DNA of 64,000 nucleotides from Lichina pygmaea (Eukaryota > Ascomycota > Lichinomycetes > Lichinales > Lichinaceae), in assembly GCA_963422465.1 (NCBI GenBank), contig OY730173.1, forward strand, positions 2,356,001 through 2,420,000. The letters are read 5' to 3'. The notes under the pieces were generated by a model. That model was not told the DNA's origin. It made no database searches and saw nothing but the letters and a program-made list of their open reading frames with translations. The number at the start of each line of letters is the position of its first letter. Positions within the stretch are counted from its first letter, which is position 1. Below are positions 1 to 64,000 of this stretch, piece after piece. Made by a program: the position numbers and the translations under genes.

Positions 1-284
1 CTGTTCCAGGGTCAACCGCTACCCATGCACCAACGGCTGCCAAATCGACAGCGCTACCGACAAGATCCTTGGAACTGATGTCGACAGCCGTTGTCAATGA
101 CATGCTAAGGGAATCGAACAGGGGACACCTCGTCGAGGATACGTCTATTACGAATGGGAAGGACCAGCAGACCCCCATTGTGGATGCAACTAGGAACCTG
201 GCAATCGAGGGCGACCGTCCAGGTGATGCTGTCTTTCGAGCTATCTTCGGGAGCAGTGACGACGACGACGATGATGACGAGTAG
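1..284 (+). CDS. C-terminal end of an ORF with an acidic tail
   Basis: The plus frame is open from base 3 to the stop at 282-284 and runs off the left edge, so only the last 93 or so residues are visible. The tail reads DAVFRAIFGSSDDDDDDDE. A terminal phenylalanine-rich patch followed by an acidic run resembles the end of GPATCH1-type G-patch splicing proteins, which I recall ending in an IFG/A-S-D-D-E pattern; this is a memory-based resemblance to a short motif, not proof. The stretch before it has no recognisable domain. It could equally be the end of a transposon-encoded protein. It is followed at once by LINE-like sequence on the other strand. Confidence 0.3.
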   Translation, partial: VPGSTATHAPTAAKSTALPTRSLELMSTAVVNDMLRESNRGHLVEDTSITNGKDQQTPIVDATRNLAIEGDRPGDAVFRAIFGSSDDDDDDDE

Positions 285-287
285 CTG

Positions 288-555
288 AGTTCAGTCCTGG
301 CGACCCGGCGGATACCCGCTGTGTCGTTGGCGTCCCTAATCTGCACAATGAAGATGTTGAGCTCTCTTGGTGCAGGTTGTTGGGTTGGTTCCTGGCCGGG
401 GCTTGCGCCCGGGATGCCGGCGTTCTCCCGGCGGGCTGCGGCCGCGTAGGACCCTGGGTTCTTTTCCATCTTCTTCTCAGTCCTGAGGACTACATCTAGG
501 ATTCGCTGGAGGGTTGGGGTTGGGGCCGGGGTTGCGGCGGCTTCCCTGTCACTCT

Positions 556-586
<31 letters not shown>

Positions 587-720
587 GTGCTGGACATGAA
601 CCAGTCCAGTATGTCGACCAGGGTCTTCACACAAACTTCTCCTAGTCTAGGGATATCCCTTGCTTGTCTGCATCTAGTTGTGCTACTGGTGCAAGGCTTG
701 CGCCTTGCCAATGTTCATGG
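288..720 (-). mobile_element. LINE ORF1 N-terminal fragment (Tad1-like)
   Basis: Read on the minus strand, about 540 to 300 is an open frame with KKMEKNPGSYAAAARRE followed by RELNIFIVQIRD, the pattern of the N-terminal half of fungal Tad1-type LINE ORF1 (a short coiled-coil stretch, a YAAAA motif, then a conserved strand). A second short piece (VCVKTLVDILDWF) lies at about 590-660, beyond a homopolymer run. No tail or target duplication is visible, so this is a fragment. Confidence 0.35.
556..584. repeat. 29-base poly-G run
   Basis: An uninterrupted run of 29 G inside the LINE-like fragment. Its length is likely to vary between reads or individuals. Confidence 0.9.
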
Positions 721-1317
721 GTCGGAGTGGTAGCATCTTTTCTGTGGAGAAGTTATAGTGGGTTGAAGACAATTTAATCAATGTGGAAAAAAACATTGAT
801 TGATTGATTGATTGAATTCCTACACTATTCATCAGCAAAAACAGAATTTACATCTGTGGCATAGGGTGCCCAGGATGCCCGGGACGCCAAAGTAAAAAAA
901 CGCTGTTATTTACGCCATCGGGTGCCATCAAAAACATCAGATGAAGTCAGTTCCATACTAAGGAAAGTTAGTCACCAGCCGCCATACTAAAAAGGCTAGC
1001 TGCCGGCTGCCATCAGGTGATAGCTGGCATCTCGACACTTGCTAGTAGCAAGAAGATGGCATCAGATGTAGTGAAGATAGCATCTGACGATAACCTGCAT
1101 CTTGATGCTCCCTAGCAGTGAGAGGATGGCACCAGATGTGGCAAAGGCAGCACCGGAGGTAATAGTGATTCCTAGTAAGGAGTTAGGTAATCAACAGCAA
1201 AAAGATTCTATTTCGCAAGGTCTCGACAGGATTTGAATTGAGGCGATACACTATTGAGTTTACAAAGATTCTTGCGAAGGATAAGGTGAATATTGGACAG
1301 ATGACTCAATTGATTCA
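721..1317. other. Non-coding repeat debris with a LINE-1 3' tail
   Basis: No gene is seen. At 795-831 there is a (TTGA)n run followed by GAATTCCTACACTATTC, which is the 3' end (minus orientation) shared with the LINE-1 copy at 9,571. The sequence to the right (850-1,200) repeats short phrases such as GGGTGCC and GGCATCAGATG but has no ORF and no clear tRNA-like head, so the element that owns this tail is not identified. Confidence 0.5.
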
Positions 1318-1530
1318 TTTAGTAATGGCTATTGATTGATTGATTGATTGAAGTCTTCCGCCGTTCTAAAACTAGCTGACTAGATTATGCCGGGAGTAGC
1401 AATAGTAATTTGAAAGGATAAAACCGTCTTCGGGGCGAAAACCCTTCCTTCTCCTCTATTCCGGGATCTCTTACCGTGGATGTTGTGCTTGCGTGTACGT
1501 GTGTTGTAGATCTTGTAGTTGCTGACGCGA

Positions 1531-2086
1531 CTACTCTGCTCCTGTCTCCCCCCTACCCTCTGCACCCCTTCCACGGGCTGTGGCATCCAAAGTAGTCTGC
1601 CTCTGGAGTTGCCTCCGGGGCTGGCCCTTCTTTGCTGTAGGCTGTGGGAGGGCTACAGTGGGAGCCCTTGGTTGTTTCTCCCCCGCCACTGGAGAATGCT
1701 GCGGGGGTGGAGTATCCAGCTCCATTGGCTCTGCCTCCGCGTCAACACTCGGTGCCGGCCGTGGCTGCGTGGGCTTCCTTGGCTCTGTAGGGGTCTGCAC
1801 CACAAAGCGAAGAGGAAGGACATCCCGTAGCTGCCGGATTCTCTGTAAGGCCCCTGCCTGTGCCCGGCACTCTGAGGACCACGCCTTGTGGGCCTCCCTG
1901 CACACCGCACACTTCTGTCACTGCTGTACCTTGCAGGCTTTAGTGTCATGGGCCCCTGCGCAGTGGGCGCAGCACACTTGAGCTTTGCACTGTTTTGCCA
2001 CGTGGCCGTACTGCTGGCAGTGAAAGCACTGAGTGAGACGGGGTGCTCAATGGAAGGTGTTGCAGGTATGAAACTGCAAGCCAACC
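1531..2086 (-). pseudogene. LINE-1a ORF1, C-terminal part with zinc knuckles
   Basis: Gag-like RNA-binding protein of a Tad1-type LINE. On the minus strand it encodes three cysteine knuckles: CFHCQQYGHVAKQC, CCAHCAGAHDTKAC and CAVCREAHKAWSSEC, the arrangement also present in LINE-2a ORF1 at 34.1-35.3 kb. A proline-rich tail follows and the frame stops at 1,531-1,533. In-frame stops between the knuckles (near 2,045 and 1,915) make it non-functional. The right end at 2,086 is the Gypsy-1 insertion point, and the frame resumes at 8,632 on the far side of that element. Confidence 0.75.
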
Positions 2087-2339
2087 TGTTGCGGTCCGTA
2101 CCGTACCGTCCTATCCGAGTATAGGATTAGGGCGAGAGGCGGAAGGCGGGTTGGTTCTCGCAGGAGAGGAGTGTCAAGGAGCGCGAAGGGGTTTGGTGGA
2201 ACGTGGTGGTGGTGACACCTGATCAATGGCTTCGTACAAAGGATTGTATTGAAGTAGATCTAGTTGTCTGGATCACAACATGAGTTGAAGACGATCGTTC
2301 CATAAGGGAACTATCGCCGGACTATATAGTGCTGGCCTG

Positions 2340-2575
2340 TCGAGACGATCGAGATTGTCTCGACAGTCTCGACGTCGAGACGGGTGAGATTGTCTCGACG
2401 GTCCCACCATGTTATGCACCCTGCGTCGAGACTGGTGAGATTGTCTCGATGCTTCATGCATCATGCGTCGAGACTGGTGAGATTGTCTCGATGCTTCATG
2501 CATCATGCGTCGAGACTGGTGAGATTGTCTCGATGCTTCATGCATCATGCGTCGAGACTCCCGTGTGTGTCTCGA
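2340..2575. repeat. Array of inverted half-sites in the Gypsy-1 LTR
   Basis: TCGAGAC is followed after about 9-12 bases by its complement GTCTCGA, and this pair occurs six times. The central copies form a 42-bp direct repeat. The spacing and the inverted arrangement are like a multimerised operator. The other LTR (8,281-8,516) has the same array, with most half-sites altered by transitions. Confidence 0.85.
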
Positions 2576-2650
2576 CAGTCACGTGACCCCTTGTTGGTTG
2601 GTCACTTGACTTCCATGGTGTCCTCTTGCCTGGCCCGCGGCCTGGTTGCC

Positions 2651-2657
2651 TATAAAT
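2651..2657 (+). promoter_or_regulatory. TATA box facing the antisense ORF
   Basis: TATAAAT inside the 3' LTR, oriented away from gag-pol and 73 bp before the ATG at 2,730. A C/T-rich stretch at 2,686-2,705 is a plausible start region. The only other ATG before 2,730 opens a three-codon frame at 2,716-2,727. Promoter activity is inferred. Confidence 0.45.
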
Positions 2658-2729
2658 GAGTGGCTCCCATCCCTGGGTCGTAACACTACCCTCCTCTCCT
2701 TCATTCATCGTCCCGATGAATTCTTGAGT

Positions 2730-3230
2730 ATGTCTGCAAAATCACGTGCCTCTGCTTACCGAAACCAACTGGCAGCCCAGATCCGTGATCATAACTTCGT
2801 GTCGCTTGCTCTGTGTGACTTCTGTGTTTTGAACCACAAGCCCTGCTTCCAAATGTCTGACGACAACGATAAGTTGAAGTGCGCTGAGTGCACTCGTCGG
2901 GGAAAGTCCTGTGTGTCACTTTCTTGGGAGTCGCTGAACATGACTTGGGATAACCTTCGCGAGGATTTGGCTGTCGATGAGGCCAAGCGGGATGCTCTTG
3001 TCGAGCAGCTTGCCGAGCTGCAGGCTCGTGTGTCCCGAAAGCGAAAGGTTCTTGAGGGTGCTGAGGGTCGAGCAAAGAAGAAGCTCCAGTGCCTTGTTGC
3101 TGAAATGGAGGTGGATAGTGAAGACTTGTCGGTGACAGTCATTGATGCGTCCGCGCTGCAGGCTGAGCTGTTCAGTCCTGCTCCTGCCGGAACTGCTGCA
3201 GGAGGAGCTGGCAGTTCGCGAGGTTCCTGA
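2730..3230 (+). CDS. Antisense Zn2Cys6 protein of Gypsy-1
   Basis: A 166-codon ORF on the strand opposite to gag-pol, starting 45 bp inside the 3' LTR border and overlapping the end of the integrase frame tail to tail by 59 bp. Residues 29-61 hold six cysteines with spacing C-x2-C-x6-C-x11-C-x2-C-x6-C, within the consensus of the fungal GAL4-type binuclear zinc cluster (PF00172). The first loop is basic (NHKP) and the second reads TRRGKS. Residues about 75-130 are a charged helical region rich in E, A, K and L, and the tail is Ala/Gly/Ser-rich. It appears intact. By family knowledge such clusters bind DNA in the nucleus. That it regulates its own element is inference. I know of no named gene for it. 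Confidence 0.72.
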   Translation: MSAKSRASAYRNQLAAQIRDHNFVSLALCDFCVLNHKPCFQMSDDNDKLKCAECTRRGKSCVSLSWESLNMTWDNLREDLAVDEAKRDALVEQLAELQARVSRKRKVLEGAEGRAKKKLQCLVAEMEVDSEDLSVTVIDASALQAELFSPAPAGTAAGGAGSSRGS

Positions 3231-4533
3231 GTGGCTCCCAGGTATTTTCCGAGTCTGGGTAGTCTTTCCACTTGACAAGGTATCGCTGACCTTTTCTCTT
3301 CAGGATCTGTTCGGCCTTGAATTCCTGTTCTTCCTCTGGTTGGTAATGAAATGTTTCCTGCAAGGGTGTGCTCTGGTCGGCTAATTTGATCATTGAGATG
3401 TGAAAGTTTGGGTGTACCCGAGCGTCTCTCAGTAGTCGCAGTCTGACGTTGACTGGTCCAGCTTTTTCTTCGACTGAAAATAGTCCGACCTTGACATGGT
3501 CCAGTTTCTTTGTTCTTGGTTTCTTTGTTTTCCAATTTCTTGTGAGGAGGTAGACTTTATCCCCCTTCTTTAGCTGAGGTGCCATTTTCGATTTCTTGTC
3601 CATTTGACATTGCATTCTTTCTGAGGTCTCTTGAAGGTAGTGCCTCATCATCGTGTGCGTTTGTCGTAGGAGCTTGTCGTGTTGGAGTGCTTTCTCCGCG
3701 TTTGGTGAAGCTCTGCTTGGCATCCTGATGTTCGCATGTTGTCCAAAATTGGCAAAAAATGGCGATTCCTTTGTTGAGTCTGATCTGTGCTGGTTGATTG
3801 CCAGCTGTGCCACCGGTAATAACTGTGCCCAATTGCTGTGGGTCTTGTTGATGTAATGCTGTAAGTAAGTCTCCAGGACTTGGTTCGCTCGCTCCGTCTG
3901 GCCGTCAGTTCGTGGATGATAGGCTGTAGACATTTTGGGTTTTGTTCCCATGGCTGCACTGATTGTCTTCCAGTAGTTGGATGTGAAGAGTTTATCTCTG
4001 TCTGTAATGATCGTGATCAGAACTCTGTGGTCTCTGACCAATCTGTCCAGTAAGAGGTGTCCCAACTGTTCTGCTGTGTGGGTTTCCTTGAATGGTACCG
4101 CTATTAGATATTTTGTGAATCTGTCCACTATCACCATAATCAAGTCGTAGGTGATTCCTGTGACTGGGTCTTTGGACTTGGGTAGCTTTGTGATGAAGTC
4201 TATTGACACGTCTTCCCACAGGCCTTTCGGTATTGTGTTCGGGTGTCCTTCTCTGTATGGCTTATGTCTTCCATGTTTGTTTTTCTGGCATAGTAGACAC
4301 TTGCTGATGTAGTTTGTGACATGTTGTCGGAGGTTAATGACATTGTTCCCTGCCTGTTGGATAAGGTCTGTGGTCTTGGAGATTCCTGGGTGACCGTGTG
4401 CTGGGTTATCATAGTAGTTCCTTATTAGTTCTTCAGTGTCTTCTGCCGTGAGCTTGTTGATCTGTGGTTGAGGCACCAGGTTTCCTTGCTGGTCCTGCTG
4501 TAAGATCATTCCTTGGCGTTCATCATCTTCCAT
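3172..4533 (-). pseudogene. Gypsy-1 integrase and chromodomain region
   Basis: The longest open piece of the decayed polyprotein. It shows an HHCC-type zinc-binding N-terminus (HGHPGISKT, CLLCQKNKHGRHKP), an integrase core (VDRFTKYLIAVP, TAYHPRTDGQTERANQ) and, at the end, a chromodomain (AEQILKRKGQRYLVKWKDYP, then NTWEPLRNL). Chromodomains at this position define chromoviruses and are known to steer integration toward marked chromatin. The 3' end overlaps the antisense ORF. Confidence 0.88.
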
Positions 4534-4545
4534 GTGGTCTTTTCG

Positions 4546-5847
4546 TCAGCTTAGTGTGTCTGCTCTCCTATTGTCTTGTCCAGGGGTGTACAAGATCTTG
4601 AACTTGTGTTGCCCTAGGAGTTCAGCCCATCTGACTTGCTGTCTGTTCAGCTTCTTGGTTGTCGTGAACGTTGTCAGATTCTTGTGGTCTGTGAGAATAG
4701 TGAGTTCGGAACTGCTTTCCGCGTACACTCTCCAGTGTTCGAGTGCGTTGACGACTGCCAGTAGCTCTTTATCATGGATATCATAGTTTCGTTCCGCTTG
4801 TGTCATTTTTCGTGAGTAGTAGGCAACTGGGTGCCACTTGCTGTCTGCCTGTTGGCATAGACATGCTCCCACTGCCTGATCTGAAGTGTCCGTCTTGATT
4901 CGTGTCGGTTGGCCTGTCTTGAAGTTGAGGAGAACTGGTTCCTTGGCGCAAGCGTTCTTGAGCTGTTGGAATGCTTTTTGTTGTCTCTCCGTCCACCGGT
5001 ACTCCACATCCTTCTTCGTGAGTTCTGTCAGTGGTGTTGCCATCTGTGAGTAGTTCTTGATGAACTGTCGGTTGAAGTTGGTAAATCCTAGGAAGGCTTG
5101 TACTTCCTTAACTGATGTCGGTGTTGGCTATTGCTGAATCGCTTTGATTTTCTCAGGGTCAATCTTGATCCCTTTGATCCCTATGATGTATCTGAGGAAT
5201 TCAACTTCCAGTTTGTTGAACTCGCATTTCTTCGGGTTGAGCTTGAGCCCTGCCTCTTGTAGGCATCGTAGAACATCCTTCACATGTTTGGTATGTTCTT
5301 GTTGCGTGTTCGAGTAGACAAGAATGTCGTCCAGGTAGGCGATAGCTGTTTGGTCCAGGTGTGCTCTGATGACGTTGTTGATCAATGCTTGACATGTTGC
5401 TGGTGCGTTTGTGAGTCTGAATGGCATAACCAGATACTCGTAGTGTCTGTATCAGGTTCTGAAGGCTGTCTTCCATTCTTCTCCTTTTTTCATGTGTATC
5501 AGGTTGTATGCTCCTTTCAAGTCCAGCTTGGTAAAGATTGTAGCTTGGCTGATCCTGTCTCGCAATTCGTTCGCATTTGGCAGCGGATATTGATTCTTGA
5601 TGGTAATGTCGTTGAGTTTCCTGTAATCCACACAAAGTCGAAGACTTCTGTCTTTCTTTGGTGCAAATAGTATTGGGTATCCTGCTGGCGATTGAGATTC
5701 TTGAATGAAACCCTTTTTCAGGTTTTCCTCCAGGTACTCGCGAAGTACTTGGAGCTCTTTCTCTGATAACTGGTAAATTGGTCCAAATCCTGGCTCTGTC
5801 CCTGGTTGCAACTTGATCTCATGATCCCAAGGTTGGTGCTTAGGCAA
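4546..5847 (-). pseudogene. Gypsy-1 reverse transcriptase and RNase H region
   Basis: Conserved Ty3/Gypsy landmarks in order: [20 protein letters not shown], the polymerase motif YLDDILVYSN, then the RNase H stretch TDTSDQAVGACLCQ with SRKMTQAERNYDIHDKELLA. Several open pieces, broken. Confidence 0.88.
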
Positions 5848-5892
5848 CGCTGCTGTTGTTGTCTCTTCCTGAAAGAGGTTATCATACCCAGG

Positions 5893-6552
5893 TCAGTACT
5901 CTTCAGGGATCTCCAGAGGGTTAACAACTTCCTCTCTCTTCATCTCTGACTGTTTGGCCACCTGGTTCCGGGGTGTGCCTGTCAAGGCAGACCTCTTCTC
6001 TTGAGAGTTGTCCTTTCTGTCAGTGAGGTTCCACTGAGGACTCCTTCCCTCATCTGTCCACGCCTTCTGCGGCTGGTAACAGGTCCGAGCTGTGTTGTTA
6101 GTGCAGTTCCTAAACATGAGTACTCCTGTCTTCCAGTTAACAACTGGGTTGTGCTTCTTTAGCCAAGGCATCCCCAAATAGATATCCTGAGTGGCCAACT
6201 CGACAATATCAAGGTGGATCCTTTCAGCATGGTGTCCGGTAACTATTTCTATTGGCTGCGTCTCATGGCAGACTAGCTCTGTCTGTCCATTTGCCATCGC
6301 GAGCTGATAGGGCTGCTGCTTGCATCTCCTTCCAGTGCTGAGGGTGTTGTAAAGTTGTCTTGAAATGTAGTTTCCACTGGCTCCAGAGTCAACAAGTGCG
6401 TATGTCTGTACTGGCGTGTTGGCGTGTAGTGACACAGGCAATCGCAGGTGCTTTGTGTTGCTAGGGGTCATGTTGTTGAGCTCCCGATGTCGCCCCTTGA
6501 CAAGGGAGTTCAGTCTTTTCCTGATTGAAGTGTCTTTCCACTGACTGGGCAA
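5893..6552 (-). pseudogene. Gypsy-1 protease region
   Basis: Retropepsin-like aspartic protease segment with ALVDSGASGNYIS followed about 75 residues later by LGMPWLKKHNPVVNW, the usual pairing in Ty3/Gypsy. It lies between gag and reverse transcriptase in a decayed reading frame. Confidence 0.82.
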
Positions 6553-7181
6553 TAGGTCCAGCCATTCCCATCAGTCCTGAGGAATCTGTTCATGAATTTG
6601 TCTTGCTGATGCTTGTCACATCCAGGCTTGAGGCAGTACTGCCAATTGTTGACGTAGCAGTTGTGGTTGTTGCCTTGCTGTAGGAACATGAGGTGTTCGT
6701 GCCAATCATGTGTGTGCCCGGGGAATGCAGTGTGTTGGTGTTTGTCCCAAAGGTGGATCTCACACGCATCCTTCTCGCAATTGACCCAATGTTTGTGGCA
6801 GGTGGCGTGGTAGGGTGAATGTCCTCTGTACCTTTGTAGTTGTTCGTGGTAGGTGCAGTAGTGCTTTGTGCAAAACCTCCACTGTAGTTCGCCGTGCCGT
6901 AGATTTCATGGGTCCATGCTGTAAGTATAGCTTCCTTGTGGTATTTCTTCTTTGATAGACACAGGTTCGTCTCAGTCCCCATCAGAGGTGGTTAAGGGCT
7001 CCTGTCCCTTGTCCTGACCTGTCTGTTCTGGTAGGTCCTTGCCTCCTGATGTTGCCAGTTGGTGGGCTGCTTCCAATGTCTGATTGTAGTTGTCCTATTG
7101 TTCAAGGGATAGCTGAGCCTCTCCTGGTGGGTCCTCCGGCTTGATGACATTCCAGTCTCCGTCAAGCGTATTAAGTTGCTG

Positions 7182-7904
7182 TCAGTGCACCTTGTTCTTT
7201 GAACGACAGTCTTTCGCCATGTGGCCTAGCTTGCCACAGGCATAGCACTTCAGTGCTTTCCTCTTTTTGTTGTTCCTTCCCTTCATGAACCTTCCCTTGT
7301 GGTGGACTGCATCCAGTTCCATGGGTGCATAGCCATATGGATCATGTGGCGGTGCCTTGTTAGGCAGCTTGTAGTGGTTGCTCACATGCCATGTGGGGTG
7401 GCTGTATCCTCTGTCGTGGTGTTTCTCCATCACTCGCTTGAATAGTTTGTCATCAATGTCGATTGCTTGTACAATGAGTTCGTCCAGTGTGTCGACTGCT
7501 TGTCCATCGAAGGTGATTTCATCCTTCATGTTTTCCTTGAGTCCACGTTGGTACATGACCATCAGGGTGTTGTCGTCCCAGTCAGTCAGTACTGAGTATT
7601 GTTTGAACTGCGTGGTGTACTCTGCGGCTGAGTGTTGTTGTTTGATGTGCTGGATCATTTGTATAGCCACTTTATCTTTGTTAGATGGTCCAAGGATCCT
7701 TTTGATCTCATCCTTGAATCGTGTCCATTTCATCATCCATTCTATTGTGCTGTCGTGGTCTCTGTTCCCTGAGAGATGTTTGTTGATGTAGGGTTTGATC
7801 CATTGATAAGCATTGCCTCTCATGTAAGTGGTTGCAAAGAGGGGCCACTTTTCCTTAGGCAGCTTCGTCTCTGGTTGGAATTGAAAGTAGACTTGGAGTT
7901 GCAT
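7182..7904 (-). pseudogene. Gypsy-1 gag with zinc knuckle
   Basis: Capsid-like segment (KEKWPLFATTYMRGNAYQW, FKDEIKRILG, AAEYTTQFKQYSVLTDWDD) followed by a basic stretch and the CCHC knuckle CYACGKLGHMAKDC. It is the first gene after the 5' LTR (8,028). The upstream 120 bp may include the true beginning of gag. Confidence 0.85.
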
Positions 7905-8027
7905 GAGCCAGTCGTCGACCTTGTTTCTTTCACTGTAGAACAGGTCTGGCTTGGCGACGCTAATCTTTCCATCTGGGAAGTTGGGGTTGGTTGCTCCTGA
8001 GGTACTTATCCTTGAGGGTCTTCAAAG

Positions 8028-8626
8028 TGTTGTGGTCTGTACTGTACCATCCTATCTGAGTATAGGATTAGGGCGAGAGGTGGAAGGCAGGTTGGTTCTT
8101 GCAGGAGAGGAGTGTCAAGGAGTGCGAAGGGGTTTGGTGGAATGTGGTGGTGGTGACACCTGATCAATAGCTTTGTACAAAGGATTGTATTAAAGTAGAT
8201 CTAGTTGTCTGGATCACAACATGAGTTGAAGACGATTGTTCTATAAGGGAACTATCGCCAGACTATATAGTGCTGGCCTGTCAAGACAATCAAGATTGTC
8301 TTGACAGTCTCGACGTCAAGATGGGTGAGATTGTCTTGACAGTCCCACTATGTTATGCACCCTGCGTCAAGACTGGTGAGATTGTCTCAATGCTTCATGC
8401 ATCATGCGTCAAGACTGGTGAGATTGTCTTGATGCTTCATGCATCATGCGTCAAGACTGGTGAGATTGTCTTGATACTTCATGCATCATGCGTTGAGACT
8501 CCCATGTGTGTCTCGACAGTCACGTGACCCCTTGTTGGTTGGTCACTTGACTTCCATGGTGTCCTCTTGCCTGGCCCGCGGCCTGGTTGCCTATAAATAA
8601 GTGGCTCCCATCCCTGGGTCGTAACA
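8028..8626 (-). repeat. Gypsy-1 5' LTR
   Basis: Same length as its partner at 2,087 but carrying nearly all of the roughly 35 transitions separating them, most at former CpG sites and a few at CpA. The partner has the unmutated base at essentially every difference I compared. Confidence 0.92.
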
Positions 8627-8631
8627 CAACC

Positions 8632-9510
8632 AAAAAGCCCTTGTCTATCAGTGTGTTCACTGCCCGCACATCAGCAAGCTCCAAGATCAGGGAGGACCTG
8701 GTCTTAGAATGTGCTGACTTTGGCCAGTGGGCTCCAACCAGCTTCAGCTCAGAGTGCAGGACTCTATTCTCCTTCTGCAGTGTTTTGACAATGTTGCCCT
8801 GGTTGCTGGTGTCCACATCCTTTGTACAAACTCTGTGGACTAGCACCTGGTAACATCACTGGACTATCTGTGCTGATGGTGCAAAGCAGGTCAACCAGCC
8901 ACTGTCCTCTTCCAGCCTCTGGCACCCAGCCTCTGTCTCCACCAGAATTGACACATCCCCACTGGGGTGCCAGTACAGCAAGAGCACACAGCTCCCATCT
9001 CCCTCTGTGAAGTGGCCAGTTTGCTCTAGCCACTGCTTGAGTTGCTGGGGGGGGACGACCCAGAAGCCTGAAGTCTCCACTGGGTCTTCCACTCTGGCCA
9101 CAACCTCCCAGAGGTGACATGCCTCCAAACAAGAGGCCTCTCACTTGTGTTGCCTGGCAAGGACTTTGGTGGGCATGGTGTTGGTGTGAGTACACAGGTG
9201 TGGGCCCGGGGCCTCCTGCACTGCCTGTGCATATGTCTTCTTTTGCTGGACTGTTGATTCAATGTTCTTTAGTTGTTGGTCAACATCACCAAGAGCCTTT
9301 ATCGTCATTTGGTGGGTGCCCTCTGAGGCTTCAGTCACCCACACCACCAGGCCACTGATCACTCACTCAACATTGCCAAGGAACTGGTGTACTGCCACCA
9401 AATTGTACAAGGGTTTATCAGGGTTCTTCACAGTTGCATTAAGTCTTAGAGATTCTAATTGTGTCTGTACTAAATCAAGGAAGTCTGCAAAGTCAGGGCA
9501 GTCTCCTTTG
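8632..9510 (-). pseudogene. LINE-1a ORF1, N-terminal part
   Basis: Continuation of the ORF interrupted at 2,086. In order on the minus strand: KKTYAQAVQEA (about 9,240), then a region with GDVSILVETEAG (about 8,950), VLVHRVCTKD (about 8,830) and ADVRAVNTLIDKGFLV ending at the insertion point. Each phrase has a counterpart in the intact LINE-2a ORF1 (TYAQAVQK, GDIIISLETPQA, VLVHRMQTKD, PEQANLLIEKG), which fixes identity and order. The reading frame shifts between about 9,130 and 9,200 and at 8,850. The first codon is not resolved. Confidence 0.65.
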
Positions 9511-9570
9511 TACAATGGGAGTGGTGTCGTTTTTTTAGTAATGGCTATTTACAGTACTACTATTTACACT

Positions 9571-11400
9571 ATTGATTGATTGATTGAATTCCTACACTAT
9601 TCTAGCGCTAGTGTATCTAGGCTACACTGGGTCAACTATAGAATTAGGCTAGGAAAACTCAACCAAGTAAAAAAACCTCTCCCTGCAGCACCTTGGGCAG
9701 TGCTATCCTCTTGAGTAATCTACAGAACATGGGGGGTGACTGGTTAGTAACCAGTATCTAGCTGCTCCTGGGCCCAGGAGAACTGGGGGAGAACTCCGTG
9801 GTGTAGGATCCACAAGGTGAGGGTGGTGGTGGGCTGTGGGTGTGAGATCATCACCTGGTAGTCAGTAGTAGCAGCCACAGTGTAAAGACTGCGATGTACT
9901 CACTGCAGGCATGGGCACTCCAGAACAACATGCTTTGCAGTCTCCCACTGCACTCCACAGCAACAAGCTGGTGTTGGGAAGCTGGGGACTTGTTGTCTGC
10001 AGAGGAAGGCTGCCAGCCTGATCTTACCTGTGTGCATCTGTGTTAAGATGCTGCTTTGGGTCTTGGATAGGCTAGTGCGAAGCTGGAGAGATGCCTGGTA
10101 CAGCATCCTGTCCAGCTTCCAGTTGTCTCCCCCTCCAGAATCTGGGTCCAGCAGCTGGATTTGTGGTGGGGGCCCACTGTGGAGCTTGTGCCATCTCTCC
10201 CAGCACTATTGCTCCAATAGCAGGCAGGCCTGCCAGACTGTTCATGGGGGGGTGCCTGGGGGTGGGGTGACTGCAGGGTGGCTGTCAGCCCATGGGGGCA
10301 GGCCCAGGGACCTCTTGGTGGACTCAAGTGGCTGCTGGGGCCAGAGGATTGACTTGGCCCAGTGGTGTCACACCTGGCCTGGTGAGATGTAGGTGCAGTG
10401 ACATCAGCCCAGTTGTCAGGCCAGCTGACACTTGAGTTGTTCACAGGCCTCTTGAATCTCTGTCCAGACTCTGGAGACTTCCATCCTGACATGTGCCTGT
10501 AGCTGCAGTTATGCTATATGCACCCAGAGGGGGGGAACAGCAGTCTTGCTCTCAAGCTGCTTCCAGCTGGTAGCCCTGAAGCTGCCAGTAACTGACTGCA
10601 GGCAGTGTTGTTGTTGCTGCTTGAGGGCATCTCCAATCCAGTGTCAGTGTGCTGGCCTCAGGAGACTGTCCAGTGGGCTCCACACTGTCACTCTGTAGGT
10701 GATGACTGGGTGCACCACAGTGTTGTAGATCAGCCATGCTTTGCCACAGTTGACCTATGCCAAGGCATAGTGCAGAGTCACTATCCCTTGCAGAGTCTCT
10801 GCCACACTTCCCCACAGTTCTGAGATCTTTTGCACTCCACTATGTACACTCACCCCTAGGTCCTGCTTCGGAGTGCTGGGTTGCCAGTCTGGAGCCCACA
10901 CTCCAACTGCAGTTTGCTTCTTGAGCCTGTTATTTGCAGTCTGAGCCTGCACTCTGTACAGACTGGCATGCACTTCTGTTCTCTCAGGCTATATAGACAG
11001 TCTAAAGAATCAAATAAAAAAAATAAAATAAAAATAGACAGTCTTGTAGTAGGCCCAGACCCTACTGCCATCACTGCCATTATATGCCACACCCCACAGC
11101 TCTCACTGTTTCATGTTACCTCTGTAGATCTCTTGTACAGAGGCTGACCATGCCTCACAGACTCTACAGACCCTGCAGGCTATGCCAGCACCTGCAGGAC
11201 CACCTTTCCAGTCCACTAACCAAGTAGGGAGAAGTCTGTCTGCCTGTTGTCACCTGTGGAGCCCCAGTTGTATGTGGTGGCCCACTGGAGATCCAGTGCT
11301 CTGGCCCCAGTCTGTAGGTGGCCTGAAGAGAATCTGTGGCAAGACCTTAGGCAAAACCATCAAGCCAGCACTTTGACTATCACACAGCCCTTAGGTACTG
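9571..11400 (-). mobile_element. LINE-1b ORF2 C-terminal remnant
   Basis: Minus-strand 3' part of a Tad1-like LINE. The (TTGA)n tail is at 9,571-9,587, followed by GAATTCCTACACTATTC. About 9,900-10,110 encodes the C-terminal zinc-knuckle motif CCCGVQWETAKHVVLECP that follows RNase H in this clade. Frames at 10,740-10,800 carry VHPVITYRVTVWSPLDSLL from the end of the reverse transcriptase (counterpart at 51,100). The part beyond 10,830 matches 20,040-20,470. It is heavily mutated, 5'-truncated and non-functional. The right boundary is approximate. Confidence 0.65.
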
Positions 11401-12273
11401 GAGTGGTGGAAACTCTTCATGCCACCTGCTCACCTTCTTTAATATGTAGTCCCTGTTTGATTAACAACACCATGGTACAGACATCACTCCTCTTCTAGAA
11501 CAAGATTCTTGATGCATCAGCTGCTGGAGACTCTGCTAGAAGGGGGGTGTGTGATAGGAACTCCTCTTGTCTACTCCAGAGATGCCCTGTCAGGTGTCTA
11601 GACTTCACATCCACCAGTTGCAAGGCTGGCTTCAGGCTGTAGTGTACACAGTAGACATCCATCAGGTGGTTTTCATAACCAGTTTGGTTGAAGTCCTCTG
11701 TTCTGCTGATGTTGCTTTACAGGGGTGTCCAGAGTGCCTGTGTGACACCTCTGGTGGCCTGTCACTCTGCAGGCACCAGCAGCTTGACTGGTGACTCAAT
11801 TAGCTCTTGGTGCAGTGACTACAAGCAGCTTGGGAGACTGCCTGCCATCACTGCCCCAAGGTTCCCAGCCTGCACCACATGGAGGTTTGAGTTGTTGCAG
11901 GCCACTATTTGCACTATACTACTATTGTGTGTTGAGAATCATGTCTGAACTAGAATATTTAACCACTCAGTCAGTTGGTTGTTGCTGCTGCAGCATCACA
12001 GCATTGCTGCAGCACCCACAGACTCAAGAATCACTACCCAGCCACATCACTACAGCATCACTGCCCTCAAGGATTGCTGCTTGGTTGCATCACTGCAGCA
12101 CCCATAGACTCAAGAATCACTGCCTGATTGTATTGCTGCAGTATCCATAGTATAGCATCAGATGTCAGCAGATATATCTATATACTAGCCAGTACTTCCT
12201 GACAGAGCAATCTCTAGATACTAGCATTGGATGCAACATGTACTGCACCCTTTGACAACAGTTGCTACTAGTA
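11400..12273. other. Unassigned degenerate repeat sequence
   Basis: No gene is supported. Short direct repeats of about 75 bp containing ACTCAAGAATCACTRCC recur at 11,990-12,140. The segment just before 12,274 shares the phrase GTTGCANCCTAT with 18,100-18,200, so both flanks of the SINE belong to the same older low-complexity repeat. Confidence 0.4.
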
Positions 12274-12665
12274 GTTGCATCCTATTTTTTTGATTTGATT
12301 CTTACACTGATTTGGCTGTTAAGCCATGCAGAACTTCTTGAAGGATTTTTGTCTCTGGTAGACTTGACTCGGAGACCTCACGTATTTACTGTACACCCCG
12401 TGGTTTGTAGTGTACGTACTGTGGGAAAACCCCAAACCCTGTAGGGAAATAGGAAAACCACAGTAATGAGGGTTTTGTGGATCTTGATGGATATTGGGTG
12501 AGCTATTTCTTGAGGGTTTTCATACATCTTGCGAGGAGTACATCTTAGACAAGTTCTATGAATCTCGGGGGTTTTTGTGGCAGAATGTGGGGTGGGTCAG
12601 ATTCGAACTGACAACTAGTTTAGTCAGGTTCTCCAGGCCTGACACCACTAGTTGCGGGTCATGGG

Positions 12666-12967
12666 TGTGACAAGGCAATGGCAGAGCAGAACTCAAGCCT
12701 AACTGATTCAGTAACCTTGACCTGACTTGGCTTGAGACTTGAGACTTGGATTGATGTACAAGATGAAAGACAAGGAAGGAAGAAAAAGAGAAAAAAAAAG
12801 AAGAAGCTGGGGGAGCAGGAGAAGTTCTTATAGGCAGGGGATCAGGTAACAGCAGAGCAAACAGGCAACAGTGCAGATGGAACTTCCTGGCAAGGTGTGT
12901 GCAGATGGAACTTTCTGGCAAGGTGTGTGACTTGTGCCAGATATGCAACTGGGCCAGAACTGTGACA
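12666..12967 (-). repeat. Gypsy-2a 3' LTR
   Basis: 302 bp. It contains two tandem copies of a 28-bp unit starting CAGATGGAACTT, whereas Gypsy-2b has one copy. This explains the length difference (302 against 271 bp) and marks a separate subfamily. Confidence 0.9.
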
Positions 12968-15900
12968 TTACCCCCCTTCTTCACATAGCAAACTCCTGTG
13001 AGCCTCAGGCCACTTGTGGGTGTAGTTCTGTAGCTGTAGTTTCCTTGGGTATTTCTCATGGAAGTTGTAGATGGTGTCTTTGGTGTTGTCAAGATGCTCA
13101 ATAGGCTTTTCAGTGGCATCTTCAATTGGCCATCCAGACTATTTGACCAGGTACTTGAACTTCTGTCAAGATATTGCTGGCTTGGAGTCAAGGATTTCTT
13201 CAACCTAGAACTCTTTATCTGTGTCTTGACTAATGACAGGGCCAGGGTGTTTATTTGATTAGCCAGGGATAGGATTAGCAGGTGTCAGACGTAGAAGGGA
13301 AACATGAAAGACAGAGTGGATCTTGAGAGTGTGTGGAAGCTCTAGATGGCAGGTACAGCTTCTGACTGTCTTCAACACCTTGAATAGTCTAATCCACTTG
13401 TCGTCAAGCTTTTTGCATGGGTGGCGTGTCCTGATGTTCTTGGTATTCAGCTAAACAAGATCTCCAGTTTGATAGGATGGCAACAGGACTTGATGTAAAT
13501 TGGCAGTGTGAGCTTGAGCTTCCTGGGATAGTCAGAGTTCCGCTTGCAACTGTTCCAGAATCTGCGTCATTTCTCCAGAGATTTCCATAGCATCTTGGTT
13601 GCAGGCTTCACTCATGAGTGTGATGCTGAGCTGTGGATGGAACTCTTTGTTGGCAAAGAACAGTGACATGCCAGAGGAATCAGACTGGGAGTTGTTCTGC
13701 GTGAACTCTGCCAGAGGAAGCTATTGGACCCAGTCATCTTGGAGATAGTTGACATAGGATCTCAGGTAGTGTTCAAGCTCCTGATTCTCTTGTTCTGTCT
13801 GACTATCTGTCTCTGGGTGGTGTCCTGAGAATAGTCATAGCATGATGTTGAGATGGGCACAGAGTGCTTTCCAGAATAAGCTGACAAACTGACCTCCTCT
13901 GTCTGAGACAATACTCCTGGGTAAGCCATGGGTACAGACAATAAACTGGATGAACATCCAGACAAGATGTGAGGTTGTTATCTCAGCACATAGCACAAAG
14001 TGGTGTTCTTTGGTGAGACAGTCAGTGATAACCCAGATGTGCTTGGCACCAGGGAAGCAGGTATCTCTTGACTTGGGCAAGTCAGTAATGAAATCTATAG
14101 CCAGATCCTGCCAATATTGCTGAGGCACAGGAAAAAACAGCAGCTCTCCTTGGTAATCATGGGCAGGCTTTGCTTGAGAGTAGACATGATAATTCCTGAT
14201 GTACTGCTGTATGATGTTCACCATCTTTGGCCAATAGTACCAACAAGACAGAAGATTGTGGGTCTTGGCAATCCCAGTGTGGCCAGCCATTGCTTGGTCA
14301 TGGGCTTCTTGGAACAGGCGTAGGTGTAGCTCATCGTTCTCAGGGATCCAGAGTCAGTTCTTGTAGAAGAGACAGTTATTTTCCAAGCTGCAGTCTGAGA
14401 GAGACACTTCTCGACTGTGCCTGACACTATCCCTTAGCATCTGTGATACTGTTGCCACTGGATCACCTTCAACAAGGTTGTTATAGGTAGCTTGGATGAT
14501 GTCTGAAAAAGGTGTAGCACCAGGTTCAGTGTCAACTGGTGCAGCTTCTGAACATCTCAGGATCTGGATGGGCTTGACTTGAACCTCTGAATATGCAAGA
14601 TTCTTGAGCTTGAGGACAACTTACTTCATGAAGTCTTGACAGAGATCACTGTCTGACAGGAGGTCTTGGGAATGTTGAGTGAGGGTGTCAGTCTTGCACT
14701 GACTGCCTGGACAGTAGCTGATCTTGAAATTAAAGTATGACAAGAACTCACTCCAACAGGCTTGACAGCAGGAAAGGCACTTTGATGACATGAAGTACTC
14801 CAAGTTCTTGTGATCAGAGATCACTTTGATAGGTTCTGGAGATTCTTCAAGCTCTGCTCACTATTCTTCAAAGGCACAGACAATTACTAATAACTCTTTG
14901 TCGTAGATCTTGTAGTTGTATTCTGCCAGCAGGTGGCAGTGTGACAAGAAGGCAACAGGGAGTAGAACTCCTTCATGATCTGGCTGTGACAGGACAGCAC
15001 CAGAGATATAGTCAGAAGTGTCAGTCTCAACAATACACTCCTTCTCTGAATCAAAGTGCTGCAGGATGGGTGCAGTGCTGAACACCTTCTTGATACTTTC
15101 AAACAAGCACTGCTCTGGGGTTTCCTACTTGAAGGCAATATTCTTCTTGGTCAGAGCTGTGAGTGGGGATGCAAACTTGGCAAAGTTTTTGATAAACTGG
15201 CAGTAGAAGTTTGCAAAGTTAATGAAGCTCTGCACTTCCTTGAGACTGGCAGGAGGCTTCCACTCCTTGATGGTGTCAGTCTTGGCTGGGTCTATACTCA
15301 CAGATCTGGGTTAGCTGTCTTCAGTGGCAGACTGAATGATGAGGCCAAGGTACTTGACTTGATGGACTTCAAAGTTGTACTTGGAGATGTCAACTTGCAA
15401 GCTTACATCTTGTAGTTGACTGAGAACAAGCTTGACATACTTCTGGTATTTCTTGAGTGTCTGACTGTAGACAAGGATGTCATCCACATAGGCAGTGCCA
15501 AAGACGTCAAGGATGTCAGATCCCAAAACATCATTGATGTAGTTCTGGAATATACTTGGAGTATTGGCAAGACCAAAGAGTATGACAAGGTATTCGTAGA
15601 GACCTGAGTGTGTGCAGAACACAGTCTTCTATTCTTCACTTTCCTTCATCCAGATATAGTTGAAGACACCAACAATGTCAAGCTTGGTGTACCACACAGC
15701 TTTGCAAAGCTGGTCCAACATCTCCTGGATCAGTAGTAGGGAGTAACAATTCTTGATGGTGATGGTGTTGACTACTCTGTAGTCTATACAGAAACACAAT
15801 CCACTTCCTGGCTTCTTGACAAAAAGGACTGGTGTAGTAGCAGGTGATGAAGATGCTTAAATAAAGCCCTTGTTCAGGTTCTCTGTCAGGTACTTCTTGA

Positions 15901-17743
15901 GAACTTCAAGTTCTTCTCTACTTATACTGTACAGAGGTCCAGAGGGTGCCTGGGTTCCTGGTTCCATCTTGATCTTGTGGTCAACTTCTGGGTGTAGAGG
16001 AGGAAGCTTGTCAGTGTCATCCTTGCTGAAGATGTCCAGGAACTTGTGGTACTGAGCAGGGAGAAGTGTGGCAGGATCCACACACTTCTTTAGCTTCAAC
16101 ACCTGCTCAATGTCTCTCAGAGAAACACTGAACACCTGGTGATCTGGCTTGGCAGTAAGGAGAGAAAATGTAGTAGCATTGATAGGGATTGGTGTGGTAG
16201 AAAAGGGCTTGGGATTCTGAGGCTTTCCAGCAGATGTCTTGGCTTCAAGATCCAAAGAGATTGGATAGCCATTGTTTGACTTGAGGTATGCAGATCAGTA
16301 GTGATCTGACTTGAACATGATTAAGGGGTTTATCTAATCAATGTGTGGCCTGTGCTTCTGGAGCCATGGCATCCCCAGAATCACATTATAGTGAAGACCA
16401 GGAGACACAAAGAGAGAGACTTCTTCCTGGTGCACACTATATGCTGTGGTCATGATTGTCTTGGTAAGATGTGTGGTTTGTGATGTCTTGCCATCAAACA
16501 ATCACAATGTGTGTGGGTAGGGGAGAGGTTCTTGGTGAAGAGATTGTGCAAAGGAAGCACCAATGTAGCCAAATGCTGAACAGCCAGAGTCAATAAGAGT
16601 ATTGCATTTGAATTTCCCATCTAGGATACAAGGAAGAAACAAGCACTTGCTGTCTAATTGCTGGTTTGGAGACAGATAGCCAACATGGAGATCCTTTTCA
16701 TGTCCTTGGGTGTGACAATGACCAAGGACTACTTGTTTTCTGACTCTGGAGTAGTCTCAACAGTGGCAGACTTGGTGGTGGTTGTGGTGGTGGTAACAAC
16801 AGGCATACTTTTCACTGGACAGAAGGTTGAGACATGACCTTGGTTCCCACAGTAGAAGCAGAGGCCTTTGCTTCGGTGATGTTCTTACTCTTCTGGCGTC
16901 AGCTTAGAGTGGCTGAGATCTATGGTAGGACTTGGTGGCTGTGGCGTGAAGGCTGGCTTGATGAACTCTGGATGCAGAACTGAAGCTCCTGACTGTGGAA
17001 CTGAGGCTTGGGTGGGAGGTGCTTGATGTAGATGGTGAGAGTTGGCAGAAGTGGCACACAACTGGTTGTTCTGCAGCTGGCATTCCTCAACAAGCTTCTG
17101 ATAGCTGATGTCCTTGAGGTTGATACTGACAAGCTGCTTGGCAAGCTCTTCAGAGACAGCACATCAAAGATAGCACTTCAAGGCCTTGTTGTTGAAGCCT
17201 GTGCGTGGAGTATACTGATTGAACTCTGTGAAAAACTTGGCAAAGGAATAGTTGGCCTGACGCAAGGTGATGAGCTTTCTCTGAGCTAGGAACTCTGGGT
17301 CTGGGTTGGAGAAGGCATTCTGGAGATCTTGGACAATGTTGTGCCAGTCAATGTACTGGCCAGCCGTGATCTTAGCTGAGATGTAAGACTGCGCAGTGCC
17401 AGTCGTGCATGAAAAGACGTATGTAATCCACGATATTTCTGTGGGGTACTGGTCAGTGTTGAGTGTCATCTTGAGTGACAGTGACGTGATAAAGCTCTCA
17501 AGCTTCTCATGCATGATTTCCATGTTTCTGCCATCACCACTGAAGATCTCTGGGTCAGCAGTGTGTTCGGACTTGGACTTGGGAGTAGTGTTAGTAGCTT
17601 GAATTCGCATGAACTCTGCAAACATGTTGCAAAGGAACTTGTTATTTCTAGCAACTGGCATAGCTTGGTCTGGTTGTTGAGACATGACAAGGACATGAAC
17701 ATGGCTTGGTGAAGTGTGTTATGGTTGGGTAGGTCTTTTGTAG

Positions 17744-18045
17744 TGTGACAAGGCAATGGCAGAGCAGAACTCAAGCCTAACTGATTCAGTAACCTTGACC
17801 TGACTCGGCTTGAGACTTGAGACTTGGATTGATATACAAGACAAAAGACAAGGAAGGAAGAAAAAGAGAAAAGAAGAGAAGAAGCTGGGGGAGCAGGAGA
17901 AGTTCTTATAGGCAGGGGATCAGGCAACAGCGGAGCAAACAGGCAACAGTGCAGATGGAACTTTCCAGCAAGGTGTGTGCAGATGGAACTTCCCGGCAAG
18001 GTGCGTGACTTGTGCCAGATATGCAACTGGGCCAGAACTGTGACA
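17744..18045 (-). repeat. Gypsy-2a 5' LTR
   Basis: 302 bp, same tandem 28-bp unit, about 13 transitions away from its partner. It abuts gag; the first gag residues MSQQPDQAMPVA begin at 17,685. Confidence 0.9.
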
Positions 18046-18114
18046 ATGGATGCCACGTAGTGGGAAACTCTCACCAGCTTCCCGCTACACCATGCCACCC
18101 CTGTTGCATCCTAT

Positions 18115-18925
18115 AGTTATTGTCATCACTAGTGGCACCCTATCACTACAGTCACTACTAGTTGCACTGTATGATTGTTAGTATCACTAGTTGCACTCTA
18201 TAGTTATTGTTGCTACTAGCTGCATCCTGACAGCAACACTACTGCTACAATTCATAGGATGTGTAGTGTTGCTATTTGAAGCAGCTGCTATATACTCACT
18301 TCTTCAGGTGCTATAGGATACCCAGTGTACAGTGATGGGCAGCTGACAGGCTCTAAAACTCAGCTGCTGCTGTAGGGTGCCCAGGGTGCCAGAGTGGCCA
18401 TGTGGTGTCTGGACACACACTAACTAGAGTACAGTGCTGTGAATTTTTTTGCTGATGTTCTTTTGTTTGTTTGTTTGTATTCCTACCCTATTCTAGCACT
18501 AGTGTATCTGGGCGTAAGAGAGTGGAGGCCTGGCAGTGCCTGGTCAGTCTGGGTGGTGGCAGGAGCTCTCTCTAGACTTTTAGCATAGCAGTGTGACAGG
18601 TAGAGAGAAGAAGGCAGTCCTGTGGGCTCTAGGAGGCACTACTAGAGACAGTGGGACTGAGTTGGTGCAGGGCCAGAAGTGCCTGCAGTGGATGTGTAGG
18701 TTTATTGATTGCTGAGAGTTCTAATTCTCGGTGTGAGTTGCTAAGTAGAAGCTGCTAAGCTAAGTGGCTGACTAAGCACAGTCATGTGACATGGTGTGGA
18801 GCGGTCACTTGTGACAGTAGACTATACTGGGTTCACTATGAAAACAGACTAGGAAAACCTCTAGAAGTGAAAAATCTCTTCCTGCAGTGTCTTGCTAGCA
18901 CTATTATATCAAGTCACTGTGGAAC
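18115..18925. other. Low-complexity repeat and a LINE-1-type 3' end
   Basis: No gene. 18,115-18,260 repeats ACTAGTTGCACYCTATAG-like phrases. At 18,465-18,510 a (GTTT)n run leads into ATTCCTACCCTATTCTAG, a divergent LINE-1 3' end in minus orientation. 18,825-18,960 matches the LINE-1b 3' region at 9,630-9,760, so about 330 bp between them look inserted relative to LINE-1b. Confidence 0.45.
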
Positions 18926-19348
18926 ATGGAGGGGTGGCTGACTAGTAGCCAACTGTCAAGAAAGAGCACACTGTTGTACTTCCAGGACATCACCTGTGAA
19001 GTGTTTCACAACTCTGCCTCTCTCTTGAGGCCAGAATCTCTATTGAAAAAGTCTGCCCCTCTGTCAAAAGAATCCATAGCCCAGTCTAAGATGCCAGCCA
19101 CTCTGCCTAGGCAACAGGCAATAGTTGACACCTATTCAGACAACACAATCAATCTAGTGTTTCAGTTCAAGGTATTCACAAGGTCAGGCCACAGTTTTGC
19201 TTATGAAGTCTTCAACCAAGACATTCTGAGCTGCATTCTCCACATAACTCAGAACAATATCCACCTGGCTATTTTCTTGACCACTCTGCAGGTTGGTCAC
19301 CAGACAAGATTCTCAGCCACCCCAGAGGACCTCTGGCTATACAAGTAG
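18926..19348 (+). CDS. Unassigned 140-codon ORF in repeat DNA
   Basis: The frame runs from an ATG at 18,926. I recognise no domain. The first 15 codons lie in sequence shared with the LINE-1b 3' region on the opposite strand, so the start is suspect. The remainder (residues about 16-140) is not matched elsewhere in the window and has a fairly protein-like composition, with several short hydrophobic stretches. It may be a piece of a gene carried by an unknown element, or a chance frame. Confidence 0.15.
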   Translation: MEGWLTSSQLSRKSTLLYFQDITCEVFHNSASLLRPESLLKKSAPLSKESIAQSKMPATLPRQQAIVDTYSDNTINLVFQFKVFTRSGHSFAYEVFNQDILSCILHITQNNIHLAIFLTTLQVGHQTRFSATPEDLWLYK

Positions 19349-19399
19349 GCCACCAACAGAGCTCTAGTACAAGAGTGCACTTGCCAGCTTGTGAGAATT

Positions 19400-19786
19400 G
19401 TTGGAAAGCTGGCCAACCCAGATTCCGTCTACAGACCTGTCTTTTTTCTTATTATAGCCAAGGTCACAGGTCCTTGACAAAACAGAACAACTATAGTCCC
19501 AAACAGAAGAACCTTCAGACTGGTTGTCCTGCTTGACCTGCTTGACCTGTCCAAACAGGGCAGGCAGAGCACAATACCCCTCTGCAGAGAACTCCCTCCT
19601 CAGAGACTTCTGTATATAAGAGCACCCAGATAGGTGGGGAGAATAGCTCTCCAGACTGAACAAACATTACAAGTGACAATAGCAAGAGAGTTACCTACCT
19701 TGCTATTTATCTATTGAGTTCCTGTCCTCCTTACTCAGACATGCAGATCAGCCACCTTCTGTGTGAACTTGGTCTGGCTCTTAACA
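19400..19786 (+). repeat. Solo-type LTR fragment related to Gypsy-3
   Basis: From about 19,620 the sequence follows the Gypsy-3a LTR: TATATAAG, AATAGCTCTCCAG, ACATTACAAGTGACAATAGC and the end CTCTTAACA at 19,786. It continues 14 bases into the internal region (GTTTCAGTCTCTAA) before switching to LINE-1 sequence. The left boundary is uncertain. Confidence 0.6.
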
Positions 19787-19794
19787 GTTTCAGT

Positions 19795-20470
19795 CTCTAA
19801 GGTCCCGTGACCTTGGCTGTAACAACACGCTGTAAGGGCGGTGGTGGGCCGTGGTCGTGAGGTCATCACCTGGTAGTCAGTAGTAGATGCTGCTGCATAT
19901 AGGCAGCGGCGGGCTTGCTGAAGGCGGGGGCAGGCAACAACTATGTGTTTAGCTGTTTCCCACTGTGCTCCGCAGCTGCAGGCCAGTGTCGGGACCACAG
20001 TTATACTATGCCAAGACATAGCGCAGAGTTGACACCTTCTTGCAAGGTCTCTGCCACACTTCCCCGCAGTCCTGGAGTCTTCTGCGCTCGCCGACGCTCA
20101 CCCCTAGGTCCTGCTTCGGAGTGCCGGGTTGCCAGCCCAGAGCCCACGCTCCAATTACAGTTTGCACACTAAGCCCGTACTTTGGACCCCAAGCCTGCAC
20201 TCCATACGGACCGGTATGCGCATCCGTCCTCTCAGGCGATATAGACAGTCTCGTAGTAGGCCCAGACCCTGCTGCCGTCACTGCCATTATATGCCACGTC
20301 CCGCAGCTCTCGCTGTTTCACGTTACCTCTGTGGATCTCTCGTACAGAGGCCGACCATGCCTCGCAGACTTTACAGACCCTGCAGGGCCGCCTTTCCAGC
20401 CCACTAACCAAGTAGGAAGAAGTCTCCATCTCCGCTGTCACCTGTGGGGCTCCGGTTGTACGTGGTGACC
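19795..20470 (-). mobile_element. LINE-1c remnant
   Basis: About 19,850-20,010 on the minus strand encodes CSCGAQWETAKHIVVACPRL, the knuckle after RNase H. The next part (20,010-20,300) carries PKQDLGVSV and matches 10,780-11,110, which in LINE-1b is separated from the knuckle by about 800 bp. This copy therefore has an internal deletion. CpG content is higher than in LINE-1b, so it is less mutated. Confidence 0.55.
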
Positions 20471-20834
20471 CACCAGAGAATGTCCAGGGAGGGTGTAATG
20501 TTGTGTTCTGGTGTCGGACTCTTACGGAGAAGGGTGTCCCTGGCAAGAGAGGGGAAGTACTATAGTACCTCTTCGGCACGGGTACTGTCTACTGTCCAGT
20601 CTTTAAGTACAGCACCTATCACGTGGCTGTTGCGGTACGAAAATGCGGTAGACCTGCTTAGGTACCTACCACGGTATCACGTGAGACCTAAACCAGGCTT
20701 GATATCCCCAGCTGTGGGTCTGCCAACCCGAGATTCCAGACTACGAATATTTTATTGCCTAGCGGCTGTCCATAATTGGAAAGAACACTGTGTCGCCTGG
20801 TCTGATATCATCCCCCACACACGACCTTTCCAAG

Positions 20835-21557
20835 CTAGACTGCTGGAGGTACTTGATGTATGGTGTCTATTTTCCACAGATCTTGTTTGATCCAGTTGTC
20901 TACTTGCCTCTCCCTTATTCTCTGCTTTATTACAAGCTTGACTGTAGCCCACTCCGCAAATGTGCTGAAAGGTGTGTAGGGATTCCAGTCAGACTCCAGG
21001 TGCTCTGTGTACACCAAGTGTGCTTGGAGTGCAGTCCTGCTTCTGCTCAGACCACACACAGAGCAAACTGCACCTGCTAGATATTCAGTTGGAAATTGCT
21101 TGTAGAAGAATGATGGTGGTTGATGTTCTGGAGCATGCTCTGACCACACTCTGTCTCTGCCCAGTCTGGGGGTGGACTGTGCTCTGTCTCCACCCAGTCT
21201 GGATACTGGCTATGTGTTCACCTCTTTGTCAGAGCTGATGCTGTCACTATCACTATTCTTAGATGATGTGTCTGCAGTCTTATAAGAGTTCTCAATATCA
21301 GCATCCCAGTCTTCTAATAGTATGTTCTCATCTTGCAGCAACTGAGCACTATTACTATTGTCTGCCAAAGCATCACCAATAGTATCATCTTTATCCAGTA
21401 GTGGGAGCTCAGGGAGAGTGTAGCAGGGGTATCCATAATGAACACAAGGTTGATGGGGTTGGGAAGTGGTTGTGTAGTCACCATAGTATTTTCTGTTGTA
21501 ATAGGTCTGGAGACTTCTCTGTGTCTTTGTCAGAAGCAACCGAGCTACCCCTGTCAC
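20835..21557 (-). pseudogene. Plavaka-like (KDZ) transposase N-terminal fragment
   Basis: Two minus-strand frames. 21,557-21,210 contains YGYPCYTLPELPLLD and an acidic stretch. 21,149-20,835 contains CSVCGLSRSRTALQAH, which looks like a C2H-type finger, then NPYTPFSTFAEWATVKLVIK and RERQVDNWIKQDL. The 'Y-x-P-F-x-x-x-x-E-W' block followed by a helix with IDxFL-like spacing resembles the N-terminal region of fungal Plavaka transposases, which start with a finger and a PF...EW...A block. The identification is from pattern memory. The catalytic part is absent and the frames are interrupted by a stop near 21,207. Confidence 0.35.
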
Positions 21558-21559
21558 CT

Positions 21560-22195
21560 GACCGCGCTTAGTCAGCTGCTTAGCTAGCAGCTCCTACATA
21601 GCGCACTTCTCGCTGAGGATTAGGATCCTCAGCGATCAATCTACGCATCCACCTGCAGGCGCCTGACAGCCCTGCCCTGACTCAGTCCCACCACTCTACT
21701 AGAGACTCCAGGGCCCGAAGGATCTCCTCTGTTCCTGTGCCACCACACTGCTGGCTAGAACCCTTGATAGAATACCACCCAGACTCCGCTAGGTGGCTGG
21801 GATCCTAACAATATTGATCACTCTTCCCCGGAAGGGGAGGCAGGCCGGTGGGAGAAAAGAGAAGAAGAGAACTATCACTCTATAGTGATTCTGATTGCAG
21901 ATGCACTAGGCTAACAAGATGCTATTGCAAGTTCTCAGAGAGATGGCTACTAGCCAAAGTGCACTGGCATACCAGGGCCACCGCAAAGGTGCAGAGAAGC
22001 AGTCTACCAAAAGGCCTTCTACAAAAATCACCATGATGCCTCAACAAAAGCCACCACAAAGGTGCACCAAAGCCACTGCAAAAGCGCACCAAAACTGCGC
22101 TGAGCACCCACCGCAAACACAGCAATCTTGACGAATACGCTAAGCTGAATGCGTACCCAAAACAAACTGAAGTGAGATGAGCACCAGCACCGCAC
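21560..22195. other. Non-coding segment before the minisatellite
   Basis: No supported gene. It contains a near-palindrome at 21,613-21,642 (GAGGATTAGGATCCTCAGCG with flanks), then A-rich sequence. Short frames here have no recognisable features. Confidence 0.4.
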
Positions 22196-22199
22196 ACCG

Positions 22200-23660
22200 C
22201 GGCTGTGTGGGCACTGTGCAGGGGCCGCGCTGCAAAGCAGGTGGACAAGGGCTTGTGTGGCACTGAGGAGCCCCCCACCCGACACCGCGCTGCAAAGCAG
22301 GCAGGCCTCTAGGGCTTGTGTGGCTCTGAGGAGCCCCGGCCCAGCAGTGCCCTGCAGGCGCACGGGTGCGCGGGCATGCAAGAGTCTTGATGGAGCTGCT
22401 CTCACGCTCTGCGGGGGTGAGGCAGGCAGGCTCCTAGGCTAGGGCACCTCCTAGCAGAAGGGCCTAGTCTGAACACACACCGCGGCTGTGTGGGCACTGT
22501 GCAAGAGGCCGTGCTGTGAAGCAGACGGACAAGAGCTTGTGTGGCACTGAGGAGCCCCCTGCCCAACACCGCACTGCAAAGCAGGTGGGCCCCTAGGGCT
22601 TGTGTGACACTGAGGAGTCCCCTGCCCAATGGTGCGCCACAGGTGCGTGGGTGCCTCGAAGGAGCTGCTCTCACACCCTGCGGGGACAAGGCAGGCAGGC
22701 TTCGAGGCTAGGGTGCCTTGAAGGAGCCGCTTCGCGCCTGGCGGGGGCGAGGTGGGTGAACTCCTAGAGTGCGGTTGACTTTGAGAAGCCCCGGCCCAAC
22801 CACGCGCTGCGGGTGCGTGGGTACGCAGATGTGAAGGAGCTGCTTCGTGCCCTGCAGGGTGGGGTGGGCGAACTCCTAGGCTAGAGCACCTCCTAGAAGA
22901 AGGGCACAGCCTGATTGCATGCCACTGATGTGTGGGTGACATGCAGAAGCCGCGCTGCAGGTGTGTGGGTACCCTGAAGGAGCTGCTTGCACTCTGCAGG
23001 GGTGAGGTGGGTGAACTCCTAGGCTAAAGTGCCTTCTAGAAGGAGGGCGCAGTCTGATTTCACACCACTGATGTGTGGGTGATGCAAAGGTGGCAGACTC
23101 CAAGAGCTTAGGTGGCTCTAATAAGCTCCAGCCTGACCGCATGCTGCTGCTGTGGGGTGCGTGGGTACCTTGAAGAAGCTGCTTCACACCTGGTGGGGGC
23201 GAGGTGGGCAAACTCCTAGGGCGTGGTTGACTTTGAGAAGCTCCGGCCTGACCATGTGCTGCGGGTGCATGGGCACATTGAAGAAGCCACTTCATGCCCA
23301 GTGGGGGCAAGGTGGTTGAACTCCTAGGGCATGGTTGACTTTGAGAAGCCCCGGCCTGACTGTGTGCTGTGGGCACACAGGTACACAGATGTCAAGGAGC
23401 CACTTCGCACCTGGTGGGGGCAAGGTGGTTGAACTCCTAGGGTGCGGTTGACTTTGAGAAGCCCTGGCCTGACCATGTGCTGCAGGTGCGCGGGTACGCA
23501 GATGTCAAAGGAGCTGCTTTTGCGCCCTGCAGGGGCAAGGTGGGTGAGCTCCTAGGCTTGAGTGTCTCCTAGAAGGAGGGCGCAGCCTGAGTGCACACCA
23601 CTGATGTGTGGGTGATGTGCAGAAGCCACGCTGCAAAGCAGGCGGACTTCTAGAACTATA
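22200..23660. repeat. Degenerate minisatellite, unit about 110 bp
   Basis: The phrase GTTGACTTTGAGAAGC recurs at about 22,773, 23,226, 23,334 and 23,447, and GAACTCCTAGG occurs with the same spacing, giving a unit of 105-115 bp that is partly scrambled. Each unit also carries GGTGGGGGC and a GCGTGGGTAC-like phrase. Long proline/serine/histidine-rich frames on the minus strand are by-products of the repeat. Confidence 0.75.
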
Positions 23661-23664
23661 GTGT

Positions 23665-24215
23665 GATGCAGTGCATAGTGACCTGCAGGGCCTAGGTGCC
23701 ATACTGCAGAGTCGGCCTACATGGCGATGAGTCTACAGAGAGGCTTCAAGCTAGCTAGCAGACCTACAAGGTTGTGCTAAGCTGGATTGAACTACATTAC
23801 TAGCAAGGTTGCAGAATATACAGAATCTTGGGGTAGCAAGCTCTAAAAGACTCCGTGCAAATGCCAGTGGAGCTGCAACCCTATTGCTACCAAGTTGCTG
23901 GCAGAGTTCTGCAGCAACCACAACTACTATTTGGAAGTAGCAAGCAGGGTGAGACTAGAGACTACCTCTCAGGCAGAGAAGTCTCTAGCAGAGTCTAGCA
24001 ATCTACTCTGGAGAAGAGTCTGGCAGAGCTAGTAGTTGGAGAAAGAGAGCACACTCCCCACCCACCAGGAGGTGGGTGCAGAGGGAGGGGTGAGAGTGAG
24101 ACTAGCTCTCACCCTAGCCACAGGTGCAAGCACAGAGAGTGAATGCCTGTGCCAGGTACTAGCTATAAGTTAGCTATAGGCTAAGGCTATTTATTGACTC
24201 TGGGAAGTCAGCTGT
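23665..24215. other. No feature recognised
   Basis: About 550 bp without an ORF of note or a clear repeat. The composition resembles decayed repeat DNA. Confidence 0.4.
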
Positions 24216-25055
24216 TGTGTGCCTCCAAGGCCCCAGTCACACAAGAGGGATCAACAGCTGCAAGCTGGAGATCACCTAAGAAAGCAGTCAGTTAACCACT
24301 GATCTGTATCAGGGAGTTGCTAGGCCAAAGGCCAAGGACTTACCACAGAGTTGGCTGTGTGCCTCCAGGACACAGTGACACTGAGAGAGGGGTTGGCAGC
24401 TCACTGCTGGAGATTGCCTAGAAAGCAATCAGTTAGCTACTGATCTGCAACAGAGGGGTTGGGAGGCCAGAGACTGAAGACTTCTGCTGGCAGCCGGCTG
24501 TGTGGTGCCTTCAAGACCCCAGCCACAGAGAGAGGGATTGACAGCTTACTGCTGGAGACCACCTAGAAAGCAATCAGTTAGTGACTGATCTGCAACAGAG
24601 AGGTTGGTAGGCCAGAGGCCAAGGACTCCTGCTGGCAGTCAGCTGTGTGGTGCCTTCAAGATCCCAGCCATGGAGAGAGGGATTGACAGCTCACTGCTGG
24701 AGATCACCTAGAAAGCAATCAGTTAGCTACTGATCTGCAACAGAGAGGTTGGGAGGCCAGAGGCTGAAGACTCCTGCTGGCAGCCAGCTGTGTGGTGCCT
24801 TCAAGGCCCCAGCTGCAGAGAGAGAGATTGACAGCTCACTGCTGGAGACCACCTAGAAAGCAATCATTTAGTGACTGATCTGCAACAGAGGAGTCAGTAG
24901 GCCAGAGACTGAGGACTCCTGCTGGCAGTCAGCTGTGTGGCGTCTTCAAGGCACCAGCTGTGGAGAGAGGGATTGACAGCTCACTGCTGGAGATTGCCTA
25001 GAAAGCAGTCAGCTGGTAGCTGGGCTGCAGAAGGGGGTCACAAGACTACTGGCCA
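24216..25055. repeat. Tandem array, about six 145-bp units
   Basis: GCTGGAGAYYRCCTAGAAAG recurs at about 24,263, 24,406, 24,551, 24,696, 24,841 and 24,987, a regular period of 143-146 bp. Units contain GGGATTGACAGCTCACTG and ACTGATCTGCAACAGAG. Differences between units are mostly transitions. The array stops at the LTR at 25,058. Confidence 0.88.
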
Positions 25056-25057
25056 AG

Positions 25058-25289
25058 TGTTAAGGCCTGGGCCGGAACAGCCTAGGTAAGCGAGGGAGGA
25101 GTGTTAGTCATACAGAACAACATCCGACTGAACCGGTGGACAAGCAAGAGCTAAGCGAGGAGCTTGTCCGGTGGACGAGCAGGAGCTAAGTGAGGAGCTT
25201 GTCTGGTGGACAAGCAGGAGCTAAGCGAGGAGCTCGTCCACGCAAAAGGATGATACCCCTCGGAGAAGACCCCCCCCCTAGGGCATCTG
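25058..25289 (+). repeat. Truncated Gypsy-3-type LTR
   Basis: It starts TGTTAAGGCC and is cut off by the LINE-2a tail at about 25,290. It holds three 35-bp units (25,135-25,239), each flanked by GGACRAGC and its complement GCTYGTCC. The related LTR at 35,469 has one unit. Confidence 0.78.
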
Positions 25290-25504
25290 TATTTTTATTT
25301 ATTTTATTTTATTTTATTCTTACACTGATTTAGCTGTAGAGCTATGCAGAACTTCTAGGTACATGTTTGTTTCTCCAGAAAACCTTTGGAGGAATAAAAA
25401 CTGGAGCTTGAGAAAGACTAGGGAAAATCTTGTGGAATATGCAGTAGCTAAGGAAATTTGTACATGTAGTTATTTGTTAAAACAAACAGTTGACTTGGTA
25501 GAGC

Positions 25505-27394
25505 TTAGAAAGAGAGTTGGTGGGCTAGGTTGAACTGGTCAAGTCTTTTCAAAGACATAAACCAGAAAAGAAGGTTAGGAAGTAGCTTGGAGGAGAATAA
25601 GATAGATAGGAAATCTTGTAGAGGGAATTGGACTTGTTGTCTTTGGTTTGAAAATTTGTTACAGAAAAAAGTGATGTGTTGGGCTGTTTCTTCTCCAAAA
25701 CCACAGATGCATAGAGGGGAGTTAAAGTCTGGAACATTTGCTCTGAAAAGAAAACTGGCCAGTCCTATTCTTGCTGACAGAATTTGAAGAAATAGACTAG
25801 ACTCAGCTTTTCTCAAATCTTTAAAGATATTGAGGTTTTTCTTCTGTGGCCTTCTGGTGAACATGTCCCAAATAGCAGAACAATTTCCTCTGCTTACCTG
25901 CCATCTGGCTTCCTATTCTTTGTGGAAAACTTCCTGTAGACTTTTCTTTGAGAAGTCTTGGTTAGTAGTTAGTTGTTCCAGCCAGACTGTTCTCCAGTTT
26001 AGAGAAATAGTTGTCAGAGACTTTGGTGTAGTTCTGAGAGAAGAAACATAGAGAGAAATTTGACTGTGTAGTTTGTGGAGAAGTGTAGAAGGAGAGTTGG
26101 GTAGTGTGTTTGAATAGAAAGATAAAAGAAAACATGCTGTTCTCAGCTTGAAGTATAAGTCTAGAGGGGGTAGAAATAGTTCTGATTCAAGTAGGAAAAT
26201 AGGAGTGGCTTTAAAGACACCTCCTATAGTTTTTAAATATTTATTTTAGAAAGTAGATAATGAAATAATATTAGAGAGTTTCTTTTGGGGATTGAACCAG
26301 ACTCCTACTGCATAACTAAGAAAAGATCTTAGTATAGCAGTGTAGACATGACATGCTGTTAGGACTGGTAGTCCCCAAGTAGAGTAGGTTGTTCTGGATA
26401 AAGCTGAGAAATATTTGGAAGCTTTCTGTGACATGATTTTTTAGTGTTTTTTCCAGACAAGTTTTGAGTCAAAGTAAAGTCCCAAGATGTGCACTTCTTC
26501 TTTTGGTTGAAGTACCACTTCTCCAAGTCTTAGACTGAGCTGAAGATTGTCTCTTCTTCTTCTAGAAAAATGGAGAAGTTCATACTTTTCAGGTGCAAAC
26601 TTCATACCATGTTTTCTTGCCCAGTCCTGACATTTGGAATGTGTAGACTTCAACTTGAGAAGGTTGCTTTTCAAGGAAGAGGAGAATGCAAGAAGATTAG
26701 TGTTATCTGCAAAACCAAGTACTAAAACTTCTTTCTCAGGGGTGTGTACAGTATTGTGCAGTTCTGAGATATAGAAAAGAAATAGAATAGGAGAGAACAG
26801 TGATCCTTGAGAGACTCCACAGTATATAGGGAACTGGGGGGATTCTGAGTCATCAAACACCAGAGAGGTAGTACGTGAAGTAGTGAAGGAAAAGATCCAG
26901 GATACAAACCACTTAGGAATCTTTCTCTTAATCAGGATCTTTCTGAGAACTTCTGGCAAGACTCTGTCATAGGCTCCAGAGATGTCTAGAGAGAGAAGAC
27001 TAGCAACCATTCCTTCTTTCCAGATCTTTTCTACCTGGGAGGTCGGAAGGAAAAGTGCTGATTCTGTTGATCTTCCTTTTCTGAATCCTATCTGGATTTC
27101 TGGCAAGAGATTTTCTTTCTCAGCTAGTTCACTTAGTCTTGCAGCTGCAATAGCTTCTATTAGCTTCCCAATTGTATTCAGGAGAGCTATAGGGCACCAT
27201 GCTTTTGCTTGACAGTAGGATCTCTTGCCAGGTTTCCTTAGGTAGATTGTCTTGGCTGACTTGTACCTGTCTGGAAAGTATTCCAGTCTCCAGCAAGCCT
27301 CCAAAACCTTAGCAATTCTTTTATTGAAAGAGTCTCCCAGTGCTCTTAGAAATCCATTTGGTAGAGTATCTTGGCCTGGTGCTGAGTGTGACAA
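25505..27394 (-). pseudogene. LINE-2a ORF2, reverse transcriptase and C-terminal region
   Basis: Reverse transcriptase blocks in order on the minus strand: YKSAKTIYLRKPGK, WCPIALLNTIGKLIE, IQIGFRKGRSTESAL, LLSLDISGAYDRVLP, GVSQGSLFSPILFLFYI and the catalytic block LGFADNTNLLAF. The second catalytic aspartate of the usual FADD is Asn here, whereas LINE-2b keeps FADD, so this copy is inactive. The frame stops at 26,441 (CAA to TAA by inference) and at 26,246. The last open piece (25,505-25,864) carries the clade's terminal knuckle CICGFGEETAQHITFFC. The right end at 27,387 is the Gypsy-2b insertion. Confidence 0.82.
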
Positions 27395-27657
27395 GGCAAT
27401 GGCAGAGCAGAACTCAAGCCTAACTGATTTGGTAACCTTGACCTGACTTGGCTTGAGACTTGAGACTTGGATTGATGTACAAGGCGAAAGACGAGGAAGG
27501 AAAAGAGAAAAGAAGAGAAGAAGCTGGAGGAGCAGGAGAAGTTCTTATAGGCAGGGGATCAGGCAACGGCGGAGCAAACAGGCAAACAGTGCAGATGGGA
27601 CTTCCCGGCAAGGTGCGTGGCTTGTGCCAGATATGCAACTGGGCCAGAACTGTGACA
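27387..27657 (-). repeat. Gypsy-2b 3' LTR
   Basis: 271 bp, with a single copy of the 28-bp unit that is doubled in Gypsy-2a. About two differences from the other LTR. Confidence 0.92.
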
Positions 27658-27689
27658 TTACCCCCCTCCTTCACATGGTGAACTCCTGT

Positions 27690-28980
27690 GAGTCTCAGGC
27701 CGCTTGTGGGTGTAGTTCCGTGGCTGTGGTTTCCTTGGGTATTTCTCATGGAAGTTGTAGATGGCGTCTTTGGTGTTGTCAAGATGCTCAATAGGCTCTT
27801 CAGTGGTATCTTCGATTGGCCATCCAGACTATTTGACCAGGTACTTGAACTTCTGTCAAGATGTTGCTGGCTTGGAGTCAAGGATTTCTTCAACCTGGAA
27901 CTCTTCATCTGTGTCTTGACCAATGACAGGGCCAGGGTGTTCATTTGATTGGCCAGGGATAGGATTAGCAGGTGTCAGATGTAGAAGAGAAACATGAAAG
28001 ACAGGGTGGATCTTGAGAGTGTGTGGAAGCTCCAGATGGCAGGCACAGCTTCTGACTGTCTTCAACACCTTGAATAGTCCAATCCACTTGTCGTCAAGCT
28101 TTTTGCATGGGTGGCGTGTCCTGATGTTCTTGGTATTCAGCCAAACAAGATCTCCAGTTTGATAGGATAGTGACAGGACTTGATGCAAATTGGCGGTGTG
28201 AGCTTGAGCTTCCTGGGATAGTTGGAGTTCAGCTTGCAACTGTTCCAGAATCTGCGTCATTTCTCCAGAGATTTCCATAGCATCTTGGTTACAGGCTTCA
28301 CCCATGGGTGTGATGCTGAGCTGTGGATGGAACCCTTTGTTGGCAAAGAACAGTGACATGCCAGAGGAATCAGACTGGGAGTTGTTCTGCGTGAACTCTG
28401 CCAGAGGAAGCTATTGGACCCAGTCATCTTGGAGATAGTTGACATAGGATCTCAGGTAGTGTTCAAGCTCCTGATTCTCTTGTTCTGTCTGACCATCTGT
28501 CTCTGGGTGGTGTCCTGAGGATAGTCGTAGCATGATGTCAAGATGGGCACAGAGTGCTTTCCAGAATGAGCTGACAAACTGACCTCCTCTGTCTGAGACA
28601 ATACTCCTGGGCAAGCCATGGGTACGGACAACAAACTGGATGAACATCTGGACAAGATGTGAGGTTGTCATCTCAGCATATAGTACAAAGTGGTGTTCTT
28701 TGGTGAGACAGTCAGTGATGACCCAGATGTGCTTGGCACCAGGGAAGCAGGCATCTCTTGACTTGGGCAAGTCAGTAATGAAATCCATAGCCAGATCCTG
28801 CCAACGTTGCTGAGGCACAGGAAGAGACAGCAGCTCTCCTTGGCGATCACGGGCAGGCTTTGCTTGAGAGCAGACATGACAATTCCTGATGTACTGCTGT
28901 ATGATGTTCACCATCTTTGGCCAATAGTACCAACAAGACAGAAGATTGTGGGTCTTGGCAATCCCAGTGTGGCCAGTCAT
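27690..28980 (-). pseudogene. Gypsy-2b integrase and C-terminal region
   Basis: 28,980-28,411 holds the zinc-binding start (GHTGIAKTHNLLSCWYYW, CHVCSQAKPARDRQG) and the integrase core with VVRTHGLPRSIVSDRGGQF and GHHPETDGQTEQ. 28,359-27,856 holds the C-terminal barrel (YQTGDLVWLNTKNI, KLDDKWIGLFKVLK) and the beginning of a chromodomain (DEEFQVEEILDSK) that continues past 27,850. Confidence 0.87.
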
Positions 28981-29043
28981 TGCTTGGTCATGGGCTTCTT
29001 GGAACAGGCGTAGGTGTAGCTCATTGTTCTCAGGGATCCAGAG

Positions 29044-30945
29044 TCAGTTCTTGTAGAAGAGACAGTTATTTTCCAAGCTGCAGTCTGAGAGAGACACTTC
29101 TCGACTGTGCCTGACACCATCCCTTAGTATCTGTGACACTGTTACCACTGGATCACCTTCAGCAAGGTTGTTATAGGTAGCTTGGATAATGTCTGAAAGA
29201 GGTGTAGCATCAGGTTCAGTGTCAACTGGTGCAGCTTCTGAACATCTCAGGATCTGGATGGGCTTGACTTGAACCTCTGAATGTGCAAGATTCTTGGGCT
29301 TGAGGATGACTTGCTCTATGAAGTCTTGACAGGGATCACTGTCTGACAGGAGGTCTTGGGAATGTTGAGTGAGGGTGTTGGCCTTGCACTGACTGCCTGG
29401 ACAGTAGCTGATCTTGAAATTGAAGTGTGACAAGAACTCGCTCCAACAGGCTTGACAGCGGGAAAGGCACTTTGACAACATGAAGTACTCCAAGTTCTTG
29501 TGATCAGAGATCACTTTGACAGATTCTGGAGATCCTTCAAGCTCTGCTCGCCATTCTTCAAAGGCATGGACAATTGCCAGCAACTCTTTGTTGTAGATTT
29601 TGTAGTTGCATTCTGCCAGCAGGTGGCGGCGTGACAAGAAGGCAACAGGGCGTAGAACTCCTTCATGGTCTGGCTGTGACAGGACAGCACCAGAGACGTA
29701 GTCAGAAGTGTCAGTCTCAACAACACACTCCTTCTCCGGATCAAAGTGCTGCAGGATGGGTGCAGTGCTGAACACCTTCTTGATGCTTTCAAACAAGCGC
29801 TGCTCTGGGGTTTCCCACTTGAAGGCAACATTCTTCTTGGTCAGAGCTGTGAGCGGGGATGCAAGCTTGGCAAAGTCTTTGATGAACCAGTGGTAGAAGT
29901 TTGCAAAGGTAATAAAGCTCTGCACTTCCTTGAGACTGGCAGGAGGCTTCCACTCCTTGATGGCGTCAGTCTTGGCTGGGTCCATACTCACAGATCCAGG
30001 TCAGCCGTCTTCAGTGGCAGACTGAATGATGAGGCCAAGGTACTTGACTTGATGGACTTCAAAGTCACACTTGGAGATGTCAACTTGCAGGCTTGCATCT
30101 TGTAGTCGACTGAGAACAAGCTTGACATGCTTCTGGTGTTCCTTGAGTGTCTGACTGTAGATAAGGATGTCATCCACATAGGCAGTGCCAAAGACGTCAA
30201 GAATGTCAGGTCCCAAAACATCATTGATGTAGTTCTGGAATGTGCTTGGAGCATTGGCAAGACCAAAGAGTATGACAAGGTATTCGTAGAGGCCTGAGCG
30301 TGTGCGGAACGCAGTCTTCCATTCTTCACCTTCCTTCATCCAGATACGGTTGAAGGCACCAACAATGTCAAGCTTGGTGTACCACACAGCTTTGCAAAGC
30401 TGGTCCAACATCTCCCAGATCAGTGGTAGGGGGTAACAGTTCTTGATGGTGATAGTGTTGAGTGCTCTGTAGTCTACACAGAAACGCAATCCACCTTCTG
30501 GCTTCTTGACAAAGAGGACTGGTGCAGCAGCAGGTGATGAAGATGCTTGAATGAAGCCCTTGTTCAGGTTCTCTGTCAGGTATTTCTTGAGAACTTCAAG
30601 TTCTTCTCTGCTCATGCTGTACAGAGGTCCAGAGGGTGCCTGGGTTCCTGGTTCCATCTTGATCTCGTGGTCAACTCCTGGGCGTAGAGGAGGAAGCTTG
30701 TCAGCGTCATCCTTGCTGAAGACATCCAGGAACTTGTGGTACTGAGCAGGGAGAAGTGTGGCAGGGTCCACACACTTCTTTGGCTTCAACACCTGCTCAA
30801 TGTCTCTCAGAGAAACACTGAACACCTGGTGATCTGGCTTGGCAGCAAGGAGAGAAAATGCGGCAGCATTGATGGGGATTGGCGTGGCAGAAAGAGGCTT
30901 GGGATCCTGAGGCTTTCCAGCAGACGTCTTGGCTTCAAGATCCAA
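29044..30945 (-). pseudogene. Gypsy-2b reverse transcriptase and RNase H
   Basis: Two long open pieces. 30,945-30,001 has FIQASSSPAAAPVLFVKKP, LRFCVDYRALNTITIKN and the catalytic block TAYVDDILIYSQ. 29,991-29,044 has FANFYHWFIKDFAKLASPL and the RNase H stretch [16 protein letters not shown] with YKIYNKELLAIVHAFEEW. The fold order is standard for Ty3/Gypsy. Confidence 0.9.
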
Positions 30946-30984
30946 AGAGATTGGATAGCCATTGTTTGACTTGAGGCATGCGGA

Positions 30985-31347
30985 TCAGCAGTGATCTGAC
31001 TTGAACATGATTGAGGTGTTTGCCCAATCAATGTGTGGCCTGTGCTTCTGGAGCCATGGCATCCCCAGAATCACATCATAGTGAAGACCAGGAGACACAA
31101 AGAGAGAGACTTCTTCCTGGTGCACACTATGTGCTGTGGTCATGATTGTCTTGGTGAGATGTGTGGTTTGTGATGTCTTGCCATCAAACGATCGCAATGT
31201 GCGTGGGTAGGGGAGAGGTTCTTGGTGAAGAGATTGCGTAAAGGAAGCACCAATGCAGCCAAATGCTGAACAGCCAGAGTCAATAAGAGCATTGCACTTG
31301 AATTTCCCATCTAGGATACAAGGAAGAAACAAGCACTTGCTGTCCAA
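30985..31347 (-). pseudogene. Gypsy-2b protease
   Basis: Aspartic protease segment with ALIDSGCSAFGCIG and, 70 residues on, DVILGMPWLQKHRPHIDW. It lies between gag and reverse transcriptase. Confidence 0.85.
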
Positions 31348-31418
31348 TTGCTAGTCTGGAGACAGATAGCCAACATGGAGATCCTTTTCATGTCCTTGGG
31401 TGTGATGATGACCAAGGA

Positions 31419-32375
31419 CTACTTGTTTTCCGACTCTGGAGTAGTCTCAACAGTGGCAGACTTGGTGGTGGTTGTGGTGGTGGCAACAACAGGCATGCTT
31501 TTCACTAGACAGAAGGTTGAGACGTGATCTTGGTTCCCACAGTAGAAGCAGAGGCCTTTGCTTCGGTGATGTTCTCGCTCTTCTGGTGTCAGCTTAGAGT
31601 GGCTGAGATCCATAGTAGGACTTGGTGGCTGTGGCGTGAAGGCTGGCTTGATGAACCCTGGACACAGAACTGAAGCTCCTGACTGTGGAACTGAGGCTTG
31701 GGTGGGAGGTGCTTGATGTGGATGGCGAGAGTTGGCAGAAGTGGCACGCAACTGGTTGTCCTGCAGCTGGCATTCCTCAACAAGCTTCTGATAGCTGATG
31801 TCCTTGAGGTTGATGCTGACAAGCTGCTTGGCAAGCTTTTCAGAGACAGCACATCGAAGATGGCACTTCAAGGCCTTGTTGTTGAAGCCTGTGCGTGGAG
31901 CATACTGATTGAACTCTGTGAAGAACTTGGCAAAGGAACAGTTGGCCTGACGTAAGGTGATGAGCTTCCTCTGAGCTAGGAACTCTGGGTCTGGGTCAGA
32001 GAAGGTGTTCCGGAGATCTTGGACAATGTTGTGCCAGTCAATGTACTGGCCAGCCGTGATCTTAGCTGAGATGTAGGACTGCGCAGTGCCAGTCGTGCGT
32101 GAAAAGACGTACACAATCCGTGATGTTTCTGTGGGGTACCGGTCAGTGTTGAGCGTCATCTTGAGTGACAGTGACGTGATGAAGCTCTCAAGCTTCTCAT
32201 GCATGATTTCCGTGTTTCCGCCATCACCACTGAAGATCTCTGGGTCAGCAGTGCGTTCGGACTTGGACTTGGGAGTAGTGTTAGTAGCTTGAATTCGCAT
32301 GAACTCTGCAAACATGTTGCGAAGGAACTTGTTATTTCCAGCAACTGGCATGGCTTGGTCTGGTTGTTGAGACAT
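31419..32375 (-). pseudogene. Gypsy-2b gag
   Basis: An open frame of 318 codons starting MSQQPDQAMPVAGNNKF, with a capsid-like domain (DPEIFSGDGGNTE, FAKFFTEFNQYAPRTGFNN), a proline-rich linker and one CCHC knuckle (CFYCGNQDHVSTFC). It begins 59 bp from the 5' LTR. The frame itself looks uninterrupted; it is classed here as part of a broken element. Confidence 0.85.
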
Positions 32376-32433
32376 GACAAGGACATGAACATGGCTTGGT
32401 GAAGTGTGTTATGGTTGGGTAGGTCTTTCGCAG

Positions 32434-32704
32434 TGTGACAAGGCAATGGCAGAGCAGAACTCAAGCCTAACTGATTTGGTAACCTTGACCTGACTTGGCT
32501 TGAGACTTGAGACTTGGATTGATGTACAAGGCGAAAGACGAGGAAGGAAAAGAGAAAAGAAGAGAAGAAGCTGGAGGAGCAGGAGAAGTTCTTATAGGCA
32601 GGGGATCAGGCAACAGCGGAGCAAACAGGCAAACAGTGCAGATGGGACTTCCCGGCAAGGTGCGTGGCTTGTGCCAGATATGCAACTGGGCCAGAACCGT
32701 GACA
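32434..32704 (-). repeat. Gypsy-2b 5' LTR
   Basis: 271 bp, nearly identical to 27,387-27,657. Followed on the right by the CTGAG duplication and the rest of LINE-2a. Confidence 0.92.
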
Positions 32705-34060
32705 CTGAGAGAGGTTTTTTCTTCTTTAGAACCTCTTGTACTTCTTCCTTGGAGACTTCTTGGGATAGTTGCTATTCCTGGGTTTCTTCTGGCAGGTCCT
32801 GTTCCTCTGGCTCTGGCTGTAGGGGAAGAGGGAAGAATTAAGTCCTGAAAGCTTCTGTTTTCTCTTCAAAAGACTTTGCCAGCTGTCCTTGTTGTCCTAT
32901 AAGTTCTGGGACTATTGGTAGGTCAGGAACTTTGCCAGCTTTTTCTTTTCCCTATTTGGCAATTCTCCAGTAGTCCTGGGTTTCTGCTAGCTGGTGGAGA
33001 TGTGTTCTGAATATCTTTCTTTTGGCCTGTCTGATCAGACTCTTTTTCTTTTTAGTTATCTTCTCTAGTCTGGTGGTTTCCTCTTGGCCTTGGAGTACTT
33101 TTCTTCTTACTTTTCTTTCCTCCTGGATTATTTCTTTAATTTCCTGGTTCCACCATGGTACTGCATACCTGGAATCTTTGCAAGGTTGGGTTGTCTTGTT
33201 TGCAATTTCTTGGAGAGTTTTGTCTAGTCTTTCCAGGTAATCATCCACTTCTTTCTTGCTGGTTAGAGATGGAATAGGTGGTAGGTTATCAGCTTCTTGT
33301 CTTGCTTGACTAGCATCCAGAGTTCTCCAGTTCTTTTTGTCTGTTCTGGTTTTTCTTGGAGTCTCCAGACTGAGAATTGTGTGCACTGGTCTGTGGTCTG
33401 ACCCTGTGTGGAATCTGATGTTAATTTGTGAGTAAATAAGAGAATTAAGTAAAGAACTTGAAATAAAAGAAAGATCAATTGCTGATGAAGGTGGTTCTAG
33501 AAGAGTTCTTGCTCTTGTTGGTGTGTAGGGAGCTATTGCCAGCTCTAGTCCCTATTTGTCTGTTAGGTTCTTGAAGGATAAGGCCAGTTCTGAGTATAGC
33601 TGGCTTGACTTTGACCAACTTGGGTGGTGGAGATTTAAGTCTGTCAGGAGAATATATTCACTCTCTTTTTGGATAGCTTGTTCCAGTAGGTCTAGAAGAG
33701 TCTGAGCTGACTCTCTATAGTTCCTTTGGCTTGTTGGTGTGAAATAGAGGTTGTGGATCCAGAATGACTTTGTTTGAACTCTTATCTCCAAGGAGACTAG
33801 ATCTTTACTCCAGAAAATTAGACTTATAGATGACTGCAAAATTCTTCTGTTAACAAGAACAAGTGTTCTCCCTAGCTTCTGGCTTTGTAAAGGGTAGAAG
33901 GCTGAGAATGTTGTAGAGATGCTTGATTCTTGGTGGGGGGTTTTCCAGAGTTCTTGCAGAGTGATAATGTCCACTTCCTGTAGTCTAGGGTTTGCCAGTA
34001 GAAGTTCTTGGCATGTCTGGCTTTTCTGGATATTGTACTGGAGAAGGTTAAGTGTGGAGT
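32705..34060 (-). pseudogene. LINE-2a ORF2, endonuclease part
   Basis: N-terminal half of ORF2. 33,974-33,555 shows an EEP/AP-like endonuclease (DIITLQELWKTP, then YILLTDLNLHHPSW). 33,550-32,955 continues with DLSFISSSL, the catalytic SDHRPVHT and the linker WWNQEIKEIIQEERKVRRK. In-frame TAG codons lie at 33,552-33,554 and 32,952-32,954. ORF2 starts close to the end of ORF1 (34,067). The left edge is the CTGAG duplication of Gypsy-2b. Confidence 0.8.
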
Positions 34061-34066
34061 AACTTA

Positions 34067-35468
34067 TTAATCTTCTTGGCTAGAGTCTTCCAAGATCTCA
34101 GTAGCTTTTTTTCTGGGTATGTTGATTTGGAACTCTGAGTTCTGTGCAAGTGGGAAAGTGGGGAGCTGAGTGTTCAGTCTTGAGCTTGAGCATGCTCTTA
34201 GTACTTCCCCTTGTTTTCTTTTCTTAGCTTCTTGTCTGTCTTGTAGACTTGGCCTTTTTTCTTGTGTTGAGGGAGTCTGAGGTAGAGCTAGTCTGGGAGC
34301 TGTTGTGTACCTCCCTGGTCTTGCTAGCCATACCTCTCTTACTTTCTGGATTACTTCCTGTTTTTTCTGGCAGGACTTTGACCAGGCTGGGTGGTTTCTC
34401 TTGCAGTTTGCACATTTTGGTGTTAGAGTTTCTGGAGAAGTCTGGCAGTCTCTTCTGGCATGCTTTCCTCCACAGGCTGTGCACTGGGCTTGGGCTTGGC
34501 AAGTGCATGCTTGGTATCCAAACCTAGCACATTTGTAGCACTGGGTGACTGATGTTGCTAGCAGGGCTGGTTCTACTTCATGTAGAGTGTATCCTAGAAC
34601 TACTCCTTTCTCAATTAGGAGGTTTGCTTGCTCTGGGGTAGCTAGATCCAGATGTAGAGATGTGACTGGCTTCTGGAGGAGTTTGGCTTTTCTGGACCAG
34701 TAGGTTCTTAGGATGTTGATCTTACTTTCCATCCCAGAGTTTTGGGAGAAGATTGCCTTTTTTGTTTCCTCCAGGTTTTCTGGCTTGAAGTCTTTTGTCT
34801 GCATCCTATGGACTAGCACTGGAAAGATTCTGGGTGATATCTTGGCCTCTACTGTAAAGACAGCTGGGATCCAGTCCTTGTTTTCCTCTAGCTGAGTCTT
34901 GGCTTGAGGAGTTTCCAGAGAGATTATAATATCTCCTGAGAGTAGTTTTCTGGCTGCTCTTATTTCTTTTTGGCAGGAGAGTGGTGTTTTCTTCTTGAGA
35001 GCTTCTATAAGCTGGGCTGGTGTTCTGTTTGCTAGCTGGCCAGTCTGAGTTCCAGGTCTGATAGTGATTTCACTGTGGATTCTGGTTGGAACAGGGATTT
35101 CCTGTCCTACTGTTTTCTGGACTGCCTGGGCATATGTTGGCTTGGTGTTTTGTTTTTGGACTTGTTTCTCAATACTGTCCAGTCTCTCAAGTATCTTCTG
35201 GAGACTCTGGGAGTTAGGTGAGTGAGTGGAGACATCTTTGTCCAGAGCTTCTGCCACTTTGGACAGAATACTATCCCATACTTTTTTGATGTGTTGGGGA
35301 GCTTTTGTGTGGATAAGCTATTCTTCCACTAGCTGGGGAGGTGTCAGCCCCTTCTCTTCTTCTTTTTCTTGAGTCTGGGATTGGTCTGTCAGGGTGTTAG
35401 CCACTGGGGGTTGCTGGGAGCTTGGAGAAGACTGGTTTTCTTTCTCTTTCTCTGGTTTTTTCTTTGAC
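34067..35468 (-). pseudogene. LINE-2a ORF1 (gag-like, three zinc knuckles)
   Basis: RNA-binding ORF1 protein of a Tad1-type LINE. A continuous frame of about 396 codons runs from 35,257 to the stop near 34,067, with LERLDSIEKQVQKQ (coiled coil) and TYAQAVQK near the start, a central domain ending LLIEKGVVLGYTLHEVEP, then knuckles CYKCARFGYQACTC, CTACGGKHARRDC and CANCKRNHPAWSKSC, and a basic tail. No ATG opens the 396-codon stretch (GTG at 35,257). The same frame continues upstream through a TAG at 35,318-35,320 to the LTR at 35,469, so the true start was cut off. Confidence 0.8.
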
Positions 35469-35822
35469 TGTTAAAGGCCGGGCCGGGTTCACACAGAAGG
35501 TGGTTCAGTCTTGTTGCTTCGCAGGGCGGATTCTAGACAGGGACTCAGTAGAGGAATAGACAGGTGGGGTAACTCTCCTGTACTATTGTCTCAGTACAAT
35601 GTGTGCATTAGTGTTCAGCCTGGAGAGCTAATCCCTCCGGGCTCTTTGGGGGTCTTTATACAGATGCCCTGAGGGGGGGGGTCTCCTTGAGGAGTATCAT
35701 CCTTTTGCATGGACAAGCTCCTCGCTTAGCTCTTGCTTGTCCACCAGATCAGTCAGATGTTGTTCTGTATGACTAACACTCCTCTCTCGCTTACCTGGGC
35801 TGTTCCGGCCTAGGCCTTAACA
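35469..35822 (-). repeat. Gypsy-3b 3' LTR
   Basis: 354 bp. In element orientation it has one GGACAAGC/GCTTGTCC pair (a single 35-bp unit) and a TATAAAG box. It shares LTR ends and the tract ATTAGCTCTCCAGGCTGAACA with Gypsy-3a, apart from small changes. Confidence 0.85.
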
Positions 35823-35907
35823 CTATCTCCTTTTTCCAAGAGTTCTGTCCCCAGATCCTTTTTGTTCCTGCTCCTCTTTTGTCATGAACCAAAATCAGAC
35901 AACTTGA

Positions 35908-36456
35908 ACTTGTTGTCGCAGTTCTCTTTCTTGTCGCATTGGCAAAATAGGCAAGGAATCAAAAATCGCATGTGGTGCTTGTTGTTGTGACTACGCCAAG
36001 TGTGTCGTGAGCTCTGCATCATCTTTTTGTCATCAGTGTGTTGAGAAGGGTTGTCGCTGTGACCTTCATCTCTTGGAATCAGAATGGAAGAAGATGGAAC
36101 TTGAGCGCAAGCAGCTCAAGGCTCAGCTGCGAGAGACTGATGACCAGTTATTGAAGTTGCTTCCCTGGCAGATCCACTTCCACTGGCAGCTGGGTCATCT
36201 CTCTCAGAAAAAGGCTGATGCCATCTGTCGTGAGCTGTCAGCCATCAAGGATCAAGAGTTCCTTGATGCTCAGGAGCAGGAAGCTCTCTGTGTTATTTGT
36301 GAACAGGAGGCCAGTCAGGCTGCTGCTCCTCTGTTCTTTGAGGATGTCTTCTCCTCAGAGACTTTGGCTTCTCTCAAGCTGTTGTCACTGTCAGACCTGG
36401 TTGCTGCGGGTTTGCTTGGTGGTAATCCACCAGCTTCTGGTTCATCACAGAGCTGA
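35908..36456 (+). pseudogene. Antisense Zn2Cys6 ORF of Gypsy-3b
   Basis: An open frame on the strand opposite to pol, between the LTR and the chromodomain end. From 35,971 to 36,060 it shows C-x2-C-x6-C-x8-C-x2-C-x6-C, identical in spacing to Gypsy-3a. Next come ESEWKKMELERKQLKAQL (coiled-coil-like) and a C-terminal FEDVFSSETLASLKLLSLS block shared with Gypsy-3a. The host element is a fossil and the beginning of this ORF is degenerate. Six cysteines surviving in a heavily mutated element still allow the fold to be recognised. Confidence 0.6.
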
Positions 36457-37370
36457 AGTTCTTGGTTGGTTCCCACGAATTCTCCTCTTTGTCAAATCCT
36501 AACCACTTCACCAGGTACTTCATCTTCTGTCTGTTTCTTCAGCTATCCAGGATCCTTTCAATGTTGTACTCTTCTTCATCATCCTTGAAGTTCCATTCTG
36601 TTTCAATCTCTGTGTCACTGGGTGCTGGTTCAAGCAGCAAGACATGGAATACTCAGTGTATCCTTGCTTTTCGTGGTAGTCTCAGTTGGTAGTTGACCTT
36701 CCCAGTATGCTTCTTGATTTTGAATAGTCTGATTCGTACATGGTCCAGCTTTTTGCTCAGTCACTTCAAGCGCAGGTTTTTTGTTGATAGGTAGACCTTA
36801 TCTCCCCTTTCCAGGGTTGGTCCCTTCAACCTTTTGTTGTGCAGTCAGCGGGTGGTAGCATTCTGGGCACAGTTGATTGTTGTTTTCATCATCTTGTGCA
36901 TAGCAGTGAGTTTATCAACATTGACAATATTGCCTCCTGCTGTTGCCTGCCATCAGGGGTTTCTTCTGTAGTTTGCAAAGAACAGTGTTGTCCCTGTCAC
37001 ACTGTGTTGCTGGTTGTTGTACGCAAACTGTGCTATTGGTAGCAGTTCCACCCAGTTATCTTGCTGGTGGTTGACATAGTGTTGTAGATACTGCTCCATC
37101 GTCTGGTTTGTCTGCTCAGTTTGTCTGTTGGTCTGTGGGTGGTAGGCTGTTGACATCCTTGTATCAATGCCAAGTTGCCTTGTCCACATGTTCCAGAATT
37201 TCAAGGTGAAAAGTTTGTCTTGATCTGAGATGATTGTTTTTGGTAGCCCTCAGTGGCTTACCAACTCTTTGAGTAGGACACTCGCAAGTTTGTTTGCAGT
37301 TCCTGACTCTTTCCATAGGACCAGGTGGGTGTATTTGGTGAGCTTGTCAACAACCACCAAAATACTATCG

Positions 37371-40351
37371 TATTTTTTTTTTATTTTTATTTGATTCTTA
37401 CACTGGTAGTAGCTTTACAGCCATGCAGATCTTCTAGCTAATAGTGAACTTCTTCAGAAAACCTTTGAAGGGATAAAAACTGAAGGCAGGGTGTGACTAG
37501 GGAATGTAACAAAAGGAATCTTGAAGTTTCTGGTAAGAGAAGAGAATCTAGGTATTGGATTGGGAATAGTGGATTTTGAAAGCTAGATTAAACTGGTTTA
37601 GTCTTTTCAAAGACATAAACCAGTACAAGAACTTCTGTAGTAGCTCTGGGTTTGAAATAATAGTGGTGAAGTCTTGGGGATTAAAAGAGACTTGTTGTCT
37701 TTGTCTTGAATAAAGAGAGCATGAAGAGGTGATATGTTTTGCAGTTTCTTCTGCTTGGCCACACACACATAGTGGGGTAGGGAAGTCAGGAACTCCAGCT
37801 CTGAAAAGAAAACTTGCCAGACCAATTCTTCCAGTCCTGATTTGCAGTAGCAGACTTGCCTCAGCTTTCTGTAACTCTTTGTAGAGCTTCAGATTGTTTT
37901 TGTGTGGCTTTTGACAGAAAGTCTGCCAGCCTAGATAGCTTCTTCTTTTCTTCTCTTCCCATTGGTCTTCCCACTCTTTAGTAAAGAGCTTTTGTAGTTC
38001 TTTCTTTGAACTAGCCTGGTTAGTAGTTATTTGACTTAACCAAGTGAATTTCCACTTAGGAGAGATAGTTGGGGATTCCTTTAAAGGTTTCTTCAAGAGA
38101 GAGGCATAGCTGGAAATAGTGGAAAAGATACTGTCAAGAAAGTATTTGAGAGGGGAGTTTTGAATAGAAGAAAGAAAACAGGCAGTGCGAAATTTAAAGT
38201 AGAGGTCTAGAGGTAGAAGAAAAAGCTCACTCTCTAATAGAAAAGAAGGAGTGGCTTTGAAAGCACCCTCAATAAGTCTTAGACATCTGTTTTGAAATGA
38301 AACAAGAGAAGAGATATTGGAGGATTTTCTTAGAGGGTTAAACCAGATCCCCACTGCATAGCTCAGTAGAGATCTCAGTATAGCAGTGTACACCAGACAT
38401 GATGTGTGAACTGGAAAGCCCCAAGTAGAATAGGAAGTTCTAGAAAGAGAAGAGAGTGCTTTCTGTGCTTTTTGAAGAATAATCCTCTGGTGTTTGTGCC
38501 AGTGGAGCTTTGCATCTAGGTACACTCCAAGTACTCGCACTTCTTCTTTTGGTTTGAGAATCACATTCCCCAGTCTGAGCTTGAGCTGAAGATTGTCTGA
38601 TCTTCTTCTGGAAAAATGAAGTATTTCATATTTCTCAGGTGAGAAGACTATTCCATGTCTTGCAGCCCAGGATAGACATTTGTGGTGTGTGTTCTTTAAC
38701 TTCAGAAGGTTACTTTTCAAGGAGTGACTAAAAGCAAGCAGATTTGTATCATCTGCAAACCCCAGGGCAGATACACCAGAAGAGGGAGTATGCACAGTCT
38801 CATGCAATTCAGAAATGTAGAATAGAAAAAGAATAGGGGATAATGGAGAACCTTGAGGAACTCCACAATGAATAGGAATAGAATAAGACTCAGAATCATC
38901 AAAGACAAGAGTGGTAGAGCACTTATCACAGAAGGAGTAGATCCAGGAAGCTAGCCAGGCAGGTATTCCTTTTCTTTTCAGAATTTACTGTAGTATCTTG
39001 GGGAGAACTCTGTCATAGGCTTCTGAGATATCCAGTGAGAGTAGGGATGCAACCATGCCTTCCTTCCAGACTTTTTCCACTTGGGAGGTTAGAAGGAAAA
39101 GTGCTGCTTCTGTGGATCTTCCTTTCCTAAAGCCTATCTGGATATCTGGCAATAGTCCAGCTTCTTCTGTTGTGTTTAGCAGAGCTATAGGGCGCCAGGC
39201 TTTAGCTTGATTGTAGGTTCCCTTGCCAGGTTTCCTCAAGCAGACTGTTTTTGCACTCTTAAATCTTTCAGGGAAGTACTCCAGTTTCCAGCATATTGAA
39301 GTCAGAATAGCTAGAGCTTGGCAGAACCTAGGCCCCAGAGCTTTCAGAAATCCATTTGGCAGCTTATCTCTCCCTCCTGCTGTGAAAGGTTTCTTCTTGG
39401 CCAGAATTTGCTCCACTTCTTCACATGTTACCTCCTGGGAGAGCTGTATCTCAGAGATAGTCTGGGAGCTTTCTGAGCCTGGTTCTGGAACTAGAGATTT
39501 TGGAAAGAACTGTTGTGAGAAGGCTTTAGTCTTTTCCTCAAAGGTTTTGGCTATTCCTTCTTGTGTTTCCAGGTCAGGAACCAGAGGAAGATCAGGAGTC
39601 TTGTTGGCTTTGGACTTTCCCCACTTTGCAAGCTTCCAGAACTTTGAAGAGCTGGCCAGCTCATGGATTTGGTGTCTGAAAGTGTTCTGTTTTCCATCTC
39701 TGACTGCCTTTTTCTTGAGCTTAGTTGCTTGCTCAAGTTCCTCTTGACTTGCTTGCCTTTTTTGCACTTTTCTTCCTACTCTTCTTTCCTCTTTAACCTT
39801 GTTTTGGATCTCTTGATTCCACCAGGGAACTGAGTGGCCAGATTGCTTCTGGAGCTGTGTGGATTTGCTTGCTATTTCTTGGAGAAAGTTGTCAAGATAC
39901 TCCAAGTACTCATCCACTTCATATTTGTCTTGGAAGTGGAAGGGCAGGTGTAGCTTCTCACACTCTACTCTTGCAAGGTTTGAGTCCAGTGTTCTCCAGT
40001 TTCTTTCTGGTTTCCAGATTTTCCTTGGAGGATCCAGGTCCAGGCAGGTTAGTACAGGTCTGTGGTCAGACCCATGAAAGAACTGAAGAGCCACTTTAGA
40101 GAAAATCAGAGAGTTAGAAAGAGAAGAAGAAATAAAAGACAGATCAATAGAAGAACATGGTTTTTCAGAAAGAGATCTTGCTCTGGTAGGGGTGAAAGGT
40201 GCAATAGCTAAATCCAGATTTAAATCTTTCATTAGGTCTTGAAACTTGTTTGCAGTCTCAGAGTACAGTCTTCTTTTCTTTGACCAGTCTGGGTGGTGAA
40301 GATTTGAGTCTGTGAGAAGAATATGTTGTCCTTGTTCTTGTAAAGTATTTA
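37371..40351 (-). mobile_element. LINE-2b, 5'-truncated Tad1-type LINE
   Basis: Minus-strand LINE with an A/T tail at 37,371-37,395 and the LINE-2 3' end (ACAGCC...CAGTGTAAGAAT in element orientation). It covers ORF2 from within the endonuclease to the end. The 5' end at about 40,351 abuts a plus-strand LINE-2 fragment. It interrupts Gypsy-3b. Confidence 0.82.
37548..40232 (-). pseudogene. LINE-2b ORF2
   Basis: Two long frames. 40,232-38,985 carries the end of the endonuclease (PCSSIDLSFISSS, catalytic SDHRPVLT), a linker (WWNQEIQNKVKEERRVGRK) and reverse transcriptase blocks up to LLSLDISEAYDRVLP. 38,807-37,548 carries the catalytic ALGFADDTNLLAF, the thumb, and the terminal knuckle CVCGQAEETAKHITSSC. 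Compared with LINE-2a about 20 residues are missing after IALLNT, in finger/palm sequence, so the enzyme would be inactive. A stop at 38,985 and a short gap separate the frames. Confidence 0.82.
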
Positions 40352-41311
40352 CTTTCCAAAATAAATGTTTAGAACTATAGGAGGTGTCTTTAAAGCCACT
40401 CCTATTTTCCTACTTGAATCAGAACTATTTCTACTCCCTCTAGACTTATACTTCAAGCTGAGAACAGCATGTTTTCTTTCATCTTTCTATTCAAACACAC
40501 TACCCAACTCTCCTTCTACACTTCTCCACAAACTACACAGTCAAATTTCTCTCTATGTTTCTTCTCTCAGAACTACACCAAAGTCTCTGACAACTATTTC
40601 TCTAAACTGGAGAACAGTCTGGCTGGAACAACTAACTACTAACCAAGACTTCTCAAAGAAAAGTCTACAGGAAGTTTTCCACAAAGAATGGGAAGCCAGA
40701 TGGCAGGTAAGCAGAGGAAATTGTTCTGCTATTTGGGACATGTTCACCAGAAGGCCACAGAAGAAAAACCTCAATATCTTTAAAGATTTGAGAAAAGCTG
40801 AGTCTAGTCTATTTCTTCAAATTCTGTCAGCAAGAATAGGACTGGCCAGTTTTCTTTTCAGAGCAAATGTTCCAGACTTTAACTCCCCTCTATGCATCTG
40901 TGGTTTTGGAGAAGAAACAGCCCAACACATCACTTTTTTCTGTAACAAATTTTCAAACCAAAGACAACAAGTCCAATTTCCTCTACAAGATTTCCTATCC
41001 ATCTTATTCTCCTCCAAGCTACTTCCTAAACTTCTTTTCTGGTTTATGTCTTTGAAAAGACTTGACCAGTTCAACCTAGCCCACCAACTCTCTTTCTAAG
41101 CTCTACCAAGTCAACTGTTTGTTTTAACAAATAGCTACATGTACAAATTTCCTTAGCTACTGTATATTCTACAAGATTTTCCCTAGTCTTTCCCAAGCTC
41201 CAGTTTTTATTCCTCCAAAGGTTTTCTGGAGAAACAAACATGTACCTAGAAGTTCTGCATGGCTCTACAGCTAAATCAGTGTAAGAATAAAATAAATAAA
41301 TAAATAAAAAA
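40352..41311 (+). mobile_element. LINE-2c, 3' fragment in plus orientation
   Basis: About 960 bp, the inverted counterpart of 25,290-26,250 with very few differences. The frame at 40,365-41,099 encodes the ORF2 C-terminus with CICGFGEETAQHITFFC and ends FNLAHQLSF. The tail (AATA)n at 41,285-41,310 enters an LTR fragment. It sits head to head with LINE-2b. Confidence 0.82.
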
Positions 41312-41517
41312 TCGCCGGACTATATAGTGCTCAGTCCGTGAGCTCAGTGAGCTCTGCTCACTTTGCTCACGCATATGCGTGCTGCGGCAAGCAACCCCTG
41401 GTCGGTCTCGCCGGTCACGTGACTGCTTCCCGTGTTATACTGCCTGGTACTTCCGTCCAGTATCCTGTCTGCTGCTTTCTGTGAGTATAAAGACTGTGTT
41501 CCTCCTGGGTCGTAACA
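41312..41517 (-). repeat. Gypsy-1-related LTR fragment
   Basis: It starts inside the LTR at ATCGCCGGACTATATAGTGC (shared with 2,313-2,332) and ends CTCCTGGGTCGTAACA, like the Gypsy-1 LTR end. The middle is different and lacks the TCGAGAC array. It is truncated on the left by LINE-2c. Confidence 0.7.
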
Positions 41518-41640
41518 CCCAGTCCAGAGCTTTCTGTGTTCAGGGTGACTACAGTGTCCTGATCAGAGGTCACCATCATGTCTTTATCAGCTTTGCTGTA
41601 GTAGTTGATGAGGTGCTTGACATCAGCTGAAGTGCAGTGC

Positions 41641-41984
41641 TGTTAAGGCCCAGGCCAGAACAGCTGAGCCGACCGAAGTGAGTGTACAGAGGTACACAGA
41701 ACAATATTCACCTGACCCGGTGGACAAGGTGGACAATGTGTAACCAGCTCGTCCAGCTCGTCCACGCAGAAAGCTGATACCCCTCGGGAGGACCCCCCCC
41801 CCTCAGGCTCCTGTATATAAGGACCCAGATAGCCGGAGAGAATAGCTCTCCAGGCTGAACACACATTACAAGTGACAATAGCAAGAGAGTTACCCCACTT
41901 GCTATTCATCTATTGAGTCCCTGCCCTTCTTGGTCGAAGACAGGACCACCCACATTCTGTGTGAACATGGACTGGCCTTTAACA
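41641..41984 (+). repeat. Gypsy-3a 5' LTR
   Basis: 344 bp with TATATAAGG at about 41,813. Paired half-sites GTGGAC...GTCCAC with CTCGTCC repeats lie at 41,720-41,766. Followed by GTTTCAGCCTCTAAC, also present after the LTR at 19,786. Confidence 0.92.
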
Positions 41985-42022
41985 GTTTCAGCCTCTAACA
42001 CATAGGACACTGGCTCAATACG

Positions 42023-42467
42023 ATGGCAGATCCACGCAGCCCTACCCCTTCGCAGGCAGGCCAAGCTCGGGCTGCGCCTCAGGCGCAAGCCCAGGAACCA
42101 CCTGTCCCTACCACCCTCACCTTACCTCCAAAGCCGTTGAAGGTAGGTACGCCGAAGAGGTACGATGGATCACGAGGGGGATTGGAATTATTCTTCTCTC
42201 AGCTTGAGCTTTACTATGGATTCAACGCCGCACAATTCCCTACGGAACAGGAGAAGGTGCTGTTCGCAGCTTCCTACCTGGACAGACTGACATTTGCCTG
42301 GTTCAATGTCTACCTACGAGACTTCCTTGACAACAAGGAAGATCCCTCTAGCATGGAGACCACGACATGGCAGATCATTGGGAGATTCTCTACCTTCAAG
42401 ACCCAGATGAAGAAGACCTTCGGGGTCATTGATGAAGAACAAGATGCGGAATGAAAGCTCCAAGCAC
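42023..42467 (+). pseudogene. Gypsy-3a gag, N-terminal part
   Basis: The frame begins MADPRSPTPSQAGQARAAPQ, followed by a proline-rich stretch and the capsid start (KRYDGSRGGLELFFSQLELY, KVLFAASYLDRLTFAWF). It is interrupted at 42,470 by a DNA transposon and resumes at about 44,255. Confidence 0.82.
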
Positions 42468-42469
42468 TA

Positions 42470-44252
42470 CCGTAGTCGATCACGTGACGCTCGTTATCAC
42501 CCAACGCTCGGTTGAGCGACCAAGCACCCCCTCGACAAAAAATTGAATAACTCAATAGATATTTGTTGGAATCATCTCAAATTTGGATATGTGATAGAGC
42601 AGCATGTATAGAAGAGATATTGAGCAATAGAAATCTAGTGTACAAAACATGATGGCTTCTTCATAACCCGGCCACGTGAAGTCAGTTTGAGACTGTCCTT
42701 CCTGGAGTTCAACTTATCTCCGTCATCTTCAACAACAGGACCTTCCTGGCTTGGTGGAAATGATTCCTCGATAGGCTCTGAATATCTCTGAACCTTCTCT
42801 TTCTCTGCAGTCTGCGTACTATAGTCAATTACATAACACTTGGTATCACTCAACACTCAGTTGGTGACTACCTTGATAAAAACTTGAATATCACAACAAG
42901 TCTTTGTCAGAATAGTCTCAGACTTGAATATGTGGTGGATGAGAATATATAAAAAAGATAGGGAGCATTAGAAGTCTAGTGTACACAGGATGATAGCTTG
43001 CTCAAGACTTGGTCATGTGAAGTCAGTTTTAGAGCTTCCTTTTCTGAATTCTACTTTTTTCCGGCATTTTTAATAAGACAGGTCTTATTACTTGGTGGAA
43101 AAGAGTTCTTAATAGTAGCTGAGCTTTCCTGAACCTTCTGTTCTTCTCCTATCTGATCATTGGATTGCTTAACTATGTACAACCAGAGTCACAAACTGCC
43201 AACTTTAACTTGGGTGATTGGAGGTGTTACTGACTATTCAGGATACATCAGAGTACTGGTCTTGTTGTTTGTTGTAGTCAGGCTACTCCTGAGAGTGGCT
43301 ATCTATATAGCTACTACTCTCTCGCTAGGTAGAAACCATTGTTAATACAATAGTTGATCACACATTTTCTCCTGCATAGTGAATACTATCAGAGCAAAAA
43401 CTTGTAACTGACATCATATCCTTCAAGTAGATTAAGTTATTTTCCTTGTCACTTCTTCTTCTCCAAGTTCCTGGAAGTATTTTTCTGTTAAAGGGATGAA
43501 AAAACTAACATCAAGAGGTTGATTGATTGATCAGCTTGAGATCTCTCAAGCCGAGCTATCCATCTACCAAATATGGTGCCTTCCTGGCCCGGCCTGTCCA
43601 AAGTGGCAGGTGGCGGGTGGCAGGTGGTCTCTGACAATCTCTTGGGTGAAGAGGTATGTGCACGTCACACTAGGCATGCCCCATAGCAATAGTGTTTGAA
43701 AAATCAACAAAATTTAGTCTATTATTCACGAATAAGACTAAAGAGAATGATACAAGCTTGGAAAAAGCTTTCATATAAGTTATAGACTTAGCCAGTTGTG
43801 TTCCTTATCAATAGGCTTTGATGGTAGGAAAAAGTGCGTAGTAACAAGTGCAAGAAAAGAAGACAGAAAAGTAAGTAAAAAAGATAGCTAATAGAGAAGT
43901 CAAGAAGTGATTAGAAGGAGAAAGACAAGTTCAGAAGGCTGAAAGGTCTATGAAAGAATCTTTCCCACCAGCCAAAAAGGCTTCTCCCAACGTTGGTGAC
44001 AGCAACAAGGGGTAGGAAGATGACAAGGTCCTGAACATGTATTTACATCATCACGTCACAAAGAAGCTATCATACTCCGTATACTAGAATTCCGCTGCTC
44101 AATATCTTTTCTATATATACTGCTCTATCTCATATCCAAATTTGAGATGATTCTGACTGCTGGTTGTCGAGTTATTTCCAAAATTGTCGAGGGGGTCCTC
44201 GGTGGGTTAAGTGAGCGTTGACTGATATCGAGCGTCACGTGATCGGGTACGG
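42470..44252. mobile_element. Non-autonomous TA-flanked DNA transposon (Fot1/Pogo-like)
   Basis: 1,783 bp with imperfect terminal inverted repeats. The left end reads CCGTAGTCGATCACGTGACG and the right end, on the other strand, CCGTACCCGATCACGTGACG. Similarity between the ends continues for about 170 bp (through ATCATCTCAAATTTGGATAT). TA lies on both sides (42,468-42,469 and 44,253-44,254), and gag of Gypsy-3a reads through cleanly if the element is left out. No transposase frame is present. The TA target and the TIR sequence suggest the Tc1/mariner superfamily, perhaps the fungal Fot1/Pogo branch; that finer assignment is inferred. A second, mutated copy of the left 340 bp is inside (42,819-43,155). 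Confidence 0.8.
42819..43155. repeat. Internal direct repeat of the DNA transposon's left end
   Basis: Starts CTATAGTCAATTACATAACA right after a TA dinucleotide and follows 42,470-42,810 base for base apart from very many C-to-T and G-to-A changes (for example GATCACGTGACGCTC against AATTACATAACACTT). The outer copy is nearly unmutated. Confidence 0.78.
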
Positions 44253-44254
44253 TA

Positions 44255-45019
44255 CGGCAGACAGGGTCAGCATCAGACTTTGCGGCGAAGTTCCAACAGT
44301 TGTCAGTGAGGACGCAATGGGGAGACAGTGCCTTGACAGCACTATTCTACCAAGCTCTCAAGGAACAAGTCAAGGATGACATCGCACAAGGAGACTGACC
44401 CACCGACCTCGAGGATATGATTGACACAGCAGTACGCATCGACGACCGACAATTTGAACAAGAACTCGAGAAGCGAGGCAAGCATGCAAGGCCATAGGGC
44501 AAAAAGACAGCGCCAGCACAAGACAAGTACAGCTTGACACCCATGGAGATTGATGCAACAACACCACAGGCAACAAAGAAGAAAGAAACACGGAAGTGTT
44601 ACAATTGCCAGAAGGTAGGACACCTCGCAGCCAACTGCCAAAGCAAGAAGAAGAAAGAAGGCAAGGGTAAGCAGTTGAATGCCACCAGTGCCTGGAAAGG
44701 CAAGGGTATTCAGGAGCCACTGAGGGCTCCCAGAGGCACGCTACCCATGAACCGGTCAGAAGCAACACTCCTCAGACAGAAGGACAATCTCAGACAGCAC
44801 ATCGAAAGACTGGAGAACGATCTGCAGAGGTCACTGGAGGACCTGCATGCAACCCAAGACCAGATCGATAAGGTTCATTGGGAGGATGACCTGATCTCTG
44901 AATTTGACACAACAGACTACGAGATTGACATAACCGGCATGCCACCAGTTCCCGAGACACCACTACTCCGACAACAGGATGCGACCTTGTCGGAGGACGG
45001 TGAAGCGAGAGTGACATGA
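44255..45019 (+). pseudogene. Gypsy-3a gag, C-terminal part with zinc knuckle
   Basis: It continues gag after the transposon, with the end of the capsid domain (about 44,330-44,500), then a basic linker and CYNCQKVGHLAANC at about 44,590, followed by LRQHIERLENDLQRSLEDL, a coiled-coil-like stretch. Confidence 0.8.
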
Positions 45020-45270
45020 TAGGTGGACGACACCATCAGCATCTCACAGCCCCAAGACATCGCAGCGCAAGTGGACTATCACCAGGCTACGACACCAGCC
45101 TGCGGACGTCCTTATTGGAAAGGATGCGAGGACCACCACTGCAAGGAACATCTCCTAGAGAAAAGGAGAAGGCACTACTTCCCTGGCCCAGAATACCACA
45201 AGAAAGCCTGGAGCATCAAGCACCAGCTAAGCCAGCAAGGGAAAGAACACGATGACTGCGGAGAAGACGC

Positions 45271-47340
45271 ATGGGAGCTATGCTTCACCGAAAAGTGCGA
45301 AAGACACGTGGCAGAACACCAGGCTCAGAGCCTTGGTTGTTCAAAAAACTAGCAGTGCTCTTCAAATCCGGAGTTGGAAGAGCAGGCAAGACAACACTCC
45401 GGAGAGAAGGGGTCGAGCAGAGCCTTGACGCGACAGCCTGCAGTCCGCATTTTCGCATCAAGATGAGAGTCAACGGGCATCTGACGAACACCATGATCAA
45501 CTCTGGAGCTACTGGCAACTTCATGTCAGAAAGTTTCACCAGGAAGCACAAGATCCCGACTCAGGAAAAGAGGAATCCATACCAACTAACGGTAGTGGAC
45601 AGGACACCACTCTCCAACAACCAAGGACAAGTGACGAAGGAGACCAAGAACCTACGACTGTGTGTCGACAGTACGACAATTGGATCAGAAGAATTCAACT
45701 TGGTCCAGATACCACATGAAGTTATATTGGGTCTTCTGTGGTTGGAAAGTCAAAACCCAAGGATCGACTGGAAAAGAAGGCACCTAGTCTTTCCGAAAAG
45801 AAGTCTGGCAACTCAAGCAGAGCCAGAGAAAGTGAGAATCAAAGAGATCTCATATGCAGGGTGGAAGAAGCACCACCGGCGAGGGCAAGCCTATGTGGCT
45901 TGGATGAAGCCCCGAAACCATCAACTTTGCACCACGCATGACGCCGTGGGCGAGACTCAGGCACCGCAGCTGCCAAGTGAGTATAAAGACTACCAGGAGA
46001 TGTTTGGTGAGGAAGTGGTCACGACGCTACCAGAACACCAAGAGTGGGATCATGAAATTCCGCTGGAAGACGGAAAGAAACCCACATACAGCCCTATTTA
46101 CGCTCTATCAGCAAAGGAGCTTGAGGCCTTAAGAGATTACCTGGACGAGAACCTAGCGAAAGGGTTCATAAGATCTTCAACATCACCGGCCGGATACCCG
46201 ATATTGTTTGTGCCAAAGAAGGACAGCAAATTACAACTGTGTGTCGACTACCGGCAGCTTAATGTGATCATGATTAAGAATCGCTACCCGCTACTGTTAA
46301 TATCGGAAATCCAGGACTGAATCCAAGGAGCCAAGTAGTTTACCAAGTTCGACATCCGAGGTGCTTTCAACCTGGTTAGGATGAAAGATGGCGAAGAATG
46401 GAAGACAGCCTTTCATACGAGGTACGGGCATTACGAGTATACTGTTATGCCATTCGGCCTTACGAATGCACCGGCGATGTTCCAATCACTCATTAACGCC
46501 ATCCTCCGACAATACCTGGATATATTTGTTACCGCTTATATTGACGATGTCTTGGTTTACACCAATGGAACCCTGGAGGAGCACAGACAGCATGTCAAGA
46601 AGATCCTACATGCGCTCCAAGAAGCAGGAATGAGGTTACACTTTGATAAGAGCGTCTTCCACGTGAAAGAAGTGGAATATTTGGGATCGATCCTGACGAC
46701 AGAAGGAATCTGTATGGACGATACAAAGATCACGGCAGTACGAGACTGGCCAACACCCAAAAACCTCAAAGAAGTCCAATCCTTCCTGGGATTTGCGAAC
46801 TTCTACCGACAATTCATCAAGGAGTACTTGAGGACAGCAGCACCCTTGACTGAACTAACAAAGAAGGAAGAAACCTTCACATGGAGGAACAGCCAAGAGA
46901 GAGTGTTCCAGGAGCTGAAAGAGAAGTTCACCTCCGCACCCATACTGGCATCATTTGATCCCGGATGGTGGATCATCATGGAGACAGATGCCTCGGACCA
47001 AGCACTTGGATCTTGCTTGTGTCAACCAGACGCCGAAAACTGCCTACACCCTGTCGCATACCGATCGAGAAAGTTCTCTGGCCCAGAACTCAGGTACGAT
47101 GTCCATGACAAGGAGTTGTTAGCGATTGTCAACGCATTCCAGGAGTGGAGACCTTACCTGGAAGGAGTAAAGTACACAGTGGACGTGTACTCAGACCACA
47201 AGAATTTGGCTTACTTCATGATGACGAAGAAGCTAAACAGACGACAAGTCTGATGGGCAGAGCTTTTAGCTTCATACGACTTCCAGATCTTCTATCAAAA
47301 AGGATCAGAAAACGCACGAGCGGACGCGCTTAGCAGGCGG
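45271..47340 (+). pseudogene. Gypsy-3a protease, reverse transcriptase and RNase H
   Basis: Protease-like segment at about 45,480-45,760 (GATGNFMSE, then VILGLLWLESQNPRIDW). Reverse transcriptase at about 46,130-46,800, with FVPKKDSKLQLCVDYRQLN and TAYIDDVLVYTN. RNase H at about 46,960-47,250, with METDASDQALGSCLCQ and RYDVHDKELLAIVNAFQEW. Standard order, broken. Confidence 0.88.
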
Positions 47341-47346
47341 CCTGAT

Positions 47347-48759
47347 ATGACGACAGACGACACAACAGAAGAGCGCCCAATCCTGGTGACAAAAGGACAA
47401 ACTCTGGTCTATGCTCAACCTCAGTTAGTGAGAACTGAAGAAATAGGTGCACTCCTGACCCTAGGCCACAACATTGCGGCCACGAACAAGGAAGAAGTGC
47501 CAGAGAGCGCACAAGAGGACGTGATTCGACAACATCACGATGGACCTCTACACGGACATCCTGGGCGAGACAAGACCCTGGAAAAGATCTGGAGATGTTA
47601 CCACTTCAACAGAATGAAGCAGAAAGTGACGGAATTTATTCGCAACTGCGAAGAGTGTGCGAAAAACAAACTGTCACGCCACAAACCCTATGGAGAGAGT
47701 CAACAAATGGACCTCCCAGAAGCGGCTTGGGATACTATCACAATGGATTTTGTGGTGAAGCTGCCGAGGTCAGAGGACCCGGTAACAAAGGTGAAATATG
47801 ACAGTATCTTGGTGGTTGTTGACAAACTCACCAAATACGCTCACCTGATCCTGTGGCGAGAGACAGGAACAGCGAGCAAACTCGCCAATGTCCTGCTCAA
47901 AGAATTGGTTAGCCAGCGAGGGCTACCCACGAAGATTATCTTGGATTGAGACAAACTCTTCACCTCGAAATTCTGGAACACGTGGACAAGACAGCTAGGG
48001 ATAGACACGAGGATGTCTACTGCCTACCATCCACAAACAGACAGACAAACTGAGAGAACAAACCAGACGATGGAACAGTACCTACGCCACTACGTCAACC
48101 ACCGACAGGACGATTGGGTAGAACTGCTACCAATGGCTCAGTTTGCGTACAACGATCAGCAACACAGCGTGACGGGCATGACACCGTTCTTTGCGAACTA
48201 CGGCAGAAACCCCCGCTGGGAAGCGATGGTGGCTGGAAGTGGCACTTCAACAAACGTCGAAAAACTCACTGCTATGCATGAGGAAATGAAGACTGCAATT
48301 GAATCCGCACAAAAGACAACAAGCCACCGCCTAAATAGCAAAAGGTTGAAGGGACCAACCCTGGAGAGGGGGGATAAGGTCTATTTGTCAACAAAAAACC
48401 TGCGCTCGAAGCGACTGAGCAAAAAGCTGGATCATGTACGAATCGGACTGTTTGAGATTGAGAAGCGCACTGGAGAAGTCAACTACCGACTGAGACTGCC
48501 AAAAAAGGCACGGATACACCGAGTATTCCATGTCTTGCTGCTTGAGCCAGCACCCAGCGACGCAGCAATCAAAACAGAATGGCACTTCGAGGACGACGAA
48601 GAAGAGTACAATGTCAAAAGGATCCTAGACAGCCGGAGAAGCGGACAGAAAATCGAATATCTGGTCAAGTGGTTAGGGTACGACAATAAGGAGAACTCGT
48701 GGGAACCCACCGAGAACTTCAGCCCTGCGACGAACAAGAAACTGCGGAGTTTCCACTGA
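47347..48759 (+). pseudogene. Gypsy-3a integrase and chromodomain
   Basis: Zinc-binding N-terminus (HHDGPLHGHPGRDKT, CEECAKNKLSRHKP), catalytic core (MDFVVKLPRSEDP, VVDKLTKYAHLILW, STAYHPQTDRQTERTNQ), C-terminal barrel (LERGDKVYLSTKNL) and, at 48,600-48,730, the chromodomain (YNVKRILDSRRSGQKIEYLV, then NSWEPTENF). The end overlaps the antisense ORF by 41 bp. Confidence 0.9.
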
Positions 48760-49249
48760 CAAAACCCGCAGAAGCCAGGACCGATGGAGACAAAGGCTTG
48801 AGAGAAGCCAAAGCCTCCGAAGAGAAGAAGTCCTCCAAAGGCGGCGGGGACTCCACACGCGTAGCCTCCTGCTCGAGATCCTCCTGACCCTCGATCGCAG
48901 CAAGCTCACACTTGATAGCCTCACCCTCCTTCTTGGACAACACACCCAACTGACGACAGAGACGAAGTTTGCGAGGAAGGAGAACGGACTCCTGCTCCTC
49001 GATCTCCTTCAGTTGAGCCTTGAGCTGAGTGCGCTCAAGCTCCATCTTCTCCCACTCCGACTCCGCGAGATGGAGATCACAATGGCGACCCTTCTCAAGG
49101 CACCGACCGCAAAATGTGGACTCTGAACTGACGACACACTTGGCACGGTCACGACAACATGCGCTGCATGAAACTTTGGATACCTTGCCCATCTTGCCAA
49201 CACGAGAACCGAGGACTCCACGATGATTAACACGAGATGTCCGGGTCAT
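48719..49249 (-). CDS. Antisense Zn2Cys6 coiled-coil protein of Gypsy-3a
   Basis: A 176-codon ORF opposite to pol, starting 53 bp before the 3' LTR. Residues 28-57 show C-x2-C-x6-C-x8-C-x2-C-x6-C, the exact GAL4-type binuclear cluster spacing, preceded by basic RVGKMGKVSKVS. Residues about 60-125 are strongly charged and heptad-like (WEKMELERTQLKAQLKEIEE), fitting a dimerisation coiled coil. The tail has DFFSSEALASLKPLSPS. It appears open throughout. Cluster plus coiled coil is the GAL4 DNA-binding layout; nuclear DNA binding is inferred. The cysteine pattern and position match the ORF of Gypsy-1, although the rest of the sequence is very different. I know of no named homologue. Confidence 0.72.
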   Translation of the reverse strand: MTRTSRVNHRGVLGSRVGKMGKVSKVSCSACCRDRAKCVVSSESTFCGRCLEKGRHCDLHLAESEWEKMELERTQLKAQLKEIEEQESVLLPRKLRLCRQLGVLSKKEGEAIKCELAAIEGQEDLEQEATRVESPPPLEDFFSSEALASLKPLSPSVLASAGFVSGNSAVSCSSQG

Positions 49250-49301
49250 GGTAAGAGAAGCGAGAGGATCTGGGGACAGAACCTTTGGAGGGAGGGGATG
49301 G

Positions 49302-49692
49302 TGTTAAGGCCCAGGCCGGAACGGCTGAGCCGACCAAAGCGAGTGTACAGAGGTACACGGAACAATGTTCACCCGACCCGGTGGACGAGGTGGACGATGT
49401 GTAACCAGCTCGTCCAGCTCGTCCACGGTGGACGAGGTGGACAACGTGTAACCAGCTCGTCCAGCTCGTCCACGCAGAAAGCTGATACCCCTTGGGAGGA
49501 CCCCCCCCCCTCAGGCTCCTGTATATAAGGACCCAGATAGCCGGAGAGAATAGCTCTCCAGGCTGAACGCACATTACGAGCGACAATAGCAAGAGAGTTA
49601 CCCCACTTGCTATTCATCTATTGAGTCCCTGCCCTCCTCGGTCGAAGACAGGACCACCCACATTCTGTGTGAACGTGGACTGGCCTTTAACA
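49302..49692 (+). repeat. Gypsy-3a 3' LTR
   Basis: 391 bp; the extra 47 bp against the 5' LTR are a tandem duplication of the half-site region (49,380-49,472), which doubles the GTGGACGAG...CTCGTCCAC pairs. Less mutated than the 5' LTR. Confidence 0.92.
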
Positions 49693-49697
49693 AGTGC

Positions 49698-50204
49698 TGT
49701 GTTGGCCTGTTGGTGTTTTCCTGCATGGTTGCAGAGCTCTTGTTGTTGTGCTGTTGCTGGCTGCAGAGGATGTGGTCAGCTATTGTTCAGGTTGGTGGTG
49801 AAAAGTTTTTGTTGTGTTGTAGCCAGACTGTTCTCTTGAAGAAGTAGAGTAGTCTGAACTGTGAGGCTGTAGAGAGCTTGGGAGGTGGCTGAACAGTGTG
49901 GCTGCAAGAGAGGGAAGGCTGTATCCTGATAGACTACAAGTAGGTACAATAAGTAGTACTGTAGGGCCTAGAGGACAGGGTCAGTCTGTAGATGCTCAGA
50001 CTACTGGGGATCTCAGCCATGCTGACAGTCACCTGAGTAGTCTACATCAGTTCACAGAGCTTGCTTAGTCATGCACTAAGCAACCCCGTGATCTACATGG
50101 GTACACAGCAGTCTGCTTCGCCTAGGCTAAGTGACACTGTGGCCTGGAGCCTGTCAGGTGACCTGCACGTGACCCTCACGTGGCGCAGTCGCTCCTGACA
50201 CTCT
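49698..50204. other. Flank of the Gypsy-3a insertion, no gene
   Basis: Continues the sequence seen at 41,518-41,640 on the other side of Gypsy-3a, probably internal sequence of the Gypsy-1-related element whose LTR ends at 41,517. No convincing frame. Confidence 0.35.
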
Positions 50205-51165
50205 GTGGTGTAGGATCCACAAGGTGAGGGTGGTGGCAGGCCGCGGGTGTGAGATCATCACCTGGTAGTCAGTAGTAGCAGTCGCAGTGTAAAGACTGCG
50301 GCGTACTCGCTGCAGGTGTGGGAACTCTAGAACAACATGCTTGGCAGTCTCCCACTGCACTCCGCAGCAACAAGCCAGTGTCAGGAAGCCGGGGACTTGT
50401 CACCTGCAGAGGAAGGCTGCCAGCCCAATCTTACCTGTGCGCATCTGCGTTAAGATGCTGCTTTGGGCCTTGGATAGGCCGGCGCGAAGCCGGAGAGACA
50501 CCCGATACAGCATCTTGTCCAGCTTCCAGTTGTCTCCCCCTCCAGGATCTGGGTCCAGCAGCTGGACTTGAGGTGGGGGCCCACCGTGGAGCTTGTACCA
50601 TCGCTCCCAGCACCATTGCTCCGATAGCAAGCGGGCCTGCCAGACTGTTCGTGGGGGAGTGCCTAGGGGTGGAGAGACTGCGGGGTGGCTGTCGGCCCAC
50701 GGGGGCAGGCCCAGAGACCCCTTGGTGGATTCCAGTGGCCGCTGAGGCCAGAGGATTGACTCTGCCCAGCGGTGTCGTGTCTGGCCTGGTGAGATGTAGG
50801 TGCGGCGATGTCAGCCTGGTCGTCGGGCCAGCTGACGCTTGAGTCGTTCACAGGCCTCTTGAATCTCTGTCCGGACCCCGGAGGCTTCCATCCTGGCGCG
50901 CGCCTGTAGCTGCAGTCGTGCCATGTGCGCCCGGAGGGGTGGGACAGCGGCCTCGTTCTCAAGCTGCTTCCGGCTGGTAGCCCTGAAGCCGCCAGTAACT
51001 GACCGCAGGCAGCGTTGTTGTTGCTGTTCGAGGGCGTCTCCGATCCAGCGTCGGTGCGCTGGCCTCAGGAGGCTGTCCAGCGGGCTCCACACTGTCACTC
51101 CGTAGGTGATGACCGGGCGCACCACGGTGTTGTAGATCAGCCGTGCTTTGTCGAAGGTGGCTCCC
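50205..51165 (-). mobile_element. LINE-1d ORF2 fragment
   Basis: Minus strand. 51,165-50,811 encodes the end of the reverse transcriptase (YNTVVRPVITYGVTVWSPL, then ALEQQQQRCLRSVTGGFR). 50,630-50,400 encodes LRAGLSKAQSSILTQMRTGK and IGLAAFLCR, and 50,360-50,210 the HVVLEFPHLQ block. It matches LINE-1b (9,790-10,800) but keeps many CpG sites. Both ends are truncated, with no tail or duplication. It marks the boundary between repeat DNA and host DNA. Confidence 0.7.
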
Positions 51166-51169
51166 CAGG

Positions 51170-52200
51170 TGGGTCCTGAGTATATGGAGTAGGACTATAG
51201 GAGATTTGGCATGATGCAATGTACAGGAGTACATACCACCTCTGATGGCCTAGAGACTTCTGCGAATCGACCTCTCACACAGCGTATCGTGCATGATCAA
51301 GAAGACCACAACAATACAAGTACAGCCCTGGGGGTCGCGAAGCTCTGTGGCAATTTTGGGGAGAGGCTCCCGCGGATCGACCAGGTACGGACGTCCGCAT
51401 GCACGAAAACTCGGCAGTCCCATCGAGGCTCTGCATGAGACGGCAACCATGCAGCATCCTGCATATCGCAGAATTCGGCGTGTTGGCGGGCCCGCCATTT
51501 TGTGGACCGACATCGAAGCAAGTGGTGAGTCATGGCTGCGAGCCGTCCCGAGAGTAGCGACAGAGACTCAATCCGTATGTACATTCCAATGGGCGTAAGG
51601 CAGATAACCACAGCAAGAACACCGGGAATCTGAGAGAGGTTGGACACAAGCGACGCACACGCGGCTTGCTTGGCTTTAGAAACCAGCGGTGAGGCGACGA
51701 TGCAGGGGGGGCGGGGGCGGCGCCAGACCCTGAGGGCTGGTTGCGCCATCGAGTATGTAATTGCCTAATGGCCATTGCGTACGAGTAGTCTGCTGTTGTA
51801 GGGCCGGACTGCGACTCGAAATCGAATCGCACCAACCAGAGTTTGAAAATTATTTGATAATTGGGAGATCCAAGCGTTCACGTGAGAAAAGAGAGGGGGT
51901 GGGGTGGAAGCCCTACGGGACGGAATGTGCCCATAGCCCCCCCCCCCGCCCCCCCAACAGAACTCCTGAAGACTTTGAATTTCCAATATACAGATAAAGT
52001 CTCCTTCAATCGCCGTGGTCCGTCGCCCATCGATGGCTGGTCTATTGTTCGGATAGGGTGGATTGGGAACAGAAAACCCATAATAATAATAATCTCGACT
52101 GCTCATTGACCGCCTTAGGGGGGGGGGGGGTGCCTGCCTGGATTACTCATCGCGAGGCTCCCTCGGCGACCGCCCTATCGAAGCCAGTTACACTTCGTGC
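51170..52200. other. Intergenic, no gene recognised
   Basis: Frames here are short and lack domains. It holds a C-rich tract (51,938-51,956), a TAA microsatellite (52,081-52,092), a G run (52,119-52,130) and one TGAGTCA (51,526-51,532), a GCN4-type site about 0.9 kb upstream of the bZIP transcript. Confidence 0.5.
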
Positions 52201-52247
52201 GTCTGTGGCTAAGCCTATTCTGGTCTAGCGACTCGAACCAGCTGAGG

Positions 52248-52254
52248 TGACTCA
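52248..52254 (+). promoter_or_regulatory. CPRE/GCRE site TGACTCA
   Basis: A perfect GCN4/CPC1 recognition site about 155 bp upstream of the TATA-like box. A near match (ATTACTCAT) lies at about 52,141. The cpc-1/cpcA genes of other fungi are known to carry such sites and to be autoregulated; the same is inferred here. Confidence 0.6.
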
Positions 52255-52402
52255 TTCCTCGTAAGCACACCAGAGCCCCGCGAGGCTGCGCTTGGCCCGA
52301 TCGGGACATACAAGCGAGACGGCAGGGCCGTCGCGGGCTCTGCCCCTCCCCTTACCCCCCGACCCATCCCACGAGATCACGCCGCCGCCCCAGTACGTAC
52401 AG

Positions 52403-52409
52403 TATATGA
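52403..52409 (+). promoter_or_regulatory. cpc1: TATA-like box of the bZIP gene
   Basis: TATATGA, followed 30-60 bp later by a pyrimidine-rich stretch (52,432-52,465) typical of fungal transcription start regions. From there the first ATG is the 4-codon uORF at 52,562. Confidence 0.5.
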
Positions 52410-52561
52410 AGAGGCCAATCCCCAGGCATCCACTTCTTTCCTTCTCCTCTTCTCTCCATCACAGCATCTTACTTCAACGACGAACCAAATCAGAAAGATT
52501 CACCGCGGAAATCTCGCCAGGCAAGTCACTGAGCAGAAGGTTAACCATACGGTCTCACGGT

Positions 52562-52576
52562 ATGGGTGCCTTCTGA
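52562..52576 (+). promoter_or_regulatory. cpc1: uORF1 (MGAF stop)
   Basis: A four-codon upstream frame and the first ATG after the inferred start region. GCN4-class genes have a very short first uORF that permits reinitiation. Confidence 0.6.
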
Positions 52577-52830
52577 CCGGTGTCAGATTTCCGTCTCCAC
52601 TCGAGCATCATAGAGCTGAACGAGCACGTCGCTGCCTCCCGACTTCGCCGCCAGCCGGACCTCGCGTCCTGGTCAGAGCCCCTCCGTCGAGGACCCCCTC
52701 TGACCCCGCACCGTGCTTGCCGGCCTCCGTCGCCGTCCTCGGTCGCCATACCGTCCGCTCAGAGCCCACAGTCCCCCGCGAAAATTTTCCCAGGAACCCC
52801 TTTATCCTTCATCACGGATAACCAATTGCC

Positions 52831-53028
52831 ATGGCTCTCCGAAGCGCCCCCGTCGCCGTCGCTGCAGAATCAGCCACAGGCAAAGGCACACGAACGTTTT
52901 CCAGCTTCAACCGAGTACAGCGTCTTCCCGCCCACGACCGACTTCGAGCTGTTCCCGACCATCCCGGCCCATCGCTCGGCTCAATCGACGACCCAGGGCA
53001 CCGCGCCGACCCACCCCCTGCCCCGTGA
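52831..53028 (+). promoter_or_regulatory. cpc1: uORF2 (65 codons)
   Basis: The only other ATG between uORF1 and the main start. It opens a 65-codon frame, out of frame with the bZIP, that ends 358 bp before the main ATG. A longer inhibitory second uORF is the known arrangement in cpc-1 and cpcA. Confidence 0.6.
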
Positions 53029-53386
53029 TTTCCTGGGCCACGGTCACCCCCCCGCGCAAGTCGCCAACCTCTACCCGGTCTCTCGTCCACGGGATTTAAC
53101 TACTCGATCGTCCGCTACCTCCATCTCTGCGCCAAAGTCCACGCTGGCTGCAACCGCCGCCGCCCATTGCCAGCGGCAGTTCTACGCAGCCTCGGCCCCG
53201 TCTTCGTCGACGGCGCTCTCGCGGCAGCAGCAGCAGGAGCAACAACACCAAGAACAGCCACAGCAGTCGCCGATAGACCAGCACGGTTCTGTCACGTTAA
53301 GGAGTTCTCGCCCACCTGTGCCACTGTTCCACCCCCATCGCAGCACCGGAAGCGTGCCGACGGAGCGGCCCGCTCAATCTTCGCCT

Positions 53387-54262
53387 ATGGAACACGGCGT
53401 CGGTGACCCATCGCATGGCACGTTGCCCCACCCCTGGTCGAGCGCCAAGTCCATCGTGGTGGTGGTGGCTTCCGAAGGCGCGGCGCTAACGGAGCTTTCC
53501 GACATAGCAATGATGGACAACATGTTCGATTTCTCGCTCGGCCAGTACGGCGTTGAAGAGAGAGGAGATGTCGTGTCGCCGTCCCAGCCGGCGGCTCCAC
53601 CCTTGGACGATGGCTCGAACGTCCAGCAAGCCTCGTTCACCGTTTCGCCGTCCGAACTCGTACTCGACCCGCATGCGTCGGCTCCGGCGTCGGGCGCCCT
53701 GACAAATCTGACTTCGCCCTCGATCTTCGACACGCCCGACTTTGTGCACAGTCTCGAGACGTCGCCCGTCTTCGCCGGCAACGCCGAGAGCGACCGGAAC
53801 AGCTGGTACTCGCTCTTCCCGGCCGGCAGCGGCGTTGTCGACGTGTCGCCGCTGCAGCCCGTCGCCGACCAGGATCTACTCCAGTCCTTCGACCCGGCTC
53901 TGGGCCCGCAAACCGAGGTCGACGCCGATCCCAGATCCGGCTCCCGCTCCCGCACCGGCTCGCGGTCTTCGCAGCTCGACTCGCCGCTGCCCCATCGCGC
54001 TTCCGCAGGCGTCGTCAGACACTCCACCGTCGCCGGGGTCAACTCGCGGCGGCAAGACAGACCCCTGCCGCCGATCACGGTCAACGACCCCAGCGACGCG
54101 GTAGCCGTGAAGCGAGCCCGCAACACCCTCGCCGCGCGCAAGTCCCGACAGAAGAAAACGGAGCGCTTCGACGAGCTCGAGCGCCGGATCGTGGAACTCA
54201 GCGACGAGCTGAGATATTGGAAGGGCTTGGCCAACAGGCTACAAGCCGAGCACGCCGAATGA
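53387..54262 (+). CDS. cpc1: GCN4/CPC1-class bZIP transcription factor
   Basis: Master regulator of the cross-pathway (general amino acid) control response; in relatives it binds TGACTCA as a dimer in the nucleus. 291 residues from this ATG. Residues about 240-291 are the bZIP: KRARNTLAARKSRQKK (basic region with the N-x2-AA-x2-SR signature) then a leucine-zipper-like helix (FDELERRIVELSDELRYWKG). A central acidic-aromatic block (FDTPDFVHSLETSPVF, SWYSLFP) resembles the GCN4 activation segment. The frame is open upstream to 52,577 but has no ATG there, and the two ATGs that exist open separate uORFs, so I chose 53,387. A spliced upstream start giving a longer N-terminus cannot be excluded. 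It is convergent with the HET gene. Confidence 0.85.
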   Translation: MEHGVGDPSHGTLPHPWSSAKSIVVVVASEGAALTELSDIAMMDNMFDFSLGQYGVEERGDVVSPSQPAAPPLDDGSNVQQASFTVSPSELVLDPHASAPASGALTNLTSPSIFDTPDFVHSLETSPVFAGNAESDRNSWYSLFPAGSGVVDVSPLQPVADQDLLQSFDPALGPQTEVDADPRSGSRSRTGSRSSQLDSPLPHRASAGVVRHSTVAGVNSRRQDRPLPPITVNDPSDAVAVKRARNTLAARKSRQKKTERFDELERRIVELSDELRYWKGLANRLQAEHAE

Positions 54263-55526
54263 TATCCTCGCCGCCCCGTCAGTGGTCCAAGTCCGCCCGG
54301 ACTCGAGAGATTGGGGATCGAGCGTGGATGGCCTGGGGTGTGAAATTTGAACTTGGCTTTTTGATTGATTCTGTTGCCAATTCGTTGATTTCCTGCGGTC
54401 GTTCGCCTTGGGGGCAGGTCATCATCCTCTGGCGTTGACCTGCTCGACGGACGCCTGTCTCTGTCTTCTGTCGATGTGCACCTCGGCGTCTCCTCCCTAA
54501 GCGCTTCTTCCGCCATGTTTTGTTCCGCCACTTTTGCTTCGGTGAATTTTTCTTCCGGCCGATTCTGATGTCTTCCTCGACGGGATTGACTCGTTCTAAC
54601 GTCTACCTCAATGGGATTAACTCGTGGCCGCTCTGTTTTCTCGTCTGTTGTCTCCCCTGTTCGAGTCGGGTTCGACGCACAACCGTCTCACCTCAATGTC
54701 CAGCATCCAGGAACTTCTCTATAGGCATGCATACTCATCTCAATCGAGACGCTCCAATTCCTCTCGCCGTCCCAAGGGAACTGGGTCTCAATTCTAGAGG
54801 CATCGGGACTAGCTTGAGCTCTCGTACGGCTGTTAGAGAAATCGTCCGAAGGTGACTATCTAGGAAAGTACGCTCTGCATAGAGGTGAAAATGCCCGGTA
54901 TCCGTCCAGAACCGGGAGACCTATTCCCTGTTCGACTAGTAACACTGCAGCGAGCAGTGGGAGAAGAAGAAGAGATGAGTGTCACGACTGATAGATTGAT
55001 TAGGGAGAACTAGCTAATCAACTCTATGTACGGAATAGACACGAAGCCATTGCTTGCCTTGGAGCTGGCAGAAGGCTCTAGAAGGCACAAGGCAGATCCA
55101 TGGCGGATCCATGGCGGATCCATGCATCATCAGCGGCACCATGCAGGATCGACATCGAACATTCCCTACCCTGCCATCTGACACTCCTTACTCTGTACTC
55201 CGTACTCCGTACGTACGGAAGTAGTGTTACTCTCTTTTCGCCGGATACGTACACTTGACCCACACACTCCATGCAACACTACGTACAGTACGGAGTACTT
55301 CGTACCTCCCATGCCCTCGGTCCCTCCTCCGTCCCTCCGTCCGTCCCTCCGTACTTGTACGTACTACGCCCATCCCTCAACAAATCTATCGGCACCAATT
55401 CAACCAAGGAAGCAAGCACCACCCTCCGTCCTGTACTGTAGGTATGTACTCCGTACTGTACGCGTGATATCTACTGTAGGAGCAATCAAGTCAAGCATGC
55501 TTTGCCCTGGTCTGGTCTGGTCCAAA

Positions 55527-55561
<35 letters not shown>

Positions 55562-55568
55562 TCAGAAC
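54263..55568. other. Intergenic, 3' flanks of two convergent genes
   Basis: No gene. Contains three tandem GGATCCATGGC-like units (55,104-55,126), a cluster of TACGGAGTA/TACTCCGTA words (55,190-55,460) and a (GTC)n microsatellite (55,527-55,560). Confidence 0.5.
55190..55460. repeat. Cluster of TACGGAGTA-type palindromic words
   Basis: GTACTCCGTA, GTACGGAGTAC and related CGTACGTA/CCGTAC words recur at least six times in 270 bp. The same word occurs near 58,703 and 44,077. The function is not known to me. Confidence 0.6.
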
Positions 55569-58486
55569 TCAGAAGAGATACATCTGCCTCAACCCTCCTC
55601 GTCGCTCAGGTTTCTTCCCCGCCTGCGCGCGCACCGCTTCGCCGTCCATGATGCCGTGCGTGTACGAGAACCCGACGAGGTGGTAGCGCGCACAGTCTCT
55701 GTCGATCGTGCTGCTTGCGAGGCATGGGCGGGTTGTGGGAGGAGTAGCGGGATCGGGGGCGGGGGGAGTGGATGGAGTACGAGTGGTAGTGACAGGGCTA
55801 GCATAGGCAGGTCCAGTGGTGGTAGGGCTAGTAGAGGCAGGTCCAGCGGTGGCAGATCCAGCAGTAGCAGGTCCATCAGAGCCAGATCCAGAGCCAGTAC
55901 AGGCTGGCGACGGCGTAGAAGTCCAAACAGGAGTCGCGCAAGTAGGCATGCTGACAGGGGCAGAAGTAGTGCCGGCATCAGGGGCACGAGTACAGGTAGG
56001 AGCAGAGGTGGGAGTCGCTCTCGCAGGGAGAGTGGTAGGAGTGGGGCTGATGTTGAGAGCAGCAGTTGTTGAGACAAGAGAGTTGGGGATCCTGGCAGGG
56101 GTAGTAGCAGGGGTAGTGATAGGGGTAGTCTTAGGGGCAGTGATAGGGGTAGTAGCAGAAAAGGCGGTAGGAATCGTGGTGGGAGTGGTGGTAGGACTGG
56201 TATCGACGCTAGTACTGGTATCACTAGCAGTAGCGGTAGCAGTAGCAGTGCCAGAATCAGTACCACACCTACCTTCCCCTCCACCAGCACTACCACCACA
56301 ATCGACAACAGGCCTCACGACAAACGGAACGCAGCTGCCGAGCACGACGACGACGCGGTCGGCGACCTTCGTATCGGCCGGACCGAAGCCGATCAAGCCG
56401 CCGTCGGTCCGAAAGAAGACCCTGCCCTCGTTCGCGAGCCAGAAGTTGTCCTCGGCCCGGCGGGCGATATAAGCGATCTGCGGGTCCGAGAGGACGGTGC
56501 CGTCGGGGAGGAGGAAGAACATGTTATTGTTATTCCTCTTCTTGTTCTTGTTCTGCAGGGGGTTTCGGGTCTGCTGCAGGGTGGTGTTCTCCTGCAGGGC
56601 GTCGTCGTCGTCGCCGGCGTTGTTCCAGACATAGCGCGCGATACCGAAAAAGAAGCCGTCGCTCGCGTACAAGCGCTCGAACGTGATGCGCTCCAGGATC
56701 ATGCTGCGGTCAACGTCGTAGAAGACGTCGCCGAGCATCGTACGCCAGAAAGCCTCTTCCAACAGCTGCTGCTGCGACCCCCCGTCTTCAGCAGGTCGCA
56801 GCGACGTGCCCGGGTACGACCGGAACGGGTCCACGTCCAGTCCGCACATGCGCTCGAACGAGTCGAGCCTGGCGGCCAAATTCGTGTCGGCCCGACGCAG
56901 CGGCGTCGAGTCGACCGCCGCGATCCGGTCCACCTCGATCCCGCGCACGCCAAGCGCGTACCCGTCCGCGACCTCGGCCTCCCACGGCTCGAACAAGCCG
57001 GCCCGGAACTGCGTGATCCGCATGCTCTTCTGGTAGTCCGGGCTCGACTGCTCGTTGCTGTTGTTGTCGTTGCCGCTCTCCTCGGGCGCCGTCCAGTTCG
57101 GCACCCACGTTGGCAAGCCTGCCGGCCACGACGACGACGATGCCGCCGCCAACGCCGCCGTCGCCGCCGAGACTTTCCGCTCGTGGTTCGCGAGCACGCT
57201 CAGGCTGTTCTCGTGCCGGATGATGCGCATCGCGACGTCCGTGTACAGGTCGACGCTTGACCGGCTGTAGTCCGGACGCAGGTCGGTCGGGTTTGCGCTG
57301 TCTCGGATCAAGCCCAGGAGGCCGTAGATCTTGTCGCGCGGATCGCTGGACTTGCGCGGCCGCGTTTGCTCGAGGAAGCGCGTCAGCGTCTTGAGCTGGT
57401 CGTCCCGGACGTGCGTCCAGTAGTCGCGCATGCCCTCGAGGATGTACATCTGTCGAGCGAAGCGGTTGAGGATCTCGCGCTGTCGCTGCGGCAGATCGTT
57501 CCAGAAGCCCTTGCAACACTCGCCCTTCTCGTAGTGTCTCGGCAGCATTGCGCCCGAGTCCTCGATAAGCCCTATCGGTGCCCGCGCTTCGCCGTAGATC
57601 GCCGTCACCTCCCGCACGCAGAGGATCGCCTCCTGGACCACCCAGACCCGCGTCCACCACCCGAGACCCATGACGTGGTCGAGAGCTTCCAGCGCCGCCA
57701 CCCAGGCCGGCGACGAGAAATCCGACTTCAGAAGGCCCGGCAGATGCCTCCCGTTCGAGAGCATGTTCATGATCGAGAAGGCGCCGGCTTGACCGTGCCG
57801 CAGAGCCTCGACGGCGCTCAGTTTGGCAGCGTCGTAGCCCGGGTCCGTCTGGCGGTCGAAGAAAGCGTCGAGCCGTGCCTGATCCCTGATGCCCTCGCTG
57901 GGGTCGAGCTGTCTTTCCGTCAGGGCATCGACACCCCTCGCCCATTCCTCACCGCTGTGTCGTCCCAACTTACCACGGTCCAACCTGGCTCTCGCGTCTG
58001 CAACAGCAACGTCGCGTCGCGATGCCACTGGATCTGCGGCGGCTCGTCCCAGCTCTCCTGCTCCTCGAGCGGAATGGCATCGAGTATGGCACTCTCCCCG
58101 AGGTACACCTGCACGGACTTGGCTTTGGAATAGATATCCTGCATGATGCCGACCTGCTGCGTCCGCTCGTCGACATCGTGCTGGTTGATGCAGAGCGCAT
58201 CTGCCCAAAGCGTTCGCGCATCGTCCTTCGATCGCAGCCGGCGAAGCGCGAGGTGTAGGTTCTTCGTCGCCTGAAGGACCTTGCCGTCCACCTTGATGGG
58301 CACGGTATCCTGCGGATTGCCCCAGGCGTACGAGATGGCCTCGTAGCTCGGCGTGCTCGACTTCGAGTCGAGCGAGACGACCCGAAGATCGCAGACGATC
58401 TCGTCCGTCCAGCGGCCTGGCTGAAGGTCAAGAACGCGTATCTCATTGAGCTGCAGCGCTGACTGGGAATCCACAAGGACGTCCAT
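55569..58486 (-). CDS. HET-domain protein (heterokaryon incompatibility type)
   Basis: HET proteins act in fungal non-self recognition and trigger cell death; the domain is thought to be a TIR-like fold. Two exons: 58,486-57,974 and 57,908-55,569, with a 65-nt intron (GTAAGT donor, CTGAC branch, ACAG end) that keeps phase, giving 950 residues. HET motifs: SYEAISYAWGN (about residue 45), LWADALCINQHD with QVGIMQDIYSKAKSVQVYLG, and WWTRVWVVQEAIL (about 255). The C-terminal block VVVVLGSCVPFVVRP is separated from YHLVGFSYTHGIMDGEA by about 185 residues of Thr/Pro/Ala/Ser-rich repeats (about 723-908), where relatives have a short loop. The start is the ATG nearest the first conserved block; an in-frame ATG lies about 20 codons upstream. 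The same strand holds the hydrolase gene 460 bp upstream. Confidence 0.88.
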
Positions 58487-58945
58487 GGTGGATTGAACCA
58501 CGGTCGGAGATCCCAACAGTCGCGTGACGACCCAGCTACTTCCGTATATCATATCCGTCGACGGCGGTCGACGGCCGCCTGCCTGGAGGCTAATGTGGGA
58601 GGCTGTGACGGCCGTGCATCTACGCTTAACCTTCTTTTGCGAGCCCCACACACCGGGCGTAGCCAGCGAAGAAGCCCTGTAGATGTAGGTACATGCACTG
58701 TACTCCGTATCTACCTGCGAATGGGCGTTCTTGTAGTTACAATCTCTTGCACGTGGCCTCGGAGCGTCGAGAGGGGGCCGAGCGCGACAGCACTGTAGGG
58801 CCAGCCCTATAGCAAGAACAGGGAGAAACTGCAATATGACGAAATTCCGGCGCCATGTTATTCGGGCCGCCTGCTCCCCGAACCTTGGGGGGCTGTTGTC
58901 CATGCAATTGACGTAGATAGCTGTATAGTCGACTATACAGCTGAG

Positions 58946-60455
58946 CTACAGCTTTGGCTTCTGCCTGAGAGGATCTTGCTCCTCCACAATCCTCCTTTTC
59001 CATTCCTCCGAGACAACAGCTTTCGCCCTTGCGTCATTCGTTTTCCAGCCGTCTATTCCTTCAAGAAACCGTTCCTCTTTCCTCCACTTCTCCGTCATCT
59101 GTCTGCTGAGCCATCGCACGGCAGCATCCGCGCAGCGACCCACATCCTCCATGGGTGTGAGATGGCCGACGCCATCCAGAATCGCCGAGTCCACACGACC
59201 GTACGCGGTGCCGCCGCTCCCGCCGTTGCCAGTGCCGGTGCGCTCGATCTTCAGGTGGAGCGTTTCCGGCCGGCAGATGTCACTTTCGGCACCAAACACG
59301 TAGAACACCGTCGGACGCACGTAGGGAAGATTCTGGTAGACCCAGTCCGGCTCGTGTCGGTAGAAGTACCGGACCATAGGCAGATACGCCGGGTCGAGAT
59401 CGGGGCAAGCCAGACGCCAAAGGTCCGAGCTTGAGGTCGGACTGGCAGTCTCCTCCTGCAGGTCAAAGGGGCAAGGCCGGGCAAAAGTAAAGACTTCTTG
59501 ATGTTTCGTCGTCGTCAGTGTCACGGCGTGGCTATCCTCAGGAGTCTCGACGGGATGTATCAGCGTTGGAAGCCTGCGAAGGCCGTGTCGTTTCCAGAGG
59601 CGTAGGACACGCTGGTCCCATCGCTGAAAGAACCGGTTCTTGCTGAACGCAGCCTCTGCTGCCTCCCTTGACGGCCATACATCTCGGCGGAAGGTTGAGG
59701 CCCGTACTGGGGCAGGACTGGGTCCGGACACCTGATAGCCTTGTATAACAGGCTCCAAGAGAACCAGCGACGACAACAGACGGGGATGGAGAAGGGCAAG
59801 ATACACTCTGCCGTACTTCAGCAATCTGAAGCCGTTGCCAGAAACGGACGGGATATTTCATACAGCTGGGTTGCACCCATACTGTGGCCGATTCCTACAA
59901 TAGGACGTGGCATCTCAGACCGGAAGTGATTGACCATCTGAAGCAGGTCGCGCGAGTGATCAAACCATGATGCTGACAGATCCAGATTTACGTTAGCTGC
60001 GACTCAGTCCTTCAAAGATGTCTCTCTGGCGAAGAAGCTGGAAGAGCCACACACATACGATCATCGCCAAGTAGCTGCTCGTTGAGAACGCCGCTAGCAC
60101 CTTGATGCGCTGCATCAGCGATCCAGATGGATCGAATTCGAGGTCCGCCGCCGTTGTCTCTTAATCTCGAGTAGATGTCGTCCCACAGAGGCTCGTACAT
60201 CTCCTACAGTCTCATCAGTAAGCGCCAATGCATCAGCCAAAGCCTTGAGGACGATGATACCTTGGGAAACCCATTGGCATGCGCTGCGATCACAGTTAGA
60301 TCCCCAGGTTGCGCGATCGGGTTATCCAACGGAGTGTACTGCTTGATAGCAAGGCGCAGCTCGTCTTCTTGATTATTTGCAGTCGCATGGGGATATTCTC
60401 TGATATGCTGACAAGACATGTTGTGCTCCCTTACACGGAAATACGTTGACGACAT
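58946..60455 (-). CDS. Peroxisomal alpha/beta hydrolase
   Basis: A serine hydrolase of the fungal family that includes peroxisomal lipase Lpx1 and toxin-biosynthesis hydrolases such as Alternaria AKT2; the substrate is unknown. Four exons: 60,455-60,261, 60,203-60,059, 59,972-59,864, 59,807-58,946. Introns are 57, 86 and 56 nt (GTATCA, GTATGT, GTATGA donors; the 86-nt intron has a CTAAC branch). The phase is kept throughout, giving 436 residues. Landmarks: AAHANGFPK (oxyanion region, about 57-65), RSIWIADAAHQGASGVLN, SWFDHSRDLL, the nucleophile elbow GIGHSMG (about 143) followed by LALLHPRLLSSLVLLEPVIQ, and the catalytic His in GVGHLTPME (about 367). The last three residues PKL fit a type 1 peroxisomal signal. 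The start could also be the Met 12 codons later. Divergent from the BRCT gene. Confidence 0.86.
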
Positions 60456-60800
60456 GGTGATGGATACTGTATGGTTACACGGCTCTGTTCGAGGTCGAGT
60501 CCGATGCGATCCGACGGGTTGGAAACGAAGAATGCGATCCAAGGCGGAGCCCGGAAGCCAATTACTCCGACGTGTCGGAAGAACTATCTTCCGCTGCGGC
60601 TCTTGCAAGGAACGCGACTTTGCGATCGGTTGCCTCCAGACGCGTTGAGTGTTGATAGCAGAGCGTCGCGTTGATGAGATGGCTTTTCCATTACTACAAA
60701 GCAGGAGCCGAGATTTGGACCGCGTCCCATCTCGTCTACTCCAAGTTGCTCCCTGATACCGGGAGCAGTCAAGCACCGCTACGGTGCCCACTTGAGGAGG
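60456..60800. promoter_or_regulatory. Shared divergent promoter region
   Basis: 345 bp between the start codons of the hydrolase (minus) and the BRCT gene (plus). No clear TATA box or known factor site was recognised. Short frames across it are not supported. Confidence 0.5.
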
Positions 60801-63625
60801 ATGTCCACCGAAAGTGGCCCCCCACCAGAGGAGGCGACGGAGGTAGAGCCTCTGTTCGTCAACGTCAACATCAGCATTGTACCAGGTAAGGGTCTGACGG
60901 AAGACCAGATGCAAGAGGTAGATACCTGATCCCCATCGACGGCGCAAGTGGCAAGACTAACTCTGTCTCGTTTAGCTTGCCAGACAGATCAAGAGCCATG
61001 GCGGCACCTACATCCAGCCTCTGCGCGACACAGGCAGACTACCTGTGGACAGGATCACCCACGTCATAGCAGCATCCTCTGACTTTCCCGACTATCACGC
61101 AGCATGCGACGCCATGGTCTCGGTCGTGAAGCCCGAGTGGGTGGGAGCCTCCCTGGCAAAGAAGAAGCTAGCCAACATACGGCCCTACAGCCCCGACCCG
61201 AGATTGTTCTTCGCCGGAGTCACAGTTACTTGCGCGGACATACCATCAGGGGATCGAGACGCGATCGTTGGTGGTGTTGTCGCTATGGGTGGACAATACT
61301 CGGGGAATCTCTCAAAGATGGTCACGCACGTTGTTGCGCTGACCGATCAGCATGAGAAGTGCCGGGAAGCCATGACCAAGAAATTACCCTGTAAGACTGT
61401 CTTGCCGCACTGGTCAGTTCCCGCAGACCCTGGATGGACATACAGACCGGTACTGAGACTCTGACCAGGTTCGACGATTGTCTGCGACTGGGCAAGCGGA
61501 TAGACGACCGGCCGTACCGGCTCCCGAACCCGGAGATCACGCGTATCAGCTCAACCGACCCAGTGCAGCTCCCGCCCGCCAGTCATTTGAAGGGCGCTTC
61601 GTCCCCTCAACCAGGTCCCTTGCCTGTGCCGAAACGCGAAGGTGTCCGCTCGGACTTGAGTGTGTTCAAGGGCAGGAATGTCATGCTGTCCAATGACCTG
61701 GGATTGGGGAGCCGGGTCCGCGGCACCATCGAAGACCTGATCGCAAGCGGCGGGGGAAGCGTGACTGGGAGCATTCACAAAGCCGACATTTACGTCTGTC
61801 AGTACCGCGAGGGCGAAGAGTACCGGGCCGTGTCTCGTGCCGGGAAAGACGTTGGAAACCTCACGTGGCTGTACTACCTGATCGCTCACAACTCCTGGAC
61901 GTCTCCGCTCCGGCGCTTGCTGCACTATCCGGTCGCGCGCGATGGTCTGCCAGGGTTCAAGGAGTATCGAGTCTCGCTCTCGAATTACGGGGGCGAGGCG
62001 CGGTTGTACTTGGAGAACCTGGTCGTCGCGGCGGGCGGCGAGTATACCAAGACGCTGCGGCAGGACAACACCCATCTCATCACGGCGAGACCGCACAGCG
62101 AAAAGTGCCAGGCGGCCCGGGAATGGAACATCCACATGGTCAATCATCTGTGGCTGGAAGAGAGCTACGCCAAGTGGGAGGAGCAGAGCTTGGCGAATCC
62201 ACGCTACAGTCATTTCCCTCCTCGGACGAACCTCGGCGAAGTCGTCGGCCAGACTCAGGTGAACAAGAACGCCATGGAAGCAATCTTCTACGCGAGCGAG
62301 GACGGCGTGAGCAATGAGGATCGCGAGGCTCCAGCCGCGGTGAAGCAACAAAAGGACCAGACGACACCGTCAAAGGTGCGGCTCCCTGTGGCGCAGGGCG
62401 CCGCACGGCCAATCGACACCGCCGCGGTGACGGACGGATTGCCCCACACTCCTCTGGCCATCCGGAACTCCCACGTCGGACGGATCAAACAGGACGAGAC
62501 GAAGAGACCAACGACACCCGCTCGGGTGAACCTCGACGGACAAGAGAACCGGACACCATCGACGACGGGCAGCCGCGGCGCCAAGGACCGGGCGATGGCA
62601 AGGCTACACGATCTCGCGCCGGACATGGCTCTGTACGAGAAGGAGAAGAGAAGAGTCGGGGGAGTCGTTCGAGGCGGGCGACGAAACGACGAGGCGATAC
62701 AGGTCAATCGGAAACGGAGCCGTAGCCAGCAGGCCGAGAACGAGGCCGAGGCTGAGGCCTTGAGCAACGACGGTCAAGAGAGCGAGGTCGAGGCCGAGGT
62801 CGACGAGAGGAGGGAGGTGAAGAGGGCGAAGAAGACCAAGCCGCCGCCGGCGAAGATGAGGTTGCTCATCACCGGGTACAAAACATGGGCCGGGAAGCCG
62901 AAGCAGGAAGAACAAGACAAGGTAAGATGCCCTCACTTGTGATGCAAGACGCAAATCATCTGTTGATACTGATTTGTTTCTCGCCCCGAAAAAAGCGCCG
63001 GCTGCGAGAGCTAGGGATCGTGCTCGCGCAGGAGCCAAGCAACGGCACGCACCTGGCGGCGCCGTCCATCATCCGGACGCAGAAGTTCCTCACGGCGCTT
63101 GCCTACGCGCCGGTGGTGGTGTCGACGGACTTCATCCGAGCCTGTCTCGACCAGAACAGGCTGTTGCCGCCGAAGCAGTACCTCCTGCGCGATCCCGACG
63201 CCGAGCGCCGCCTCGAGGTCGACCTGCAACGGGCGCTCGGGCGCGCCACGGCGAACCGGCGCCAACTGCTCAAAGGCGTGACCATCTACTGCACCCCGGC
63301 CATCCTCGGGGCGCAGGACACGTATCGGGTCATCGTCGAGGCCAACGGCGGCCAATGCACGCCGTTCAAGCCGCGTCACGGAGGCACCGTCGTCGTCCCT
63401 CGTCTTGCTTCTTGGTCCGCCAAGAACGACGGCGCTGCGGGTGCTGGTACTCGCGCTGGAGCTCATGCTCATGCTCATGCTCATGCTCACCGAGGGACCG
63501 CTAGGGTCCACCAGGACGATACCAGCAGGCAAGGCCAGAAGGGTGGTAGCAACAGCAAAACCCACCGACCCAGCATCCCCTCGACCAAGCCCCGCCACGA
63601 CAACAACGACAACAACAACGACGAT

Positions 63626-63657
<32 letters not shown>

Positions 63658-63907
63658 CGACGACGACGACGACCAGAACGAAGAAGAGGAACAAAGAAAA
63701 GAAGACGGAGACGAAGGAGATGACGTGGTAGCGCCGGTATATCTCCTCAGCGGCGATTCGGCCGAAGAAGAGAAACTATGGCCGAGGTTCCGACACGCCG
63801 TCGTCGAAGCCGGTCGTCGACCGCGCGTCGTCAAGACGGAGTGGTTGCTCGACGTCGCTCTCTCGCAGGAGATGCGTTGGCGTGAGGAGTACGAGTGGGT
63901 TAGATGA
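60801..63907 (+). CDS. brc1: Six-BRCT DNA-damage scaffold, Rtt107/Brc1 family
   Basis: Rtt107/Brc1 binds phosphorylated H2A and recruits repair partners at stalled forks in the nucleus. Four exons: 60,801-60,917, 60,976-61,412, 61,469-62,921, 62,996-63,907. Introns are 58, 56 and 74 nt (GTAGAT with CTAAC branch; GTCAGT; GTAAGA). All phases fit, giving 972 residues. BRCT 1 and 2 lie at about 15-100 and 117-190 (RLFFAGVTVTCADIPSGD), 3 at 254-341, 4 at 350-426, 5 at 648-735 (LLITGYKTW, THLAAPSIIRTQKFL) and 6 from 760 (GVTIYCTPAILG, ANGG) to WLLDVALSQEMRW. A linker of about 220 residues (427-647), charged and basic, separates BRCT 4 and 5, as in the family. BRCT 6 is split by a low-complexity insert (about 808-914: His-Ala repeats, then about 20 Asp in a row and Glu-rich sequence). 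Confidence 0.9.
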
Positions 63908-64000
63908 TGTGGATTTCGACCGGGGGGGGGGGGTTTGTTTCCGACGGAGGGGGGGGGGGGGTGGAAGGTGAGGTTGATGGGGTTCGGAAGGCCTTGTTTT
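63908..64000. other. 3' flank with two G runs
   Basis: Only G runs (63,921-63,933 and 63,949-63,961) and a short unique flank before the window ends. Confidence 0.7.

Follow-up and report, generated by a model that had tools for sequence, protein, structure and literature searches.

Can a fungal LTR retrotransposon own a DNA-binding regulator of its long terminal repeats, encoded on the strand opposite to gag-pol? This question is raised by a stretch of 64,000 nucleotides from Lichina pygmaea (in the following called the window), in which a Ty3/Gypsy element carries an additional open reading frame beside its 3' LTR. A preliminary description had seen in it a GAL4-type zinc-cluster protein and had known of no fungal Gypsy element with such a gene. 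From the evidence presented below we consider the chances to be about even that the element encodes its own sequence-specific, dimeric LTR-binding regulator, whose expression an antisense promoter of the 3' LTR would drive.

The retrotransposon and its antisense gene

The element lies on the minus strand between a 3' LTR (2087..2685) and a 5' LTR (8028..8626) of 599 bp each, and the target-site duplication CAACC can be read off the sequence on both sides (left copy 2082..2086, right copy 8627-8631). Its gag with a CCHC knuckle is found at 7182..8021 (Pfam Retrotrans_gag 4.2e-11, zf-CCHC 3.9e-7). Pol comprises the aspartic protease region (5893..6570, gag-asp_proteas 3e-8), an interrupted reverse transcriptase region (5128..5892, RVT_1 3.4e-9 over 5452-5892, with the piece 5128-5451 assigned from the ORF alone), the RNase H region (4546..5127, RT_RNaseH 1.2e-35) and the integrase end with the chromodomain (3172..4545; Chromo 5.4e-15, Integrase_H2C2 5.1e-10, SH3_Tf2-1 8.8e-10), the latter at 3184-3309 by arithmetic. 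With its gag-PR-RT-RH-IN order, C-terminal chromodomain, LTRs and target-site duplication it is a chromodomain Ty3/Gypsy element (chromovirus). It belongs to a high-copy family with 1190 pol candidates in the genome, 93 of them scored here. Its own pol is broken by in-frame stops, and an in-frame stop splits the RNase H region from the adjoining pol piece. The two LTRs are 94% identical. They differ by 35 substitutions, each of them C>T or G>A and each in the right-hand (5') LTR, with 29 at CpG, which means one-sided decay. The insertion is therefore recent and was unevenly CpG-decayed along its length. It apparently interrupted a LINE-like element of the minus strand within ORF1 (parts 1380-2086 and 8627-9200). 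Zinc knuckles are present on the left flank (Pfam zf-CCHC 1.4e-4); the Pfam search gave no match for the right flank 8523-8855, and a zf-RVT match at 9903-10205 (E 8.9e-4) is under its cut-off. Further outwards there are a run of 29 G (556-584) and short stretches of repeated ATTG around 800 and 1340.

The antisense ORF (aORF) occupies 2730..3230 of the plus strand. As previously described, it consists of 166 codons without a stop, is located opposite gag-pol and lies next to the 3' LTR, namely between this LTR and the pol stop (3172), with its end overlapping the end of pol by 59 nt. A leader of 44 nt (2686..2729) separates it from the LTR, and by inspection the opposite strand of this leader carries a purine-rich tract adjoining the LTR. 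Among 515 candidate copies in the genome 150 were scored; they show 85-96% identity to the window copy, and 26 are stop-free over the matched stretch. In the reciprocal survey each of the 93 scored pol copies was checked for an adjoining aORF. Its edge was found at the expected coordinates in 87 of them, and inspection of 301 bases of DNA in each of the other six revealed an aORF there as well (five are of B type, see below, and the sixth is an A copy that has lost an internal piece). Thus, the expected presence in other members of the family was verified for all 93 scored pol copies of the same genome (out of 1190 candidates). Of the 30 A copies ranked highest, 29 have an LTR of the same layout upstream of the aORF. 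The thirtieth (L004), with a pol of only 89% identity, has another, LTR-like sequence directly in the leader (upstream of 1501) and an uninterrupted aORF.

Three subfamilies are present in this genome: A with the window element, B (L055, L056, L065, L066) and C (L057). In L057 (about 946-1515) the LTR upstream of the C-type aORF is inverted exactly at the LTR boundary, and in L064 a C-type aORF is cut at residue 29 beside a reversed LTR. In databases the homologues P0062 and P0068, compared by eye, extend into the apparent antisense of the chromodomain end, which suggests the same arrangement of pol and aORF in other records. Among the matches listed in three large protein searches the only named one is P0058, from a metagenome-assembled genome of Watsoniomyces obsoletus; no relative was found in the viral contigs of IMG/VR.

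Purifying selection, as the preliminary description would have it, is visible. For the 147 codons not shared with pol, dN/dS between subfamilies is 0.08-0.14 (A-B, approximate values since dS is near saturation), 0.08-0.11 (A-C) and 0.19-0.29 (B-C), thus 0.08-0.29 in total, and 0.14-0.18 between A and the closer A2 (L063). Three B copies compared among themselves, with 5-7 differences only, give 0.64-1.93, as expected for decay after insertion. When all frames are compared for A-B, the aORF frame has a dN/dS of 0.09 and the other five have 0.19-2.2; the lowest of these is the sense frame sharing third positions with the aORF, which in the A-A2 pair is equally low (0.16 versus 0.18). This sense frame contains 2-5 stops in every copy compared, and all sense-strand frames carry stops in 8/8 copies. 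The aORF frame is open in seven of these eight (the one stop is in A2), and no other frame is. A sense-strand ORF such as 2789-3556 (minus) was considered as source of the constraint and rejected: in the three pairs compared frame -2 does have a dN/dS of 0.16-0.20, yet 3-5 stops break it in the copies of B and C, for which reason we prefer the antisense frame.

The aORF is real and no chance frame. That its transcript acts as RNA (as dsRNA or by antisense control) and not via a protein is an idea raised for plant elements (PMC7264820), but for the present gene it is disfavoured and very improbable, as A-B differences are distributed 33/23/77 over the three codon positions, dN/dS is as low as 0.09 and the frame stays open across subfamilies.

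Genes of this position and orientation are already in print, so the novelty claimed for an antisense gene in a fungal Gypsy element was overstated. Boty-like retrotransposons of Botrytis cinerea contain the additional antisense gene brtn (Zhao et al. 2011, as cited in PMC7264820, PMC8365987, PMC4227169 and PMC5987419), and PMC7264820 counts Boty among those elements whose aORFs lie between pol and the 3' LTR, the placement seen here in every scored pol copy. According to these citing passages Boty, too, is fungal, has gag, protease, RT, IN and a chromodomain and bears an additional antisense gene; the passages mention, however, neither a zinc cluster nor LTR sites, and the comparison is one by description only. 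No match named BRTN occurs among the protein matches listed (in one listing the best 120 of 168), where nearly all records are nameless. Antisense ORFs of plant Retand elements encode a TRP28 domain with predicted DNA binding, and a regulatory role was proposed for them (PMC11963269). They likewise are conserved and lie antisense between pol and the 3' LTR. They differ in their unrelated domain (PF04195), their occurrence in plant non-chromoviruses and the size of the region (2,933-6,566 bp), and matching LTR sites are not described in the passages of PMC11963269 concerned. What appears to be new is the Zn2Cys6-like identity together with the U3 array described below: this combination was not found in print within the literature searched. 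Judged by title and abstract, that literature (most subscription journals lie outside it) contains no zinc cluster in an antisense retrotransposon gene, and the word "antisense" is absent from the main texts of PMC3248453, PMC4427930, PMC11540331, PMC13334192 and PMC8725592.

A predicted cysteine head on a long helix

Translation of 2730-3230 confirms the six-cysteine pattern C-x2-C-x6-C-x11-C-x2-C-x6-C that had been noticed before. Zn2Cys6 domains follow the rule C-x2-C-x6-C-x(5-12)-C-x2-C-x(6-8)-C, and the spacing 2-6-11-2-6 of P0001 conforms to it. All six cysteines are kept in 13 of 13 picked homologues with a middle loop of 8-11 residues (P0111 has 7 in the first loop), and one cysteine is lost in each of two other matches, P0003 and P0037. 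The helical region that had been noted behind the cysteines is predicted as well: in the AlphaFold model a helix of 63 residues (66-128) follows right after the cysteines (29-61). Two AlphaFold models and a profile-profile comparison with the genome's own zinc clusters (see below) point to a protein that would consist of a Zn2Cys6-like head on this helix, with both fold and helix supported by prediction.

The assignment to the Zn(II)2Cys6 family itself, as originally proposed, can be upheld in part. Spacing and predicted fold speak for it. Against it stand the lack of a PF00172 match and of basic residues behind the second cysteine. In the profile search that had been suggested as a check, the window aORF gives no PF00172 match at E<=1, though 4 of 18 relatives match this family at E<=10 (best 0.0019). 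Its Cys2-Cys3 loop reads VLNHKP in A and VLRGRP or VLRGQP in B and C; the genome's own zinc clusters have, for example, RTRKTR or RRRKIK at this place, and the basic patch usual there in Zn2Cys6 proteins is absent from the aORF protein. Its helix and its second knuckle (CTRRGKSC) do carry basic residues.

The lack of a PF00172 match leaves room for another small zinc module of similar spacing instead of a binuclear zinc cluster, and the best Pfam match of the window aORF, although below its cut-off, is zf-PHD-like (E 0.0063). We regard this as quite unlikely. PF00172, tied with Kbp-5, is the family matched by most of the relatives (the 4/18 given above). An hhalign comparison of the aORF profile with 18 of the genome's 27 PF00172 matches reached a probability of 76 (E 2.2e-5), and 0 of 20 column shuffles that kept the cysteines scored above 15.7, so that the aORF profile does resemble the zinc clusters of this genome beyond the cysteines. 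Moreover, the PDB matches listed for two AlphaFold models are all Zn2Cys6 proteins, i.e. sequence-specific DNA-binding domains. A profile search of the PDB with the aORF gave no significant match (GAL4 at E 3.4).

Judging from the models, the aORF product is a probable DNA-binding protein. With GAL4, PUT3, PPR1, HAP1 and Leu3 it has in common the spacing of the six cysteines and, going by the models, probably the core fold and the helix behind it. It differs from these GAL4-type proteins in the missing basic Cys2-Cys3 patch, in having almost no linker before the helix, in its very small size without further domains and in being encoded by a mobile element.

A candidate site array between two predicted LTR promoters

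The LTR contains two opposed TATA boxes with counterparts in A, B and C. In the 3' LTR of the window the one for the sense (gag-pol) promoter is located at 2323..2328 (minus strand) and the antisense one at 2651..2656 (plus strand), about 35 nt before the LTR end and 79 nt before the aORF start. A TATA box less than 60 nt from the LTR end is present in 29 of 30 A copies, and an antisense promoter in the 3' LTR, predicted from this TATA box, is plausible.

Between the two boxes U3 carries an array of seven CGAG-N14-CTCG inverted repeats (2341..2574), two of them overlapping, which can be considered as candidate operators. The seven sites represent five different sequences and belong in part to a tandem repeat with a unit of 42 bp (2414-2559). 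In 500 dinucleotide shuffles of this U3 seven repeats never came up, neither at N14 nor at other spacings of up to 40. If the CpG-decayed forms TGAG, CAAG, CTCA and CTTG are also allowed (relaxed sites), the window 5' LTR has seven sites, all CpG-decayed and none strict; the C LTR has five strict and six relaxed ones, and the B LTR has no strict and eight relaxed sites, all of the form YGAG-N14-CTCR (again 0/500 shuffles). Other LTRs have four (L058, L066), five (L059, L063), six (L062), eight (L065 and the C-like L064) or nine (L061), so that the number per LTR is 4-9 with CpG-decayed forms counted. Summed over 30 A copies, N14 is counted 198 times and N5 142 times, followed by spacings with 29, 29 and 25, with none in L004; the secondary N5 peak is due to an additional YGAG inside most sites. 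The background is low, with two strict and 26 relaxed sites in the remaining window (8627-64000). Genome-wide, whether in an LTR or not, GTCGAGAC-N10-GTCTCGA has 316 matches on one strand and 315 on the other and its reversed control has 0, where repeat copies are not independent counts. The N14 spacing is kept in B although its U3 is only 38-65% alike to that of A and its aORF protein about 72%. The base after the half-site is mostly A in subfamily A and C in B and C, in parallel with VLNHKP (A) and VLRGxP (B, C) in the Cys2-Cys3 loop; as this co-variation comprises three subfamilies, it is only a hint.

Paired half-sites at fixed spacing, as seen in U3, are also bound by GAL4 and PUT3. We propose that the antisense promoter of the 3' LTR (TATA at 2651) drives the aORF and that its product forms a small dimer, its Zn2Cys6-like head being carried by a long helix that resembles a coiled coil. 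Each dimer would bind one pair of CGAG half-sites 14 bp apart, repeated in U3 between both TATA boxes, and once bound it would control both the sense and the antisense promoter, most likely as activator. Of this, expression, dimerisation, DNA binding and the direction of the effect are inferred.

In place of a U3-specific regulator the aORF protein might be an accessory nucleic-acid binder without preference for U3, involved in nuclear entry, packaging or integration, with the U3 repeats serving a host transcription factor. The position of its basic residues in second knuckle and helix, together with the non-basic Cys2-Cys3 loop, would suit such a function, and plant antisense ORFs are without known function (PMC7264820). 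Nevertheless we find this rather unlikely, because the fold matches listed for the models are without exception sequence-specific DNA-binding domains and because inverted repeats of fixed spacing, present in A, B and C LTRs, suit a dimer.

Even if the protein binds the U3 array, it may do so for another purpose than activation, either as an anti-silencing factor that protects its LTR from methylation or heterochromatin, or as a brake on sense transcription. Models exist for both. VANDAL elements are DNA transposons of plants, among them Arabidopsis. Their anti-silencing VANC proteins, which are TE-encoded as well, often target the element's own tandem repeats that change between related elements (PMC5735166), and U3 of the present family has such own non-coding tandem arrays that differ between subfamilies, with a period of 42 in A and of 50 in B and C. 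The brake has its counterpart in HBZ of HTLV-1, the product of an antisense 3'-LTR gene coding for a regulator of its own LTR, which inhibits the Tax-mediated activation of the viral LTR (PMC3185765). Both comparisons have limits: VANC belongs to another protein family and binding by the aORF protein is only a candidate function here, and HBZ is a bZIP factor acting via host CREB and p300/CBP (PMC3185765), to which no sequence relation is claimed. Anti-silencing in particular is a serious rival, given that the core site contains CpG and that the window LTRs have diverged mainly by CpG decay (29 of 35 changes at CpG, 35/35 C>T or G>A). In several copies (L059, L060, L061), however, 3' LTR and aORF are themselves CpG-decayed, so any protection by the aORF protein is not general. 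We rate anti-silencing and brake taken together as unlikely, in the same range as the accessory binder, and continue to prefer the activating regulator of both promoters.

Common inheritance of the proposed regulator and its candidate sites

Along the element the comparison of B with A shows a mosaic. DNA identity is 96-100% over 2087-2311, falls just past the sense TATA box to 38-65% through U3, amounts to 60-76% in leader and aORF, rises to 80-90% over 3137-3436 (integrase end and chromodomain) and reaches 90-100% beyond. The aORF protein of B has an amino acid identity to that of A of about 72% (L055, L056 and L065) or 67% (L066), and the integrase protein of B is 91-93% identical to A where covered. 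For the C copy L057 the aORF value is 74% and its integrase is more distant from A (80%), so the sharp mosaic is one of A versus B. Between these two subfamilies U3 and aORF travel as one 3' cassette. The diverged cassette also takes in window positions 3172-3436 with the integrase end and the chromodomain at 80-90% DNA identity; targeting may thus be swapped along with the regulator.

In reverse transcription of the retroviral type the RNA 3' end is the template for U3 of both new LTRs, and the 5' end is the template for U5. A single template switch near the junction of integrase and chromodomain would yield the A/B mosaic, and since both U3s are copied from the RNA 3' end, aORF and U3 stay together whatever happens upstream. 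For the same reason their shared divergence alone is no proof of binding, as reverse transcription already links both. On the proposed mechanism regulator and sites would be inherited together, even through recombination of elements, because the aORF adjoins U3 and both U3s come from the RNA 3' end. The full picture of a self-contained circuit, in which a mini Zn2Cys6-like dimer sets both LTR promoters, its cassette is co-inherited and A and B, with their almost identical pol, represent separate regulatory groups able to swap cassettes, is possible in our view, with chances somewhat below even.

Plant and fungal elements with antisense genes next to the 3' LTR were described before, without a function being assigned to these genes. 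The aORF comes with a predicted DNA-binding fold and a specific candidate operator of fixed spacing, and together these bring its function within reach of a direct test that needs one protein and one 22-bp site. If the proposal is true, a Zn2Cys6-type regulator would be owned by a mobile element and possibly control the expression of this element itself. The 3' placement would then explain why such genes are found next to U3, via the linkage of regulator and target by reverse transcription. Finally, 5' or solo LTRs of a high-copy element could direct their antisense promoters into the flanking DNA of the host.
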